Below are positions 1 to 64,000 of a stretch of 64,000 nt of DNA, one piece after another. The notes below the pieces were generated by a model that had not been told where the DNA came from, did not search any database, and worked only from the letters and a program-made list of their open reading frames with translations. Position 1 is the first letter of the stretch. Each line of letters opens with the position of its first letter. The position numbers were made by a program, and so were the translations under genes. Origin of the DNA: Ferrovibrio sp. MS7 (GTDB taxonomy: Bacteria; Pseudomonadota; Alphaproteobacteria; Ferrovibrionales; Ferrovibrionaceae); NCBI RefSeq assembly GCF_038404985.1, contig NZ_JBBKBA010000001.1, positions 1,702,001-1,766,000 on the forward strand. The letters run 5' to 3'.

Positions 1-2
1 CG

Positions 3-827
3 GTATATGCTGGGCTTGGCACCGGGTCGCTGCTGCTGGTGCCCCTGGCTCAGTGGCTGATCGAACTGCAAGGCTGGCGCGCCACGTATATCCTGATGGC
101 CAGCAGCGTTGCCGTGTTGGCGCTGATTGCGCTGATACTGCCCTGGCGTACCCTGGAAGGCGGCAATGCCGAGCCGATAGTTGCCGCTGGCAGCGGCGGT
201 ACAGCCAGCCCGCCTGAAGGCATCACCCTGCGCCAAGCCATCCGGTGCCGGGAATTCATCGGCCTGTTCATCTCTTTCGGCTGCACCGGGCTTGGCATGT
301 ATATCGTGGTGGTGCAGGCGGTACCGTTCCTGATCGATGGCGGTGTCTCGCCGCTCAAGGCTGCGACGGCGTATGGCCTGTGCGGCATGCTGTCGGTGGG
401 CGGCGTCATCATCACCGGCTGGCTGTCGGATCGCTTCGGCCTGCGACCGGTGGCCTTGGCGAGCTTCGCCTGCACATTTGGCGGCATACTCTGCCTCCTC
501 GGCCTGAGCTTCGGTGTTTCGGAAATACTGCTGGCCAGCTATGTCGCCTGTTTCGGTATTGCGCAGGGTGCGCGCGGGCCGATTGTCGCCACGCTCTCGA
601 ATCGGCTGTTTCCCGGCCCGTCTGCCGCCGCGATCTATGGCGTCATCTATGCGTCCAGCAATATCGGCGCTGGCGGCGGCGCCTGGCTTTCCGGCTTGCT
701 GCATGACATGACTGGCAGCTATCGGCCGGCATTGCTGCTGGCGGCAGTGATCATCTTTAGCGCGGCGATGCCCTTCGCTTTTGTGCGTGCCTTCCGGGCG
801 CCACAGCCAGTGCAGCCGCTAACATGA
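3..827 (+). CDS. MFS transporter, 3' part (gene starts before the window)
   Basis: The reading frame is open from the first bases, reading VYAGLGTGSLLLVPLAQWL, so the visible 274 residues are the C-terminal portion of a major facilitator superfamily permease. About seven hydrophobic segments alternate with short loops. The sequence GWLSDRFGLRPV, near the middle, is the typical MFS loop motif (G-x-x-x-D-R-x-G-R-like) after an even-numbered helix, and an ASSNIGAGGGAWLSG helix is Gly-rich as in family members that move small organic anions. Substrate cannot be told. The Nudix gene begins 15 bases after the stop, so the two may be co-transcribed. Confidence 0.85.
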   Translation, partial: VYAGLGTGSLLLVPLAQWLIELQGWRATYILMASSVAVLALIALILPWRTLEGGNAEPIVAAGSGGTASPPEGITLRQAIRCREFIGLFISFGCTGLGMYIVVVQAVPFLIDGGVSPLKAATAYGLCGMLSVGGVIITGWLSDRFGLRPVALASFACTFGGILCLLGLSFGVSEILLASYVACFGIAQGARGPIVATLSNRLFPGPSAAAIYGVIYASSNIGAGGGAWLSGLLHDMTGSYRPALLLAAVIIFSAAMPFAFVRAFRAPQPVQPLT

Positions 828-842
828 AGAGGGGTGAGCAGT

Positions 843-1565
843 ATGTCTGGCGAGATTGTGGTGCCGCGGCTGGCGGCGTCTCTGATCATCCTGCGTGATG
901 GTGCCCAAGGGATTGAGGCCTTGCTGGTTGAGCGGACCGGCAAGGCCAGCTTCGCCGCAGGCAAGTTCGTGTTTCCCGGCGGCACTGTGGACCAGGAAAG
1001 CGATGCGGCATTGGCGCCGGATATCGAGGATGGTGCCTTGCGAGCCGCTGCGATACGCGAAACCTATGAGGAAAGCGGCCTGTTGATTGTCGAGCCGGAG
1101 CCGCGCGACGTTGCGCCAGGCCAGGATTTTGCTGCTCTTTGCCGCGCCAGTGGTTTCGCGCCGGCCACGCACCGCCTGGTACGTTTTGCCCATTGGATCA
1201 CCCCGATCACCCAGCCGAAACGCTTCGATACTCATTTCTACCTGGCAGCGGCGCCGAATGCGCAGGTTGCTCAGGCGGATCAGCGCGAAGTGATGTCGGC
1301 GGTGTGGCGTCAGCCCCGCGCCGTGGTCGCTGCCGCCGAGGCGGAAGAACTCGATCTGATGTTCGCCACCTATATGAATTTGCGCTGGCTGTCGCGTTTC
1401 GATGCCGTGGCCGAGGCCCTGGCGGCGGCGGCGCAGCGCCGCATTGTCACTGTGGTGCCCAGGCCCGAGGCCGGACCGGATGGCCGCATCTTCCATATTC
1501 CGGCGGATGCCGATTATGCCGAGGCTGCGGTGCCTGAGAAGCGTTTCCGCCGCGCACCGCCGTAA
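843..1565 (+). CDS. Nudix hydrolase, NUDT19-like (interrupted Nudix box)
   Basis: A 240-residue Nudix-fold hydrolase. The first half of the Nudix box (FPGGTVD, residues 44-50) and the second half (RETYEESGL, residues 72-80) are separated by more residues than the canonical G-x5-E-x7-REUxEExGU spacing allows. Such an insertion is known in the NUDT19-type group, whose members hydrolyse acyl-CoA or CoA derivatives; the substrate here is inference. The catalytic Arg-Glu and Glu-Glu are present. I prefer the ATG at 843 because AGAGGGG lies about 8 bases upstream; the in-frame GTG at 834 overlaps that ribosome binding site. Confidence 0.8.
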   Translation: MSGEIVVPRLAASLIILRDGAQGIEALLVERTGKASFAAGKFVFPGGTVDQESDAALAPDIEDGALRAAAIRETYEESGLLIVEPEPRDVAPGQDFAALCRASGFAPATHRLVRFAHWITPITQPKRFDTHFYLAAAPNAQVAQADQREVMSAVWRQPRAVVAAAEAEELDLMFATYMNLRWLSRFDAVAEALAAAAQRRIVTVVPRPEAGPDGRIFHIPADADYAEAAVPEKRFRRAPP

Positions 1566-1648
1566 AATAGGGCAGTCTCCCGTTGCGCGATCCGGTAGCC
1601 CGTGCCATGCAGATACTGGGCCTCTGAGCCATAAAACGGAGGGTGGGG

Positions 1649-2827
1649 ATGGGAAAGCTCACGGCGACCGGGATTCTGCCGCGCGATGAAAACGCCTTGC
1701 TGGTTGGCCGTGTCTGGTCGGCACGGGCGAAGGGGCCATGCCTGGTGCTGGTGGAGCGCAGTGGCCTTGGCCTGCGGGATATTACGCCGCTGGGGCCAAC
1801 TATGGCGCAGTTGCTCGAGCGAGACGACTTGCCGGCGCGCCTGCGGGAGCCGGCGCGTTTCGAGGCACTAGGGCCAATCGATGATTTCCTGCGCCAGGCC
1901 CCGGAAGCTGGTGGCAATACGCTGTTGGCGCCCTGCGATCTGCAGGCGGTGAAGGCGGCTGGTGTCACCTTCGTCGACAGCATGCTGGAGCGGGTGATTG
2001 AGGAAAAGGCTGGCGGCGATGCTTCGCGGGCGCAGGAGGTGCGGGCGCGGCTGGCGCCGGTGCTGGGCAGCAACCTGCGCGGCCTGCAACCGGGCTCGGA
2101 GAAGGCACGGCAGGTCAAGTCCGTGCTGCAGGATATGGGGATGTGGTCGCAGTATCTGGAGGTCGGCATCGGCCCGGATGCGGAGATTTTCACCAAGACG
2201 CAGCCGATGGCCTCTGTCGGCGTTGGCGCCGAAATCGGTATTCATCCGAATTCCCACTGGAACAACCCTGAGCCGGAGCTGGTGCTTGCCGTACGCTCGG
2301 ATGGCCGTATCGTCGGTGCCACGCTTGGCAATGATGTGAATCTGCGCGATGTCGAGGGGCGCTCGGCATTGCTACTTGGCAAGGCCAAGGACAACAACGC
2401 TTCCTGTTCGATCGGGCCGTTCATCCGGCTGCTGGACGAGCATTTCACCATCGACAGTCTGACCGAACTGGAAATCAGCCTGGAAGTGAAGGGCCAGGAT
2501 GGCTTTGTGCTGCAGGGCAGCAGCTCGATGGGCATGATCAGCCGCAAGCCGGAAGAACTGGCACGTCAGGCGCTGAACCGTAATCACCAGTATCCCGATG
2601 GCATGATGCTGTTCCTCGGCACCATGTTTGCCCCGGTGAAGGATCGTTTCGAACCCGGCCAGGGCTTCACCCATGCGGTGGGAGACATGGTGACGATTGC
2701 GACACCGGCACTGGGCGCATTGATCAACCGCGTCAATCACACCGACCAGATCGCGCCCTGGACTTTCGGCAGTACGGCTTTGCTGCGCAATCTGGCAGAG
2801 CGCGGACTGCTCGGTGGCAACGGCTGA
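1649..2827 (+). CDS. Fumarylacetoacetate hydrolase (FAH) family protein
   Basis: A 392-residue FAH-fold protein. The C-terminal two thirds carry the hallmarks of the fold: a conserved acidic NPEPEL segment (metal-binding glutamates), VGATLGNDVNLRDVEG, then GFVLQGSSSMGMISR and a late GDMVTI strand. The family includes hydrolases, decarboxylases and sugar-acid dehydratases; the long N-terminal domain recalls 2-keto-3-deoxy-sugar-acid dehydratases, but I would not assign a substrate. ACGGAGGG six bases before the ATG at 1649 supports this start over the in-frame GTG at 1643. The gene is convergent with the membrane sulfatase-fold gene downstream, 14 bases away. Confidence 0.82.
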   Translation: MGKLTATGILPRDENALLVGRVWSARAKGPCLVLVERSGLGLRDITPLGPTMAQLLERDDLPARLREPARFEALGPIDDFLRQAPEAGGNTLLAPCDLQAVKAAGVTFVDSMLERVIEEKAGGDASRAQEVRARLAPVLGSNLRGLQPGSEKARQVKSVLQDMGMWSQYLEVGIGPDAEIFTKTQPMASVGVGAEIGIHPNSHWNNPEPELVLAVRSDGRIVGATLGNDVNLRDVEGRSALLLGKAKDNNASCSIGPFIRLLDEHFTIDSLTELEISLEVKGQDGFVLQGSSSMGMISRKPEELARQALNRNHQYPDGMMLFLGTMFAPVKDRFEPGQGFTHAVGDMVTIATPALGALINRVNHTDQIAPWTFGSTALLRNLAERGLLGGNG

Positions 2828-2841
2828 AGCAGCAGTCTGTT

Positions 2842-4830
2842 CTAGTTCGCGGGTTTCGCCGTGCCAGAGAGTTCGTGATACTGGCGGGCGTAGAACATGC
2901 GATGCGCGGTCTGGGTTTGCGCGATGGCCTGGCGGCGGATCAGCTCTGGCAGTTGGGCATCTTTGAGCGGTTCAAGCTGGTAGGGGCCGGTGCGCATGCT
3001 GTAGGGGCGGACATCGCCCTGCGGCGTCAGGATCGCGGCATTGCTGCCATTGCCGAAGGCGACATCGAAATTATGCGCCATGGCGATGCGGCCGCTGCCA
3101 TCCCTCGGCGCACGGCGCAGGTCTACGCCGAAGAAGGGGCTGTCATAGCTCAAGCCGAGCAAGCCGAGGATTGTCGGTCCGACATCCATGCTGGAGCCCA
3201 GCGCCGGATTGCGTTCGGCCTTGATGTATTTCGGCGCCAGGAAGATCAGCGGCACACGGAAGGCCTGTACCGGGATCTGCGCCGCGCCCCAGACTTTCGG
3301 CCCATGATCGCCGATCATCACGAACAGGGTATCGTCGAACCACGGCTTCTTTCTGGCGGCATCGATGAACTGCCCCAGGGCCCAGTCGGCATAGGCCGCG
3401 GCATGATCGCGGTCGCTCGGGCCGGGTTTGAACGGCACGCGGCCCTCGGGATAGAGGAAGGGGCGATGATTTGTCACGGTCAGGCAGGCAAAGAAGAATG
3501 GCCCCGGTTCAGCCGCCAACTGGTCGATCCGGGTCAGCGCCTCCTTGAACAAGTATTCATCGGCCACACCCCAGATGGTCTTGAAACCCTGGTCGGCGAT
3601 ATCGCTCTGGCCGAGCACAGGCGAGAAGCCGATGCTGCGCCAGAAATAGCCCATGTTGTCGAAGCTGGTGGGGCCGCCATAGAGGAAGCTGCTGCGGTAG
3701 CCGAACTGCTTCAGCAGGAAGGGCAATGAATTCATGCCTTCCGATCCGGCGCGGCGGGCCGTCGAGATGCCGGGAATCGGTGGGAAGGACGTGAAGATCG
3801 CTTCCAATGCGCGCACGGTGCGGTCGCCGGTGGCATAGATATTGGTGAACAGCAGGCCGTCCTCGGCGATGCGGTGCCAGTTCGGCGACATGGTGCGCCA
3901 GTAATCGCGCTGCTTCTCCTGGAATACATCCTCGAAATAGACCGAGCCGTAGGATTCTTCCAGAATCAGCACCACATTCAGTTTCTTCCCCGGCGCCGGG
4001 CCATTGTCGACATGACGGCGGATGCTGCGTTCACCCGGTGCGGCGAGGTTGGTGGTGTTGTCCTGTGCCACCATGGCACGCAGCAGCGGCAGCGCTTCGG
4101 CCTCATCGATGCCGGCATAAATGCCGTCGTATTTGCTATCGTTGGTAACGAAGGCGCGCAGGATGCTGTGCATGCCGTTCACAGCCAGTTCATTGATGGT
4201 GCGGCTTGTTGAGGGCTCACGCGGCCCGGCATAGATGATCAGGGCGGTGATCAAACCACTGCCGATGGTCAGCAGCAGCGCACGCTTCTGTTCGCCCAAC
4301 TGCATTGTTGCAGCGAGGGCCCGGTTCAACGGCCGGAAGAGTAAAAAGCCATAGATCGCCAGCACGACAGCCCCGATAGGCGGCAGATAGAGCCGCAGGT
4401 CGAAGCTTTCGCGGATATTGCCCAGCACTTCCTTGGGGAAAATCAGGTAATAGACCGCGATACCATTGAAGCGGCTGTTGTATTCTTCCCAGAAGAACAG
4501 TTCTGCCACGGCACTGAACACCGCTAGGCCAAGCAGCAGCAGTAGCAGCAGATGCGCGGCAACCTTGCCAATACGCCAGCTCAGCGGCTTGCGCAGGAAA
4601 TACAGGCCGAGCAGAAAAGGTAGACCAAGCAGTATGGCGGTGGCGGCATCGTCCACGGTGCCGAACAGCCAGGCGGCAACAAAGGGCAGAATGTCGTCCG
4701 GCGTGTCGCGTGCGATCCATATGGTGAGCACCAGGCGCACCGTGGCGGAAAGCAGCATGAAGACAATGAGGCAGCGCAGCCAGAAGGCTAGGCGGGTATA
4801 GGGTCGCGTGGCGTCGGCTGGACGATACAT
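2842..4830 (-). CDS. LTA synthase-like membrane phosphoglycerol transferase / sulfatase-fold protein
   Basis: A 662-residue inner-membrane enzyme: about five hydrophobic helices in the first 200 residues, then a periplasmic alkaline-phosphatase-superfamily domain. Recognisable catalytic elements are LILEES (Glu291-292, metal), GDRTVR with the predicted nucleophile Thr338, TNHRP (His near 455) and IGDHG (Asp-His, 508-509). The layout matches Gram-positive LtaS and Gram-negative relatives such as OpgB/MdoB, which move phosphoglycerol or phosphoethanolamine head groups onto periplasmic glycans. No teichoic acid is expected in an alphaproteobacterium, so a glucan or lipid-linked glycan substrate is more likely (inference). 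It stands alone between convergent and co-directional unrelated genes. Confidence 0.82.
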   Translation of the reverse strand: MYRPADATRPYTRLAFWLRCLIVFMLLSATVRLVLTIWIARDTPDDILPFVAAWLFGTVDDAATAILLGLPFLLGLYFLRKPLSWRIGKVAAHLLLLLLLGLAVFSAVAELFFWEEYNSRFNGIAVYYLIFPKEVLGNIRESFDLRLYLPPIGAVVLAIYGFLLFRPLNRALAATMQLGEQKRALLLTIGSGLITALIIYAGPREPSTSRTINELAVNGMHSILRAFVTNDSKYDGIYAGIDEAEALPLLRAMVAQDNTTNLAAPGERSIRRHVDNGPAPGKKLNVVLILEESYGSVYFEDVFQEKQRDYWRTMSPNWHRIAEDGLLFTNIYATGDRTVRALEAIFTSFPPIPGISTARRAGSEGMNSLPFLLKQFGYRSSFLYGGPTSFDNMGYFWRSIGFSPVLGQSDIADQGFKTIWGVADEYLFKEALTRIDQLAAEPGPFFFACLTVTNHRPFLYPEGRVPFKPGPSDRDHAAAYADWALGQFIDAARKKPWFDDTLFVMIGDHGPKVWGAAQIPVQAFRVPLIFLAPKYIKAERNPALGSSMDVGPTILGLLGLSYDSPFFGVDLRRAPRDGSGRIAMAHNFDVAFGNGSNAAILTPQGDVRPYSMRTGPYQLEPLKDAQLPELIRRQAIAQTQTAHRMFYARQYHELSGTAKPAN

Positions 4831-4985
4831 GCCAAGACTATTGCTCTGCCGGGCGATGCCTGAATATACCCGGGCGCCTAAAATGTTTTTAATGCTGCGT
4901 ATGCGAATGAATTGTATGTATCCGGCAGATTGCTTGGTTTAAGCCGTATTGCAGCCTCCAGGGGGGTGAGGCCTTGTCATGCAGA

Positions 4986-5786
4986 TTATTCGGACGCCAG
5001 CCGCCGCAATATCTCGGCGGTCGCCGTGTCGGCCGGGAAGAAGGATTCGATCGCCAGTTCAGCCAGCGTGATATCCACCGGGGTGCCAAACATCATTGTG
5101 GTGCTGAAAAAGCGCAGTATTCCGGCCTTGGTGGCGAATTCGAAGGGTACGGCTAGCTGTGCCGCGTCGCGCTCTGCCGGCATCCGCCGCATGGTGCCAC
5201 CCGATGGCGCGGGATACGTGCTGAGTTCGCTATACAGCGCGCTCAGCGTATCGTCGGCGGATAGGTCGATCTGGCGCTTCAACCGCGCCAGCAGATGCGC
5301 CCGCCATTCGGCATAGTTGACGATACGGGTGGCAAGGCCCTGGGGGTGCAGGCTGAGGCGCAGCACATTGATCGGTGCGGTCAGCAGGCTGGGATCGGCG
5401 CCGGCCATCAGCGGCATCACCATGCGGTTCGCCGCCACCATCTGCCAATGCCGGTCGATGGCCAGGGCCGGATAGGGCTCATGTCCGGCCAGCACCTTGT
5501 CGATGGCCTCGCGGATCGGCGCCAGCGCCTGATCGGACAGCTCGCGCTCGGGAAAGACCGGGGCGTAACCGGCGGAAACCAACAGGGCGTTGCGGTCGCG
5601 CAAAGGCACCTCCAGCCGTTCGCAGAGATGCAGCAGCATGTCGCGGCTGGGCGCGGCACGGCCGGTCTCAAGGAAGCTGACATGCTTAGTGGAGATGTCG
5701 GCCTCAAGCGCGAGGTCGAGCTGGCTCAGGCGCCGGCGCTGGCGCCATTCGCGCAAACGCAGGCCTATCGGTGCGGCTTCGGTCAT
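4986..5786 (-). CDS. XRE-family regulator with MmyB-like ligand-binding domain
   Basis: A 266-residue regulator. Residues 7-65 form a Cro/XRE helix-turn-helix (LREWRQRRRLSQLDLAL, then STKHVSFLETGRAAPSRDML). The rest matches the MmyB-like, PAS-related ligand-binding domain typical of this family (PALAIDRHWQMVAANR, then LHPQGLATRIVNYAEW). Such proteins usually repress a divergent neighbour. The divergent gene here is a small membrane protein at 5904, and a perfect palindrome lies between the two genes at 5821-5837. The ligand is unknown. Confidence 0.88.
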   Translation of the reverse strand: MTEAAPIGLRLREWRQRRRLSQLDLALEADISTKHVSFLETGRAAPSRDMLLHLCERLEVPLRDRNALLVSAGYAPVFPERELSDQALAPIREAIDKVLAGHEPYPALAIDRHWQMVAANRMVMPLMAGADPSLLTAPINVLRLSLHPQGLATRIVNYAEWRAHLLARLKRQIDLSADDTLSALYSELSTYPAPSGGTMRRMPAERDAAQLAVPFEFATKAGILRFFSTTMMFGTPVDITLAELAIESFFPADTATAEILRRLASE

Positions 5787-5820
5787 GGCGCAACGCTACA
5801 GCCAACGCGGCCCCGATCCA

Positions 5821-5837
5821 ATTACCTGCAAGGTAAT
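5821..5837. promoter_or_regulatory. Candidate operator palindrome ATTACC-N5-GGTAAT
   Basis: The sequence ATTACCTGCAAGGTAAT is a perfect 6-5-6 inverted repeat. It sits 35 bases upstream of the XRE regulator start codon and 66 bases before the divergent membrane-protein start, the usual place for an autoregulatory operator. Binding by the neighbouring regulator is inference. Confidence 0.6.
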
Positions 5838-5903
5838 CGACCGCCGCCCAGGCCGGCGGCATCCTGCCCGCGTTCTTAAATCTTGAATCCCAGGAGACAC
5901 ATC

Positions 5904-6287
5904 ATGAGCTTCCTTCGCCGCATCCTGTTCCTCGACGCCGCCACCTGCATCGCTACCGGCCTGCTGCTCACCCTTGGCGCCGGCCTGTTGGCTGGCTGGC
6001 TCGGCCTGCCGGAAATGCTGCTGCGCTATGCCGGCATCAGCCTGCTGCCTTTCGCGGCTTTCCTGCTCTATCTCGCGGCGAAGCCGCTTCCGCCGCGCGG
6101 CGGCGTGTGGCTGGTGATCGCGCTGAATGCGCTTTGGGTGCTCGACAGCATCCTCTTGCTCATCGCTGGCGGTGTGGCGCCGACCACGCTCGGCTATGCT
6201 TTTGTACTGGCGCAGGCGGCGGCCGTGCTGGTGCTGGCCGAACTGGAATGGCTTGGCCTGCGCCGCCAGCAGGCGCGGCTTGCCTGA
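5904..6287 (+). CDS. Small four-helix membrane protein, function unknown
   Basis: A 127-residue, very hydrophobic protein with four predicted transmembrane helices (about residues 10-33, 40-60, 68-90, 95-115) and a short basic C-terminal end (LRRQQARLA). I do not recognise a catalytic motif. The ATG at 5904 is chosen because AGGAGA lies about 8 bases upstream; an in-frame TTG 21 bases earlier would overlap the ribosome binding site. It is divergent from the XRE/MmyB-type regulator and shares the palindrome at 5821-5837 with it, so it is the likely regulated target. It ends 2 bases before the convergent FkbM gene. Confidence 0.7.
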   Translation: MSFLRRILFLDAATCIATGLLLTLGAGLLAGWLGLPEMLLRYAGISLLPFAAFLLYLAAKPLPPRGGVWLVIALNALWVLDSILLLIAGGVAPTTLGYAFVLAQAAAVLVLAELEWLGLRRQQARLA

Positions 6288-6289
6288 TC

Positions 6290-7129
6290 TTACTTCAGCA
6301 TGAAGGCTTTCACCTCGCCGCTGGTGATCTGGTCGAAGCTGGTGGCTTCGACCAGATCCAGCGCGGGGCGCGGCCGGCCGGCCGGAAAGGCGATCAGGTT
6401 GACGTCGCTGCCCTGGATCGCCTGGGTCGAACGCTTGAAATTGCCGGCACGGAAACGCTGTGCCGCGAACCAGTAGGGCGTATAGTCATAGCCGCGCAAG
6501 GCGCTAGTGATGGCACCGAAAGTCTCGGCCTTGTTGGCTTCGCAGAAAATCATCGGCTGGTGCTGGCGGATCAGGGCGTCACCGCCCCGCAGCACCGGCA
6601 CTTCCAGGCCTTCGACATCGATTTTGAGGAAATCCAGCCGTTGCAGACCGCGCAGAGCCGGCTCGGAATCCAGCGTGGTGAGCCGCACCGGCTCGCGCCA
6701 GGTGCCGGCTGCATAGGCGTTCTCGGTCGAGAAGCCCTTGTCGATGGAGAAGGAGCCGTAGTTGAACGGCTGCGAATAATCTGAAGTCTCGATTTCGATC
6801 TCGCCGGCCTCGCCGCCCACCGCGCAATGCAGCGGATGGGCATTGACGATGCCGTTGAGCGCAAGATTGGCGCAGAGCAAGGTGAAGATCGGTCGTTGCG
6901 GCTCGAAGCAATAGACCCGGCCCTTGGCGCAGAGCTTTGCCAGCGCCACCGCATGGGTGCCGATATTGGCGCCGACCTCGACAACAGTGGCTTCCGGTGT
7001 CAGCAGCAGGCGGAACAGGGCGACTTCGGCCTCGCTCCATTCGCCATACACTTTCATGTGGTCGCTGATGAAATCGCCCTGCAGCAGCAGGAATTTGCCC
7101 CAGAGGCAATCTTCCAGATAGGTCTGCAT
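6290..7129 (-). CDS. FkbM-family SAM-dependent methyltransferase
   Basis: A 279-residue class I methyltransferase of the FkbM type. The SAM-binding motif VVEVGANIGTHA lies at residues 49-60, the acidic ribose-contact motif CFEPQ at 74-78, and LDFLKIDVEGLE, diagnostic of FkbM proteins, lies in the second half. The family O-methylates sugars and secondary metabolites. It is the last gene of a three-gene minus-strand run: the start codon is 6 bases after the stop of the glycoside hydrolase gene, which is itself translationally coupled to an amidohydrolase. The glycan link suggests a sugar substrate (inference). Confidence 0.85.
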   Translation of the reverse strand: MQTYLEDCLWGKFLLLQGDFISDHMKVYGEWSEAEVALFRLLLTPEATVVEVGANIGTHAVALAKLCAKGRVYCFEPQRPIFTLLCANLALNGIVNAHPLHCAVGGEAGEIEIETSDYSQPFNYGSFSIDKGFSTENAYAAGTWREPVRLTTLDSEPALRGLQRLDFLKIDVEGLEVPVLRGGDALIRQHQPMIFCEANKAETFGAITSALRGYDYTPYWFAAQRFRAGNFKRSTQAIQGSDVNLIAFPAGRPRPALDLVEATSFDQITSGEVKAFMLK

Positions 7130-7135
7130 CAGGCT

Positions 7136-8362
7136 TCACTCCACGAGGAAGGGCAGGTTCGCTGTGGCGGCAGCACCGCGGCCATCGCGCAGCACCAAGA
7201 ATAGCCGATAACGGCCCGGTTTCAGCCCCTGGATATTGATCCCGTCGAGACCGCCGCCGAGCAGCGCATGCGGAAAGCTGGGCGGTACGGTCTCCAGGTC
7301 GCCGGCAACGCGCAGGTCGGTGCTTTCCGCCAGGATGGTCCAGGTCGCCTGCAGCTTGTCGTGATCCGGATCCTCGGCCTTCAGCACCGCGCGGCCGATG
7401 GCACCGGCCGGCCAGTTGGCGGTATGGGTGAAACTGAATTCACGGATACGGGGCGCACGGTTGCCGCCAGGCGTGCGGCCATGCCACTGCGCCGCCAGGG
7501 CCTCCGCTGTTTCGGTCCATTCGCCGCCCGGCAGCAGCAGGCTGTGCCAGGTCGGCGTCACTTCCTGCTTGTTGCCCCAGAGGAAAACCAGATGTCCGCT
7601 GGTGGCCGGCGGCGAAAGCGGCGGCAGGTAGCGCCGCAGCAAGGCGGCCTTCTCGCCGCTGGTGGGTTCGATGAAAGCGCCCCAGGGAGTCTTGGCCGCC
7701 TGCCACTGGCCTATGGCGCCAAGTTCGGTGATCAGCAGCGGCCCGGTCCAGCCCTGCTGCCGCACCCGACCGGGCAGGCTCGGCAGGGAGTCGCCATAGG
7801 AGTTCACGCCCAGCACATCGATGCTTGGTGCTGCTGCCTTCAGCTTCGCCACCTTGTTGTTGCCGGCTTCGGCCAGCACCGCCAGCGTGGGGTGTTTGCG
7901 GTCAAGCTGCTTCACCAGTTTTGCGGCTTCCTCGATGCCGGGCCAGACCTGAGCGTCGTCGGCCAGCTCGGATTCCACCTCATTGCCCAGGCCCCACATC
8001 AGCAGGGCGGGGTGGTCGCGGTAGCGCTCGACAAAGCCTCTAAGCTGGTCCAACTGGCGGCGCACGAAAGCCGGGTCGCGGTAGGAAACGCCGCGGCGCG
8101 GATGTTCCAGCCAGAAGCCGAGGATCACCTTGAGGCCATGCTTCTGCGCTTCGTCCAGCACAGCGGCTTCTTCGGCGCCATAGGTGCGGATGGTGTTGGC
8201 GCCAAGCCCGGCCAGCACATCCAGCCGCACCGTGCCGGAGGCGCCGCGCAGGCCGAACGGTTTGCCATCCACCAGGATGTCGTGGCCACGCACAGCCACC
8301 TCGGCGGCATGGGCCGCCGGGGTGATGCAAAGCAGGAGGGCCAGAAAAAGGCCGCGGATCAA
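7136..8362 (-). CDS. Secreted glycoside hydrolase, TIM-barrel, GH2/GH5-like (clan GH-A)
   Basis: A 408-residue exported protein with an N-terminal signal peptide (hydrophobic core, then AAHA cut site near residue 19). The barrel reads like clan GH-A: the acid/base Glu128 in GLGNEVE and the nucleophile Glu213 in LLITELGA, with Tyr189 between them and a Trp in FLWG after barrel strand 8. A C-terminal beta-sandwich domain (about residues 305-408) ends in RYRLFLVLRDGRG. The start codon is TTG in a TTGA overlap with the stop of the upstream amidohydrolase; the signal peptide supports this start. Substrate is unknown, with a cell-envelope or exported glucan possible. Confidence 0.8.
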   Translation of the reverse strand: MIRGLFLALLLCITPAAHAAEVAVRGHDILVDGKPFGLRGASGTVRLDVLAGLGANTIRTYGAEEAAVLDEAQKHGLKVILGFWLEHPRRGVSYRDPAFVRRQLDQLRGFVERYRDHPALLMWGLGNEVESELADDAQVWPGIEEAAKLVKQLDRKHPTLAVLAEAGNNKVAKLKAAAPSIDVLGVNSYGDSLPSLPGRVRQQGWTGPLLITELGAIGQWQAAKTPWGAFIEPTSGEKAALLRRYLPPLSPPATSGHLVFLWGNKQEVTPTWHSLLLPGGEWTETAEALAAQWHGRTPGGNRAPRIREFSFTHTANWPAGAIGRAVLKAEDPDHDKLQATWTILAESTDLRVAGDLETVPPSFPHALLGGGLDGINIQGLKPGRYRLFLVLRDGRGAAATANLPFLVE

Positions 8363-9609
8363 AATGCTGCCGCTTTGGCGATGGCCGGCTGTGCGCCACG
8401 CAGGCCGCCCAGCATGGTCGGCAGGCCGGAAGCCAGCTCGCCCTTGCGATACACTGCGCGGTGATGCTGGCGGCGCGCGGCGCGGGTGATGTCGCTGGCA
8501 GGGTCGCCGTCCACCAGCAGGAAATCGGCAGGCAGGCCGGCCTGCACCTTGCCGTGACTCGGCAGGTCAAGCAGATCGGCCGCAGCGGAGGTGCTGGCGC
8601 GCAGGGCTTCCAGCGGCTTCATGCCGGCCTCGACCATGAATTCCAGTTCCAGCGCATTGTCGCCATGCAGATTGAACGGCGTGCCGGCATCGGTGCCCAT
8701 GGCGATCTTGCCACCGGCACCGTGGAAACGCTTGAAGGAGTCGAGGTGGATGACGTAGACGCGGTTGGCCTTCTCGATCACCCAGGGCGGGATGCCGCCC
8801 TTGCCGGCGTTGTTGACGATATTGCGCACGGCGGCCAGCGTCGGCACCAGATAGGTGCCGCGCTTCAGCATCTCGGCCAGGCATTCATCATTCATGAAAA
8901 TGCCATGCTCGATGGAATCGACACCACCCAGCACGGCATTGAGAATGCCCTCGGAGCCCTGGGCATGGCTGGCGGTGCGCTTGCGGAAACGCCGGGCTTC
9001 GGCCAGGCCGGCGGCCATTTCCTCGCGGCTGTAATGCGCGTCCTCGGGATCGACGCCTGGCGTCATCACGCCGCCGGTGGCCATGATCTTGATCGCGTCG
9101 GCGCCGGCATGGATCTGCTCGCGCACGCCGCGGATCACATCATCGACGCCATCGGCGACACGGCCGGTGCGGTTGCCATGGCCGCCGGTCATGCACAGCA
9201 TCTTGCCGACAGCGCGGATCACCGGACCGCTGAACTCGCCGCGCAGGATGGCATCACGCACGCTGATCTCGATGTAATCCTTGCCGCCGCAATCGCGCAC
9301 CGCGACGATGCCGGCCTGCAGGGTCTGCTGCGCGCGTTCCAGGGTCTTGAGCGTGAGGCGCGAGGCGGAAAGCTTGTCCTGCGCCGTGCCCGGATCGGCC
9401 TCGCCGCCCATGGTGAGATGCACATGGCAGTCGATCAGGCCGGGCAGCAAGGTGCCGCCGCTGGTATCGACGGTTTCGCCAGCGAAGCCAGCGAATTCGC
9501 CTTTCGGCGCCACCTTCGTCACCTTGCCGTTTTCCACCAGCACGCCATGATCGGCAACCGGGGCATTGTGGCCATCAAACAGGGCGCCGCCGATGAACAG
9601 GGTAGCCAT
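8359..9609 (-). CDS. Metal-dependent amidohydrolase (imidazolonepropionase / Xaa-Pro dipeptidase-like)
   Basis: A 416-residue amidohydrolase-superfamily enzyme with a full metal-binding set: DCHVHL (His62, His64), IKIMATGG (bridging Lys174), SHAQG (His215), EHG (His235) and MGTDAGT (Asp307). This pattern fits the group containing carboxypeptidases active on Xaa-Arg/Lys or Xaa-Pro dipeptides, and imidazolonepropionase-like hydrolases. No signal peptide is seen, so it is cytoplasmic. GGAGA lies 8 bases before the ATG. It is the first gene of the operon with the glycoside hydrolase and FkbM methyltransferase, an odd functional mix. Confidence 0.88.
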   Translation of the reverse strand: MATLFIGGALFDGHNAPVADHGVLVENGKVTKVAPKGEFAGFAGETVDTSGGTLLPGLIDCHVHLTMGGEADPGTAQDKLSASRLTLKTLERAQQTLQAGIVAVRDCGGKDYIEISVRDAILRGEFSGPVIRAVGKMLCMTGGHGNRTGRVADGVDDVIRGVREQIHAGADAIKIMATGGVMTPGVDPEDAHYSREEMAAGLAEARRFRKRTASHAQGSEGILNAVLGGVDSIEHGIFMNDECLAEMLKRGTYLVPTLAAVRNIVNNAGKGGIPPWVIEKANRVYVIHLDSFKRFHGAGGKIAMGTDAGTPFNLHGDNALELEFMVEAGMKPLEALRASTSAAADLLDLPSHGKVQAGLPADFLLVDGDPASDITRAARRQHHRAVYRKGELASGLPTMLGGLRGAQPAIAKAAAF

Positions 9610-9715
9610 CGTTTATCTCCTGGATAGGAATGTGAAGTTGCCGTCAGGGTCGCGCTTTGCAAGCGTGCCGTCAACGCTCTAGTCTGGCACCACAACAAGA
9701 GTTGAGGGGGAGGGG

Positions 9716-11335
9716 ATGATGGCCGAATGGACCTTGCCGCCCGGCGTGGCGACGCGGTACGAGGCGCATTTCGGCGATCGGGTGGTGCGCTGCTTCAGCG
9801 ACCGCGTGAGCGATATCTACGACACCCTGGCCCGCGCCGTGGCGGCACGCGGTGAGGAGGAAGCCGTGATCTGCGGGCCGGAGCGCCTGACCTATGCCGA
9901 ATTCGGCCGCCGCGTCGAACGGGTCGCCGGCGGCCTGGCAGTGCGTGGTATCGGGCCGGGCGACCGTGTCGCGCTTTTGCTTGGCAACCGGGTGGAGTTC
10001 CTGCTCACGGTCTATGCCGCGTTGCGGCTGGGTGCCATCGCTGTGCCGATGGGCACCCGCCTGCAGACACCGGAAATCGCCTATATCCTCGATCATGCCG
10101 GGGCAAAGGCGCTGGTGGTGGAGCCGGAACTGCTCGGCCGCCTGCCGGCCCGTGCCGAAACCCCGGAGCTGACAGATATATATGTGCCAGGTACATATCT
10201 GGAGGGCGGTGCTGCCGGTGCGTATGATTTCGCCCTGCTGGATGGCGACCCGCCGCCACGCGTTGTGGTCGCTGAGGAAGACACGGCAGTGATCCTCTAT
10301 ACCTCGGGCACCACTGGCCGGCCCAAGGGCGCGATGCTGACCCATTTCAACCTGGCGCATTCACTGCTGCATTTCCAATATGGCATGAACCTGACCAGCG
10401 CCGACCGCATGCTGCTGGCGGTGCCGGCAAGCCATGTAACCGGCCTGGTGGCATTGATCATGCTGGCGGTGCAGGCCCAGGGTGCGCTGATCATGATGCC
10501 GGAATTCAAGGCGCGGCCGTTCCTGGAACTGGCCGCGCGCGAGCGCATGACCAACGGCATCCTGGTGCCGGCAATGTATAATCTCTGCCTGCTGGAGCCG
10601 GATTTCGACCGCTTCGATCTTTCCGCCTGGCGCGTCGGCGGCTATGGCGGTGCGCCGATGCCGGCGGCGACTATCGCGGCCTTGGCCGAGAAGCTGCCAA
10701 ATCTCGGCCTGATGAATGCCTATGGCGCGACCGAGACAACCTCGCCAACCACAATGATGCCGCCGCAATACACGCGCGAGCATGCCGATAGTGTCGGCCT
10801 GGTGCTGCCGTGCGCCGATGTGATCGTGATGGATCCGGAAGGCCGCGAAGTGGCGCCGGGGATGAGCGGTGAAATCTGGATCCGTGGCGCCATGACGGTG
10901 CCGGGCTACTGGCGCAACCCGGAAGCGACGGCGCGTGAATTCACCGCCGGCTATTGGCATTCCGGCGATGTCGGCTCGAAGGATGCGCAAGGCTTCGTGC
11001 GCGTGTTCGACCGCGTAAAGGACATGCTGAATCGCGGCGGCTACAAGGTCTATTCGGTGGAAGTGGAGAATGTGCTGGCCGGCCATGATGGCGTGCTGGA
11101 AAGCGCCATCGTTGCCAAGCCCTGCCCGGTGCTGGGCGAGCGCGTGCATGCCTTCATCAGCCGGCGGCGGCATGACGTTACGGCAGAGGAACTGCGGGCT
11201 TTTTGCGCCGCCAGACTCGCGGATTACAAGGTGCCGGAAAGCTACACGCTGCTGGATGAACCATTGCCGCGCAACGCGAATGGCAAGCTGATGAAACGCA
11301 CCTTGCGCGAAAGGCTGCTGGCCAGCATGGCGTGA
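9716..11335 (+). CDS. AMP-dependent acyl-CoA synthetase (fatty/aryl acid-CoA ligase)
   Basis: A 539-residue ANL-superfamily ligase that adenylates a carboxylate and transfers it to CoA. The P-loop [13 protein letters not shown] lies at about residues 193-205, the A5 motif NAYGATETTSP follows, GYWHSGDVG carries the conserved Asp, and the C-terminal PRNANGKLMKR holds the catalytic lysine. The preceding loop has GASHVTG-like AVPASHVTGLV. Two consecutive ATGs (9716, 9719) follow a purine-rich GAGGGGGAGGGG. It stands alone, divergent from the amidohydrolase operon. The acid substrate is not evident. Confidence 0.88.
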   Translation: MMAEWTLPPGVATRYEAHFGDRVVRCFSDRVSDIYDTLARAVAARGEEEAVICGPERLTYAEFGRRVERVAGGLAVRGIGPGDRVALLLGNRVEFLLTVYAALRLGAIAVPMGTRLQTPEIAYILDHAGAKALVVEPELLGRLPARAETPELTDIYVPGTYLEGGAAGAYDFALLDGDPPPRVVVAEEDTAVILYTSGTTGRPKGAMLTHFNLAHSLLHFQYGMNLTSADRMLLAVPASHVTGLVALIMLAVQAQGALIMMPEFKARPFLELAARERMTNGILVPAMYNLCLLEPDFDRFDLSAWRVGGYGGAPMPAATIAALAEKLPNLGLMNAYGATETTSPTTMMPPQYTREHADSVGLVLPCADVIVMDPEGREVAPGMSGEIWIRGAMTVPGYWRNPEATAREFTAGYWHSGDVGSKDAQGFVRVFDRVKDMLNRGGYKVYSVEVENVLAGHDGVLESAIVAKPCPVLGERVHAFISRRRHDVTAEELRAFCAARLADYKVPESYTLLDEPLPRNANGKLMKRTLRERLLASMA

Positions 11336-11512
11336 AGGCGCATGGTTGGCGGCGAATCGCCTTCTGAACCCCGGTAGAGCCGCATTTCAAGCGGCTTTTT
11401 CGCTATCAGGCGATGGGAAATTCCGTTGGGCGGTGCTATGGAGTGATTCGGGGATGCACCCCGATTCGATTCGGACACCCGAAAAGATCGATCCAACGGA
11501 GGAGTGAAAACC

Positions 11513-11818
11513 ATGGCGAAAGCCGCCGCCGCTACCAAGACGGTCACTGTGACCGCGAAGCAGATTGTGAACACGCTGGCCGAGAAGAACGGCCTGCAGA
11601 AGAAGTCCACCGTCGCCCTGTTCGACGATTTCTTCGCCGCCGTCACCAAGTCGCTGAAGAAGGGCGAGCGTATCCGTCTCGGCGATCTCGGCGTGCTGCA
11701 GGTGCGCAAGCGCGCCGCCCGCACCGGCCGTAACCCACAGACCGGCGAGCCGATCAAGATCAAGGCCTCCAAGAAGGTCGCCTTCCGCGCTTCCAAGGCG
11801 CTGAAGGAAGCCGTCTGA
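11513..11818 (+). CDS. HU-family DNA-binding protein
   Basis: A 101-residue histone-like protein. After an Ala/Lys-rich start (MAKAAAATKTVTVTAKQ) comes the HU/IHF fold: helices about residues 18-50, then the signature LGDLGVLQVRKRAARTGRNPQTGEP, whose NPQTGE forms the tip of the DNA-gripping beta arm, and the closing KASKKVAFRASKALKE. It bends and compacts DNA. GGAGGA stands 9 bases before the ATG at 11513, better than an in-frame GTG at 11504 that overlaps it. The gene is monocistronic, with a strong terminator 24 bases after the stop. Confidence 0.93.
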   Translation: MAKAAAATKTVTVTAKQIVNTLAEKNGLQKKSTVALFDDFFAAVTKSLKKGERIRLGDLGVLQVRKRAARTGRNPQTGEPIKIKASKKVAFRASKALKEAV

Positions 11819-11841
11819 GCCTCCTGGGTTCCGAACGCTGA

Positions 11842-11874
11842 AAAGGGCTCGCCGCAAGGCGAGCCCTTTTTTGT
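11842..11874 (+). terminator. Intrinsic terminator of the HU gene
   Basis: A perfect 13-bp stem (11842-11854 with 11859-11871), a GCAA tetraloop and a T tract: a textbook Rho-independent terminator directly after the HU stop codon. Confidence 0.93.
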
Positions 11875-12099
11875 TGTGGTTAAGCGACGTGGTTAACGCA
11901 ACCTCCGGGCGCGTGAAAACCATTGAAAAACCTGCCTGAATCGATACTCGCGCGCCGAGTAATGCTGCGTCGCCAAACCAGTCTTTGAGATAAGTGCTTG
12001 CAATCGCGGCGGAAAATTATTAAAAACGGGTAAATTCAGTGCGCGCTCGAGAACGGGAAGCGGCTGAACCCGCAATTTGGCTAACGATCGGGGGACAGA

Positions 12100-12918
12100 A
12101 TGGTCTCGGTCATCACCAGCGCGGCGGCGATATCGGCCGTCCATTCGTTGCGCGAAATCGATACGCGCTTCGTTTCAGCATCCAAACGGATCGAATCCGG
12201 CTATCGCGTTGCAGATGCCAGCGATGATGCGTCGGTCTTCGCGGTTGCCCAGGGCGTCCGCGCCCAGGTGAAATCGGCCGCTGCGGTCAGTTCCTCGCTC
12301 ACCCAGGGGCAGAACACCGTGCAGGTTGCCCTGGCCGGCCTGAAACAGATCTACGATCTCAGCAACGATATCCGCGCCAACATCATTCTGCTGGCCGATG
12401 GCGCCACGGCGGAAAGCGCGCGGACCATCATCCAGAACAATACCCGGACCCTGCTGGACCAGATCGATTCCGCCCGCCTGACCGCCAATTATAACGGTTC
12501 CAGCCAGCTCACGGCGGATGCCCAGGCGCGCAGCTTCATTTCCGATGTCAGCGGCACCTCGATCACGGTGGGCATTTTCGATGCCCAGACCGAAATCGAT
12601 GCCTTGCGTACGGCCGTGAACAATATCACCGATTCCGCCTCGGCACTGACGGCGTTGGATGCAGCCCGCGCCTTCGAGCAGAAGGTGAACACCACGCTGG
12701 CGGATCTTGCCGCCACCGGCAAGGCACTCGCGGCCAGCAACAGTTTTGTCGACTCGCTGACCGATGCGCTCAAGAAAGGCATGGGTGTTCTGGTTGATAC
12801 CGATGTGGCGGAAGCCATGGCGGTGCGGGAATCGGCAATCGTGCAGCGTGGCCTTTCGATCGCCTCGCTCGATTTCACCAATGGCGCCAATCGGCGCATT
12901 GTCAGTATCCTGCGCTGA
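12100..12918 (+). CDS. Flagellin, compact form
   Basis: A 272-residue flagellin consisting only of the conserved D0/D1 ends. The N-terminal coiled-coil region contains SASKRIESGYRVADASDDASVF, close to the usual S-x-x-RI-x-SG-x-x-I-x-x-A-x-D-D-A, and the C-terminus ends RRIVSILR, matching the typical flagellin tail (I-L-S-L-L-R). There is no variable D2/D3 domain. The protein is exported by the flagellar type III apparatus. No other flagellar gene is in the window. I saw no convincing sigma-28 or sigma-54 promoter in the 281 bases upstream. Confidence 0.87.
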   Translation: MVSVITSAAAISAVHSLREIDTRFVSASKRIESGYRVADASDDASVFAVAQGVRAQVKSAAAVSSSLTQGQNTVQVALAGLKQIYDLSNDIRANIILLADGATAESARTIIQNNTRTLLDQIDSARLTANYNGSSQLTADAQARSFISDVSGTSITVGIFDAQTEIDALRTAVNNITDSASALTALDAARAFEQKVNTTLADLAATGKALAASNSFVDSLTDALKKGMGVLVDTDVAEAMAVRESAIVQRGLSIASLDFTNGANRRIVSILR

Positions 12919-13081
12919 TTCAGCCTGAAACTGCCCGAATGATCCGCCTCATATTGTGCTGGTGCGGCTTGTAACCGCGCCGTCACATAGGTCATGGAAA
13001 ATTCACGAGACTTGCACGCGGCCGCGACGCATCGTCGCGCCGGCACGCGCGCCGCGTGCCGATTCGGCGCCGGAGCAAGTG

Positions 13082-13918
13082 ATGAACATGGTCCCGTTGG
13101 ACATGACTCCCGATGCAAGCAGCGGGAGCGTTTTACGTTACCGCACGATATGGATATCGGACATTCATCTTGGTACCCGCGGCTGCAAGGCGGATCTGCT
13201 GCTGGAATTCCTGCGGCATACGGAATCGCAGACGCTCTATCTGGTCGGCGACATCATTGATGGCTGGCGGCTGAAGCGCTCCTGGTACTGGAACCAGAGC
13301 CATAACGACGTGGTGCAGAAGCTGCTGCGCAAGGCGCGCAAGGGTACCCAGGTCATCTATGTGCCGGGCAACCACGACGAGGCATTGCGCGACTTCACTG
13401 AATTGCAGTTCGGCGGTATTGCCGTGCAGATGGAGGCAATCCACCGCACGGCCGACGGGCGCCTGCTGCTGGTCACCCATGGCGACCATTTCGATGGCAT
13501 CGTCACCTATGCCAAATGGCTCGCGCTGCTGGGCGACATGGCCTATGCGGCGGCGCTTGGGCTTAACACCTGGTTCAACCATCTGCGCCACAAGCTGGGC
13601 CTGCCCTACTGGTCGCTCTCGGCCTATCTCAAGCACAAGGTGAAAAACGCCGTCGAATTCATCTCCGATTATGAAAAGGCAATCGCCGAGGAGGCGCGCC
13701 GCCGCCATGTCGATGGCGTGGTCTGCGGCCATATCCACCATGCGGAAATGCGCGATATTGACGGTATTCTCTACTGCAATGATGGCGACTGGGTGGAAAG
13801 CTGCACTGCCCTGGTGGAGCATCATGACGGGCGGCTGGAAATCCTGCACTGGGCGGTAGTCCGCGAGACCCTGGCGGACGAGGTCGTCGAGGTGCCCGTC
13901 ATCCCGCTTTCCGTCTGA
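13082..13918 (+). CDS. LpxH-like metallophosphoesterase (UDP-2,3-diacylglucosamine diphosphatase family)
   Basis: A 278-residue calcineurin-type phosphoesterase with every metal-binding motif in order: SDIHLG, VGDIIDGW, GNHDE, THGDHFD and GHIHH. The pattern (GNHDE, then a long helical insert, then GHIHHA) is that of the LpxH-like group, which cleaves UDP-2,3-diacylglucosamine in lipid A synthesis. Many alphaproteobacteria use LpxI for that step, so this paralogue may act on another lipid or nucleotide substrate (inference). GGAG six bases before the ATG at 13082 supports this start; the frame continues upstream in a low-quality Arg/Ala-rich stretch. Confidence 0.82.
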   Translation: MNMVPLDMTPDASSGSVLRYRTIWISDIHLGTRGCKADLLLEFLRHTESQTLYLVGDIIDGWRLKRSWYWNQSHNDVVQKLLRKARKGTQVIYVPGNHDEALRDFTELQFGGIAVQMEAIHRTADGRLLLVTHGDHFDGIVTYAKWLALLGDMAYAAALGLNTWFNHLRHKLGLPYWSLSAYLKHKVKNAVEFISDYEKAIAEEARRRHVDGVVCGHIHHAEMRDIDGILYCNDGDWVESCTALVEHHDGRLEILHWAVVRETLADEVVEVPVIPLSV

Positions 13919-13979
13919 TTCCATTACATTTCCAGCCAGACCCCCTACACTCCGGCGCCGGAAGAGGGTATACTGGGCC

Positions 13980-14390
13980 ATGTTTGGCAAAATCATGGAA
14001 GCCATCGGCCTCGGGAAATCGGGGCAGGATGGGGCTAAATTCAGCGCGACCGCCTCCGGCCTCAAGGTCTGGGAAGAGAAGGTTGGCGATGGCGAGAAGG
14101 CCACGCCGGACCGGGTCGTGACCGTGCATTATACCGGCTGGCTCTATGTAAACGGCCAGGCTGGGCGCATGTTCGACTCCTCGCGCGCCCGCAAGGAGCC
14201 GTTTTCCTTCCAGCTCGGCGCCGGCAAGGTGGTTAAAGGCTGGGATGAGGGCGTCCGCTACATGAAGGTTGGCGGCAAGCGCTGGATCATCGTGCCGCCC
14301 TATCTCGGCTATGGCAGCCAGGGCATGGGCCGCATCATTCCGCCTGGCGCCACCCTGATGTTCGAAATCGAACTCGTCGCGGTTCGCTAG
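13980..14390 (+). CDS. FKBP-type peptidyl-prolyl isomerase, cytoplasmic
   Basis: A 136-residue FKBP domain without signal peptide. Core motifs are VTVHYTGWLY, FDSSRARKEPFSFQLG, KVVKGWDEGV, MKVGGKRWIIVPP and the closing IPPGATLMFEIEL. It catalyses cis-trans isomerisation of prolyl bonds. The next gene, 26 bases downstream, is a second FKBP with an export signal, so a duplication has supplied the two compartments. AGAGGG lies somewhat far (about 13 bases) from the ATG. Confidence 0.9.
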   Translation: MFGKIMEAIGLGKSGQDGAKFSATASGLKVWEEKVGDGEKATPDRVVTVHYTGWLYVNGQAGRMFDSSRARKEPFSFQLGAGKVVKGWDEGVRYMKVGGKRWIIVPPYLGYGSQGMGRIIPPGATLMFEIELVAVR

Positions 14391-14416
14391 AACCCTGAAT
14401 TTCCGGAGTTGATGCC

Positions 14417-14851
14417 ATGCGCCGTCTGTTCGCCGCTCTTGTTCTTTGCCTGGGGATGTTTGCCATGACCGAACCCGCTGATGCCCAGACTGCCGGCGCC
14501 GAACAGCGCACCGCCTCAGGCCTGCGCTACATTGAGGAAAAGCCGGGCACTGGTGCCGAGGCCATGCGCGGCCATACCGCCGTGGTGCATTACACCGGCT
14601 GGCTGTATCAGAACGGCCAGAAGGGCGCGAAGTTCGATTCCTCCCGCGACCGTGGCCAGCCCTTCGAGTTTCCGCTCGGCGCCGGCCGCGTCATCCGCGG
14701 CTGGGACGAGGGCGTTGCCGGCATGAAGGTGGGCGGTCGCCGCACCCTGATCATCCCGTCCGATCTCGGCTATGGCGCGCGCGGCGCCGGAGGTGTGATC
14801 CCGCCGAATGCGACGCTGATGTTCGATGTCGAGCTGGTCGGCCTCAAGTAG
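14417..14851 (+). CDS. FKBP-type peptidyl-prolyl isomerase, exported
   Basis: A 144-residue FKBP isomerase preceded by a signal peptide (MRRLFAALVLCLGMFAMTEPADAQ, split here as a basic start, hydrophobic core and ADAQ cut site near residue 24). Domain motifs are VVHYTGWLYQNG, FDSSRDRGQPFEFPLG, VIRGWDEGVAGMKVGGRR and GYGARGAGGVIPPNATLMFDVEL. It should act on folding proteins in the periplasm. It follows the cytoplasmic FKBP at 13980 by 26 bases, likely one transcript, and overlaps by 8 bases the convergent nucleotidyltransferase-like gene. Confidence 0.92.
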   Translation: MRRLFAALVLCLGMFAMTEPADAQTAGAEQRTASGLRYIEEKPGTGAEAMRGHTAVVHYTGWLYQNGQKGAKFDSSRDRGQPFEFPLGAGRVIRGWDEGVAGMKVGGRRTLIIPSDLGYGARGAGGVIPPNATLMFDVELVGLK

Positions 14852-15404
14852 GCATCACGATTACCACGCGCGGCCAGGTGGCGGGCCAGTTCTTCGCCGC
14901 CATGCGGGCGTGATAGGCGGCGGCGCGGCGCTGGCCCGAGAGGGTCGGCCGCACCCGCAGCGCCATCAGGTCCTCCAGCCCATAGGGCGCCAGCAGCGTC
15001 AGCCGTCCATCCGCCTCCAGCCGCACTGCCACGGCGGTCGGCGTCTCCAGCCAATGGGCGATGGCGTCCAGCGTGTCGCGGTAGGGCAGGTCGCCATTGC
15101 CGGCATGCATGCGCGCCTGGTTGCGCACGCTCCAGCCCAGGCCCGGCGCCTGCTGTTCCAGCCAGGCTTCGGCTTCCTGCTCCCGCCGTGGTGACAGGTC
15201 ACTGCCATCGAAATACAGCAGGTCGATATCGGCCAGCGGCGTCGGCTGGGTGTAGCCGCTTAAATGATCCCAGGCCAGCGAGCGGATGAAGCCGGCGCCA
15301 ATGGCCCAATCAGGCAGGCAGAGGTCGCGCGCCACCCGCAGGCAGCGCATCGCCTGGCTCGAAGCCCGCAGCCAGCCGGTCAGCGTCTCCGCATCATCCG
15401 CCAT
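14844..15404 (-). CDS. Nucleotidyltransferase-like protein (NTP_transf_6 family)
   Basis: A 186-residue protein of the YiaV/NTP_transf_6 type. It has the pol-beta-like GAGFIRSLAWDHLSG segment and the paired acidic PLADIDLLYFD (Asp-x-Asp-like), followed by an EAWLEQQAPGLGWSVRNQARMH region and APYGLEDLMALRVRPT near the end, all common in this family. The biochemical role of the family is not established. The ATG at 15404 is preceded by GGGAGA; the in-frame TTG 12 bases upstream lies inside that site. It reads toward the FKBP gene with an 8-base convergent overlap. Confidence 0.8.
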   Translation of the reverse strand: MADDAETLTGWLRASSQAMRCLRVARDLCLPDWAIGAGFIRSLAWDHLSGYTQPTPLADIDLLYFDGSDLSPRREQEAEAWLEQQAPGLGWSVRNQARMHAGNGDLPYRDTLDAIAHWLETPTAVAVRLEADGRLTLLAPYGLEDLMALRVRPTLSGQRRAAAYHARMAAKNWPATWPRVVIVMPT

Positions 15405-15414
15405 ATAGTCTCCC

Positions 15415-15448
15415 AAAAAACAAACGGCCGGGGATTGCTCCCCGGCCG
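15415..15448 (-). terminator. Intrinsic terminator of acnA
   Basis: On the minus strand a perfect 9-bp GC stem (15440-15448 with 15425-15433) with a 6-base loop is followed by TTTGTTTTTT. It lies 39 bases after the aconitase stop and directly abuts the ribosome binding site of the nucleotidyltransferase-like gene, separating the two. Confidence 0.9.
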
Positions 15449-15486
15449 CTGGTGAACCCTATTCCTGACCCTGATCCGTTATGGGG

Positions 15487-18369
<2,883 letters not shown>

Positions 18370-18561
18370 GGGGCGATCCTTCCTTGCATCGGGTAGAGCT
18401 GGAATCTCGTGCCGCGCGGCTTGAAGCCGGCTGCTGGCGCCCGCCATTGGTGCCGTAAATCGCCCTTTTTGCCAAGGGGTTCTGCAAAGAACCGGGGGCT
18501 TTCGCGGTGAAATATATTCAACCCCGGTTGACTTTGCCCCACCCTGACGCAGCGGCGGGCC

Positions 18562-18591
18562 TTGACTGTCGCGCCCGGCGGAGCCTATCAA
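18562..18591 (+). promoter_or_regulatory. Candidate sigma-70-type promoter for the ligase/LIV operon
   Basis: TTGACT (18562-18567) and TATCAA (18586-18591) are separated by 18 bases, 64 bases before the proposed start of the acyl-CoA ligase. It lies in the divergent region between acnA and this operon. Match is moderate and untested. Confidence 0.35.
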
Positions 18592-18654
18592 CAATTGCAC
18601 TATCAAATGACGACGCGGCACAAAGCCGCGCGGGCGCCATTCAGGGAGGCGACG

Positions 18655-20628
18655 TTGAGTGTGGAGAAGCCGGACGGCCGCGATCCGCTTGGACGCGACA
18701 CGATTCCCAAATTTCTGGCCTATAACGCCGAGCATCGGCGTGACCGCGCTGCCATGCGGGAGAAGTATCTCGGCATCTGGCAGAGCTGGACCTGGGGCGA
18801 GGTGGCGGCCAATGTGGAAGCCATTGCCGGGGGCCTGAAGGAACTCGGGCTGCGCCGCGGCGACAAGATGGCCATCATCGGCGACAACCGGCCACAGCTC
18901 TACTGGACGCTCGGCGCGGTGCAGGCGCTCGGCGCGGTGCCGGTGCCGATCTACCAGGACAGCGTCGCCGACGAGGTGCAATACGTTGTCGAGCATGCCG
19001 AGGCCCGCTTCGCGCTGGCGGAAAACCAGGAACAGGTCGACAAGCTGCTATCAGTGCGCGACCGCCTGCCGAAGCTGGAATTGATCATCTTCGCCGACCC
19101 GCGCGGCATGCGGCATTACGATCAGCCCTTCCTGCATGATCTGGACAAGGTGATGGAGCGCGGCCGCGCCTATGGCGCCACCCATGCCGGCTTTTTCAAG
19201 GCCGAGGTGGCCCAGGGCAAGCCGGATGATCTGGCGCTGATCTGCTACACCTCGGGCACCACCGGCCGGCCCAAGGGCGTGATGCTGAGCTACGACAACC
19301 TGGTCCGCTCGGCCAATCTGGCGATCAATTTCGACAAGATCAACGAAACCGACGAAATCCTCGCCTACCTGCCGCTGGCCTGGGTGGGCGACAATTTCAT
19401 CTCCTATGCCGAGGCGACCATCGCCGGCTTCTGCGTCAATTGTCCGGAATCGGGCGAGACGGTGCTGAACGACCTGCGCGAGATCGGCCCGACCTACTTC
19501 TTCGCGCCGCCGCGCATCTTCGAGGGCCTGCTGGCCACAGTGATGATCCGCATGGAAGATGCCAGCGCCATCAAGCGCGCCATGTTCAAGTATTTCATTT
19601 CGGTGGCGAAGCGCGCCGGCCGCGCCATCCTGGAGGGCAAGCCGGTCGGTTTCGCCGACCGCCTGCTCTACGCGCTGGGCGACCTGCTGGTCTATGGCCC
19701 GCTCAAGAATGTGCTCGGCATCAGCCGGCTGCGCCTGGCCTATACGGCGGGCGAAGCGATTGGCCCGGATATCTTCGATTTTTTCCGCGCGCTGGGCATC
19801 AACCTGAAGCAGCTCTACGGCCAGACCGAGAGCACCGTCTATCTCTGCCTGCATACCGATACCGACGTGAAGGCCGATACCGTCGGCCCGCCCGGCCCCG
19901 GCATCGAATTGCGCATCGACGAGCAGACCGGCGAGGTGCTGTATCGCAGCCCGGGCGTGTTCGTCGGCTATTACAAGAATCCGGAAGCCACCGCCGAGAC
20001 CAAGACCGCCGATGGCTGGGTGCATACCGGCGATGCCGGCGTGTTCACCGATGCCGGCCATCTGCGCATCATTGATCGCGCCAAGGATGTCGGCCGGCTC
20101 AATTCCGGCGCCCTGTTCGCGCCGAAATTCGTTGAAAACAAGCTGAAATTCTTCCCCTCCATCAAGGAGGCGGTGGTGTTCGGCGACAAGCGCGACCATG
20201 CCACCGCCTTCATCAATATCGATCTCGCGGCGGTAGGTTCCTGGGCCGAGCGCAAGGGTATCCCCTATACCTCCTACACCGACCTCGCCAGCCGGGCGGA
20301 AGTGTATGAGCTGGTGCGTGGCTGCATCGAGCAGGTGAACCGCGACCTCGCCTCCGACAGTTCGATGGCCGATAGCCAGGTGAAGCGGTTCCTGATCCTG
20401 CACAAGGAACTGGATGCCGACGATGGCGAACTGACCCGCACCCGCAAGGTGCGCCGCCGCATCATCGCCGAACGCTATGGCGACCTGATCGAGGCGCTGT
20501 ATTCCGGCCAGAACGAAGTGCAGGTGGATGCCAAGATCACCTTCGAGGATGGCCGCACCGGCAGCTTCAAGGCACGGCTGAATATCGCCGCCGCCAAAAC
20601 CTATGACACCATGCGCAAGGCGGGCTGA
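18655..20628 (+). CDS. Long-chain-type AMP-dependent acyl-CoA ligase, first gene of LIV operon
   Basis: A 657-residue ANL ligase of the large (FadD15/long-chain) group: [15 protein letters not shown] (P-loop), a YGQTEST A5-type motif, GWVHTGDAG and IDRAKD. The C-terminal half has the ~100-residue extra region of long-chain ligases. The proposed start is TTG 18655, five bases after a perfect AGGGAGG; an in-frame ATG at 18607 lacks a ribosome binding site. It precedes an ABC transporter of the branched-chain amino acid type, an arrangement known for uptake and CoA activation of carboxylic acids. The substrate is not evident from sequence. Confidence 0.88.
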
Positions 20629-20633
20629 GCGGT

Positions 20634-21440
20634 ATGCGTGCTGAAACCATGTCCATTGGCCCCAAGTCCATCGGTGACGTGCTGCTGAAGGTGGAGAATA
20701 TCTCGCTGAGCTTCGGTGGCGTGAAAGCGCTGACCGATATCAGCTTCTCGATCCGCGAGCGCGAGATCCTCGCCATCATCGGCCCCAACGGCGCCGGCAA
20801 GTCATCGATGCTGAACTGCATCAACGGCTTCTACCATCCGCAGCAGGGCACCATCACCTTCAAGGGCCAGCCGCGCAAGCAGATGCGCCCCCATGAGGCA
20901 GCCAGCCAGGGCATTGCCCGCACTTTCCAGAATATCGCGCTGTTCAAGGGCATGTCGACGCTGGACAACATCATGACCGGGCGTTTGCTGAAGATGAAAG
21001 CCGGCCTGCTGGCGTCCGCCTTCTACAAGGGGCCGGCGGAGCGCGAGCAGGTGGAGCATCGCGCCTTCTGCGAAAAGATCATCGACTTCCTGGAAATCGA
21101 GGCGATCCGCAAGGTGCCGGTGGGGCGGCTGCCCTATGGCCTGCAGAAGCGCGTCGAGCTTGGCCGCGCGCTGGCCGCCGAGCCGACCCTGCTGCTGCTG
21201 GACGAGCCGATGGCGGGCATGAACCTGGAAGAGAAGCAGGACATGTGTCGCTTCATCCTGGATGTGAACGATGAGTTCGGCACCACGATCTGCCTGATCG
21301 AGCATGACATGGGCGTGGTGATGGATATCTCGGATCGCGTGGTGGTGCTGGATTACGGCCGCAAGATCGGCGATGGCACGCCCGACGAGATCAAGAACAA
21401 CAAGGACGTCATCGACGCCTATCTTGGCGTTCAGCACTAG
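20634..21440 (+). CDS. LivG-like ABC transporter ATP-binding protein
   Basis: A 268-residue ATPase of the high-affinity branched-chain amino acid (HAAT) type. Walker A IGPNGAGKSS, the LivG-type insert between Walker A and the signature, a degenerate signature GRLPYGLQKRVELGRAL, Walker B LLLLDEPMAGM and the switch His in LIEHDMGVV are all visible. It begins 5 bases after the ligase stop and pairs with the LivF-like ATPase at 24888 to energise the two permeases between them. The ATG at 20634 is used; an alternative at 20649 has no better ribosome binding site. Confidence 0.93.
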   Translation: MRAETMSIGPKSIGDVLLKVENISLSFGGVKALTDISFSIREREILAIIGPNGAGKSSMLNCINGFYHPQQGTITFKGQPRKQMRPHEAASQGIARTFQNIALFKGMSTLDNIMTGRLLKMKAGLLASAFYKGPAEREQVEHRAFCEKIIDFLEIEAIRKVPVGRLPYGLQKRVELGRALAAEPTLLLLDEPMAGMNLEEKQDMCRFILDVNDEFGTTICLIEHDMGVVMDISDRVVVLDYGRKIGDGTPDEIKNNKDVIDAYLGVQH

Positions 21441-21458
21441 AGCGGGGCGGGACGGAAA

Positions 21459-22343
21459 ATGGCGTTCTTTATCGAAGTTCTGATCGGCGGCCTGATGGCA
21501 GGCGTGATGTATTCGCTCGTCGCGCTGGGCTTCGTGCTGATCTTCAAGGCGTCGGGCGTGTTTAACTTCGCCCAGGGCGCGATGGTGCTGTTTGCCGGCC
21601 TGTTCTTCGTCGGCTTCCTGCAGAAAGGCGTGCCGATCTGGCTCTCCATCATCCTCACCCTGGTGGTGATGGCCATTCTCGCCTTCGTGATCGAGCGGCT
21701 GGTGCTGCGCCATCTGGTGAACCAGGAAGGCATCATCCTGTTCATGGCCACCATCGGCGTATCCTATTTCATCGATGGCTTCGGGCAGTCGATCTGGGGT
21801 TCCAGCGTTACTTCCTTCGATGTCGGCATCCCCACCGATCCGATTTTCATCATGGACGGCGAAATCCTGATCCAGTCCTTCGATCTCTGGGCTGCCCTGG
21901 TCGCAGGCACGCTGCTGGCTGCGCTTGTGGTATTCCAGAAGACCCGTATCGGCCGGGCGCTGCGCGCGGTGGCCGACGACCATCAGGCGGCTCAGTCGGT
22001 CGGCATTCCGCTCAATGTGATCTGGATCATCGTCTGGACCATCGCCGGCATGGTGGCTTTGGTGGCCGGCGTGATGTGGGGCTCCAAGCTCGGCATGCAG
22101 CCGGCCATCGTCAGTCTGGCGCTGAAGGCTTTGCCGGTGCTGATCCTGGGCGGTTTCACCTCGGTGCCCGGCGCCATTATCGGCGGCTTGATCATCGGTG
22201 CCGGCGAAAAGCTGGCGGAAGTCTATATTGGCCCCGCCTTCGGCGGCGGCATCGAGAATTGGTTCGCCTATGTGCTGGCACTGGGCTTCCTGCTGATCCG
22301 GCCGCAGGGCCTGTTCGGCGAAAAGATCATCGAACGCGTGTAG
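21459..22343 (+). CDS. LivH-like branched-chain ABC permease
   Basis: A 294-residue inner-membrane permease with about eight helices. Diagnostic LivH elements are the start LMAGVMYSLVALGFVLIFKASGVFNFAQGAM, here cited by its parts GVMYSLVALG and VFNFAQGAM, and the C-terminal GGFTSVPGAIIGGLIIG that contacts the ATPases. It forms the membrane channel with the LivM-like protein encoded 12 bases downstream. Confidence 0.93.
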   Translation: MAFFIEVLIGGLMAGVMYSLVALGFVLIFKASGVFNFAQGAMVLFAGLFFVGFLQKGVPIWLSIILTLVVMAILAFVIERLVLRHLVNQEGIILFMATIGVSYFIDGFGQSIWGSSVTSFDVGIPTDPIFIMDGEILIQSFDLWAALVAGTLLAALVVFQKTRIGRALRAVADDHQAAQSVGIPLNVIWIIVWTIAGMVALVAGVMWGSKLGMQPAIVSLALKALPVLILGGFTSVPGAIIGGLIIGAGEKLAEVYIGPAFGGGIENWFAYVLALGFLLIRPQGLFGEKIIERV

Positions 22344-22355
22344 GGAAGGGCGGTC

Positions 22356-23420
22356 ATGCTGTATCGCGAGTCCGGTCAATTCAAGACCAGCTATCCCGCC
22401 GATCAGGCGATCTTCACCATCCCGCAGGACCGCGTGTTCTTCGCGCTGCTGCTGCTGGCAGCCTTCGTCGGCGTGCCGATGGTGGCGACGGATTATCTCT
22501 ACACGGCTTTGCTGATCCCGTTCCTGTGCATGGCACTGGCTGCCTTGGGCCTCAATATCCTCACCGGCTATTGCGGTCAGGTCTCGCTTGGCACCGGCGC
22601 CTTCATGGGTGTCGGCGCGGTGGCGGCCTGGAACCTGGCTTTCCGTATCCCGGAACTCAACCTGCTGGTGGTTTTCATCATCGCCGGCCTGATTGCCGCC
22701 GTGGTCGGTGTCATCTTCGGCCTGCCATCCTTGCGCATCAAAGGCTTCTACCTTGCGGTGGCGACGCTGGCGGCGCAGTTCTTCCTGCCCTGGATGTTTG
22801 TCAAGTTCGGCTGGTTCACCAACAATGCCTCGTCCGGTGTCATCACCGTGCCGAAGCTGACGTTGTTCGGCTGGAGCATTGACACGCCGATGGAGAAATA
22901 CCTCTTCGCGCTTGGCGTCGTCGCGATCCTGGCGCTGGCGGCGAAGAATCTGGTGCGCTCCAATCCGGGCCGGCAATGGATGGCCATCCGCGACATGGAT
23001 ATCGCCGCCGAGATCATCGGCATCCGGCCCATCGTCGCCAAGCTCTCGGCTTTCGCCGTCTCCTCCTTCTTCATCGGTATCGCCGGTGCGCTCTATCTTT
23101 TCGTCTATCTCGGTTCCGCCGAGCCGGATGGCTTCAATATCAACCTATCATTCCAGGCGCTGTTCATGATCATCATCGGCGGCCTCGGTTCCATCCTGGG
23201 GAGTTTCCTCGGCGCTTTCTTCATCCTGCTGGTGCCGATCTTCCTCACCCGCGGCCTGCCGCTGATCGGCCTGGAAATGTCCACTGCTGCCATCGCGCAT
23301 GCGGAATTCATGGTGTTCGGCGCATTGATCGTGTTCTTCCTGATCGTCGAGCCGCATGGCCTGGCGCGGCTGTGGCAGATCACCAAGGAAAAGCTGCGGG
23401 TTTGGCCCTTCCCCTATTGA
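22356..23420 (+). CDS. LivM-like branched-chain ABC permease
   Basis: A 354-residue permease. LivM hallmarks are LNILTGYCGQVSLGTGAFMG in the first third and the GGLGSILGSFLGAFF loop near the C-terminus that docks the ATPase, with AIRDMDIAAEIIGI (the AIRE-type motif) between. A longer hydrophilic start (about 25 residues) precedes helix 1. Partner of the LivH-like protein upstream. Confidence 0.93.
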   Translation: MLYRESGQFKTSYPADQAIFTIPQDRVFFALLLLAAFVGVPMVATDYLYTALLIPFLCMALAALGLNILTGYCGQVSLGTGAFMGVGAVAAWNLAFRIPELNLLVVFIIAGLIAAVVGVIFGLPSLRIKGFYLAVATLAAQFFLPWMFVKFGWFTNNASSGVITVPKLTLFGWSIDTPMEKYLFALGVVAILALAAKNLVRSNPGRQWMAIRDMDIAAEIIGIRPIVAKLSAFAVSSFFIGIAGALYLFVYLGSAEPDGFNINLSFQALFMIIIGGLGSILGSFLGAFFILLVPIFLTRGLPLIGLEMSTAAIAHAEFMVFGALIVFFLIVEPHGLARLWQITKEKLRVWPFPY

Positions 23421-23478
23421 TGGGCCGATGAATGCCGGCTTTGTCCGGTCCGGTTTCGCGTGTTAGGGTTAAATCAAC

Positions 23479-23497
23479 CCACCCCACGAATGGGTGG
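23479..23497 (+). promoter_or_regulatory. Small hairpin in the leader of the binding-protein gene
   Basis: CCACCC (23479-23484) pairs with GGGTGG (23492-23497) across a 7-base loop, just before the GGGAGG ribosome binding site of the substrate-binding gene. It could stabilise the message or mark a processing point within the operon; role is inference. Confidence 0.3.
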
Positions 23498-23515
23498 CAA
23501 ACGGGAGGAAAAACA

Positions 23516-24823
23516 ATGCGTGTCAGCAAACTGACCATGGCGCTTGTTGCGGGCGCCGCCTTGCTCGGGGCGGGTGCCGCCTCGGCGCAGCAGACCCAGA
23601 TGATCCCTTCGATGGTCTACCGCACCGGCCCCTTCGCGCCGTCGGGCACGCCGACCGCCGATGGTTTCGCCGACTACATCACGCTGCTCAACACCCGCGA
23701 TGGCGGCCTCAACGGCGTGCGCCTCAAGGTCGAGGAATGCGAAACGCAGTACAACACCGAGCGCGGCGTTGAATGCTACGAGCGCCTCAAGGCGATGGGC
23801 GGCACCATCTTCAGCCCGTATTCCACCGGCATCACCTATGCGCTGATCGACCGCGCGCCGACCGACAAGTCGGTGATCTTCTCCATGGCCTATGGCCGCG
23901 CCTCGGCGATGGTCGGCAACATCTTCCCCTGGGTGTTCAACGCCCCGGTGACCTACTGGTCGGGCGCTTCCGCCGCGATCCAGTTCTTCGCCAAGGAAGC
24001 CGGCGGCAAGGACAAGCTGAAGGGCAAGAAGATCGCCCACGTCTTCATCGACATCCCCTATGGCAAGGAGCCGAATCCGGTTCTGCAGAACTATGCCCAG
24101 GAACTCGGCTTCCAGCTCGAACTGGTGCCGGTGCCGGCACCAGGCCTGGAGCAGAAGTCGATCTGGCTGCAGGTGCGCCAGATGCGCCCGGATTTCGTCT
24201 ACCTCACCGGCTGGGGCGCGATGAACGCCGTGTCGCTGAAGGAAGCGGCGGCGGTGGGCTTCCCGCGCGAGAAGATTCTCGGCGGCTGGTACACCTCGCA
24301 GGATAGCGACACCGTGGGCGCCGGTCCGGCGGCCAAGGGTTTCCGCGGTCTCACCTTCCATAGCGCCGACCGCAACCTCGAACTGATCAAGCAGCTCAAG
24401 ACCCAGGTCATCGACAAGGGCCAGGGTAGCCAGAACGGCAAGCATCTCGGCGAGATCGGCTACATGCGCGGCGTGTTGAATGCCGTGTTCACCACCGAGG
24501 CGCTGCGTACTGCCCAGGCGCAGTATGGCAACAAGGTGATGGATGGCGAGCAGTCGCGCTGGGGCTTCGAGAACATCAACCTCACCGCCGACAAGCTCGA
24601 AAAGCTGGGCCTCAAGGGCTTCATCCAGCCGATCAAGCTGTCCTGCGACAACCACCAGGGCGACGGCAAGATGCTGATCGTGCAGTGGGAGGGTGATCAC
24701 TGGAAGACCGTCAGCGACTGGATCGCGCCGGAAAACCAGAAGCTGATGCCGCTCTACCTGGCTGGTGCCGAGCAGTATCAGCGCGAGAAGAATATCCCCG
24801 CGCGCTCCTGCGCCAAGTCGTAA
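23516..24823 (+). CDS. LIV-type ABC substrate-binding protein
   Basis: A 435-residue type I periplasmic binding protein with a clear Sec signal peptide (MRVSKLTMALVAGAALLG..., cleavage after ASA near residue 23). Two conserved cysteines (VECYE region and SCDNH) and the GWYTSQDSD and GYMRGVLNAVF segments are typical of the group of these proteins found with CoA ligases. GGGAGG lies 8 bases before the ATG. A terminator-like hairpin follows directly, so this gene should be expressed above the downstream ATPase. Confidence 0.93.
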   Translation: MRVSKLTMALVAGAALLGAGAASAQQTQMIPSMVYRTGPFAPSGTPTADGFADYITLLNTRDGGLNGVRLKVEECETQYNTERGVECYERLKAMGGTIFSPYSTGITYALIDRAPTDKSVIFSMAYGRASAMVGNIFPWVFNAPVTYWSGASAAIQFFAKEAGGKDKLKGKKIAHVFIDIPYGKEPNPVLQNYAQELGFQLELVPVPAPGLEQKSIWLQVRQMRPDFVYLTGWGAMNAVSLKEAAAVGFPREKILGGWYTSQDSDTVGAGPAAKGFRGLTFHSADRNLELIKQLKTQVIDKGQGSQNGKHLGEIGYMRGVLNAVFTTEALRTAQAQYGNKVMDGEQSRWGFENINLTADKLEKLGLKGFIQPIKLSCDNHQGDGKMLIVQWEGDHWKTVSDWIAPENQKLMPLYLAGAEQYQREKNIPARSCAKS

Positions 24824-24833
24824 GCTGACGTTG

Positions 24834-24863
24834 ATCCCCGCCGGCTGGTCCGGCGGGGATTTT
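24834..24863 (+). terminator. Intercistronic terminator/attenuator after the binding-protein gene
   Basis: A perfect 11-bp stem (24834-24844 with 24850-24860), a 5-base loop and TTTT. It starts 10 bases after the binding-protein stop and ends 25 bases before the LivF-like start, inside the operon, so partial read-through is expected. Confidence 0.85.
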
Positions 24864-24887
24864 CCTTGCCATTGCGAGCCTCTGCCG

Positions 24888-25736
24888 ATGACTGTCCAGA
24901 CCGCCGCCGCCCCGAATGCCGCCCCAAGCGCTGCGCCGCCGCTGCTGAGCGTCAACAACATCGAAGTGATCTACAATCACGTCATCCTGGTGCTGAAAGG
25001 CGTGTCGCTGCAGGTGCCGGAAGGCGCCATCGTTGCCCTGCTTGGTGCCAATGGCGCCGGCAAGACCACCACGCTCAAGGCGATATCCAATCTGCTGCAT
25101 GCCGAGCGCGGCGATATCACCAAGGGCCATATCGATTTCCGTGCCGAGCGCATCGAGGCGTTGAATCCCTCTGCGCTGGTCAAGAAGGGCCTGATCCAGG
25201 TGATGGAAGGGCGGCATTGCTTCGCCCATCTCACCGTGGAGGAAAACCTGCTTACCGGGGCCTATACCCGCAGCGACGGCAACCGCGCCATCAACGAGGA
25301 ACTGGAGAGGGTCTACACCTACTTCCCGCGCCTCAAGGTGCGCCGCAAGTCGCTGGCCGGCTACACCTCGGGCGGCGAGCAGCAGATGACCGCCATCGGC
25401 CGCGCGCTGATGAGCAAGCCGAACATGATCCTGCTCGATGAGCCGTCCATGGGTCTGGCACCGCAGCTTGTCGAGGAAATCTTCGAGATCGTCCATCGGC
25501 TGAACAAGGAAGCCAAGGTCAGCTTCCTGGTCGCCGAGCAGAACACCAACATGGCGCTCCGCTATGCCGATTACGGCTATATCCTAGAGAATGGCCGTGT
25601 GGTGATGGATGGCCCGGCTTCGCAATTGCGCGAGAATGCCGACGTGAAGGAATTCTATCTCGGGCTTGGCTCCGGCGGGCGCATGAGCTTCCGCGATGTG
25701 AAGCATTACCGCCGCCGCAAGCGCTGGCTGGCTTAA
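24888..25736 (+). CDS. LivF-like ABC transporter ATP-binding protein
   Basis: A 282-residue ATPase: Walker A LLGANGAGKTTT, LivF-type VMEGRHCFAHLTVEENLLTGAY, signature YTSGGEQQMTAIGRALM, Walker B MILLDEPSMGLAP and the switch region VAEQNTNMAL with Gln in place of the usual His, as is normal for LivF. The first 23 residues are a Thr/Ala/Pro-rich stretch. The C-terminus carries an extra basic tail (KHYRRRKRWLA) not usual in LivF. The start is the ATG at 24888, after the attenuator. Confidence 0.93.
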   Translation: MTVQTAAAPNAAPSAAPPLLSVNNIEVIYNHVILVLKGVSLQVPEGAIVALLGANGAGKTTTLKAISNLLHAERGDITKGHIDFRAERIEALNPSALVKKGLIQVMEGRHCFAHLTVEENLLTGAYTRSDGNRAINEELERVYTYFPRLKVRRKSLAGYTSGGEQQMTAIGRALMSKPNMILLDEPSMGLAPQLVEEIFEIVHRLNKEAKVSFLVAEQNTNMALRYADYGYILENGRVVMDGPASQLRENADVKEFYLGLGSGGRMSFRDVKHYRRRKRWLA

Positions 25737-25751
25737 GCTTAAGGAAGCACC

Positions 25752-26996
25752 ATGGCAGACAACAGGTTTTACGACGCGCTGGAGACACGCGATCCGGCCG
25801 AGCGACAGGCCGCGCAATGGGCGGCTTTGCAGGCGCAGATCAGCCATGCCGCTGCCAACTCGGCCTATTTTGGTGAAATCCTGGCCGGTGTGACGGGCGC
25901 CGATATCAAGTCTGCTGCCGATCTTGCCAAGTTGCCGGTAACGCGCAAATCCGATCTCGCCGCGCGCCAGAAGGCCAAGCCGCCCTTCGGCGGCCTGGAG
26001 GCTGTGGCGCGGGCCAAGCTAAAGCATGTGTTCCAGTCGCCGGGGCCGATCTATGAACCGGATGGCTATGATCGCGACCATTGGCGCTTCGCCCGCGCCA
26101 TGTGGGCCGCCGGCCTGCGTCCGGGCGATCTTGTGCTGAACTGCTTCTCCTATCATCTCACGCCGGCCGGCATGCTGGTGGAGAGCGCCGCCCATGCCAT
26201 CGGCTGCCCGGTAATTCCGGGCGGCGTCGGCAATACCGAACTGCAATTGCAGGCGGTGCATGACCTCAAGCCCGATGCCTATGGCGGCACGCCGTCCTTC
26301 CTGCGCATCCTGCTGCAGAAGGGCCGCGAAATGGGCCTGGATGTGTCGTCGCTGAAAAAAGCCCTGGTCGGCGGCGAGGCCTTGCCACCTTCGCTCCGCA
26401 AGGAGATCAATGATCTCGGCTGCTTCGTGCTGCAGAATTACGGCACCGCCGATCTCGGCCTCGTCGCCTATGAGAGCCCGGCGATGGAAGGCATGATCCT
26501 GGATGAAGGCGTGTGGGTGGAGATCGTGCGCCCCGGCACCGGCGATCCGGTGGCGCCGGGCGAGGTCGGCGAGGTGGTCGTCACCACGCTGACCAACAAA
26601 GAATACCCGCTGATCCGTTTCGCCACTGGCGATCTCTCGGCGGTGCTGGCCGGCACCAGCCCCTGCGGCCGCACCAATACCCGCATCAAGGGCTGGATGG
26701 GCCGTGCCGACCAGACCACCAAGGTGAAGGGCATGTTCGTCACCCCGGGCCAGATCGCCCAGGTGGTGGCCCGTCATGCCGAAATCGCCAAGGCGCGGCT
26801 GGAGGTCACTTCGACCAACAACACCGATGCCATGGTGCTGAAGATCGAACTGAAAGGCTCGGGCGCCGATATCACCGCTACGGTTGCCGAGACTCTGCAG
26901 GCCGTCTGCAAGGTGCGTGGCAGTGTCGAGGCCGTGGCCGCCGGCTCGCTGCCCAATGACGGCAAGGTTATCGCTGACCTGCGGACTTATCAGTAA
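25752..26996 (+). CDS. Phenylacetate-CoA ligase-like AMP-binding protein
   Basis: A 414-residue ANL-family protein of the PaaK-like group. Recognisable parts are the motif-bearing FQSPGPIYEP (in place of the usual SSGTTG P-loop), GGTPSFLRILLQKG, LVGGEALPPSLRKEI, NYGTADLG (A5-like) and FATGDLSAVL with the conserved Asp. The P-loop is atypical, lacking the Ser/Thr/Gly-rich lysine run, so activity could be altered. Last gene of the LIV operon, 15 bases after the LivF-like gene. With the upstream long-chain-type ligase it brackets the transporter. Confidence 0.85.
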   Translation: MADNRFYDALETRDPAERQAAQWAALQAQISHAAANSAYFGEILAGVTGADIKSAADLAKLPVTRKSDLAARQKAKPPFGGLEAVARAKLKHVFQSPGPIYEPDGYDRDHWRFARAMWAAGLRPGDLVLNCFSYHLTPAGMLVESAAHAIGCPVIPGGVGNTELQLQAVHDLKPDAYGGTPSFLRILLQKGREMGLDVSSLKKALVGGEALPPSLRKEINDLGCFVLQNYGTADLGLVAYESPAMEGMILDEGVWVEIVRPGTGDPVAPGEVGEVVVTTLTNKEYPLIRFATGDLSAVLAGTSPCGRTNTRIKGWMGRADQTTKVKGMFVTPGQIAQVVARHAEIAKARLEVTSTNNTDAMVLKIELKGSGADITATVAETLQAVCKVRGSVEAVAAGSLPNDGKVIADLRTYQ

Positions 26997-27058
26997 GAGC
27001 TACTTCATATCCGTCATGCCCCGCCTTTGCGGACCATGGCGATTGCTTTTTATTCGTC

Positions 27059-27127
27059 ACCCTCGGGCTTGACCCGAGGGTCCCATTTCAGCCGGTAGAA
27101 AAATGGGATGCCCGCTTTCGCGGGCAT
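27059..27127. repeat. Intergenic palindromic repeat element (copy 1)
   Basis: Three consecutive inverted repeats: 27059-27067 with 27073-27081 (9 bp), 27082-27088 with 27101-27107 (7 bp), and 27108-27115 with 27120-27127 (8 bp, TTTC loop). The first has the CTCGGG-CTTGA-CCCGAG core seen again near 51.5 kb and 63.9 kb. It fills the gap between the LIV operon and ccmA. Confidence 0.8.
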
Positions 27128-27184
27128 GACGGCAAGGGTGGCCGCGCCTCGCCAAGCGGGCGGGCTTTCGCCTAGACTGCCGCC

Positions 27185-27832
27185 ATGACCTTGGCGGTGG
27201 AAAATCTGGCGGTGGTGCGTGGCGAGCGCCAGCTCTTCAAGGGCGTCGGCTTCGCGCTGGCGCCGGGCGAGGCTTTGCTGCTGCGCGGGCCCAATGGCAG
27301 CGGTAAATCCAGCTTGCTGCGCCTGCTTGCCGGCTTTCTCCAGCCTGCCCAGGGCCGGGTTGCCTGGCAGGGCCAGGATATTGCCGGCGATAACGAGGCC
27401 TATCGCGCCGGCCTGCTCTATCTCGGCCATGCCGATGCCGTGAAGCCGCAGGTGACGGCAGAGGACAATCTCGTTTACTGGGGCCGACTCAGCGGCCTGG
27501 ATGCGGAACCCGCCCGCCAGCGCGCCCAGGAGGTTTTGGAACAGGCCGGTCTGGGCCGCCAGCGCCGGCTGCCGGGGCGCTATCTTTCGGCAGGCCAGAA
27601 GCGGCGTTTAGGCTTGGCGCGGCTGCTGCTGCGCCCGGCCAGCCTGTGGCTGCTGGACGAGCCGACCAATGCCCTGGATACCGCCGCTATTCAATGGCTT
27701 GGCGCGGCTTTGGCCCGGCATCGCGCCGCCGGCGGCATCGTGCTGATGGCCAGCCATGTGGATGTGCCGCTGCCCTCGGCCCGCAGCCTTGGCCTGCCGG
27801 ATGGAACCCTGACCGCCGGGGCAGGGATATGA
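27185..27832 (+). CDS. ccmA: Heme exporter ATP-binding protein CcmA
   Basis: A 215-residue ABC ATPase, first gene of the cytochrome c maturation cluster. Walker A is LRGPNGSGKSSLLR (about residues 33-46), the signature is YLSAGQKRRLGLARLLL and Walker B is LWLLDEPTNALD; the switch His is in MASHVD. With CcmB, CcmC and CcmD it drives release of heme-loaded CcmE in the membrane. The stop overlaps the ccmB start (ATGA). Confidence 0.95.
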   Translation: MTLAVENLAVVRGERQLFKGVGFALAPGEALLLRGPNGSGKSSLLRLLAGFLQPAQGRVAWQGQDIAGDNEAYRAGLLYLGHADAVKPQVTAEDNLVYWGRLSGLDAEPARQRAQEVLEQAGLGRQRRLPGRYLSAGQKRRLGLARLLLRPASLWLLDEPTNALDTAAIQWLGAALARHRAAGGIVLMASHVDVPLPSARSLGLPDGTLTAGAGI

Positions 27833-28494
27833 GTACCTTTCTGGCCATCGTCGGGCGCGACCTGCGCCTTGGCCTGGGGGCGCAGGGGGCGGCGCTCACC
27901 ACATTGTTATTCTTCGTCCTGGCGGTCAGCCTGTTCCCGCTCGGCGTCGGCCCGGAGCCGCAATTGCTGTCGCGGATCGCGCCCGGCGTGATCTGGGTGG
28001 CGGCTTTGCTGGCGGCGCAATTGTCGCTCGACCGGCTGTTCCAGGCCGACCATGAGGATGGCACGCTGGACCTGCTGGCGCAGACGCCGCTGCCGCTCAG
28101 TCTTGTGGTCGCGGCCAAGATCCTGGCGCATTGGCTCGGCACCGGCCTGCCGCTGGCGCTGATCGCGCCATTGCTGGCCATTCTGCTGCAAATGGATATG
28201 AGCGCGCTGCCCACCCTGCTGCTGGCCTTGCTGCTCGGCACGCCATCCTTGAGCCTGATCGGCGCCATCGGCGCGGCGCTGACCCTGGGGGCCCGGCGCG
28301 GCGCCATCCTGGTGCCGCTGCTCACCCTGCCGCTGCTGGTGCCGGTGCTGATTTTCGGCGTCGGGGCCGTGGAGGCGGCCGCTTTCGGCCTGTCGCCGAA
28401 GCCGCATCTGCTGCTGCTTGGCGCCTTCCTGGCCGGGGCAGCGGTGCTCAGCCCGCTGGCCGGGGCGGCGGCGGTGAAACTGGCCTTGGAATGA
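27829..28494 (+). CDS. ccmB: Heme exporter permease CcmB
   Basis: A 221-residue membrane protein with six hydrophobic helices. The CcmB signature RLFQADHEDGTLDLLAQTPLPL follows helix 2 (cited by its parts FQADHEDGTLDLL), and GTPSLSLIGAIGAALTLG is also typical. It is the membrane partner of CcmA. The ATGA overlap with ccmA indicates translational coupling. Confidence 0.95.
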   Translation: MSTFLAIVGRDLRLGLGAQGAALTTLLFFVLAVSLFPLGVGPEPQLLSRIAPGVIWVAALLAAQLSLDRLFQADHEDGTLDLLAQTPLPLSLVVAAKILAHWLGTGLPLALIAPLLAILLQMDMSALPTLLLALLLGTPSLSLIGAIGAALTLGARRGAILVPLLTLPLLVPVLIFGVGAVEAAAFGLSPKPHLLLLGAFLAGAAVLSPLAGAAAVKLALE

Positions 28495-28516
28495 ACGAAG
28501 CCCTATAACGGCGCCC

Positions 28517-29248
28517 ATGCATTATCTTGCCAACCCCGCCCGCTTCCTGCGCCTGATGGCGGCGATCCGGCCCTGGGCCGCCGCTGTGGCGGTGCTGTGT
28601 CTGGGCCTAGGCTTCGGCTGGGGCCTGCTCTATTCGCCGCCGGATTATCAGCAGGGCGAGACCGTGCGCATCATGTATCTGCATGTGCCGGCCGCCTGGA
28701 TGAGCCTGTTCATCTATGCCGGCATGGCGCTGGCCTCGGCGGCGGCGCTGATCTGGCGGCATCCGGTGGCGGAACTCGCTGCCAAGGCTTCTGCCCCGGT
28801 GGGCGCGGCCTTCACGCTGATTTGCCTGATTACCGGCTCGCTCTGGGGCAAGCCGATGTGGGGCACCTGGTGGGTCTGGGATGCCCGGCTCACCTCGATG
28901 CTGATCCTGTTCTTCATCTATCTCGGCTACATGGCGCTGTGGGAGGCCTTCGACGACCCGCAACGCGCGGGCCGCGCCGCCGCCATCCTGGCCCTGGTGG
29001 GGGCGGTGAACCTGCCGGTGATCAAATTCTCCGTCGATTGGTGGAACACGTTGCATCAGCCGGCCAGCGTGCTGACGCTTTCGGGGCCGAAAATCCACAG
29101 CGATATCCTGTGGCCGCTGCTTTTGGTGGCGATCGGCTGCAAGGCCTATTACCTCTGGCTGCTGAGCCTGCGCGTCCGCGCCGAAATCCTTGCCCGCCAG
29201 GCCCGCATGCTGCGTTTCGCCGCAGCCGGGGAAGGGGCCGCCGGGTAG
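28517..29248 (+). CDS. ccmC: Heme transporter CcmC
   Basis: A 243-residue protein with six membrane helices and the tryptophan-rich heme-handling motif WGTWWVWDARLTS (about residues 116-128). Two conserved histidines flank it (LHVPAAWM and LHQPASVL). CcmC attaches heme to the chaperone CcmE at the periplasmic face. It lies 22 bases after ccmB. Confidence 0.96.
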   Translation: MHYLANPARFLRLMAAIRPWAAAVAVLCLGLGFGWGLLYSPPDYQQGETVRIMYLHVPAAWMSLFIYAGMALASAAALIWRHPVAELAAKASAPVGAAFTLICLITGSLWGKPMWGTWWVWDARLTSMLILFFIYLGYMALWEAFDDPQRAGRAAAILALVGAVNLPVIKFSVDWWNTLHQPASVLTLSGPKIHSDILWPLLLVAIGCKAYYLWLLSLRVRAEILARQARMLRFAAAGEGAAG

Positions 29249-29306
29249 TTTTCACCCCGCCGGCAGTATATATTTTTCATGAACTTATGGAGCCGCGGAC
29301 AGCCCC

Positions 29307-29486
29307 GTGTACTGGTCCAGCCTCAGTGACTTTTTCGCCATGGGCGGCCATGCCGGATTCATCTGGCCGGCCTTCGCCATCGGCTTTGCCGTGCTTGGCG
29401 GTCTCGCCCTGCTGAGCCGCCGCGCGCTCGGCGAGGCTGAACGCGAACTGGCCGAGGCGCGCAAAGAAGCGGGCCGCGATGCGTAG
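29307..29486 (+). CDS. ccmD: Heme exporter protein CcmD (59 residues)
   Basis: A short frame starting at GTG 29307 encodes a 59-residue protein: MGGHAGFIWPAFAIG, one membrane helix with Gly/Ala/Leu, then a basic and charged cytoplasmic tail SRRALGEAERELAEARKEA. This is the standard CcmD pattern (FxMGGxAxYVWPAY-like motif), and the position between ccmC and ccmE agrees. CcmD helps release holo-CcmE from CcmABC. The ribosome binding site is weak and no ATG is available in frame. Confidence 0.88.
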   Translation: MYWSSLSDFFAMGGHAGFIWPAFAIGFAVLGGLALLSRRALGEAERELAEARKEAGRDA

Positions 29487-29531
29487 CATCGAAAGAGAAA
29501 GCCGCGATGCCTGATCGGGCCGGAGAAAACC

Positions 29532-29999
29532 GTGACGCGTAAACGCAAGCGGCTGTTTGCCGTGCTGGCGCTGGTGGCGGGCCTGGGCGTGGCTGCCGCC
29601 CTGGTGCTGACTGCCTTTTCCGACAACCTGGTATTCTTCCACTCGCCCAGCGATGTGGTGGAAAAGCACCTGCCTGCCGACAAGCGGTTCCGCGTTGGCG
29701 GCCTAGTGGAGCAGGGCAGCGTGAAACGCGATGGCCTGGTCACCGATTTCGTCGTTACCGACCTGAAGCATTCGGTGGCGATCCGCTATACCGGCATGCT
29801 GCCCGACCTGTTCCGCGAGGGCCAGGGCATCGTCGCTGATGGCCGGCTCGACCGCCAGGGCCGCTTCATCGCCTCCGAAGTGCTGGCCAAGCATGACGAG
29901 AATTACATGCCGCCGGAAGTGGCTGACGCTTTGAAGAAGTCGGGCCAATGGCAACATGCCGGACCGGGGCAGCATGCCGGCGAGGGTAAGCCGAAATGA
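29532..29999 (+). CDS. ccmE: Periplasmic heme chaperone CcmE
   Basis: A 155-residue protein with one N-terminal membrane anchor (residues 8-29) and an OB-fold domain. The heme-binding HDENY motif places the covalent ligand His121 and axial Tyr125, as in CcmE of other bacteria. The C-terminal tail is His/Gly/Gln-rich (WQHAGPGQHAG), possibly extra heme contacts. It begins with GTG and overlaps ccmF by ATGA. Confidence 0.96.
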   Translation: MTRKRKRLFAVLALVAGLGVAAALVLTAFSDNLVFFHSPSDVVEKHLPADKRFRVGGLVEQGSVKRDGLVTDFVVTDLKHSVAIRYTGMLPDLFREGQGIVADGRLDRQGRFIASEVLAKHDENYMPPEVADALKKSGQWQHAGPGQHAGEGKPK

Positions 30000-31981
30000 T
30001 CGCCGAGTTGGGTCATTTCGCGCTGATCCTGGCGCTGGCGTTGGCGGTGGCGCAAGGCACCCTGCCGCTGATTGGTGCTGCGCGCGGTATCGCGCCGTGG
30101 ATTAACTTGGCGCCTTCGGCGGCCATGGGCCAGGCGCTGTTCACCGCCTTTGCCTTTGGTTGCCTCACCTATGCCTATGTCACCTCCGATTTCTCGGTGA
30201 TGAACGTGGCGCAGAATTCCCACACGCTGAAGCCGATGCTCTACAAGATCAGCGGCGTGTGGGGGAACCATGAAGGCTCGCTGCTGCTGTGGCAGTTGAT
30301 CCTCGCCGTGTTCGGCGCTGCCGTCGCGATATTCGGCGCGCCTTTGCCCGGCACCCTGCGCGCCCGCGTGCTCAGCATCCAGGGCCTGATCGGTGTCGGC
30401 TTCCTGCTGTTCATCCTGCTCACCTCCAATCCCTTCGACCGCCTGTTGCCGGCGCCGCTGGAAGGCAAGGGGCTGAACCCGTTGCTGCAGGATCCCGGCC
30501 TCGCCTTCCATCCTCCCTTCCTCTATCTCGGTTATGTCGGTTTCTCGGTCGCCTTCTCCTTTGCCATCGCGGCGCTGATCGAGGGCCGCGTCGATCCGGC
30601 CTGGGCGCGCTGGGTGCGGCCCTGGACGCTCGCCGCCTGGATCTTCCTCACCATCGGCATCGCCATGGGCTCCTGGTGGGCCTATTACGAACTCGGCTGG
30701 GGCGGCTGGTGGTTCTGGGACCCGGTGGAGAACGCTTCCTTCATGCCCTGGCTGGCTGGCACGGCCTTGCTACATTCCGCCATCGTGGTGGAAAAGCGCG
30801 AGGCGTTGAAAAGCTGGACCGTGCTGCTCGCCATCCTCACTTTTTCGCTCAGCCTGCTCGGCACCTTCCTGGTCCGCTCCGGCGTGCTCAATTCGGTGCA
30901 TGCCTTCGCCACCGATCCGACACGCGGCCTGTTCATCCTGATCTTCCTCGGGATCGTCGTCGGCGGCAGCCTGGCGCTCTATGCCTGGCGCGCGCCGGCA
31001 TTGTCGAGCGTCGGCATTTTCGCGCCGATCAGCCGCGAGGGCGCCCTGGTGCTCAACAACCTGCTGCTCGCGGTGGCCACTGGTGCGGTTTTGCTAGGCA
31101 CGCTCTATCCGCTAGCGCTGGATGCCATCGCCAGCCAGAAGGTTTCAGTTGGCCCGGCCTATTTTAACAGCGTGTTCATTCCCTTGATGGCGCCGCTCTG
31201 CGCGGCCATCGCGGTCGGCCCGCTGCTGGCCTGGAAGCGTGGCGATCTTGCCGCCGCGCTCGGCCGGCTGGGCTTCGCCGGCGGTGCCGCCATTCTCGGC
31301 CTGCTGCTGGCGTTGTGGCTGCGCGGCGATGGCCCCTGGCTCTCGTTGCTCGGCCTGGCGCTTGGTGCCTGGCTTGGCGTCGGCGCCCTTACCGAATGGG
31401 CCTCGCGCATCAAGCTGTTCCAGGCATCGCCCTCCGAGAGCCTGAACCGCGCCCGCCATCTGCCGCGCGCCGCCTGGGGCATGACGGTGGCGCATCTTGG
31501 CGTCGCGGTGATGATTCTCGGCATCACCGTATCGGAAACCTGGCAGATCGAGAAGCAACTGGTGATGAAGGCCGGCGAGGTCGTCACCGTCGGCCCGGTG
31601 CAATACCGCTTCCTCGGCGTGCAGCCGGTGCAGGGGCCAAACTACCTCGCCAACCAGGGCCGTTTTGAATTGCTGCGCGACGGCAAGGTGGTGGACCTGC
31701 TACTGCCATCGCAGCGCCGCTACCAGCAGCCGCCGATGGAAACCACCGAGGCCGCGATCCGGCCGTCGCTGTTCGCCGATCTCTATGCCGTGGTCGGCGA
31801 GGGCGATGCCCAGCGCGGCCATGCCGTGCGGCTCTACTGGAAGCCGATGGTGTCCTGGATCTGGCTTGGCGCCCTGGTGATGGCCTTCGGCGGCCTGCTG
31901 TCGCTTTCCGACCGCCGCCATCGTGTCGGTGTGCCGAAATCGCAGCGCCGCCCACAATCAGTTCCGGCAGCGGCAGAGTAA
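29996..31981 (+). CDS. ccmF: Cytochrome c heme lyase subunit CcmF
   Basis: A 661-residue integral membrane protein with about fifteen helices. The WWD domain GGWWFWDPVENASFMPWL starts at about residue 237, and conserved histidines appear in NSHTLKP, ALLHSAIV and VHAFATDP. CcmF takes heme from CcmE and, with CcmH and CcmI, ligates it to CXXCH in apocytochromes. Start codon overlaps the ccmE stop (ATGA). Confidence 0.96.
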   Translation: MIAELGHFALILALALAVAQGTLPLIGAARGIAPWINLAPSAAMGQALFTAFAFGCLTYAYVTSDFSVMNVAQNSHTLKPMLYKISGVWGNHEGSLLLWQLILAVFGAAVAIFGAPLPGTLRARVLSIQGLIGVGFLLFILLTSNPFDRLLPAPLEGKGLNPLLQDPGLAFHPPFLYLGYVGFSVAFSFAIAALIEGRVDPAWARWVRPWTLAAWIFLTIGIAMGSWWAYYELGWGGWWFWDPVENASFMPWLAGTALLHSAIVVEKREALKSWTVLLAILTFSLSLLGTFLVRSGVLNSVHAFATDPTRGLFILIFLGIVVGGSLALYAWRAPALSSVGIFAPISREGALVLNNLLLAVATGAVLLGTLYPLALDAIASQKVSVGPAYFNSVFIPLMAPLCAAIAVGPLLAWKRGDLAAALGRLGFAGGAAILGLLLALWLRGDGPWLSLLGLALGAWLGVGALTEWASRIKLFQASPSESLNRARHLPRAAWGMTVAHLGVAVMILGITVSETWQIEKQLVMKAGEVVTVGPVQYRFLGVQPVQGPNYLANQGRFELLRDGKVVDLLLPSQRRYQQPPMETTEAAIRPSLFADLYAVVGEGDAQRGHAVRLYWKPMVSWIWLGALVMAFGGLLSLSDRRHRVGVPKSQRRPQSVPAAAE

Positions 31982-31987
31982 AACAGC

Positions 31988-32539
31988 ATGATGCGCTATC
32001 TGCCCTTCGTCCTGTTCATCATCATCGGCATTGGCCTGGCCATCGGCCTCACGCTCAATCCGCGCGAGATTCCCTCTGCCCTGATCGGCAAACCGGTGCC
32101 GGAATTCTCCCTGCCGCCAGTGCAGGGCCGCAGCGATGGCTTGAGCAGTGCCGATCTCAAGACCGGCGAGGCCAGCCTGGTCAACGTGTTCGCCTCCTGG
32201 TGCCTGCCTTGCCGTGTCGAGCATCCGTTGCTGCTGCAGCTCAGCCGCCAGGGCGTGCCGGTGCATGGCCTGAACTACAAGGACGAGCCACAGGCGGTGG
32301 CGCGCTGGCTCGACGATCTCGGCGACCCGTTCAAGCGCACCGGTGCCGACCGCGATGGCCGTGTCAGCATCGACTGGGGCGTCTATGGCGTGCCGGAGAC
32401 TTTCGTGGTCAATGGCACCGGCCAGATCATCTGCAAGCATATCGGCCCGCTCAGCGACTTTGATGTGGTGAACAAGATCAAGCCGGCAGTGGAAGCCGCG
32501 CGTGCCGGCAAGCCGGTGCCGGCCGAAACCAAATGTTGA
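31988..32539 (+). CDS. ccmG: Thiol:disulfide interchange protein CcmG/DsbE
   Basis: A 183-residue membrane-anchored thioredoxin-fold protein. A helix at residues 4-22 anchors it; the active site is WCLPC (Cys72, Cys75). GVYGVPETFVVNG carries the cis-proline loop with the acidic residue typical of CcmG. It reduces the cysteines of apocytochrome c before heme attachment. Two ATGs start the frame; the gene follows ccmF by 6 bases. Confidence 0.95.
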   Translation: MMRYLPFVLFIIIGIGLAIGLTLNPREIPSALIGKPVPEFSLPPVQGRSDGLSSADLKTGEASLVNVFASWCLPCRVEHPLLLQLSRQGVPVHGLNYKDEPQAVARWLDDLGDPFKRTGADRDGRVSIDWGVYGVPETFVVNGTGQIICKHIGPLSDFDVVNKIKPAVEAARAGKPVPAETKC

Positions 32540-32549
32540 AGCGGCCCAA

Positions 32550-33023
32550 ATGCTGAAGCAACTCGGTTTCCTTCTGTTGCTGCTGCTGGCGCTGCCCGCA
32601 TCGGCGCAGCATCTTGAGCCGACGCTGACCGATCCGGCCGCCGAGGCCCGCGCGCGGCAATTGTCCAAGGATCTGCGCTGCCTGGTCTGCCAGAACCAGT
32701 CGATCGAGGAATCCAATGCCCCGCTGGCACGCGACCTGCGCCGCCTGGTGCGCGAGCGCATCCTGGCTGGCGATTCCGATCAGGCGGTGCTGGATTATCT
32801 GGTGGCGCGCTATGGCGAATGGGTGTTGCTCACGCCACGCTTCAACCAGCGCACCCTGCTGCTATGGATTGGTCCCGGCCTGCTGCTGCTGGCCGGCGCT
32901 GCCGCCGTCTTCGCCCTGCATCGCCGCAACCGCCGTGCCATGGCCGAGGCCAAGCCGGCCACGCCGCTTTCCGCCGATGAGAGCAAGCGCGTCACCGAAC
33001 TGTTGCAACGCGGGGAACCTTAA
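32550..33023 (+). CDS. ccmH: Cytochrome c maturation protein CcmH
   Basis: A 157-residue protein with a signal peptide (cleavage after ASA, near residue 19), the redox motif LRCLVCQNQSI (Cys44, Cys47), the three-helix NrfF-like domain and a single membrane helix near residues 101-123. It keeps the apocytochrome thiols reduced for the heme lyase. The start ATG at 32550 falls 10 bases after the ccmG stop. Confidence 0.95.
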   Translation: MLKQLGFLLLLLLALPASAQHLEPTLTDPAAEARARQLSKDLRCLVCQNQSIEESNAPLARDLRRLVRERILAGDSDQAVLDYLVARYGEWVLLTPRFNQRTLLLWIGPGLLLLAGAAAVFALHRRNRRAMAEAKPATPLSADESKRVTELLQRGEP

Positions 33024-33025
33024 GC

Positions 33026-34204
33026 ATGCTGTGGCTTGGCATTGCCCTGCTGCTCGCCGTGGCGCTGGCCTTCCTGCTCTGGCCCTGGCTCAGTCGCCGC
33101 CGTGGCGCCACTGCGCGCAAGGCCCATGATCTAGCAGTCTATCGCGCCCAGCTTGATGAGATTGCCCAGGAAGTGGCACGCGGCACCTTGAGCGAGGCGG
33201 AAGCCAACAACGCGCGCGTGGAAATCCAGCGCCGCCTGCTGCGTGCCGATGCCGCGCCCGATGAGGCGGCGGTCTCCCGGGCATTCACGCCGGGTGTAAT
33301 GATCGGCACCGGGCTGTTGCTGGCCTTGCTCCCGGTTGGTGCTGTCGGCCTTTATGCTGCGCTGGGGCGGCCGGATGCGGCGCGGCTGCTGCCGGCGGTG
33401 CAGCAGGCCGAGCTTGAGCACCAGCGCGCCGAGCGCCGCGAACTGGATGTGCTGGTGGATCGCCTGCGCCAGCGGCTTGAAGCGGAACCGAACCGCGCCG
33501 ATGGTTGGCTGCTGCTCGGCCGCACGCTGATGAATATGGGCCGCTATGGCGAGTCCGCCGATGCCTTCAACCGGCTGGTGGCGTTGCAGCCGCAGGATGC
33601 CGAGGCGCAGGCCTTCCTCGGCGAGGCCTATGTTTTCGGCAACGATGGCGCTGTGACGCGCGAGGCGCGGGTCGCCTTCGAGCGGGTGCTGCAGATCGAG
33701 CCGGGGCATCCTGGCGCGGCCTATTACATGGGCATGGCCAAGCTGCAGGATGGCGACACGCGTGCTGCCTTCGCCGATTGGCTGGCATTGGCACGTTCGG
33801 CCGAACCCGATGCGCCCTGGCTGCCGATGCTGCGTGCCCGCCTGGCTGAACTGGCGCCGCGCCTGGGCGCCGACCTGGCGCAACTGTTGCCGCCGCTGGC
33901 TGCCGCTCCGGTTCAGCCAGGGCCGGCGCAGCCCGGCCCGACACGCGAGCAGATGGAAGCGGCGCAGGCGATGTCGGCGGAGGACCGTGCGGCGATGATC
34001 CGCTCCATGGTGGATCGCCTGGCCGAACGCCTGAAGGATAATCCCGACGATGCCGAGGGCTGGGTGCGGCTTGGTCGCGCCCGCGAAGTGCTGAACGACA
34101 AGCCTGCCGCCATCGAAGCCTATACCAAGGCCCTGGCCCTGCTGCCGGCTAACCTGCCGCAGCGGGCGGAAGTGGAAGGCCGCTTGCGGGTCTTAAAACC
34201 CTAA
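33026..34204 (+). CDS. ccmI: Cytochrome c maturation protein CcmI (TPR)
   Basis: A 392-residue protein: an N-terminal helix (2-20), a cytoplasmic loop with a conserved AQLDEIAQEVARGTLSEAEA segment, a second helix near residue 95-115, then a periplasmic TPR domain (GWLLLGRTLMNMGRYGESADAF and later GWVRLGRAREVLNDKPAAIEAY). CcmI presents the C-terminal helix of apocytochromes to the lyase. Last gene of the cluster, two bases after ccmH. Confidence 0.93.
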   Translation: MLWLGIALLLAVALAFLLWPWLSRRRGATARKAHDLAVYRAQLDEIAQEVARGTLSEAEANNARVEIQRRLLRADAAPDEAAVSRAFTPGVMIGTGLLLALLPVGAVGLYAALGRPDAARLLPAVQQAELEHQRAERRELDVLVDRLRQRLEAEPNRADGWLLLGRTLMNMGRYGESADAFNRLVALQPQDAEAQAFLGEAYVFGNDGAVTREARVAFERVLQIEPGHPGAAYYMGMAKLQDGDTRAAFADWLALARSAEPDAPWLPMLRARLAELAPRLGADLAQLLPPLAAAPVQPGPAQPGPTREQMEAAQAMSAEDRAAMIRSMVDRLAERLKDNPDDAEGWVRLGRAREVLNDKPAAIEAYTKALALLPANLPQRAEVEGRLRVLKP

Positions 34205-34287
34205 CAGCTTTTAACCATGGCGCTTAACCCGGATTTAAGAGTCGGCGGCCCTTAATCGGCCCCAGCTTTTCCGGAGTCCGACACCCC

Positions 34288-34578
34288 ATGGCCATCGCGC
34301 CCAGCACCAATCTGCTCAATGCTCTGTCGCAGTTGCAAGGCAGCAAGCCGACGGCTTCCGCAGCCCGCCCTGCCGCCAGCGGCCCTGCTGCTACTGGCAA
34401 TGCCAGTTTTTCCGCACAATTGAGCCAGGTTTCAGCAGCAAGCCCGGTCAGCCGCAGCGGCGAAGCCGGCCCCGCCCGTGCCACTTCCCAGGCCCAGGAG
34501 ACGCTACCGGGTGCTGAAACCAGCCAGCCCCGGCCGCGCGGTCGCTATCTCGGGCAATACGTCAATATCCTCGTCTAG
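34288..34578 (+). CDS. Small Ala/Ser/Pro-rich protein, function unknown
   Basis: A 96-residue protein starting at ATG 34288, preceded by CCGGAG. The middle is low-complexity (Ala, Ser, Pro, Gly, Thr) and likely disordered; only the ends look ordered, with NLLNALSQLQG near the start and RPRGRYLGQYVNILV at the C-terminus. I do not recognise a family. Small proteins ending in an Arg-rich turn plus a hydrophobic beta-like tail occur in related bacteria, but that is an impression. It lies alone between ccmI and an ABC transporter operon. Confidence 0.6.
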   Translation: MAIAPSTNLLNALSQLQGSKPTASAARPAASGPAATGNASFSAQLSQVSAASPVSRSGEAGPARATSQAQETLPGAETSQPRPRGRYLGQYVNILV

Positions 34579-34651
34579 ACCCTCTGGTTGACGCCAAAGG
34601 AACCCCCAATTAGGTTGGCCGCAATGCCAATCGAGTATTAGGGGAAACGCC

Positions 34652-35689
34652 ATGTCGTCGCGCCGTACGATTCTCGCCGCCTTGCTCGCGGCGGGCCTTG
34701 CTGCTGCCATTCCTGCCGCCGCCCAGGCCCAGTCGAAAGATAAAGCTTCCATCGCTTCGCTCGCCTTCGTCTCCTCGGCGCCGATCTTCATTGCCAAGGA
34801 ACGCGGCTATTTTGATGCCGAGGGTATCGATCTCGAAATCAAGATTTTCAACGCCGCCCAGGCGATTGCCGTGGCGGTGGCCGGCGGTGATGCCGATTTC
34901 GGCATCACCGCCTTCACCGGTGGCTTCTTCAACCTCGCCGGCAAGGGGGCGCTGAAGGTGATTGCGGCGCAGAGCCGCGAGGAGAAGGGCTATAATTTCG
35001 TCGCCTATGTCGCCGGCAAGAAGGCTTATGACGACGGCTTCCGTAACCCGAAGGATTTTGCCGGCAAGAGCGTCGCCGTCACCACCATCGGTTCCAGCTT
35101 CCACTACAATCTCGGCATGCTGGCCGACAAATACGGCTTCAAGCTCGATAGCGTGCAGATGAAGCCGGTGCAGTCGATCCCCAACATGATGGCGGCGCTT
35201 GCCGGCGGCCAGGTGGATGCCACCATCCTGCCGGCCAACAATGCATTGAAGCTGCAGGCCGATGGTGCCGGCACCATCATCGGCTGGGTGGCCGATCACA
35301 CCCCGTGGCAGCTTGGCGCGCTGTTCACCTCGACCAAGAATGTGGAAGGCAAGCGGCCGCTGGTGGAGCGCTTCGTGCGCGCCTACCAGAAGGGCCTGGC
35401 CGATTATGCCGATGCCTTCCTGGCCAAGGATGCCGCCGGCAACCGCGTGTTCGGGCCCAAGGCTGAAGCCGCCTTCCCGATCCTGGAAAAGTGGGTGGAG
35501 CCGAAGCCGAGCTACGACGTGGTGAAGGTTTCCGCCAACTTCATGGACCCGCAGGGCCGCCTGCTGGTGAAGAACATCTACGACCAGGTGGCCTGGAATC
35601 AGGCCCAGGGCCTGGTCGACAAGACGGTCGATGCCAAGCAGTTCCTCGACTTGAGCTTCGTCAAGGATCATCTCGACCTGCCGAAGTAA
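34652..35689 (+). CDS. NMT1/SsuA-type ABC substrate-binding protein
   Basis: A 345-residue periplasmic binding protein of the nitrate/sulfonate/pyrimidine-precursor class. A signal peptide (Arg-Arg start, hydrophobic core, AQAQ cut near residue 27) is followed by SSAPIFIAKERGYFDAEGIDLEI, given here by its parts PIFIAKERGYF and GIDLEI, the family's first strand-helix. GNGGG-like IPNMMAALAGGQVDA is the later conserved helix. First gene of a four-gene operon with its ATPase, permease and a FAD oxidoreductase. The ligand is unknown. Confidence 0.88.
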   Translation: MSSRRTILAALLAAGLAAAIPAAAQAQSKDKASIASLAFVSSAPIFIAKERGYFDAEGIDLEIKIFNAAQAIAVAVAGGDADFGITAFTGGFFNLAGKGALKVIAAQSREEKGYNFVAYVAGKKAYDDGFRNPKDFAGKSVAVTTIGSSFHYNLGMLADKYGFKLDSVQMKPVQSIPNMMAALAGGQVDATILPANNALKLQADGAGTIIGWVADHTPWQLGALFTSTKNVEGKRPLVERFVRAYQKGLADYADAFLAKDAAGNRVFGPKAEAAFPILEKWVEPKPSYDVVKVSANFMDPQGRLLVKNIYDQVAWNQAQGLVDKTVDAKQFLDLSFVKDHLDLPK

Positions 35690-35694
35690 CAGCA

Positions 35695-36474
35695 ATGCAA
35701 GTGGTGTTGCGGCAGGTCGGCCATGCCTATGGCGACCTGCCGGTACTGGATGGCATTTCCTTCGCGGTGGCGCCGGGCGAGACGGTGGCACTGATCGGCC
35801 CATCCGGCTGCGGCAAGTCGACGCTGCTCAATCTGGTTGGCGGCCTGCTGGAATTGCAGCAGGGCAGCATCGATCTGGTTGGCACGCCGCCGCCCGGTTG
35901 CCTCAATCCGCTCACCTTCGTGTTCCAGGATTTCGCATTGCTGCCCTGGCGCAGCGTTGCCGGCAATGTCGCGCTGGCGTTGGAGCATCACAATCTGAGC
36001 AAGGCTGAACGCACCGCCCGCATCGACGAGGTGCTGGCGCTGTGTGGCCTCAGTGATTTCGCCCATGTGCTGCCGAAGCAGCTTTCCGGCGGCATGCGCC
36101 AGCGCGTCGGTATCGCGCGCGCCATCGCCGTGAAGCCCGCCGTGCTGCTGATGGACGAGCCGCTTTCCGCGCTGGATGCCCAGACGCGCGAATTGCTGAT
36201 GGAAGACCTGCTCGCCATCTGGAGCCGCGAGCGTACCACCACGCTCTATGTAACGCATAACCTGGCCGAAGCCGTGCGGCTGGCCGACCGCGTGGTGGTG
36301 CTGTCGCGCCGACCCGGCCAGATCAAGGCGGTGGTTGATATTCCGGTGCCGGTGGCCGAGCGCGGTGCCGCCACCCATGCGGCGCAATTGCAGGCGATGC
36401 AGGCGGAACTCTGGCAGTTGATCAAGTCCGAAGCCCAGGTGGCAGATCGCGAGATGCAGCATGACGCCGGATAA
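35695..36474 (+). CDS. SsuB/TauB-type ABC ATP-binding protein
   Basis: A 259-residue ATPase: Walker A LIGPSGCGKSTLL, Q-loop FQDFALLPWRSV, signature QLSGGMRQRVGIARAI, Walker B VLLMDEPLSALD and switch His in VTHNLAEAV. This Q-loop and signature combination is typical of nitrate/sulfonate/taurine transporters. The start ATG is 5 bases after the binding-protein stop; the 3' end overlaps the permease by 14 bases. Confidence 0.93.
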   Translation: MQVVLRQVGHAYGDLPVLDGISFAVAPGETVALIGPSGCGKSTLLNLVGGLLELQQGSIDLVGTPPPGCLNPLTFVFQDFALLPWRSVAGNVALALEHHNLSKAERTARIDEVLALCGLSDFAHVLPKQLSGGMRQRVGIARAIAVKPAVLLMDEPLSALDAQTRELLMEDLLAIWSRERTTTLYVTHNLAEAVRLADRVVVLSRRPGQIKAVVDIPVPVAERGAATHAAQLQAMQAELWQLIKSEAQVADREMQHDAG

Positions 36475-37258
36475 GACGCACAAATCCGTGCCGTTCCGCG
36501 GCGGTGGCTTCGTCCCTGGCGTGAAGCGCTGGGCCCCCTGGCTGGCCTTCGCCGTGATCATCGCACTATGGGAGGTGGCTTCGCTGACGCGCCTGCTGCC
36601 GGCCCTGTTCATGCCGGCGCCGCATGAGGTGATCAGCGCGCTACGTGATCTGCTGGCCTCGGGCCGTTTCATGGCCCATATCAGCGCCTCATTGCAGCGC
36701 GTATTGATCGGCTGGCTGCTCGGCACTTCCGCCGGCCTGGTGGTCGGCTTCCTGATGGGTGTGTTCACGCTCGCGCGCTCGGTTGGCCTGCCGGTGGTTT
36801 CGGCGCTGTTCCCGATCCCGAAGATCGCCCTGCTGCCGCTGCTGATCCTGTGGTTCGGCATCGGCGAGCCGTCGAAATACGCCACGATTGCCTTGGGTGT
36901 GTTCTTCCCCACGGTGGTTTCCACCTTCTCGGCGGTGGATAACGTGCCGCGCAACCTGATCCGCATGGCGCAGAGTTTTGGCCTCTCGACGCCAAGCATC
37001 ATCTTCAAGGTGGTGTTCCCCGGCGCCATGCCGGGCATTCTCGCCGGCTTCCGCATCTCGTCCTCCATCGCCCTGATCCTGCTGGTTTCCGCCGAGATGA
37101 TCGGCACCCAGGTCGGCATCGGCGCCTTCATCCTGGGTGCCGGCAACCTGATGCAGACGGATCAGCTTGTCGCCGGCGTGGTGCTGCTGTCGCTGCTTGG
37201 CCTGACAATTTCCGCTTTGCTTTCGGCGGCGGAAAAATTTCTGCTGCGCTGGCGATGA
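36461..37258 (+). CDS. SsuC/TauC-type ABC permease
   Basis: A 265-residue permease with six helices and the EAA-type cytoplasmic loop (AQSFGLSTPSIIFKVVFPGAMPGILAG, cited as GLSTPSIIFKVVFPGAMP). The start lies inside the ATPase gene (14-base overlap) and the stop overlaps the FAD oxidoreductase start (ATGA), so all four genes are likely translated together. Confidence 0.92.
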   Translation: MTPDKTHKSVPFRGGGFVPGVKRWAPWLAFAVIIALWEVASLTRLLPALFMPAPHEVISALRDLLASGRFMAHISASLQRVLIGWLLGTSAGLVVGFLMGVFTLARSVGLPVVSALFPIPKIALLPLLILWFGIGEPSKYATIALGVFFPTVVSTFSAVDNVPRNLIRMAQSFGLSTPSIIFKVVFPGAMPGILAGFRISSSIALILLVSAEMIGTQVGIGAFILGAGNLMQTDQLVAGVVLLSLLGLTISALLSAAEKFLLRWR

Positions 37259-38559
37259 ACGATTATCCGATTCCCGATACCCGCGTTGTGCGCCGGCAGG
37301 ATGGTGTGGCGAAGCAGTATGCCGGCGATATCGCCATCCTGGGCGCCGGCATCGCGGGTGTCTCGGCGGCGCTGGAAGCGGCGAAGCTGGGCCGCAAGGT
37401 GGTGCTGATCGATGCCGGATCGCAGCTTGGCGGGCAATCGACGCAATCGCTGATCGGTACCTTCTGCGGCCTTTATTCCAATGGCCCGTCGCCCTACCGC
37501 GTCGTCTATGGCATGGCCGATGCCATGCTGCGCGATCTGACGGCGGCGGATGCGGTGGCGCCGCGCCGGGGCCGCAACACCATTATCCTGATGTACCAGG
37601 AACAGGCGCTGGCGCGCTGGATCGAGCGCAGCCTGGTCGAAGCCGGCGTGACGTTGCTGCTTGGTGCCACCTTGCTGGAAGCGCGCCGCGATGGCGGGCG
37701 CATCACCGCGCTCAGGCTGGCAACGCGCTTCGGCCTTATCGACGTGGCGGCGCAGGGCTTTGTCGATGCGTCCGGCGATGCGGCCTTGGCCTATGCCGCT
37801 GGTTTCGATTGCCGCGAGCCGGCCACGCCGATCATGGGCACGCTGATGTTCAGTATCGAGGAATTCGACGAGGCGGCGGCCTTGAAGCTCGACCGCTGGG
37901 CGATGCAGAAGCGCCTCGCCGAAACCGCTGCGCAGTATGGCCTGGTGCGCAAGGATGGTTTCGTTTTTGCCTTTCCCGGCAAGGGCCAGGCCCTGGTCAA
38001 CATGACCCATGTGGCAACCCCGCTGGATGCGGCCGGCCATGCCCTGGCGCAGATCGAGGGTCGCGCCCAGGCCGACCGCGTGCTGGATTTCCTGCGCGGC
38101 GAATATGCCGAGGTTTTCGGCCACGCCCGGGTGCGCAGCTATGGCCTGCTGGGTGTGCGCCAGACGCGCTGGATCGTCGCCCGCCACAGCCTTGATGTGG
38201 CCTCCGTGCGGGCCGGGACCCGTACTGCCGATGCCATCCTGCGCTGTTCCTGGCCGATCGAGCTGCATGACCGGCCCGATGATGTGCATTGGGAGGAATT
38301 CGGCGACGACCATCTGCATTACCTGCCGTTCGGCACCATGGTGCCGGCGCAGGCCGACAATCTGGTTGCCGCCGGCCGCTGCATCGATGGCGATCCGGCG
38401 GCGCTCGCTTCGGTGCGGGTGATGGGGCCATGCATCGCCATGGGCGCGGCTGCCGCTCAGGCACTCGATCTGGCTGGTGCCGGCTCGGTGCGGCAGGTGG
38501 ATATCGCTGCCTTGCAGGCACGCCTGGCCGATAACCTGGAACGCCGCGATCCCGCCTGA
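37255..38559 (+). CDS. FAD-dependent oxidoreductase coupled to the NMT1-type ABC transporter
   Basis: A 434-residue protein of the FAD_oxidored type. The dinucleotide-binding ILGAGIAGVSAALEAAKLG spans about residues 28-46 and GQST follows; a second FAD contact DASGDAALAYAAG lies at about 164-176, and the C-terminal GPCIAMGAAAAQAL closes the fold. The substrate is not evident. The ATGA overlap with the permease gene implies the enzyme acts on the imported compound or its product (inference). Confidence 0.83.
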   Translation: MNDYPIPDTRVVRRQDGVAKQYAGDIAILGAGIAGVSAALEAAKLGRKVVLIDAGSQLGGQSTQSLIGTFCGLYSNGPSPYRVVYGMADAMLRDLTAADAVAPRRGRNTIILMYQEQALARWIERSLVEAGVTLLLGATLLEARRDGGRITALRLATRFGLIDVAAQGFVDASGDAALAYAAGFDCREPATPIMGTLMFSIEEFDEAAALKLDRWAMQKRLAETAAQYGLVRKDGFVFAFPGKGQALVNMTHVATPLDAAGHALAQIEGRAQADRVLDFLRGEYAEVFGHARVRSYGLLGVRQTRWIVARHSLDVASVRAGTRTADAILRCSWPIELHDRPDDVHWEEFGDDHLHYLPFGTMVPAQADNLVAAGRCIDGDPAALASVRVMGPCIAMGAAAAQALDLAGAGSVRQVDIAALQARLADNLERRDPA

Positions 38560-38571
38560 TAGGCTGTGGTC

Positions 38572-39645
38572 ATGAAACTGCTGTTCGTGGTCAATGCCGA
38601 TCCGGCACAACTGGCCGGCGGCGCGATAGCGTTGGCCAGCGTGCGTTACCGTGCCGCCATGCCGGCAGCGGGTTTGCGCGCGCTCGGCTGGGATGTGGAT
38701 GTGATCAGCCTGGATCAAGTGCTCGATCCGGCTTTCCAGTTCACGGGCGACGCCATCGTGCTGGCCCAGCCCAAGGAAGACCGCCTGCTGCGCGGCGATC
38801 TGCTGCCTGGCCTTGGCAGCTTCATTCAGCGCCACCGTGCCGCCGGTGTCAGGCTGCTGATCGATGTGTCTGATCTCAAGGTCGGCGAGCCCTATCTGGC
38901 GCATATCGGGCGAGGCCTGCGTAATCCGGCAGCCATTGCGCTGTGCCGCCAATTCTATCCGGCCCTGCTCCGTGCCGCCGATCTGCTGGTGGTGCCAACC
39001 GCCGTGCTGGGAGAGCATATCCAGCTTCATGCGGGCAGCCATATCCGCTTTGCCGCAGTAGGCGACACGGTGGAGGTGGCGGCAGCGCCGGTACGTTTCG
39101 CGCCCGTTCCGGCAGGGCCATTGCGCCTGCTGTGGTTCGGTTTCTTCGGTGTGCATGCCGCCGCATTGGCGCGCTTTTGCCTCACGGATATGCCGCGCCT
39201 GGCTGCCCTCAGGCCATTGCATCTCACCATGCTGTGCGAGGCGCCGGCCGCGGCGCAGATTCCGCGCCTGCATGAATTGGCCAAGGGCAGCGGCGAGATT
39301 GCCTTTCAGCCCTGGTCGGTGCCGGCGCTGGAAGCGGCACTTGCGGCTTGCGATGCGGCGGTATTTCCCATCGACCAGGAATCCGAAGTCTCCGTCGGCA
39401 AGAGCAACAACCGCGCCCTGCAGGCCTTGCAGGCCGGTCGCGCCATTTTTGCCCATCCCATCGCCAGCTATCGTGAATTGCAGGAATACGGCGTCATCGC
39501 CGATGATCTGGTGCCCGGGATCGCTGCCGCGCTGGCCGATCCGGCGGCCTGTGTCGCGCGCACGACAGCCGGCCAGGCCTATGTGGCGGCGCAATACAGC
39601 CCCGCCGCCATCGCGCAGCGCTGGGCCGATGTGATCAGGTTGTAG
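38572..39645 (+). CDS. Glycosyltransferase-like protein (GT-B fold, probable)
   Basis: A 357-residue soluble protein. The start LLFVVNADPAQLAGGAIALASVRYR and the later LRLLWFGF, then an acidic-loop region IDQESEVSVGKSNNRALQALQAGRAIFA, resemble the two Rossmann-like halves of GT-B glycosyltransferases, with S-x-x-K-x-x-N-R-x-x-x-x-x-x-x-G near the donor site. I cannot name a donor or acceptor. ATG 38572 is preferred over an in-frame GTG at 38566. It is convergent with the WbdD-like fusion gene (3-base gap), so a shared role in glycan assembly is plausible. Confidence 0.65.
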   Translation: MKLLFVVNADPAQLAGGAIALASVRYRAAMPAAGLRALGWDVDVISLDQVLDPAFQFTGDAIVLAQPKEDRLLRGDLLPGLGSFIQRHRAAGVRLLIDVSDLKVGEPYLAHIGRGLRNPAAIALCRQFYPALLRAADLLVVPTAVLGEHIQLHAGSHIRFAAVGDTVEVAAAPVRFAPVPAGPLRLLWFGFFGVHAAALARFCLTDMPRLAALRPLHLTMLCEAPAAAQIPRLHELAKGSGEIAFQPWSVPALEAALAACDAAVFPIDQESEVSVGKSNNRALQALQAGRAIFAHPIASYRELQEYGVIADDLVPGIAAALADPAACVARTTAGQAYVAAQYSPAAIAQRWADVIRL

Positions 39646-39648
39646 AGA

Positions 39649-40914
39649 TCAATCCAGCAGCTTGAACAAGGCGGCGAAGGCGGCATCGTCGTCAGGCGCC
39701 GCCAGTTGCGGCGGTGCCGGGCAGTTGCCTTCGTCGGCCCAGCAAGCCCAGCCGAAATCCAGGATCACCGGCCCTTCCGCCGTCAGCATCACATTCTGCG
39801 GCCGCAGGTCGCGGTGGCGGATGCCAGCCGCCTTAAGTGCAGCTTGTGCCTGCTGCAGGCCAGCGCGCACCCTGTCCTTGTTCTCGATGTCACCATCGGC
39901 GGCGGCTTCGGCCAATGTCTTGCCTTCCAGCAGCGGCAGCGCCAGCACATAGGTCTTTTCATCCATGCCGAAGGCGACCGGCTTCAGGAAGCAGGGCACA
40001 TCCAGGCTGTAGAGGAATTCATGCTCGCGGTAGAGCAGGCTGCGCGCGATATCGTGCTTGCCCTGCACCAGCTTGATCGCCAGCTTCTGCGTGCCGCCCA
40101 TCAGCACGGCATAGATGCGGCTGATGAACTGGTCGTTTTCCTTGGCGTAGAACGGCTTGCTGCCGGCAGCCATGCGCGCCACCTGGGCCAGGCCTTCCGG
40201 CGCCATGGCCCAGAGATCGGGAGCCGCCACGGCGCGGTTCTGCGAGCGGAACAGCAGCCGCTTCTGCGCCATCGGCGAACCGGGCGCCGGGATCGCGCCC
40301 AGGCAATCCACATGACTATGGATGCCGGTATTCTTCACCATGGCATGCACGGCGGCCGCATCGGGAATCTGCGGCAGCTTCATCTTGCCTTCCTGGCCCA
40401 TGGAAGTTTCAAAGAAAAGTACATCGCAGTGGCGCTGCACTTCCTCGAGCAGTTTCACGGCCGCTTCGAAGCCATCGAAATGCACCACCCACTGGAAGGT
40501 GGAAAGGAACAGGATGACATCGAAATGGCCAAGATCGCGGATCAGCTCCGGCGAGGCGGCGGCATTGATGAAGGTGATGCCTGTTTGCTTCAGCTCGTTC
40601 ACGTCCTGCCCGATCTCGCAGGTCAGCGTGTCCTTCTCGATGCCGGTGCAGGTATAGCCCAGGCGCTGGAAGCGGAAGCAGTTATAGCCGCTGTGGCAGC
40701 CGATATCGAGCAGGCGGCCGGTCTTGAACGGACGCGGCAAGGTCGTCTGCATCAGCGCGAAGCGCTCCTCCACGGCATCGCGCTGATAGGGGATATCAGC
40801 GAATTCCTCGAAGGGCAGGGGATTGTACAGGTGTCCCGGCCGGCTGGCATTGCCGGGCTGATAAACCTGACCCATGCGGGCAATCTTTGCCCGAATCGAC
40901 TCGACCGTGACCAT
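39649..40914 (-). CDS. Methyltransferase-kinase fusion, WbdD-like
   Basis: A 421-residue bifunctional protein. Residues 1-210 are a class I methyltransferase with motif I LLDIGCHSGYN (68-78) and the acidic CTGIEKD (about 89-95). From about residue 255 a protein-kinase-like fold follows: beta-strand lysine Lys281 in LAIKLVQG, catalytic HRDLRPQN (367-374) and metal-binding DFG (386-388). Methyltransferase plus kinase in this order is the architecture of WbdD, which phosphorylates and methylates the end of O-antigen chains and thereby sets their length. The long C-terminal coiled coil of WbdD is absent. Function by analogy only. Confidence 0.8.
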   Translation of the reverse strand: MVTVESIRAKIARMGQVYQPGNASRPGHLYNPLPFEEFADIPYQRDAVEERFALMQTTLPRPFKTGRLLDIGCHSGYNCFRFQRLGYTCTGIEKDTLTCEIGQDVNELKQTGITFINAAASPELIRDLGHFDVILFLSTFQWVVHFDGFEAAVKLLEEVQRHCDVLFFETSMGQEGKMKLPQIPDAAAVHAMVKNTGIHSHVDCLGAIPAPGSPMAQKRLLFRSQNRAVAAPDLWAMAPEGLAQVARMAAGSKPFYAKENDQFISRIYAVLMGGTQKLAIKLVQGKHDIARSLLYREHEFLYSLDVPCFLKPVAFGMDEKTYVLALPLLEGKTLAEAAADGDIENKDRVRAGLQQAQAALKAAGIRHRDLRPQNVMLTAEGPVILDFGWACWADEGNCPAPPQLAAPDDDAAFAALFKLLD

Positions 40915-40965
40915 GACTGACCCTTCCGAAAGCGGCGTCTGCCGGGTCAGATTAGCCCGAAAAGG

Positions 40966-41481
40966 TTAATTTTCGGCCATGTCCGTTTCGGCTTCGGCGG
41001 TATCCAGGGCGGCGGCGCCCGCCGGGCCGTTTACCGAGGCCAGCAACCGCAGCAGGTCGATCAGTTCGGCCCGCCTGGCAGGCGGTACCGGCTGCATTGC
41101 CCGGGTCTGCGCCCGCAGCACCGCCGGCAGGGCCGCCCGCAGCATGGCCTCGCCCGCCTCGGTTACCGCCAGCGCATTGGTGCGGCGGTCCGTGGCGGTG
41201 CGGCTGCGCTCCAGCAATTCGCGCTTGAGCAGACGAGCCACCATCTCGGCGACTGTCGAGCGATCGATGCCGGTCAGCCGCACCAGATCGACCTGGCTCA
41301 GGCCGCGATTCTGGTAGACGGTCAAAAGCAGCGCGAATTGTGGTGGTGTTGGGCCGCTATCGCCCACTTCCTCGGTATAGAAATCCACCGCGATCTGATG
41401 GCAGCGACGTAACAGATGCCCTGGAGCGTCGAGCAGCACGAAGCTGCCCAGCGGATCCTCCGGCATAGTCGATTTAGCCAT
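40966..41481 (-). CDS. MarR-family transcriptional regulator
   Basis: A 171-residue winged-helix protein. The DNA-binding region reads [42 protein letters not shown], cited as [15 protein letters not shown] (recognition helix) and the wing [16 protein letters not shown] 41481 is chosen: GGGGGAGTGGGG lies just before it. It is divergent from the Nudix gene at 41601 and an inverted repeat lies between them. The C-terminal 25 residues are a poorly conserved acidic tail. Confidence 0.87.
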
Positions 41482-41505
41482 GCCCCACTCCCCCCATTTT
41501 TTTCG

Positions 41506-41539
41506 GGTGGTTTGACACCACCTCATGCTTTGCGAAAAT
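41506..41539 (+). promoter_or_regulatory. Candidate MarR operator overlapping a -35 box
   Basis: GGTGGT (41506-41511) and ACCACC (41517-41522) form a 6-5-6 inverted repeat. A perfect TTGACA (41512-41517) lies inside it, with GAAAAT 16 bases further (41534-41539) as a possible -10 for the Nudix gene. An operator there would block that promoter. Binding by the neighbouring MarR protein is inference. Confidence 0.45.
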
Positions 41540-41600
41540 CAGCCTACGCCGGACCAAGGCGATTTGCCAACCGGGGTATGCAGAATATAAACTTCTCGTG

Positions 41601-42140
41601 ATGGCGATCCAACGACCCAGCGATTTCAGCTTCACGCATCAGGTGCCGGACGGTGACGACAAGCCGCGTCTGGTCTGTGGCAATTGCGGCTGGATTCACT
41701 ACGTCAATCCCAAGATCGTGGTCGGTGCGGTATGCAGCTTCGGCGACCGTATCCTGCTCTGCCGCCGCGCCATCGAGCCGCGCCATGGCTTCTGGACCTT
41801 GCCTGCCGGCTTCATGGAAGAGCGCGAGACCACGGAAGCCGGGGCTGCCCGCGAGGCAATGGAGGAAGCCGGGGTCACTATCCGGATCGATGCGTTACTG
41901 GCTGTGTACAACATACCGCGTATCAGCCAGGTGCAGATGATGTATCGTGCCACGCTGCCGGGGCCGGAACTCGATCCTGGTCCTGAATCGCTCGAAGCGA
42001 AGCTGTTCCTGTGGGATGAAATTCCATGGAACGAGCTGGCCTTCCCGAGCGTGCTGTGGGCCTTGCGCCATTGGCGCGAAGTGCGCGGCAAGCAGGATTT
42101 TGCTGCTTTTGGCAATCCGCCCGATGCAGTGGGTGTTTAG
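41601..42140 (+). CDS. Nudix hydrolase with N-terminal zinc-ribbon remnant
   Basis: A 179-residue protein. It has a short CGNCG element (Cys26, Cys29) then [12 protein letters not shown], as in Nudix proteins of the ADP-ribose/NADH pyrophosphatase neighbourhood, but only one Cys pair of a four-Cys ribbon. The Nudix box is complete and canonical: Gly70, Glu76 and REAMEEAGV (84-92). It likely hydrolyses a nucleoside diphosphate linked to another moiety. Start ATG 41601 is preferred to the GTG three bases before. Divergent from a MarR regulator. Confidence 0.88.
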
Positions 42141-43091
42141 TTAGCTTTTCTGCTCCAGCCCGGCCAGCGCGCGGGCAAAGGCATCGGCGGAGAAAGGCTG
42201 CAGGTCGGCGGCGGTTTCGCCTACACCGACGAAATGCACCGGCAGACCGAACTTGTCGGCAATCGCCACCAGCACGCCGCCGCGCGCTGTGCCATCCAGC
42301 TTGGTCACCACCAGGCCGGTGACATTGCAGATCTCCTTGAAGGTCGCCACCTGGTTCACGGCGTTCTGGCCAGTGGTGGCATCCAGCACCAGCAGCACAT
42401 GATGCGGCGCTTCGGGCGTCTGCTTCTTGATCACGCGCACGATCTTGGCCAGTTCCTGCATAAGGTCGGCCTTGTTATGCAGGCGGCCGGCGGTATCGAT
42501 CAGCAGCAGGTCGGCGCCTTCTTCGCGGGCTTTGCTCAGGGCCTCGAAAGCAAGGCCGGCGGCATCGGCGCCGGTTTCGCCTTTTACGATAGTGGCGCCG
42601 GTGCGCTGGCTCCAGATGCTGAGCTGTTCAACGGCGGCGGCGCGGAAGGTGTCGCCGGCGGCCATCACCACTTTCCTGCCGGCTTCGCGGCTGCGTTGTG
42701 CGATCTTGCCGATGGTGGTGGTCTTGCCGACCCCGTTGACGCCAACCACCAGCACCACCTGCGGCTTCGGCCCGTCAAGGTCGAGCGGCTTTTCCACCGG
42801 CTTCAGGATCGGGGCCAGGCTTTCCGCCAGGGCGGTACGGATTTCCTCCGAAGTCACTTCCTTGTCGAAGCGGGTGCGGGCAATGTCCTGCACGATGCGG
42901 GCAGCGGTCGTGACGCCGAGATCGGCGCCGATCAGGGTTTCCTCGAGTTCATCCAGCGCCTCCTGGTCCAGCTTGCGCTTGGTGAACAGGCCGGTGATCT
43001 GATCGCCGAGCGCGCTGGCGGAACGCGACAGGCCCTGCTTGAGGCGACCGAACCAGCCGAGCTTGGGCGCGGATTCCGGTTGCTCGCTCAT
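42141..43091 (-). CDS. ftsY: Signal recognition particle receptor FtsY
   Basis: A 316-residue SRP GTPase, the membrane receptor for ribosomes carrying membrane proteins. After a short N-terminal amphipathic stretch (WFGRLKQGLSRSASALGDQI) come the NG domains: P-loop GVNGVGKTTTIGK, AGDTFRAAAVEQL, DTAGRLHN, TKLDGTARGG and GVGETAADLQPF. It is the last gene of the minus-strand run dapF-mtaB-ftsY, conserved in many alphaproteobacteria. Short version without the long acidic A domain of E. coli FtsY. Confidence 0.97.
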   Translation of the reverse strand: MSEQPESAPKLGWFGRLKQGLSRSASALGDQITGLFTKRKLDQEALDELEETLIGADLGVTTAARIVQDIARTRFDKEVTSEEIRTALAESLAPILKPVEKPLDLDGPKPQVVLVVGVNGVGKTTTIGKIAQRSREAGRKVVMAAGDTFRAAAVEQLSIWSQRTGATIVKGETGADAAGLAFEALSKAREEGADLLLIDTAGRLHNKADLMQELAKIVRVIKKQTPEAPHHVLLVLDATTGQNAVNQVATFKEICNVTGLVVTKLDGTARGGVLVAIADKFGLPVHFVGVGETAADLQPFSADAFARALAGLEQKS

Positions 43092-43104
43092 GTCTGCTCA
43101 CTCA

Positions 43105-44364
43105 TCAGGCGGCCTCCAGCCAGAGTTTGCCGTCGCGCGCGGCGCCGATCCGGCGCTGCAGAATGGTGCCTTTCGGCGGCCCCGGCGGCAACACCACCGG
43201 TGCATAGGTTTCGTCGCGGCCCAGGCCATCCTGTTCTACCAGGATGCTGGCCTCGCGACCGATTCGGCTGTGCAGGAAACGCTGCTGCGCGGCCGCACCG
43301 CGCCGGCGCAATTCCGCCGCGCGTGCCTTGCGGGTGCCAAGCGGCACCTCCGGCATGCGTGCCGCCGGTGTGCCCTGGCGCGGCGAATACGGAAACACAT
43401 GCACAAAGGCCAGCGGCATCTCGTCGATCAGCGCCGCCGAGCGCTCGAAGGCCGCGTCGTCCTCGGTCGGGAAACCGGCAATCAGGTCGGCACCCAGCGC
43501 AATGCCGGGGCGCAACCGCTGCAGCGTCTCCGCCATGCGCAATGCCTGCGCGCGGCTATGGCGGCGTTTCATGCGCTTGAGGATCAGGTCGTCGCCGGCC
43601 TGCAGGCTGAGATGCGCATGCGGCATCACGCGTTCTTCCTCGGCATAGAGCCGAAGCAGGTCTGTGTCGATCTCGGCGGGATCGAGCGAGGAGAAACGCA
43701 GCCGCTGGATTTCCGGCACCAAGGCCAGCAGGCGCCGTGCGGCCTGGCCCAGGCTGGGGCGGCCCGGCAGGTCATGGCCATAGCTGGTAATGTCGACGCC
43801 GGTGAGCACGAATTCGCGATAGCCGCGCTGTGCCAGCGCGCGGGCCTGTTCGGCCACGGCGCCGAGCGGCAGCGACCGGCTGGGGCCACGGCCATAAGGA
43901 ATGATGCAGAAGGTGCAGCGATGGTCGCAGCCCTGCTGGATTTCCAGATAGGCACGTGGCCGGCCGGGAAATTCACTCACACTCGCCCATGCTTGCTCAG
44001 GCGCAATCGCCGGCGGCGTGGCCGCCAGGATGTCACCGACCATGACGCGGGCCTTGCCAAGTTGTTGCCAGGCAGTCGTATCAAGCTTCTCGCGGTTGCC
44101 GAGCACATGGTCGACTTCCGTCATCGCAGCGAAGCGTTCCGGCGCCACCTGTGCGGCGCAGCCGGTGACGACGATGCGCGCCTCCGGCTGTTCGCGGCGC
44201 AACCGGCGGATGGCCTGGCGTGCCTGCTTCTCGGCTTCCGCCGTGACGGCGCAGGTATTCACCACCACCACGTTATCAAGGGAGAGTTCGCCGAGCCTGG
44301 CGCGCACGGCCTCGCCTTCATAGGCGTTGAGCCGGCAGCCAAAGCTCAACACATCGACAGCCAT
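43105..44364 (-). CDS. mtaB: tRNA t6A37 methylthiotransferase MtaB
   Basis: A 419-residue radical-SAM enzyme that adds a methylthio group to t6A37 of tRNAs. Three cluster cysteines in the N-terminal MTTase domain (SFGCRLN, NTCAVT, TGCAAQ) and the radical-SAM motif CDHRCTFCIIPYGRG are all present; LSLQAGDD and DLIAGFPTE follow. The C-terminal TRAM-like segment GREASILVEQDGLGRDETYAPV is intact. Lies 6 bases after dapF and 13 before ftsY. Confidence 0.96.
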   Translation of the reverse strand: MAVDVLSFGCRLNAYEGEAVRARLGELSLDNVVVVNTCAVTAEAEKQARQAIRRLRREQPEARIVVTGCAAQVAPERFAAMTEVDHVLGNREKLDTTAWQQLGKARVMVGDILAATPPAIAPEQAWASVSEFPGRPRAYLEIQQGCDHRCTFCIIPYGRGPSRSLPLGAVAEQARALAQRGYREFVLTGVDITSYGHDLPGRPSLGQAARRLLALVPEIQRLRFSSLDPAEIDTDLLRLYAEEERVMPHAHLSLQAGDDLILKRMKRRHSRAQALRMAETLQRLRPGIALGADLIAGFPTEDDAAFERSAALIDEMPLAFVHVFPYSPRQGTPAARMPEVPLGTRKARAAELRRRGAAAQQRFLHSRIGREASILVEQDGLGRDETYAPVVLPPGPPKGTILQRRIGAARDGKLWLEAA

Positions 44365-44370
44365 TGCGGT

Positions 44371-45237
44371 TCAGGCCGCCGCCGGTTCGTCGAGCCAGAA
44401 GGCCGGAGGAATGGTGCCACGGAAGGATTCGGTGGCAGGGCCGGTCATGTAGATGTGGTTGTCGGCTGCCCAGTGGATGTTCAGCACGCCGCCATCCAGC
44501 AGCACGTCGGCGCGACGCGCCGAAAGGCCGCGACGGGCCGCCGCCACCAGGGTGGCGCAGGCGCCGGTGCCGCAGGCCTTGGTGATGCCGACACCGCGTT
44601 CCCACACCCGCATGCGGATACGGTCCGGGGCCAGGATTTGCGCGAACTCGACATTGATGCGCTGCGGGAACAGCGGGTCATGCTCGATCCGCGGCCCGAT
44701 CTCGGTCAGCGGCACGGCTTCCACATCACTCGGGAAAAACACCACATGCGGGTTGCCGACATTCACCGCACCGGGCGCGGAAAAGCCGGCATGGGTATAG
44801 TCCAGGGTCGCGGTATCCATGGCGCGGCTCAACGGAATCTGCTGCCAGTCGAAGCGCGGCTCGCCCATATCGACGGTGACCAGGCCTTCGACGCTCGCCG
44901 CATCGGCGCGCTTGGCATTCAGCCAGCCGCCGAGCGTGTCGATGCTGACACTTTCCTTGCCGGTCTCATGCATCAGCAGGCTGGCGACGCAGCGCGCCGC
45001 GTTGCCGCAGCTTTCCACTTCGCCGCCATCGGCATTGTGGATGCGCATGAAGGCATCGGCCTTGCCGGAGCGCTCGATGGTGATCATCTGGTCGAAGCCG
45101 ACGCCACGGCGACGGTCGGCCAGCCGGGCGATGGCGGCCTGTTCCAGCGGCAACGCATGGGCGCGCGCATCCAGGACAACGAAATCGTTGCCGAGGCCGT
45201 GCATCTTCACGAAGGGCAGGGGCGTGGTCGGGCGCAT
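44371..45237 (-). CDS. dapF: Diaminopimelate epimerase DapF
   Basis: A 288-residue cofactor-free racemase making meso-diaminopimelate for lysine and peptidoglycan. Both catalytic cysteines are visible: EVESCGNAARC in the N-terminal lobe and KACGTGACAT in the C-terminal lobe. KMHGLGNDFVVLD near the start and HVVFFPSDVE are family signatures. Head of the dapF-mtaB-ftsY run. A partner gene of the same pathway, dapD, lies at 59533. Confidence 0.97.
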   Translation of the reverse strand: MRPTTPLPFVKMHGLGNDFVVLDARAHALPLEQAAIARLADRRRGVGFDQMITIERSGKADAFMRIHNADGGEVESCGNAARCVASLLMHETGKESVSIDTLGGWLNAKRADAASVEGLVTVDMGEPRFDWQQIPLSRAMDTATLDYTHAGFSAPGAVNVGNPHVVFFPSDVEAVPLTEIGPRIEHDPLFPQRINVEFAQILAPDRIRMRVWERGVGITKACGTGACATLVAAARRGLSARRADVLLDGGVLNIHWAADNHIYMTGPATESFRGTIPPAFWLDEPAAA

Positions 45238-45311
45238 GAGCGGGTTATAGGGCGCCGGGGGCTTTTAGTCCAGCCAGGGCTGTCATCCAGGGTGGCGCGG
45301 CAGGGGGCCGT

Positions 45312-45848
45312 TCAGGCCTGGGAATCCCTGGTTTTTGCCTTTTCCACGGCGGCTTTCAGGGAGGCGCGGAGCTGTGCTTCCAGGGCACCGCCGGAACCGC
45401 TGATCTTGTGCGCCACCACTACATAGAGTGTATCGATATGAATGGAGACGATTTCCTGCTGCAGGTCGTCGAGGTCGCCATCGAAGGTCTTGAGGAAGTC
45501 ATGCAGCGACTTGGCGAATTCGGTGAGCAGGGGATAGCCGAACACGCCGCCCATGCCCTTGATCTGGAAAGCCTGCTCGCGCACATCCTCGACCAGCGCG
45601 CGGCGATCCTCCGGCGAGGCAGTGCCGGCAGCGCTGAGGCGCTCGCGCAATTCCTTGATCTGCTCGGCGGTCTCGTCCAGGAAGGCATTGGCGGACGCCT
45701 GTACCAGGGCATCCATTTTCTGGCGCAGCGCATCATCAAGCTTGAGCTCAAGGCCCTTCTTGTAATTCACCGCCTTGCGCTTGAGTTCGCCGCGGTTCGG
45801 GATGTGGACCGGGCGTGCCGGCCTTGAATCCGCCGACACTTGCATCAT
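45312..45848 (-). CDS. Histidine-phosphotransfer-like protein lacking the phospho-histidine
   Basis: A 178-residue, mainly helical protein. The block QAFQIKGMGGVFGYPLLTEF (residues 92-111) matches the HPt core A-H-x-[IL]-K-G-x-G-G-x-F-G, but the phospho-accepting His is replaced by Phe94 (TTC on the coding strand). The following SLHDFL and SIHIDTLYVVVAHKI match this HPt family elsewhere. So the fold is likely kept while phosphotransfer is not. The ATG overlaps the stop of the upstream receiver gene (ATGA), indicating coupled translation and a joint function. Confidence 0.8.
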   Translation of the reverse strand: MMQVSADSRPARPVHIPNRGELKRKAVNYKKGLELKLDDALRQKMDALVQASANAFLDETAEQIKELRERLSAAGTASPEDRRALVEDVREQAFQIKGMGGVFGYPLLTEFAKSLHDFLKTFDGDLDDLQQEIVSIHIDTLYVVVAHKISGSGGALEAQLRASLKAAVEKAKTRDSQA

Positions 45849-46336
45849 TCCTTCGCGCGGCGGTCAGCGCCATCAAACGGCAATTGCTGGCGGCGACGGT
45901 CAGGTCCGAAATAGCCGCGCACGCTGACGAAGTCGCGCGGCCGGGCAATCACCGAGACCAGACGGCGGTAGAGGCCGTCAGCGGTGAAGGGCTTGGCGAG
46001 GAATTCGGTGACACCGGCATCACGGGATTCAACCACGTATTCCATTTCGGAATTGGCGGTGAGCATGATCACCGGCAGCAGGCGGTCGGCGGAGGTTGCA
46101 TCGTTGCGGATAAAATCGAGCAGTTCGAGGCCGCTGCGCGGCTTCAGGTTCCATTCCGTGATGCAGACATCGATATGGCCCGAGCGCAGCGAACCCAGTG
46201 CGCTGTCGTAATCACGGGCCAGGCTGATCTGCACGGCACCAAGCATGGCCAGGATATCCTTGACCAGCTTGCCCATCAGCCGATTGTTGTCGACGATGAG
46301 GAAGCGCACGTGGCTGAAATCAATTTTTTCCGACAT
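45845..46336 (-). CDS. Receiver-domain protein lacking the phospho-aspartate
   Basis: A 163-residue single-domain response regulator with a GPDRRR tail. The receiver fold reads FLIVDNN (Asp16, Asn17), CITEWNLKP, MLTAN (Thr93) and FLAKPF (Lys115). In this family the fourth-strand end normally reads ITDW; here it is ITEW, so the phosphorylation site is Glu61 (GAA), and one of the two Mg-binding acidic residues is Asn17. Glu can mimic aspartyl phosphate, so it may be locked active or act by binding only. ATG 46336 is chosen by alignment; the frame extends upstream. Coupled to the HPt-like gene at 45312. Confidence 0.87.
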   Translation of the reverse strand: MSEKIDFSHVRFLIVDNNRLMGKLVKDILAMLGAVQISLARDYDSALGSLRSGHIDVCITEWNLKPRSGLELLDFIRNDATSADRLLPVIMLTANSEMEYVVESRDAGVTEFLAKPFTADGLYRRLVSVIARPRDFVSVRGYFGPDRRRQQLPFDGADRRAKE

Positions 46337-46481
46337 GCGACTGTCCAACGCTCCCGGCCTGGCGACTAATCCACCCGCGGATATGGCTTCTTCCGACCAA
46401 ATCTCTATATACTTTAACCCTTGCGAAGCCAACCAATTGAACGATTCTACCGGGGCTTGTTAACGACTAGTAATCATCCGT

Positions 46482-46510
46482 GCAGAAACTTGCCGCTGCG
46501 TTGTTTCTGC
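46482..46510. promoter_or_regulatory. Candidate operator before the MFS efflux gene
   Basis: GCAGAAAC (46482-46489) and GTTTCTGC (46503-46510) form a perfect 8-13-8 inverted repeat, 22 bases before the MFS start. No regulator gene is adjacent on that side, so the binding protein is unknown. Confidence 0.4.
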
Positions 46511-46532
46511 GTCCCTCTCGCAATGGCGAAAT

Positions 46533-47747
46533 ATGACTGAATCAGTCGCCACCCGACCGCCTGGTCTGCTCGCGCTGCTCGGGATAGTGAATGCCAACGG
46601 TATTCTGGTGGCAACGATGTATCTGCCGTCGCTGCCGAGCCTGAGCAATGTGCTGGGCGTACCGGTAGATGCAATGCCCTTCACGCTGATGGTGTATTTG
46701 GCCGCTTATGCTGGCGGTCAGCTTGTGTTTGGCCCCTTGAGCGACCGCTGGGGCCGGCGCTGGCTGATGCTTGGCAGTCTGGCTGTGCTGGCGCTGGTGA
46801 GCGCCGCCTGCGCTTTCGTCACCACCTTGGAGCAACTCTGCTGGCTGCGCGGCATCCAGGGCTTTGCCGCGGCCGCCGGCCTGGTGATCGGTCGTGCCGT
46901 CCTGTTCGATGTATACAATCGTGCCGAAGCAGCGCGCGCGACGGCAGTGGTCACGGCCACCCTGGCGATGGCACCGATCTTTTCGCCTCTGCTTGGCGGT
47001 CTGGTGGAGGAGTTCATTGGCTGGCGGGGAAATTTCCTGATCTCAGCCGCCGTCACGGCCGGCGCCTTGCTGCTGCTTGGTATCTGGCTGGGCGAGACAC
47101 ATCGCCCGGTGCGCCGCCCGGGTTCGATGCTGGGCGGCATTTTGCGCGATTATGCCGGCCTGCTCGGCTCGCGCGCCTTCCTTGGCTTTGGCGGCGTGAT
47201 CGCCAGCATCTTTGCCGGGTTGCACAGCTTTAATGCCGCAGCACCTGCCGTGCTGATCGAAACCTTAGGCTTGCGTCCGGCGGTTGCCGGCCTGCTGCTG
47301 GCCTTGGGCGGCGGCGGCTTTTTCCTCGGCTCGCTGTTCTGCTCGCTCTACTCCATGCGGCTTGGCACGGCAAAGCTGATCGAGCTTGGCATCGCGGCGA
47401 TGCTGCTGGGGGGCTGCGGCCTGCCGCTGCTCACCGCCCTGTTCGGCGACAGCGTGGCGGTGGTGATCGGTTGCCGCGTGGTCTGGGCGGCGGGCATGGG
47501 CATTGCCGTACCGGCGGCGGTGGCGGGAGCCACCGGGGCAAACCCCAAGGCGCTGGGTGCCGGTTCGGCGCTGGCTGGCTTCATGCAGAATGCCGCCGGT
47601 GGCCTGGGCGCCATGGCGATGGGCCTGCTGCCGGCAGGCGATACCCTGGCGCTGGGCCTGGCCTATGCGGCCATGGCGGTATTGGGCTGGGCCGGCTGGA
47701 TGGTCAACCGACGCGCCGCGCTGGCGGCGATTAACTCTCCGGATTGA
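46533..47747 (+). CDS. Bcr/CflA-type MFS drug efflux transporter
   Basis: A 404-residue permease with twelve predicted helices. The loop motif [13 protein letters not shown] after helix 2 and the export-type segment [26 protein letters not shown] (antiporter motif C-like, cited by [10 protein letters not shown]) point to the drug:H+ antiporter-1 group of Bcr/CflA proteins. It would expel toxic compounds or metabolites. A perfect inverted repeat lies 22 bases upstream. Convergent with thyX, with a 17-base overlap of the 3' ends. Confidence 0.88.
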
Positions 47748-48669
47748 GCACGGCCTGCAATTCGCGCCATTCGCGCGCGGACAGGCCGGACGAAGCCTGA
47801 TCGACAGCCTCGCCGGCCAGCAGGCGGCGCACCGTCTTCAGTGCCGTGGCCGAGAGGCTGGCGCCGCCGATGCGGTATTCCACGAAGGCGTCGTAGCAGG
47901 CCGGCACCCAGCGCTTCACTGTTTCCAGCATTGCCTCGGCATAGACACGGATTTCGTATTGCGCGTGGCTGTCGGCGCGCAAGCTGAGGAAATGCAGCAG
48001 GTTCAGCAGGTCGGTCTTCCAGTACCACTGGGTATAGTAATTCAGCGTCAGGTTCATGCGCGCCAGCTCGCGCGCCAGCCCGGAGCGGTCTTCATCCACG
48101 CGGCTGCCATCGGGGCGCTCGTTCAGCATTTCCTCGTAGGAATCGTAGGCCTGGGTGGCGTCGCGCTTCAGCAGTTCCATCACTCGCTCGGCTTCAGCAC
48201 CGGTCAGCAGGTTGCCGCGCCCCTGGCGATTGGTGGTGGCCTGGGCCGCAAGCTGGTCGGCGGCGGGCAGGTAGAATTCCTTGTCCAGGATCGAGTAGCG
48301 CGCGGAATATTCGTTCACATTGGCGGTGCGGTGGCGGATCCACTGCCGCGCCACAAAGATCGGCAGCTTGACGTGATACTTGATCTCGCACATCTCGAAC
48401 GGCGTGGTGTGCCGGTGCCGCATCAGGTAGTTGATCAGGCCGCGATCCTCGCTGACCTTCTTGGTGCCCCGGCCATAGGAGACGCGCGCCGCCTGCACCA
48501 CCGCCGCATCGTCGCCCATATAGTCGATGACGCGCACGAAGCCGTGATCGAGCACGGTCAGCGGCTCGTAGAGGATTTCCTCCAGCGCCGGCACGGTGGC
48601 ACGCCGGGTCGGCTGGCTCTGGCTGCGCAGCGCGGCAATCTCGGCGGCTTGTTCGGGCGTGACGGACAT
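47731..48669 (-). CDS. thyX: Flavin-dependent thymidylate synthase ThyX
   Basis: A 312-residue enzyme making dTMP from dUMP with FAD and methylene-tetrahydrofolate. The ThyX motif [15 protein letters not shown] is complete, and [14 protein letters not shown] and [22 protein letters not shown] are family signatures. ATG 48669 is chosen; the frame extends upstream into the tmRNA gene, which is not credible. It is transcribed away from the tmRNA gene. Confidence 0.96.
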
Positions 48670-48784
48670 CGGCGGGCTCCCTGTCGGCGGCCCCCTGGGA
48701 GGGGCCCGGGGAATCGGGCGCCCCGGCTGAAGGCCGGACTTTATAGACCCTTCAAAATGCCTTCGGGAAGCCTTATATGTCTCT

Positions 48785-49090
48785 CTGCCGGCTTGCCGGC
48801 TATGGCGATAAACGCCGCTCGGAATAGGCGTAATGGACCCGGGGGCAGTACCCGGCGCCTCCACCATGAGGCCAGGCTCAGGCGATCCCGCCGCCCTGGC
48901 TTGATGATGGGGGCGAATCAGGCTCGACATGCGCAATAAAGGATCGGTTTTTGCCCGGCATGATACCGCCGTTATCGGGTCAAACTCTAAGTGCGAACGA
49001 TAACTCCGTAGCACTCGCTGCCTAATTAGGTAAGCGCGGCTTGGGGGGTGCCGGGCAACAGAAACCCCCCGCTTATTCCGCTATCTCCCG
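48785..49090 (+). ncRNA. ssrA: tmRNA, circularly permuted two-piece alphaproteobacterial type
   Basis: The acceptor piece comes first and ends CTCCACCA at 48866, with T-arm stem 48839-48843/48851-48855 and 7-base loop. A 42-base intervening loop (48867-48908, closed by a GCCAGG/CCTGGC stem) is followed by the coding piece starting GGGGGCG (48909-48915). That pairs with CGCCTCC (48856-48862) to give the 7-bp acceptor stem, including the G3-U70 wobble recognised by alanyl-tRNA synthetase. The tag frame 48993-49025 reads [10 protein letters not shown] then TAA. GGAATA (48821-48826) can pair with TATTCC (49074-49079). The outer ends are approximate. Confidence 0.95.
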
Positions 49091-49191
49091 TATAGCCTTG
49101 CGTTTTCCGGCATTTACGCTGCCCGGAATTGAAGTTTGGCATGGCCTTGGGTTATGATGGCGGCAACCTGCACCCCACCCGTGTAACAGGC

Positions 49192-49695
49192 ATGGCCGGC
49201 AAGCTGCTCGATTATAACCTCCTGGTCGAAAACGCACTGCGTGGCGCGGTGCGCGACGCGTTGAAGCGTGCGGCCGAATTCGGCCTGCCCGGCAACCACC
49301 ATTTCTACGTCACGTTCCGCACCGATCAGCCCGGCGTGGAAATCCCCGCCTACCTGCGGGAACGCTATCCGGACGAGATGACCATCGTGCTGCAGCACCA
49401 GTTCTGGGGCCTGGAGCCGGGCGAGGACAAGTTCCAGGTCACACTGAGTTTCAACAAGGTGCCGGAACGCCTGGTGGTGCCCTATGCGGCGCTCACCGCC
49501 TTCGCGGATCCGAGCGTGCAGTTTGGCCTGCAGTTCCGTGTGCAGCCCTCGGCCGAGAGCCTGGCACGCGGCGCCGCATTGGCGGCGGAAGCCCCGGCCA
49601 CCGAGCCTTCGGCCGATGACAAGCCGGCGGAAGAGCCGAAGCCGACCACTGGCGAAGTGGTGGCGCTGGATGCCTTCCGCAAGAAGAAGACTTAA
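49192..49695 (+). CDS. sspB: ClpXP adaptor SspB, alpha type
   Basis: A 167-residue adaptor that captures ssrA-tagged proteins and hands them to ClpXP. The body carries [23 protein letters not shown] and [20 protein letters not shown], strongly conserved in alpha-type SspB. After an acidic, disordered linker the C-terminus ends with [11 protein letters not shown], the ClpX-binding module. The frame extends upstream to ATG 49141 and TTG 49129; I choose ATG 49192 because the protein then starts a few residues before the first conserved helix, but ribosome binding sites do not decide. It directly follows the tmRNA gene and precedes fumarase by 47 bases. Confidence 0.93.
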
Positions 49696-49742
49696 ATCCC
49701 GCCTTTCCGTCCGCCGCCCCAGTTTCACCAGCGAGACACGCC

Positions 49743-51356
49743 ATGCCTGATTTCAGCTACCAGGATCTCTTTCCGCTTGGCCCCGACAGCACGCCCTACC
49801 GCAAGCTTTCGAGCGACGGCGTGGAAAGCATCGAGGTGGCCGGCCGCCGCGTGCTGAAGGTCAGCGACAAGGCGATGAGCGACCTGACCTTCGCTGCCAT
49901 GCGCGACATCGCGCATCTTTTCCGCCCCGGCCATCTGGCGCAGTTGCGTGCCATCCTGGAAGACAAGGATGCCTCCGACAACGACCGCTTCGTGGCGCTG
50001 GAGTTGCTGAAGAACGCCAATATCTCGTCCGGCTTCGTGCTGCCCTCCTGCCAGGATACCGGCACCGCCATCGTGATCGGCAAGAAGGGCCAGTATGTCT
50101 GGACCGAGGGCAATGACGAGGCGGCGTTGAGCTACGGCGTCTACCGTACCTACACCGAGACCAACCTGCGCTATTCGCAGCTCGCGCCTTTAAGCATGTT
50201 CAAGGAAGTGAATACCGGCACCAACCTGCCGGCGCAGATCGAGCTCTATGCCACCGAAGGCGACGCCTACAAGTTCCTGTTCATCGCCAAGGGCGGCGGC
50301 TCGGCGAACAAGACCTATCTCTACCAGCAGACACCGGCCGTGCTGCGCGGCGAGAACCTGGTCAAGTTTCTCGATACCCAGATCAAGACCCTGGGCACCG
50401 CGGCCTGCCCGCCCTATCACCTCGCCATCGTCATCGGCGGCCTCTCGGCGGAGCAGAATCTCAAGACCGCCAAGCTTGCCTCGGCGCGCTATCTCGACAG
50501 CCTGCCGACCCAGGGCAGCCCGTCCGGCCATGCCTTCCGCGATCTCGAGATGGAGCAGACCGTGCTCGAGCTCTCGCGCAACAACGGTATCGGTGCGCAG
50601 TTCGGCGGCAAGTATTTCTGCCATGACGTGCGCGTCATTCGCCTGCCGCGCCATGGCGCCAGCGTGCCGATCGGCATGGCGGTGAGTTGCTCCGCCGACC
50701 GCCAGGTGCTGGGCAAGATCACCAAGGATGGCGTTTTCCTCGAGCAGCTTGAGACCGATCCGGCCAAGTACCTGCCCGAAGCCACGGAAGACGCGCTTTC
50801 CGAAACCGTGGTGAAGGTGAATCTCAATCAGCCGATGAGCGAGATCCGCAAGCTGCTGTCGCAATACCCGGTCAAGACCCGTCTGTCGCTCACCGGCACG
50901 CTGATCGTTGCCCGCGACCTGGCGCATGCCAAGTTCGCCGAGCGCGTCGAGCGCGGCGAGGGCCTGCCCGAGTATGTGAAGAACCACATGATCTACTATG
51001 CCGGCCCGGCCAAGACGCCGGAAGGCTATGCCTCGGGTTCCTTCGGCCCGACCACGGCTGGCCGCATGGATTCCTATGTCGGCATGCTGATGCAGAATGG
51101 CGGCGGCTTCATCAGCCTGGCCAAGGGCAACCGCTCGAAGCAGGTGACTGATGCCTGCAAGCAGTATGGCGGCTTCTATCTCGGTTCGATCGGCGGCCCG
51201 GCCGCGATCCTGGCCAAGAACAACATCAAGAAGGTCGAGCAGCTCGAATATCCCGAGCTCGGCATGGAATCGGTGTGGAAGATCGACGTGGAAGACTTCC
51301 CGGCCTTCATCATCGTGGATGACAAGGGCAACGATTTCTTCGCCAAGCTGGCCTGA
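49743..51356 (+). CDS. fumA: Class I fumarate hydratase (4Fe-4S)
   Basis: A 537-residue iron-sulfur fumarase interconverting fumarate and malate. Cluster cysteines are seen in [18 protein letters not shown] and [28 protein letters not shown]-type sequence (here [15 protein letters not shown]) and [17 protein letters not shown], the catalytic C-terminal lobe, are standard. It should be oxygen-sensitive. The sspB-fumA adjacency is familiar in alphaproteobacteria. No separate oxygen-stable FumC is seen in this window. Confidence 0.95.
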
Positions 51357-51486
51357 GGCAAAGCCTCTGCAGACTCTATTGCTGTTTCTCGTCATCGCCG
51401 GGCCCGCCCTTCGGGCCTCTGCGCCTACGCCGCCTTCGGCGGCGCGCGCTTAGAGCCCGGGCGATCTCGTGGGAGCGGCACGAAGG

Positions 51487-51507
51487 TGCCCGGGTCAAGC
51501 CCGGGCA
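51487..51507. repeat. Intergenic palindromic repeat element (copy 2)
   Basis: TGCCCGGG (51487-51494) and CCCGGGCA (51500-51507) form an 8-bp stem with a TCAAG loop, followed by TGACGA. Same core as near 27.1 kb and 63.9 kb. The surrounding 51357-51547 also contains GC palindromes such as CGCCTTCGGCGGCG. Confidence 0.75.
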
Positions 51508-51547
51508 TGACGACTGAATCGAAAAGCTTCAAAGATAGTCGACTATC

Positions 51548-52105
51548 TCAGCGCAAGACCGCGCGGCCCTCGGGATCGTAAACCACGCTCAGGACCAACA
51601 TGCGGTCCACCGTCACGCCATCGGCGGCGAGCGGAACCACCAGGGTTTCCGCGCTGCCATAGTCGCGGCCCGGGCCAACCCGTTTTGGTCCGCGCCGCCA
51701 ACTCGGGCCACGGTTTTCCGCCACCCAGGTAAGCCCCTCGAAGGATTGCGGGTCGGCGCCCAATTCGTCCAGCCAGCGGCCGGTCGGATCGGCATGCAGA
51801 TGCCGGGTGATCATGGTGCCGACCAGGCGCAGGCGGAAGCGCATCGGCGGCGGTTCGCGCTGCACCTCAAACAGCGTGATATGCGGCAGCAACTGCCGCA
51901 CCGCGATGGGGTCGAAGTGATCACGGCTTGGCAGCAGGCCCTTGGCCATGCCCTCCGGCCACATATTGCGCCAGGCGTCGTAAAGGCCGCGCGACAGTGC
52001 ATGCCAGGCGGCAGGATCAAGCGTGTCGCCACGTTGGATGAGGTCGGCGGTGTCAATACTCAACAGAACAATCACTCCACGGCGATACTGAAATGGGCGC
52101 GACAC
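51548..52105 (-). CDS. PAS_5-family protein
   Basis: A 185-residue protein without membrane segments. RDHFDPIAVRQLLPHITLFEVQREP and the following RFRLRLVGTMITRHL match the PAS_5 (DUF1457) family, whose members bind ligand or sense in an unknown way; the second-half GSAETLVVPLAADG is typical too. The GTG at 52105 is used; a GGAG further in could serve an in-frame TTG about 12 residues later, so the first residues are uncertain. It stands alone between the repeat region and the second LIV operon. Confidence 0.75.
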   Translation of the reverse strand: MSRPFQYRRGVIVLLSIDTADLIQRGDTLDPAAWHALSRGLYDAWRNMWPEGMAKGLLPSRDHFDPIAVRQLLPHITLFEVQREPPPMRFRLRLVGTMITRHLHADPTGRWLDELGADPQSFEGLTWVAENRGPSWRRGPKRVGPGRDYGSAETLVVPLAADGVTVDRMLVLSVVYDPEGRAVLR

Positions 52106-52158
52106 TGCACCAGTATTTGGTGAATGTTGTATTAACCCGGCGTGGTTGTTTTGATTGT

Positions 52159-52866
52159 CTACAGGCCGAGATAGGCTTGGCGCACGCGGTCATCGTGTAG
52201 CAATGCCTCGCCGCTGCCCTGCATGGCGATGCGGCCATTCTCCAGCACATAGGCACTGTCCGCCAATTTCAGCGACACCGCCACATTCTGCTCCACCAGG
52301 ATGATGCTCAAGCCGCGCTCATGCAGCAGCTTGATGATGCGGAAAACTTCCTGCACCACGGCGGGCGCCAGGCCCAGCGACGGCTCGTCGAACATGATCA
52401 GTTCGGGTTGGCCCATCAGGCAGCGGCCAATGGCCAGCATCTGCTGCTCGCCGCCAGACATGGTGCCGGCCAACTGGCCACGCCGCTCGGCGAGGCGCGG
52501 GAACAGGCTGAAGATTTCCTCCAGCGTCTGCTTTTCCTTGCCCTTGGCGCGCGGCAGCAATGCGCCCATCTGCAGATTCTCCAGCACGCTGAGCGTGGGG
52601 AATACCTGGCGGCCCTCGGCCACCTGGCCGATGCCCAGATTGCACACCTTGTAGCTCGGCAGGCCGGCGATATTCTGGCCCTTGTAGCGAATACTGCCCT
52701 GGCGCGGCGTTTCGATGCCGGCGATGGTGCGGATCAGCGTCGACTTGCCGGCGCCATTGGCGCCGACGATGGCAACGATGCTGCGCTCTGCCGCCTTCAG
52801 GCTGACGCCATCCAGCGCCTGGGCATCGCCATAGAAAACGTCGAGGCCTTCGATCTCGAGACTCAT
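52159..52866 (-). CDS. LivF-like ABC ATP-binding protein (second LIV operon)
   Basis: A 235-residue ATPase: Walker A IVGANGAGKSTLIR, GQVAEGRQVFPTLSVLENLQMGAL, cited as EGRQVFPTLSVLENL, signature TMSGGEQQMLAIGRCL, Walker B LIMFDEPSLGLAP and VEQNV in place of the His switch, all LivF-like. ATG 52866 overlaps the stop of the LivG-like gene (ATGA). Last gene of the operon, 54 bases before the PAS_5 gene start on the same strand. Confidence 0.93.
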   Translation of the reverse strand: MSLEIEGLDVFYGDAQALDGVSLKAAERSIVAIVGANGAGKSTLIRTIAGIETPRQGSIRYKGQNIAGLPSYKVCNLGIGQVAEGRQVFPTLSVLENLQMGALLPRAKGKEKQTLEEIFSLFPRLAERRGQLAGTMSGGEQQMLAIGRCLMGQPELIMFDEPSLGLAPAVVQEVFRIIKLLHERGLSIILVEQNVAVSLKLADSAYVLENGRIAMQGSGEALLHDDRVRQAYLGL

Positions 52867-53594
52867 ACGGCGGCCTCCTCGCCGAGATAGCATTCCAGCA
52901 CCGCCGGATCGCGCACCACGGCTTCCGGCTCACCGCGCGCGATCACCTCGCCATGGTGCAGCACCACCACCTGCTGCGACAAAGCCATCACCGCCCGCAT
53001 CACATGCTCGATGAGCAGGATGGTGAGGCCATGGCGCTGGTTCAGTTCGCGGAATACAGCGACCATCTGGTCGGTTTCCGTCGGCCGCAGGCCGGCCATC
53101 ACTTCATCCAGCAGCAGGATCGTCGGCTTGGTCGCCAGCGCGCGGGCCACTTCCAGGCGCTTGCGTTCCGGCAGGGTAAGCTGCGCCGCCGGCTGGTCGC
53201 GCTTGTCCAGCATGCCAAGCTGGTCGAGGATCGCTTCCGCCGCCTTCGCCGCCTTGCGCGCATCCGGCTCGGTGCGCAGCGCGCCGACGATCACATTGTC
53301 CAGCGCGGTCAGTTCCTTGAACGGCTTCACCAACTGGAAGGTGCGGCCAACGCCGGCATGACAGATCTGATCCGGGCGCAGGCCATCGATGCGGCGGCCT
53401 TCCAGCGTGACGCTGCCTTCATCGGGCTTGTAGACGCCGGCGATCATGTTGAAGCAGGTGGTCTTGCCGGCGCCGTTCGGGCCGATCAGGCTGACGATGC
53501 CGCCGCGCGGCACCTCCAGCGAGGCGCGTGTCACTGCCTTGAGGCCACGGAAGCTTTTCGAGATGCCATCGACCTGAAGCAAGGGCGCGCTCAT
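52863..53594 (-). CDS. LivG-like ABC ATP-binding protein (second LIV operon)
   Basis: A 243-residue ATPase: Walker A LIGPNGAGKTTCFN, the LivG-type VGRTFQLVKPFKELTALDNV, a diverged signature QLTLPERKRLEVARAL, Walker B ILLLDEVMAGL and the switch His in LIEHVMRAV. It overlaps LivM-like at its start and LivF-like at its end (ATGA at both), so ATPase and permease synthesis is coupled. Confidence 0.93.
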   Translation of the reverse strand: MSAPLLQVDGISKSFRGLKAVTRASLEVPRGGIVSLIGPNGAGKTTCFNMIAGVYKPDEGSVTLEGRRIDGLRPDQICHAGVGRTFQLVKPFKELTALDNVIVGALRTEPDARKAAKAAEAILDQLGMLDKRDQPAAQLTLPERKRLEVARALATKPTILLLDEVMAGLRPTETDQMVAVFRELNQRHGLTILLIEHVMRAVMALSQQVVVLHHGEVIARGEPEAVVRDPAVLECYLGEEAAV

Positions 53595-54604
53595 GACTTG
53601 CTCTCCAGGCCGAGCCGGCGGCGCAGCGGCGGCCAGATGCCATGCGGCAGATACATGATCACGGCGGCAAGGCAGATGCCGTAGAACACATGCTTGATGC
53701 CGGGAATGTCGTAGCCCAGGCCATGCAGCAGTTCGTAAAGCCCTTCCGCCAGCACGGTGAGCACGAAGGCGCCGAGGATCGGGCCGAACAACGAACCCAG
53801 GCCGCCGATGATCGGCCCCAGGATCAGCTCGATGGAGCGGCTGATGTTGAAGATCTGCTCAGGAAACAGGTTGTTGTAGTAGAAGGCGAAGAACACGCCG
53901 CTGATCGCGGTCATGCCGCTGGAGATCAGCACCGCAAACATCTTGTAGCGGAAGGTATTGATGCCCAGCGTCTGCGCCGCATCCTGGTCCTCGCGGATCG
54001 CCAGCCAGTAATAGCCGATGCGACCGGTGAGCAGCCAGCGGCAGAGGATGAAGGCGCCGACAGTGAAGGCCAGCAGCAGGTAATAGAACATCACTGGCCG
54101 GCCACGCAGGTTCAGCAGGTCGTTGCTGGCATATTGCGCCACCGGCAGGAAGAAACCGCCGGAGCCGTTCACCCAGGCGAAGTGGTCGAAGCCGACGCGG
54201 GTGAATTCTGCGAAGGCGATGGTGAGCAGGGCGAAGTAGGTGCCGCCGATGCCGAAGCGGAAGGCGAGGAAGCCGATGCCGGCGCCGAACGCCATGCTGA
54301 TGCCGATGGCGGCGAAGACGCCAAGGCTCGGCGGCAGCTTGAAATGCACATACAGCGCCGCTGCGGTATAGGCCGCAACACCGACATAGAGCGAATGGCC
54401 GAGCGAAAGCTGGCCGCAGAAGCCCATCATCACGTTCCAGGCCTGGCCGGTATAGGCGAAATACAGCACCAGGATCAGGATCGAGAGCAGATACGGGTCG
54501 ACCAGGAAGGGCGCCACCAGGAAGGCGGCGAGCAGCAGGCCAAGCAGGATCAGGGCGCGCTTCGGCACGCCAGCGGTAAGGCGGTCGACAATACTAGCGA
54601 TCAT
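53591..54604 (-). CDS. LivM-like ABC permease (second LIV operon)
   Basis: A 337-residue permease: AWNVMMGFCGQLSLGHSLYVGVAAY, cited as GFCGQLSLGHSLYVG, the AIREDQDAAQTLGI motif and GGLGSLFGPILGAFVLT near the end. ATG 54604 is inside the stop of the LivH-like gene (ATGA); the frame reading upstream of it overlaps livH and is not used. Confidence 0.93.
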   Translation of the reverse strand: MIASIVDRLTAGVPKRALILLGLLLAAFLVAPFLVDPYLLSILILVLYFAYTGQAWNVMMGFCGQLSLGHSLYVGVAAYTAAALYVHFKLPPSLGVFAAIGISMAFGAGIGFLAFRFGIGGTYFALLTIAFAEFTRVGFDHFAWVNGSGGFFLPVAQYASNDLLNLRGRPVMFYYLLLAFTVGAFILCRWLLTGRIGYYWLAIREDQDAAQTLGINTFRYKMFAVLISSGMTAISGVFFAFYYNNLFPEQIFNISRSIELILGPIIGGLGSLFGPILGAFVLTVLAEGLYELLHGLGYDIPGIKHVFYGICLAAVIMYLPHGIWPPLRRRLGLESKS

Positions 54605-55473
54605 GACGGTTTCCTGCCCAGCAGGCCCTGGGGCCGGAACAGCAGCACCAGGATCAGCAGCGCGATGGCGAACATGCTCTTGGCCGAGGGCGCAAAGAAC
54701 AGGCCGGACAATGCTTCCGAAAGGCCGATCAGCACGCCGCCGAGCAGCGCGCCGGGCATCGAGCCGAGGCCGCCGACGATGACGATGACGAAGGCCTGCA
54801 AAGTGAAGGCCGGGCCGAGGCTGGGGGTAACGTCGATCAGCAGCACCATCATGGCGCCGGCGGCGCCGACGCAAGCCGAGCCGAGGCCGAAGGTGAAGGC
54901 ATAGAGCCGCTTCACGTTGAGGCCGACCACCAGGGCGCCGAGGTAATTATCGGCGCAGGCGCGGATTGCTTTGCCGGTGAGGGAAAGGCGGAAGAAGGCG
55001 AACAGGCCGGCGGTGATCAGCAGCGCCAGGCCGGCGGTGATCAGGCGCACCTTGTCGGCGAGCAGCGGCCCGATCTCGACGGAATCGAGGGCGTAGTCGA
55101 CGAGCGTGGTGCGGGCATCGGGGCCGAAGATCATCAACAGCCCGTTCACCATGATGATGGCAACGGCGGCCAGCAGCATGAACTGGCTATGCTCCGGCCG
55201 GTTGATGAAGGGATTGATCAGCAGTGCCTGCATGGCATAGCCCAGCGCGAACAGCAGCACGGCGATCGGCACCATGCTGATCAGCGGGTCGATCTGCCAG
55301 GCACCGAAGGCGACGATGGCGCCATACATGGCAATGGTCATTATTTCGCCATGGGCGAAATTCACCACGCGGACCACGCCGAAAATGACGCTGAGGCCAA
55401 GCGCCATCAGGCCATAGACCAGGCCGGTCAGCACTCCCTGCAGGGTGACATTGAGAATGAGTTCAATCGGCAT
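54601..55473 (-). CDS. LivH-like ABC permease (second LIV operon)
   Basis: A 290-residue permease: GLVYGLMALGLSVIFGVVRVVNFAHGEIM, cited as VVRVVNFAHGEIM, is the LivH N-terminal signature, and GGLGSMPGALLGGVLIG the ATPase contact. Its start follows a terminator-like hairpin placed between it and the binding-protein gene by only a few bases; no clear ribosome binding site is visible, so expression may depend on the hairpin. Confidence 0.92.
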   Translation of the reverse strand: MPIELILNVTLQGVLTGLVYGLMALGLSVIFGVVRVVNFAHGEIMTIAMYGAIVAFGAWQIDPLISMVPIAVLLFALGYAMQALLINPFINRPEHSQFMLLAAVAIIMVNGLLMIFGPDARTTLVDYALDSVEIGPLLADKVRLITAGLALLITAGLFAFFRLSLTGKAIRACADNYLGALVVGLNVKRLYAFTFGLGSACVGAAGAMMVLLIDVTPSLGPAFTLQAFVIVIVGGLGSMPGALLGGVLIGLSEALSGLFFAPSAKSMFAIALLILVLLFRPQGLLGRKPS

Positions 55474-55479
55474 GTTGTG

Positions 55480-55512
55480 AAAACACCCACGGCGCGGCTA
55501 ACGCCGTGGGTG
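55480..55512 (-). terminator. Intercistronic terminator/attenuator between binding protein and LivH-like gene
   Basis: On the minus strand a perfect 11-bp stem (55502-55512 with 55484-55494), a 7-base loop and TTTT. It lies 22 bases after the binding-protein stop and 6 bases before the LivH-like start codon, so it should cut most transcripts after the binding-protein gene. Confidence 0.85.
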
Positions 55513-55534
55513 CCATTTTGAGGGGTGGGTCAGG

Positions 55535-56770
55535 TTAGGCGCGCTTGTTCCAGCTCGGCATCGGCAGCAGCAGGTTGTCTTCCGACACGTTGAGCGGCAG
55601 CACCACCTTCGGACGCTGGCCGATATTCTGCAGCGTCACCGACTTGATGTTGGTGTTCTGGCCCTTGGCGTCGAATTCCAGCGTGCCGCCGGCCATCACG
55701 TGGTCGGTGATCTTGGTGGCGCGGATGGCATCGGCGAGTTCCTTGCCATTGGTGCTCTTGGCGCGGTTGAAGGCTTCCACCGCTACCAGCATGGCCTCGA
55801 AGGAGAAGCCGACATTCAGCTCGAACAGCTCCTTCGGATAGGCCTTGGTGAAGGCATCGAGCAGCTTCTGCGTCATGCTGGCGCGCGGGTTGTACCACGG
55901 CACATTGGTCAGCAGGTAATCGGAATACTTGCCGAGCGTGCGGTAGAACTGGCCTTCATAGAAGCCCGGCGCGCCGGGGCTCATGATCACCTTCGGCTCC
56001 CAGCGCTGCTTCACCATCTCGCGGATCAGCAGGATGGCGTCGTTCAGGCGCGTCACCGGCATCACCATGTCGGCATTGGTCGCCTTGGCCTTGGCGATTT
56101 CCACCGAGAGGTCCTTGGCCTGCGGATCGTAGCTGATGGTCTCGACGATCTGGAACGGCAGGTCGAAGCGCGGGGCCATCGCCTTGATGGCGCCGGCCAT
56201 GGACTGGCCAAAAGTGTCGTTGGCATGCATGAACACCGCGGTCTTCGGCGACACGCCGCTCTGGGCGAACACGGTCTTCATCAGCGCCAGGCCGTCGCCG
56301 ACCAGCATCGGCGCGGTCGGAAAGTTGCGGAACACGAACTTGTAGCCCTGTTCGGTGATCTGCGGCGCGGCGGCGACGTTGATGATGTAGGGCACGCCCT
56401 TCTGCTCGGCGACCTGGGCGATGGCGGCGGACTGGCCGCTGTCGAAGGCGCCGATCAGCACGTTGGCGCCGTCATTCACCAGTTTTTCGGCGCGGCTGCG
56501 GGCGATGTCGACATTCGACTCGGTGTCGGCATTCATGATCTCGACTTCGGCGTTGATGCCGAGGCCCTTGAGCACGCCCGGGGCGATGTCGATGCCACGC
56601 TGGCAGGCGAGGCCAAGCTGGGCCTGGAAGCCCGAGCGCGGATGGATCGAACCGATCTTCAGCACGCGGCCTTGGGCGCGGCCGATATTGAACGGCGCGA
56701 CACCAGCGGTGAGCGCGGCAGCCGCAGCGGCGGTCTGGCCGAATTGCCGGCGGGTAAGCTTCTTGGTCAT
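55535..56770 (-). CDS. LIV-type ABC substrate-binding protein with twin-arginine signal
   Basis: A 411-residue type I periplasmic binding protein. The start MTKKLTRRQFGQTAAAAAAL carries a twin-arginine motif (TRRQFG) before an Ala-rich core, so export may be by Tat, unlike the Sec-type signal of the other LIV binding protein at 23516. LKIGSIHPRSGFQAQLG begins the mature domain and a GVPYIINVAAAPQITEQGY segment is the standard second-lobe motif. ATG 56770 has GGAGGA-like AGGAACA close by; the frame extends upstream. Confidence 0.92.
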   Translation of the reverse strand: MTKKLTRRQFGQTAAAAAALTAGVAPFNIGRAQGRVLKIGSIHPRSGFQAQLGLACQRGIDIAPGVLKGLGINAEVEIMNADTESNVDIARSRAEKLVNDGANVLIGAFDSGQSAAIAQVAEQKGVPYIINVAAAPQITEQGYKFVFRNFPTAPMLVGDGLALMKTVFAQSGVSPKTAVFMHANDTFGQSMAGAIKAMAPRFDLPFQIVETISYDPQAKDLSVEIAKAKATNADMVMPVTRLNDAILLIREMVKQRWEPKVIMSPGAPGFYEGQFYRTLGKYSDYLLTNVPWYNPRASMTQKLLDAFTKAYPKELFELNVGFSFEAMLVAVEAFNRAKSTNGKELADAIRATKITDHVMAGGTLEFDAKGQNTNIKSVTLQNIGQRPKVVLPLNVSEDNLLLPMPSWNKRA

Positions 56771-56875
56771 GTGTTCCTCCCGAAATTCCGTGCCGGAACG
56801 TGTCTGTCCGGCCTTGGTTTGTAACTTTAGCGGATCATCCGCGTCACACAAAGTCCCCGGGGCTGGATTCAGCCC

Positions 56876-57343
56876 CTAAATCCGTTGCAGCAGCTCCATT
56901 AATTGCCGCCTTTCGGCTGCATCCAGGCGGTGGCCGATGCGGCGGTCATGCTCGGCCACTTTGGCGCGCAGGCTGGCGGCGAGTTTCTGCCCTTTTGGTG
57001 TCAGATGCAGGCCATAGGCCCGGCGATCGCGTGGCGAAGGCTGGCGCAGCACCAGGCCGAGCCGCTCCAGGCGGTCCACCATGGTCATGGCGCCGGAGCG
57101 CGCCACGCCCAGCGCCTGGCCGAGATGGCCCTGCTGCACACCTGGATTGCCCTCCACCAGTACCAGGGCGGAGAACAATGCCGGGCTGATGCCGGTGCCG
57201 CGCAGGCTGGCGTAGAAATCCTCATAGAGCCGAAGCTGGGCCCGGCGCAGCACATAGCCGATCAGGTTGGGCAGATCGCCATAGTCGATCGCCGCCTTGG
57301 TATTGCTGCTGTCTGGTGCCGTTGCCGTGCCGTTTGCCGGCAT
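56876..57343 (-). CDS. MarR-family regulator of the second LIV/monooxygenase locus
   Basis: A 155-residue winged-helix regulator: LGVARSGAMTMVDRLERLGLVLRQPSPRDRRAYGLHLTPKG, cited as ARSGAMTMVDRLERLGL and the wing PRDRRAYGLHLTPKG. AAGGGA precedes the ATG. It heads the minus-strand binding-protein/LIV genes and is divergent from the flavin monooxygenase, with an inverted repeat in between. MarR proteins near aromatic-degradation genes usually sense aromatic acids or their CoA esters (general knowledge; ligand here unknown). Confidence 0.9.
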   Translation of the reverse strand: MPANGTATAPDSSNTKAAIDYGDLPNLIGYVLRRAQLRLYEDFYASLRGTGISPALFSALVLVEGNPGVQQGHLGQALGVARSGAMTMVDRLERLGLVLRQPSPRDRRAYGLHLTPKGQKLAASLRAKVAEHDRRIGHRLDAAERRQLMELLQRI

Positions 57344-57438
57344 CGCGCTGTCCCTTCGTTGCTCCCCATGCGGCCCGCGGCGCGAACCGTGCAGGCTACT
57401 AGGCGAGCCCGCTTGCGGTGCATTCTAGCTTACGCTAA

Positions 57439-57457
57439 TTGTAATGCAACTATACAA
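57439..57457. promoter_or_regulatory. Candidate MarR operator TTGTA-N9-TACAA
   Basis: TTGTA (57439-57443) and TACAA (57453-57457) form a 5-9-5 inverted repeat with AT-rich flanks, 22 bases before the monooxygenase start and 96 bases from the MarR start. Size and position suit a MarR dimer. Confidence 0.5.
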
Positions 57458-57478
57458 ATTGCAAGGCGGGAGGAAATA

Positions 57479-58783
57479 ATGGTGGAGGCTCAAGCCCCGG
57501 CGGCGGCAATGGCCCCGAATGTCCTCATCATTGGTGCCGGCATCGGCGGTCTCACCCTGGCGCTCAGCCTGCACCGGGCCGGTATTCCGGCGCGCGTGGT
57601 GGAAGCGGTGCCGAGCATCAGGCCATTGGGCGTCGGCATCAATGTGCTGCCGCATGCGGTGCGCGAACTGACCGAACTGGGCCTGGCGGAAAAGCTCGAG
57701 GCCCGCGCCATCCGTACCAAGGAACTGATCTATACCAACAAGTTCGGTCAGGAAATCTGGCGCGAGGCGCGCGGCCAGGATGCCGGCTATAGCTGGCCGC
57801 AATTCTCGGTGCATCGCGGGCGGTTGCAGATGCTGCTGTTCGAAACCGTGGTCGAGCGGCTGGGGGCAGGCGCCGTGCGCACCGATGCCGAACTGGTCGG
57901 CTTCGAGCAGGATGAGGCCGGCGTCACGGCGCATTTCCGCCGTCGTTCCGATGGTGCCGCATTGCCGCCCGAGCGCGCCAGCATCATGATCGGCGCCGAC
58001 GGCATCCATTCCGCCGTGCGGGCGCAATATTATCCCAATGAAGGCGCGCCGAAATGGAATGGTGCCGTGCTGTGGCGGGCCACCTCGGAAGCCGCGCCGT
58101 ATCTGTCGGGCCGCTCGATGATCATGGCCGGGCACCAGGACCAGAAATTCGTCTGCTACCCGATCAGCCCGGAAGCCGCCGCGCGCGGCCGGTCCGAGGT
58201 GAACTGGATCGCCGAACTGCGTTTCCCGAACGACACGCCGTGGAACCGCGAGGACTGGAACCGTCCGGGCAAGATCGAGGATTTCCTGCCCCAGTTCGAA
58301 AGCTGGAATTTCGGCTGGCTGGATGTGCCGGGCCTGATCCGCAGCGCCAATGCGATCTATGAATTCCCGATGGTGGACCGCGATCCGGTGGCGCGCTGGA
58401 GTTTCGGGCGCGTGACGCTGATGGGCGATGCGGCGCATGCCATGTATCCGATCGGCTCCAACGGCGCCAGCCAGGCAATCATCGACGCCCGCGTGCTGGC
58501 GCACCGGCTGGCGACCATCGCCGATCCGGTGGCGGCCTTGCAGGCCTATGAAGCGGAGCGGCTGCCGGCGACTTCGCGCATTGTGCTGGCCAACCGGGCC
58601 AATGGACCGGAGCGGGTGATGCAGCATGTGGAGGAGCGGGCGCCGAAGGGCTATGCCAAGCTCGACGACATCATCAGCCGCAGCGAACTCGAGGCGGTGG
58701 CCAAGGATTACAAGCTGATCGCTGGGTTCGACAAGGATGTGCTGAACAACCGCCCGTCCCTGGACGCGCGGTACGGCGCTTAA
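57479..58783 (+). CDS. FAD-dependent monooxygenase (salicylate/hydroxybenzoate hydroxylase-like)
   Basis: A 434-residue group A flavin monooxygenase. The N-terminal LIIGAGIGGLTLALSLHRAGI (about residues 16-36, cited as IGAGIGGLTLAL) binds FAD, SIMIGADGIHSAVRA is the DG motif contacting both FAD and NAD(P)H, and GRVTLMGDAAHAMYPIGSNGASQAI, cited as LMGDAAHAMYPIGSNGA, is the GD motif. Such enzymes hydroxylate aromatic acids. GGGAGGA lies 8 bases before ATG 57479; the long open frame upstream is in poor coding sequence overlapping the MarR gene and is not used. Divergent from the MarR/LIV operon. Confidence 0.9.
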   Translation: MVEAQAPAAAMAPNVLIIGAGIGGLTLALSLHRAGIPARVVEAVPSIRPLGVGINVLPHAVRELTELGLAEKLEARAIRTKELIYTNKFGQEIWREARGQDAGYSWPQFSVHRGRLQMLLFETVVERLGAGAVRTDAELVGFEQDEAGVTAHFRRRSDGAALPPERASIMIGADGIHSAVRAQYYPNEGAPKWNGAVLWRATSEAAPYLSGRSMIMAGHQDQKFVCYPISPEAAARGRSEVNWIAELRFPNDTPWNREDWNRPGKIEDFLPQFESWNFGWLDVPGLIRSANAIYEFPMVDRDPVARWSFGRVTLMGDAAHAMYPIGSNGASQAIIDARVLAHRLATIADPVAALQAYEAERLPATSRIVLANRANGPERVMQHVEERAPKGYAKLDDIISRSELEAVAKDYKLIAGFDKDVLNNRPSLDARYGA

Positions 58784-59367
58784 GCCTCTTCAGGCTCCAG
58801 CATTTCTTCTGCCACGGCCGGGCGGCGGCGGTCGCCCTGGCGCCGTGACGAGGAATGGCGGCGATCAATGTCGCCGGGCAGTTCATGGCTGGTATGGCGG
58901 CGGTCACCCAGGCGGCGCTCGCCGCGGCGGCGGCGGTCGGGGCCGACATAGCCACCGCCCTTCACCATCACGCGCTGGCCGATCAGGGCATGCATCAGGC
59001 GGCGCACCAGCACCTGCATCGAAATCGGTTTCACCACCACTTCGTTGACGCCGGCATCGCGGGCCGCCACCACTAGGGAAGCGTCCACGTCGGTAGCCAT
59101 CAGGATCACCGGCATAGCATTGTTGCCGACGCTGGTATCGCGGCGCAGCCGCTCGGTGAACATCAGCCCGTCCATCTTCGGCAGGCGGTAATCCACCAGG
59201 ATCAAAGTCGGCTCATGGGCGGCGATTTCCAGCATTGCCTGGCGCGCATCTGCGGCCAGATGCACGGCGCCGAAGCCCATGCCGTAGAGCACATCGCGCA
59301 GGCCATTGCGCGTCGCCTTGTTCTCGTCGACGACGAGGATGCTGGAGACACGGAATTGCGACAGCAT
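58780..59367 (-). CDS. Receiver-domain response regulator with Arg-rich tail
   Basis: A 195-residue protein: an intact receiver domain (ILVVDENK, phospho-Asp in ILVDYRLPKMDG, ILMATD, VVVKPI) followed by a long arginine/acidic tail starting GYVGPDRRRRGERR and ending EEMLEPEEA. No recognised output domain. The GPDRRR block matches the tail of the phospho-site-less receiver protein at 45845, which suggests one family, one with and one without the phosphorylation Asp. ATG 59367 is chosen by alignment. Convergent with the monooxygenase (4-base overlap). Confidence 0.87.
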   Translation of the reverse strand: MLSQFRVSSILVVDENKATRNGLRDVLYGMGFGAVHLAADARQAMLEIAAHEPTLILVDYRLPKMDGLMFTERLRRDTSVGNNAMPVILMATDVDASLVVAARDAGVNEVVVKPISMQVLVRRLMHALIGQRVMVKGGGYVGPDRRRRGERRLGDRRHTSHELPGDIDRRHSSSRRQGDRRRPAVAEEMLEPEEA

Positions 59368-59532
59368 GGGATGAGACCTGCTGTCGGGCTTTGTCGGGCT
59401 GCGCATAGCGGTATTCATACCGGCAATTTTGCCGCGCGCGGGTTAATTAAGTGTAATTCCTGCCCAGGTTGTCCAGAATTTTGCTGAGCCGCCCTAACGA
59501 CTTATCAGTCCCCTGATTAGTCTTTAGGCAAC

Positions 59533-60390
<858 letters not shown>

Positions 60391-60474
60391 GGTGGAAATC
60401 CTTAAACTTTAGGGCCGGGTCAACTGAAGCGGCGGACGGAAAGTCGCGTGACAATAACCGGCGCGGCCGGGGCG

Positions 60475-61182
60475 TCAACCTTTTGCCAGCCCAGCCGCGT
60501 GCGGGGGAATAGCGCTCAGGAAGGCGGTCAGGTCCGGGGCGACATGGTGGATATGCGCCGCTTCATCCGGGCCGGGCTGGGCCCAGTCGGAGCGGGTCGG
60601 GACCCAGATTGTCGCCATGCCCAGCCGGGCCGCCGGGGCCAGGTTGCGCGCCATATCCTCCACCATTGTCGCCCGGCTCGGCTCCACACCATGCTCGGCC
60701 AGCAGCTTGGCATAAGGCTCGGGCCGCGGCTTGGGCAGGTAGTCGGAGGCAACGATGTCGAATATGGCTTCGAAGCAGTCGGCGATGCCAAGCCGGCCCA
60801 TCACGCGCTCGGCGTGGGCCACGGTGCCGTTGGTGAAGATCAGCTTGCGGCCGGGCAGCGCCTGCAAGGCGGCGCGCAATTCCGGCAGATGCGGCAGCGG
60901 CGAGAGGTCGATGTTGTGGACATAGCCGAGGAACTCGGCCGGGTCGATGCCATGTTCCACCATCAGGCCACGCAACGTGGTGCCATGCTGCTGGAAGAAG
61001 CCCTTTTGCCGGCGCTTGGCTTCCACGGCATCGACACCGAGCAGGCCGGAGATGAATTCGCCCATCCGGCGGTCGATCTGGGCGAACAGGTCGCAATCCG
61101 CCGGGTACAGCGTGTTGTCGAGATCGAACAGCCAGGTTTCTGTGGCGGCGAGGCGGGCAGGGTTGGCGGCGGTGGTCAGCAT
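60475..61182 (-). CDS. HAD-family pyrimidine 5'-nucleotidase (SDT1-like)
   Basis: A 235-residue HAD hydrolase: motif I WLFDLDNTLYPADCDLF, cited as FDLDNTLYP, the cap with HGTTLRGL, motif II IFTNGT and motif III KPRPEPYAKLL with MVEDMARN. The LDNTLYP and HGTT combination is the SDT1/ pyrimidine-nucleotidase pattern, which dephosphorylates UMP/CMP and analogues. It is 84 bases upstream of dapD on the same strand, an arrangement common in alphaproteobacteria. Confidence 0.9.
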   Translation of the reverse strand: MLTTAANPARLAATETWLFDLDNTLYPADCDLFAQIDRRMGEFISGLLGVDAVEAKRRQKGFFQQHGTTLRGLMVEHGIDPAEFLGYVHNIDLSPLPHLPELRAALQALPGRKLIFTNGTVAHAERVMGRLGIADCFEAIFDIVASDYLPKPRPEPYAKLLAEHGVEPSRATMVEDMARNLAPAARLGMATIWVPTRSDWAQPGPDEAAHIHHVAPDLTAFLSAIPPHAAGLAKG

Positions 61183-61265
61183 GGCGGCAAAATATGCCGA
61201 AGCGGGCCCGATGACGAGGCCCGGGCAACACGGCTATAAACGACCCCGGAGGGCATGGGGCACCG

Positions 61266-62555
61266 ATGGAAGCCGATACTTTCGCACCTGCGGGCATGGG
61301 GCCGGGCTTGAACCCGGAGGCCCTGATACCGGTATTTCCGGGGCCGGCGGCCTTGTTCGACGAAAACGGCGCCGTGCTGCAGGCGAACCGTGCCGCGGCG
61401 CCGCTGCTTGAAGCCCTGGCCGCCGATCAGCTCGTGGCGCTGGCCGCCGCCCTGGACGCCTCGCTGGCCGATGGCTTGCCGCGCCAGGAAAAGGCTGATC
61501 TGCCTGGCCTGCGCGGCGGCACCGCTCTGCAGGTGACATTGCTGCCGCATGGTCAATCGCCCGGTCAGCCGGTATCGCGCCTGCTTCTGCTGTGCCGCGA
61601 TACCACGCTTGAGCGCAACCTGCTGCAGGCGCTGATGCAGTCGCGCCAGTTGTTCCGCGATCTGGTCGCCTGCTCCTCGGAATTCGCCTGGGAAACCAAG
61701 CCCGATGGCCGCTTCGGCTTCGTTTCGCCCCGCGGCGCGCTGGGCTACACCGCGCGCGAACTGGAAGGCCGCCGGCCGGAGGATTTCACCGCCCCGGATG
61801 CACCGGAAACCCCGCGCCCCAGCCTGTGGCCGTTCGATGCGGGGACGCCGCAGGATGCGGTGGAACTCTTTCTGGTCCGCAAGGATGGCAGCATCGGCTG
61901 CTTTGAAGTGTCGAGCGTGGCGGTCCGCGATGCCAAGGGGGCATTCGCTGGCGCGCGCGGCGTCGCCCGCGATGTCACTGAGGCACGCGAACGGCTCGAG
62001 GCGTTGCGCCGCGCCCACAAGACGCTCAACACACTGGCCAATACCGATGGCCTCACCGGCCTGCTCAACCGCCGGGCTTTCCTCGGCGAACTGGATAAGC
62101 GCCTGGCACGGCATTTCCGCAACCGCCTGACCGGTACGCTGATCTATTTCGATCTCGACAATTTCAAGAAGGTCAACGACGTGCATGGCCATCAGGCCGG
62201 CGACGAGGTGCTGAAAGCGGTGGCCGAGGCGGTACGCAAGGGTCTGCGCGTGGTCGATCTGGCCTCGCGTATCGGTGGCGATGAATTCCTGCTCTGGCTG
62301 GAGGAAACCGGCCGCGACAGTGCCGCCTCGATGGCGGCACGCCTCACCGAAGCGGCGGCCGAGATCAACAGGCAATGGGGAGTCGAAGGCTTTCCGCTTG
62401 GCCTTTCCATCGGTGCGGTATTCGCCCGCTTGGATGCGGCCGAAAACGCCGAAGCCCTGGTGGCGCGCGCCGATGCGGCGATGTATGTCGCCAAGAAGGG
62501 CGGCAAGGGCCGCACCCATATCGCCGAATATGTCGAGGAAGGCGGGCAAGCGTAA
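61266..62555 (+). CDS. PAS-GGDEF diguanylate cyclase
   Basis: A 429-residue cyclic-di-GMP synthase. A first PAS-like region (about residues 22-115) and a second one with FAWETKPDGRFGFVSPRGALGYTARELEGR (cited as LFVSPRGALGYT-type) precede the GGDEF domain, about residues 260-425. The active site is RIGGDEFLLW (GGDEF at 337-341) and RVVD (328-331) is an intact inhibitory I-site, so product feedback is expected. No membrane helix. The stop overlaps the DUF2336 start by one base (TAATG). Confidence 0.92.
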   Translation: MEADTFAPAGMGPGLNPEALIPVFPGPAALFDENGAVLQANRAAAPLLEALAADQLVALAAALDASLADGLPRQEKADLPGLRGGTALQVTLLPHGQSPGQPVSRLLLLCRDTTLERNLLQALMQSRQLFRDLVACSSEFAWETKPDGRFGFVSPRGALGYTARELEGRRPEDFTAPDAPETPRPSLWPFDAGTPQDAVELFLVRKDGSIGCFEVSSVAVRDAKGAFAGARGVARDVTEARERLEALRRAHKTLNTLANTDGLTGLLNRRAFLGELDKRLARHFRNRLTGTLIYFDLDNFKKVNDVHGHQAGDEVLKAVAEAVRKGLRVVDLASRIGGDEFLLWLEETGRDSAASMAARLTEAAAEINRQWGVEGFPLGLSIGAVFARLDAAENAEALVARADAAMYVAKKGGKGRTHIAEYVEEGGQA

Positions 62556-63820
62556 TGGAGTATGATCGCGCCAAGGAACTCGCGGCATCGCCCGATCCCG
62601 CCGTGCGCCTGGAATTGGCCCAGCGCCAGGATGTGCGCCCCGAGATTCTGTATTTCCTCGCCATCGACGAAGCCACCGATGTGCGCCGGGCCATCGCCGC
62701 CAATATTTCGACGCCGAGCCAGGCGCATCTGCTGCTTGCCAACGATGCCGACGAGGAGGTGCGCGCGCAGCTTGCCGACAAGGTGGCGCGGCTGCTGCCC
62801 AGCATGCCAGAGGACGAAGCCGGAGCGGCGCGCGAATATGCCGTGCAGACCGTGGAATTGCTGGCGCGCGATGAACTGACCCGTATCCGTGCCATTCTTT
62901 CCCAGGCGCTGAAATCGGCGGTCAATGTTCCGCATCATGTGGTGAAGCAACTCGCGCTGGACGTGGAGCTGATCGTCTCCGCTCCGGTGCTGGAATTCTC
63001 GCCGCTGCTCACCGACGAGGATTTGCGCGAGATCGTTGAAGGTGCGGCGCAATCGGGCGCGCTTTCCGCCATTGCCCGCCGTGTTGGCCTGTCCTCCGGC
63101 GTATCGGATGCCATCGTCGCCACCCGCGACGTCTCGGCGGTGGCGGCTTTGCTGGCGAATGACTCGGCACAGATCCGCGAGGAGACGCTGGACCTCATCC
63201 TCGATGCCGCGCCGAGCGTGGAAGCCTGGCACGAACCGCTGGTGCAGCGCCCGAACCTGCCGGGCGCGGCGGCCAAGCGTATCGCTGGTTTCGTGGCGCA
63301 ATCGCTGCTCAGCCGCCTGATGGCGCGCAGCGACCTGCCAGCCGAGGCGCTGGCCGAGATCAAGACCGTGATGCAGAAGCGCCTGAACGTGGCGTTGCCC
63401 GAGGAGCCGGCGGCCGAGGCTCCTGGCGCGGCCGGCAAGGAAAAGGAAAAAGAAAAAGACCCCAACTCGGCGATGGCCGAGGCGGAGACAGCGGTGAAGA
63501 AGCTGCTGAAGCTCAACAAGCTCGACAACGATGTGATGCAGGACGCCATCGAGCGGCTGGACCGCAATTTCGTGCTGCAGGCGCTCGCGCAGGCCGGCAA
63601 GGCACCGGTGCCGGTGGTCCAGCGCGCACTGGAGTCCCGCAATGGCCGGCTGATCACCGCCCTGGTCTGGCGCGCCAAGTTCAGCATGCGCACGGCGGTG
63701 ATGGTGCAGCGTGATATCGCCAAGGTGCCGCCGAAGCAGATGCTGAATGCGCGCAACGGCACGGATTATCCGCTTGGCAAGGGCGAGCTGGAAGAACAGC
63801 TCAAGGTGCTGGGGCTGTAA
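62555..63820 (+). CDS. DUF2336 (HEAT-like) protein
   Basis: A 421-residue alpha-helical protein. Repeated helix pairs at the start (LELAQRQDVRPEILYFLAIDEATDVRRAIAAN, cited as EATDVRRAIAAN) resemble HEAT repeats, and the family DUF2336 is recognised by the following EYAVQTVELLARDELTRIRAILS. A charged linker (KEKEKEKD near residue 310) splits it from a C-terminal helical part ending RNGTDYPLGKGELEEQL. The family occurs near two-component and c-di-GMP genes; no biochemical function is established. It is coupled to the upstream diguanylate cyclase. Confidence 0.85.
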   Translation: MEYDRAKELAASPDPAVRLELAQRQDVRPEILYFLAIDEATDVRRAIAANISTPSQAHLLLANDADEEVRAQLADKVARLLPSMPEDEAGAAREYAVQTVELLARDELTRIRAILSQALKSAVNVPHHVVKQLALDVELIVSAPVLEFSPLLTDEDLREIVEGAAQSGALSAIARRVGLSSGVSDAIVATRDVSAVAALLANDSAQIREETLDLILDAAPSVEAWHEPLVQRPNLPGAAAKRIAGFVAQSLLSRLMARSDLPAEALAEIKTVMQKRLNVALPEEPAAEAPGAAGKEKEKEKDPNSAMAEAETAVKKLLKLNKLDNDVMQDAIERLDRNFVLQALAQAGKAPVPVVQRALESRNGRLITALVWRAKFSMRTAVMVQRDIAKVPPKQMLNARNGTDYPLGKGELEEQLKVLGL

Positions 63821-63843
63821 CTAGCGGCCCTATTTCCGGGAAG

Positions 63844-63913
63844 ATCCTCGGGCCAAGCCCGAGGATGACGAATCCAAATAATACCTCGTCATGCCCGGGC
63901 TCGACCCGGGCAT
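63844..63913. repeat. Intergenic palindromic repeat pair (copy 3)
   Basis: Two inverted repeats in tandem: 63844-63852 with 63858-63866 (9 bp, CTCGGG type) and 63891-63899 with 63905-63913 (9 bp, GCCCGGG type), joined by an AT-rich spacer. The cores are the same as in copies 1 and 2. They lie between two convergent genes and could also terminate both transcripts. Confidence 0.8.
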
Positions 63914-63928
63914 CTCATGCCGCGTGGC

Positions 63929-64000
63929 TCATTCCTTGAATTCGGCCTCGTCCGGAATCCGGTTGAAGGCGATCTTGGCGCCCATGAAATCGGTTTCCGG
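63929..64000 (-). CDS. 3' end of an unidentified gene (continues beyond the window)
   Basis: Only the last 23 codons are inside the window. They read PETDFMGAKIAFNRIPDEAE on the minus strand before FKE and a TGA at 63929. Composition is coding-like and hydrophilic, but too little is visible to name a family. Confidence 0.5.
   Translation of the reverse strand, partial: PETDFMGAKIAFNRIPDEAEFKE

Follow-up and report, generated by a model that had tools for sequence, protein, structure and literature searches.

A conserved receiver/HPt gene pair of Ferrovibrio that lacks both phosphorylation residues and carries a predicted c-di-GMP-binding tail

The window analysed here, a stretch of 64,000 nucleotides from Ferrovibrio sp. 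MS7 (genome 4.58 Mb), contains on its minus strand two overlapping genes that encode a receiver and an HPt-like protein. Close loci with names are mostly from Ferrovibrio MAGs. The features of the pair are listed below with coordinates in the window; "the clade" means the 32 paired Glu-type receivers described further on.

45845..46336, minus strand: receiver gene, 163 aa, Cle-type pseudo-receiver by sequence, with a CheY-like domain and an arginine-rich tail (translation, Pfam)
45312..45848, minus strand: HPt-like gene, 178 aa, CheA-P1-like helical protein without the phospho-His (translation, Pfam, structure model)
45845..45848, minus strand: ATGA shared by the receiver stop and the HPt-like start (translation)
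46154..46156, minus strand: codon of Glu61, at the phospho-Asp site of the receiver (Glu in all 32 clade members)
46286..46288, minus strand: codon of Asn17, which replaces the second metal-binding acid of the receiver (non-acidic in 31 of the 32 clade members)
46022..46024, minus strand: codon of Arg105, in receiver alpha4 (Arg in all 32 clade members; modelled helix 97-107)
45857..45913, minus strand: arginine-rich tail, receiver residues 142-160 (motif from PMC5677366)
45567..45569, minus strand: codon of Phe94, which replaces the phospho-His of the HPt-like protein (translation)
45753..45785, minus strand: N-terminal motif LKRKAVNYKKG, HPt-like residues 22-32 (32 of 32 Glu-type partners)

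Translation confirmed what a preliminary description had claimed for the locus, namely the ATGA overlap, Glu61 at the phospho-Asp site, and Phe94, in the context AFQIKG, at the phospho-His site; an alignment bore out that Thr93 and Lys115 of the receiver are retained. Asn17 was also found as claimed, but the position is not conserved, being P, N, T, S, G, A or Q in 31 of the 32 clade members and Asp in one. Both proteins exceed the Pfam cut-offs (Response_reg, 4.6e-20, for the receiver; Hpt, 3e-8, for the HPt-like protein). The AF2 model of the receiver is a CheY fold (pLDDT 78, low in the tail) whose top Foldseek matches are CheY, and with Glu61 and Asn17 it is a receiver fold without phosphotransfer residues, that is, a pseudo-receiver. 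With Glu61 and no second metal-binding acid, we infer that the phosphoryl group would not be taken up. The HPt-like protein was modelled as all-helical (pLDDT 81). Its best Foldseek match, the P1 domain of CheA3 from the CheY6 complex, is weak (E 0.04, none below 0.001), and its sequence matched in the PDB the repeat protein BRIC1 (1e-5) and CheA P1 domains (0.003 and weaker). The protein thus has the helical bundle of an HPt by Pfam, model and this weak match, and because the defining His of HxxKG is absent from that fold, it is not a phosphotransfer protein. Having neither phospho-Asp nor phospho-His, the pair is not a His-Asp phosphorelay.

The combination of losses recurred throughout the relatives of the pair. 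An HPt profile matched at least 146 of 385 alphaproteobacterial genomes (1e-10), and a receiver-side search placed the Glu clade in at least 18 of 385; both numbers are lower bounds, with only the best candidates of each genome scored (mostly nine or fewer). From the profile survey we read 110 stretches, 30 given loci and 80 fetched as the best among those listed, and after merging of loci 124 distinct HPt genes adjoined a receiver on the same strand. All 32 Glu receivers were paired with a non-His HPt (Leu in 16, Phe in 13, Tyr in 2, Ile in 1). Asp receivers had a His HPt in 61 of 79 pairs and a non-His HPt in 18, Asn receivers had a His HPt in 11 of 11, and the remaining pairs were one Ala receiver with His and one Gly receiver with Asp. 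The share of non-His HPts in these counts is not a population estimate, since profile A1 was built from seven HPts, six of them without His, and profile A3 (the named loci) from four, all without His; neither profile was chosen on the receiver residue. HPt matches below 75 bits (80 in one set), receivers below 100 bits, pairs more than 450 nt apart and frames with the same C-terminal stretch were left out of the pair counts, and a further 36 HPts that had no paired receiver were kept apart. Fisher's test on these numbers gave 2e-15, a value that ignores relatedness and is not evidence of many events. Published rates are 0.9% for Hpt domains without His and 2.0% for receivers without Asp (PMC12632262), so that independent losses would meet in about 0.02% of pairs by the product of these rates, and the observed pairing is beyond chance.

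Of the 32 Glu pairs, 18 belong to nine genomes of the genus and one to another genus of the family; a named MAG contributes one, and other families the remaining 12. The orthologous pair carries Glu and Phe together in nine of nine genus genomes, the window's own included, as the preliminary description had proposed to ask; a sequencing error or a strain-specific mutation is thereby ruled out, and both residues are lost across several families rather than in this strain alone. Among 14 Glu-clade genomes outside the genus, the HPt lies on the same contig in 12, non-His in 12 of 12, and two are cut by contig ends. MAGs recorded as 'Rhizobium sp. Q54' (L060) and 'Asaia bogorensis' (L065) carry the HPt type as well; these names may be wrong, since the receiver of L060 groups with family f57. 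A tblastn search of the HPt-like protein against plasmids gave no result.

The two sites are not always lost together, as the 18 Asp receivers with non-His HPts and the 11 Asn receivers with His HPts demonstrate. The HPt His has disappeared on more than one occasion while the receiver Asp was retained. Asp receivers beside an Arg, Met or Leu HPt were found at L104, L147 (G232), L221, L225, L085, L112, L140, L157 and L028. Receivers with Asn for the phospho-Asp form a separate clade (98/90; one Ala row inside) whose HPts keep the His in 11 of 11, so that these are half-dead pairs (L083, L087, L091, L092, L099, L101, L111, L122, L130, L136 and L146).

Trees of both partners point to a common history. 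The Glu receivers form one clade (100/99) from eight families, which was recovered in 100% of 200 bootstrap trees and was still single when the active-site columns were blanked (SH-aLRT 100; quick tree without bootstrap). The HPts of the Glu receivers, together with 17 solo non-His HPts, also form one clade (49 rows, SH-aLRT 99; quick tree without bootstrap), inside which the paired HPts are not a single group. Because the Glu receivers fall in one clade and their partner HPts in one clade, one old and faithfully kept event is the simplest account, and the double loss is probably a single event, old, coupled and maintained. The Glu receiver of the host's own chemotaxis cluster (L004) joined the clade at SH-aLRT 85 in a quick tree; with the active-site columns blanked, a free quick tree placed it outside. 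The likelihood was higher for the tree that groups all Glu receivers (p-AU 0.82), so one origin that includes L004 is not rejected. The Trp-type HPt of that cluster (L014) fell outside the clade of the other Glu-partner HPts in the quick tree, and the two may represent a second double loss. Median dN/dS within the genus was 0.16 (receiver) and 0.26 (HPt) for the window pair, and 0.25 and 0.28 for a second phospho-dead pair of the same genome. Both genes are under purifying selection, and a pseudogene is ruled out.

The tail of the receiver, a predicted c-di-GMP-binding motif that the preliminary description had overlooked, contains YFGPDRR as a strict first repeat and FDGADRR as a second repeat with Ala for Pro. 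In the Glu clade the first repeat (with [DEN] at the acid) and the relaxed tandem are each present in 32 of 32 receivers and the strict tandem in 23 of 32, and Arg105, 134, 147, 148, 159 and 160 are each conserved in 32 of 32, as is Phe112; Thr93 is kept in 31 of 32. The tandem [YF]xGP[DE][RK]R is the c-di-GMP-binding arginine-rich region of the Caulobacter Cle proteins (PMC5677366). CleD-GFP binds c-di-GMP with a Kd of 86 nM, and the Cle tail works when grafted on E. coli CheY. CleD requires both the tail, with its arginines, and an Arg in alpha4; CleA D67A and CleD E70A are both functional, so that the phospho-residues are dispensable; and CleA and CleD bind FliM and affect the flagellar switch without phosphorylation (all PMC5677366). 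From the allele name E70A, the natural residue of CleD is Glu. CleD has also been imaged at the C ring (PMC7534056). Arg105 is the likely counterpart of the alpha4 Arg of CleA and CleD (R113 in CleD), being matched by position rather than by alignment with CleD. Judged by its sequence, the receiver is a Cle-type pseudo-receiver, for which binding of the ligand is predicted. The first repeat also occurs in 55 of the 61 Asp+His receivers, indicating that the tail predates the loss and does not explain it.

Both partners in the clade show residues of their own. In sets thinned to 15 Glu and 49 Asp+His receivers, the clade is marked in alpha1 of the model by L20 (14/15 vs 0/49) and D27 (15/15 vs 3/49), and alpha1 is a receiver face for HPt docking. 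In the thinned HPt sets (20 vs 51) the markers are V27 (19/20 vs 0/51), N28 (20/20 vs 2/51), Y142 (20/20 vs 0/51) and E157 (19/20 vs 1/51). The N-terminal HPt motif [LIV]x[RKQM][RK]A[VA]NxxxG, a pattern written after seeing the sequences, is present in 32/32 Glu partners, in 0/61 Asp+His, 0/18 Asp+non-His and 0/11 Asn+His pairs, and, among solo HPts, in 0/13 with His and 9/23 without.

Evidence that the receiver interacts with the HPt-like protein is circumstantial and consists of the overlapping genes, an adjacency kept in eight families though other neighbours differ, and 23 relatives (among 176 loci) whose receiver and HPt share a single open frame, all Asp-type, 20 with His and three with Leu. 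The fused frames are at L085, L098, L103, L107, L112, L117, L118, L126-L129, L131, L133, L135, L139, L140, L151, L153, L155, L156, L158, L159 and L162. A gene neighbour common to the pairs was sought in 11 loci and rejected, the window sharing only ABC-transporter matches. Glu-pair loci of families f135, f96 and f107 (L183, L185, L186 and L188) have small-protein genes in common nearby, none of which, among those scanned, reached a Pfam cut-off. The neighbours of the pairs are neither flagellar nor chemotaxis genes. FliM is present in 18/18 Glu-clade carriers of the class sample against 195/367 other genomes; it is also present in 103/128 genomes with other HPt-family members only and hence is not specific to the clade. 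GGDEF was found in 19/19 carriers searched, with search controls as the sole background. LNQ[DA]EIDSLL, a CheY-binding-like motif, is found close to the N-terminus of FliM in 5/5 inspected genomes. This context fits the motor as target without proving it.

The host genome holds several relatives, one Asp+His pair among them beside two Glu/non-His pairs. The second phospho-dead pair has Glu and Leu, in nine of nine genus genomes, and is 57% (receiver) and 39% (HPt) identical to the window pair. The intact pair, at C2:355916-356859, has Asp in SDW and His in AHELRG and is 45% (receiver) and 33% (HPt) identical. It is nearer than the receiver at 58780-59367 of the window, which had been put forward as the intact counterpart; that receiver keeps the Asp, the acidic pair and the Lys but carries Ala where the switch Thr aligns, is 29% identical, and had no HPt gene reported nearby in an HPt search of the host genome. 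Its tail is of the GPDRR type, with Arg-rich GDRR repeats. In the chemotaxis cluster of the host, the Glu receiver L004 lies beside cheD and the Trp-type HPt L014 about 2.8 kb away, and both types occur in 4/4 genus genomes read. This cluster (L177, C1:1442000-1460000) has cheY, cheB, cheR, cheW, cheA, cheY and STAS genes with a Trp-type HPt, and divergently cheD, a Glu-type receiver and a DUF2794 gene (CheA, CheD, STAS, HPt and DUF2794 named by Pfam, the others by eye). Solo non-His HPt genes are present at L010, L011, L013 and L181, one of them some 1.5 kb away from a gene that by eye was named flagellin-like.

The joint loss of both residues persists across several families, and for this reason a phosphorylation-free two-protein module, as first suggested, is the best reading of the sequences. 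More specifically, we propose, with about an even chance of being right, that the pair is a phosphorylation-independent, c-di-GMP-responsive module in which a Cle-type pseudo-receiver and a CheA-P1-like pseudo-HPt act by binding alone. The receiver, with Glu61 and no second metal-binding acid, would have lost phosphorylation, and its arginine-rich tail and Arg105 would bind c-di-GMP. The bound nucleotide would reshape the alpha4-beta5-alpha5 face, the contact site for FliM. The pseudo-HPt would have lost its phospho-His and kept docking alone, binding the receiver at the HPt-receiver interface so as to hold, deliver or insulate it, and the c-di-GMP level would set the share of receiver free for the motor. 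The loss of phosphorylation in fact, the binding of c-di-GMP, the formation of the complex, the motor as target and the direction of the effect are what we infer here, and the role of the pseudo-HPt as a docking partner follows if the c-di-GMP reading is right. The history that goes with it, to which we give slightly less than an even chance, is that a phosphorelay step became a ligand-gated protein-protein switch once in Alphaproteobacteria, with c-di-GMP in place of phosphate, that the HPt of that lineage gave up its His and turned into a dedicated docking partner marked by a new N-terminal motif, and that both proteins have stayed phospho-dead together across several families, in many cases with living Asp+His copies alongside.

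Other explanations have to be weighed against this proposal. The pair could be a dominant-negative decoy that imitates the Asp+His pair at C2:355916-356859 or CheA/CheY, ties up their partners and weakens the flow of phosphoryl groups. The plant pseudo-HPt AHP6, an HPt fold without His that is said to be kept by selection, reportedly damps phosphoryl flow in this way, and living Asp+His pairs accompany the phospho-dead ones not only in the host but also in carriers G072, G288, G193, G111, G150, G250, G331, G392 and G326. However, the clade has residues of its own and an N-terminal motif that none of the 61 Asp+His HPts shares, suggesting that it has partners of its own, and the ligand tail is kept; we regard a decoy as unlikely, perhaps one chance among a few. 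Less likely still is a constitutive pseudo-receiver that Glu61 locks in an active-like state, in a module governed by how strongly it is expressed or by the HPt-like protein on its own, with no c-di-GMP. The invariant Glu (32/32) and the retained Y-T coupling residues would suit it, as would the record of Asp-less receivers, in which Glu replaces the Asp more often than any other residue does (26%) and can, though often not by itself, imitate the activated state (PMC4395418). The tail arginines, on the other hand, are completely conserved, the tail carries the Cle motif for c-di-GMP, and CleD E70A is functional (PMC5677366), so that a Glu-fixed active receiver, as originally suggested, is not supported as the main mechanism.

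Decay, whether of a degenerating duplicate or in the sense of an HPt whose phospho-His has moved elsewhere, would be in keeping with the variable residue at the phospho-site (F, L, I or Y) and with another column that is His in 23/32 Glu-type partners. That column is Gln in 9/32, leaving no His conserved throughout the HPt clade, so a displaced phospho-His was rejected; with median dN/dS of 0.16-0.28 in addition, decay is very improbable. The pair may also provide some of the Cle-class motor regulators with a partner. The phospho-dead pair raises the questions of whether an HPt fold can serve purely as a receiver-binding partner and whether c-di-GMP took over from phosphate, and the Asp+His, Asn+His, Asp+non-His and fused relatives are a natural series for the intermediate steps.

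Among the matches listed, a description of a Cle/HPt pair was not found in the open-licence literature. The Cle proteins (PMC5677366) are, like the window receiver, CheY-like with a tandem tail and an alpha4 Arg, and CleD, by its allele name, has the same Glu at the phospho-site. The cleA gene lies in a chemotaxis operon (PMC5677366), to which the host's own Glu receiver beside cheD (L004) is comparable. The window receiver gene differs in overlapping a phospho-dead HPt gene; Hpt is not mentioned for the Cle proteins in the covered part of PMC5677366, indicating that they were studied without an HPt partner. Asp-less receivers (PMC12632262, PMC4395418) share the fold, and Glu with a non-acidic second metal-site residue is typical of them; the parts of those papers covered contain no case paired with a phospho-dead HPt. 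The CheA P1/HPt domains (PDB 3kyi, 3kyj, 1i5n) are the best Foldseek match to the model of the HPt-like protein, which shares Pfam Hpt with them; unlike them, it has no phospho-His, a free-standing gene and an N-terminal RKAVN motif. AHP6, the subject of PMC3572949, is of an unrelated lineage, is not known to have an overlapping pseudo-receiver gene and reportedly inhibits a living relay. Taken together, the receiver half belongs to a known kind, and its pairing with a co-inherited phospho-dead HPt is the new element.
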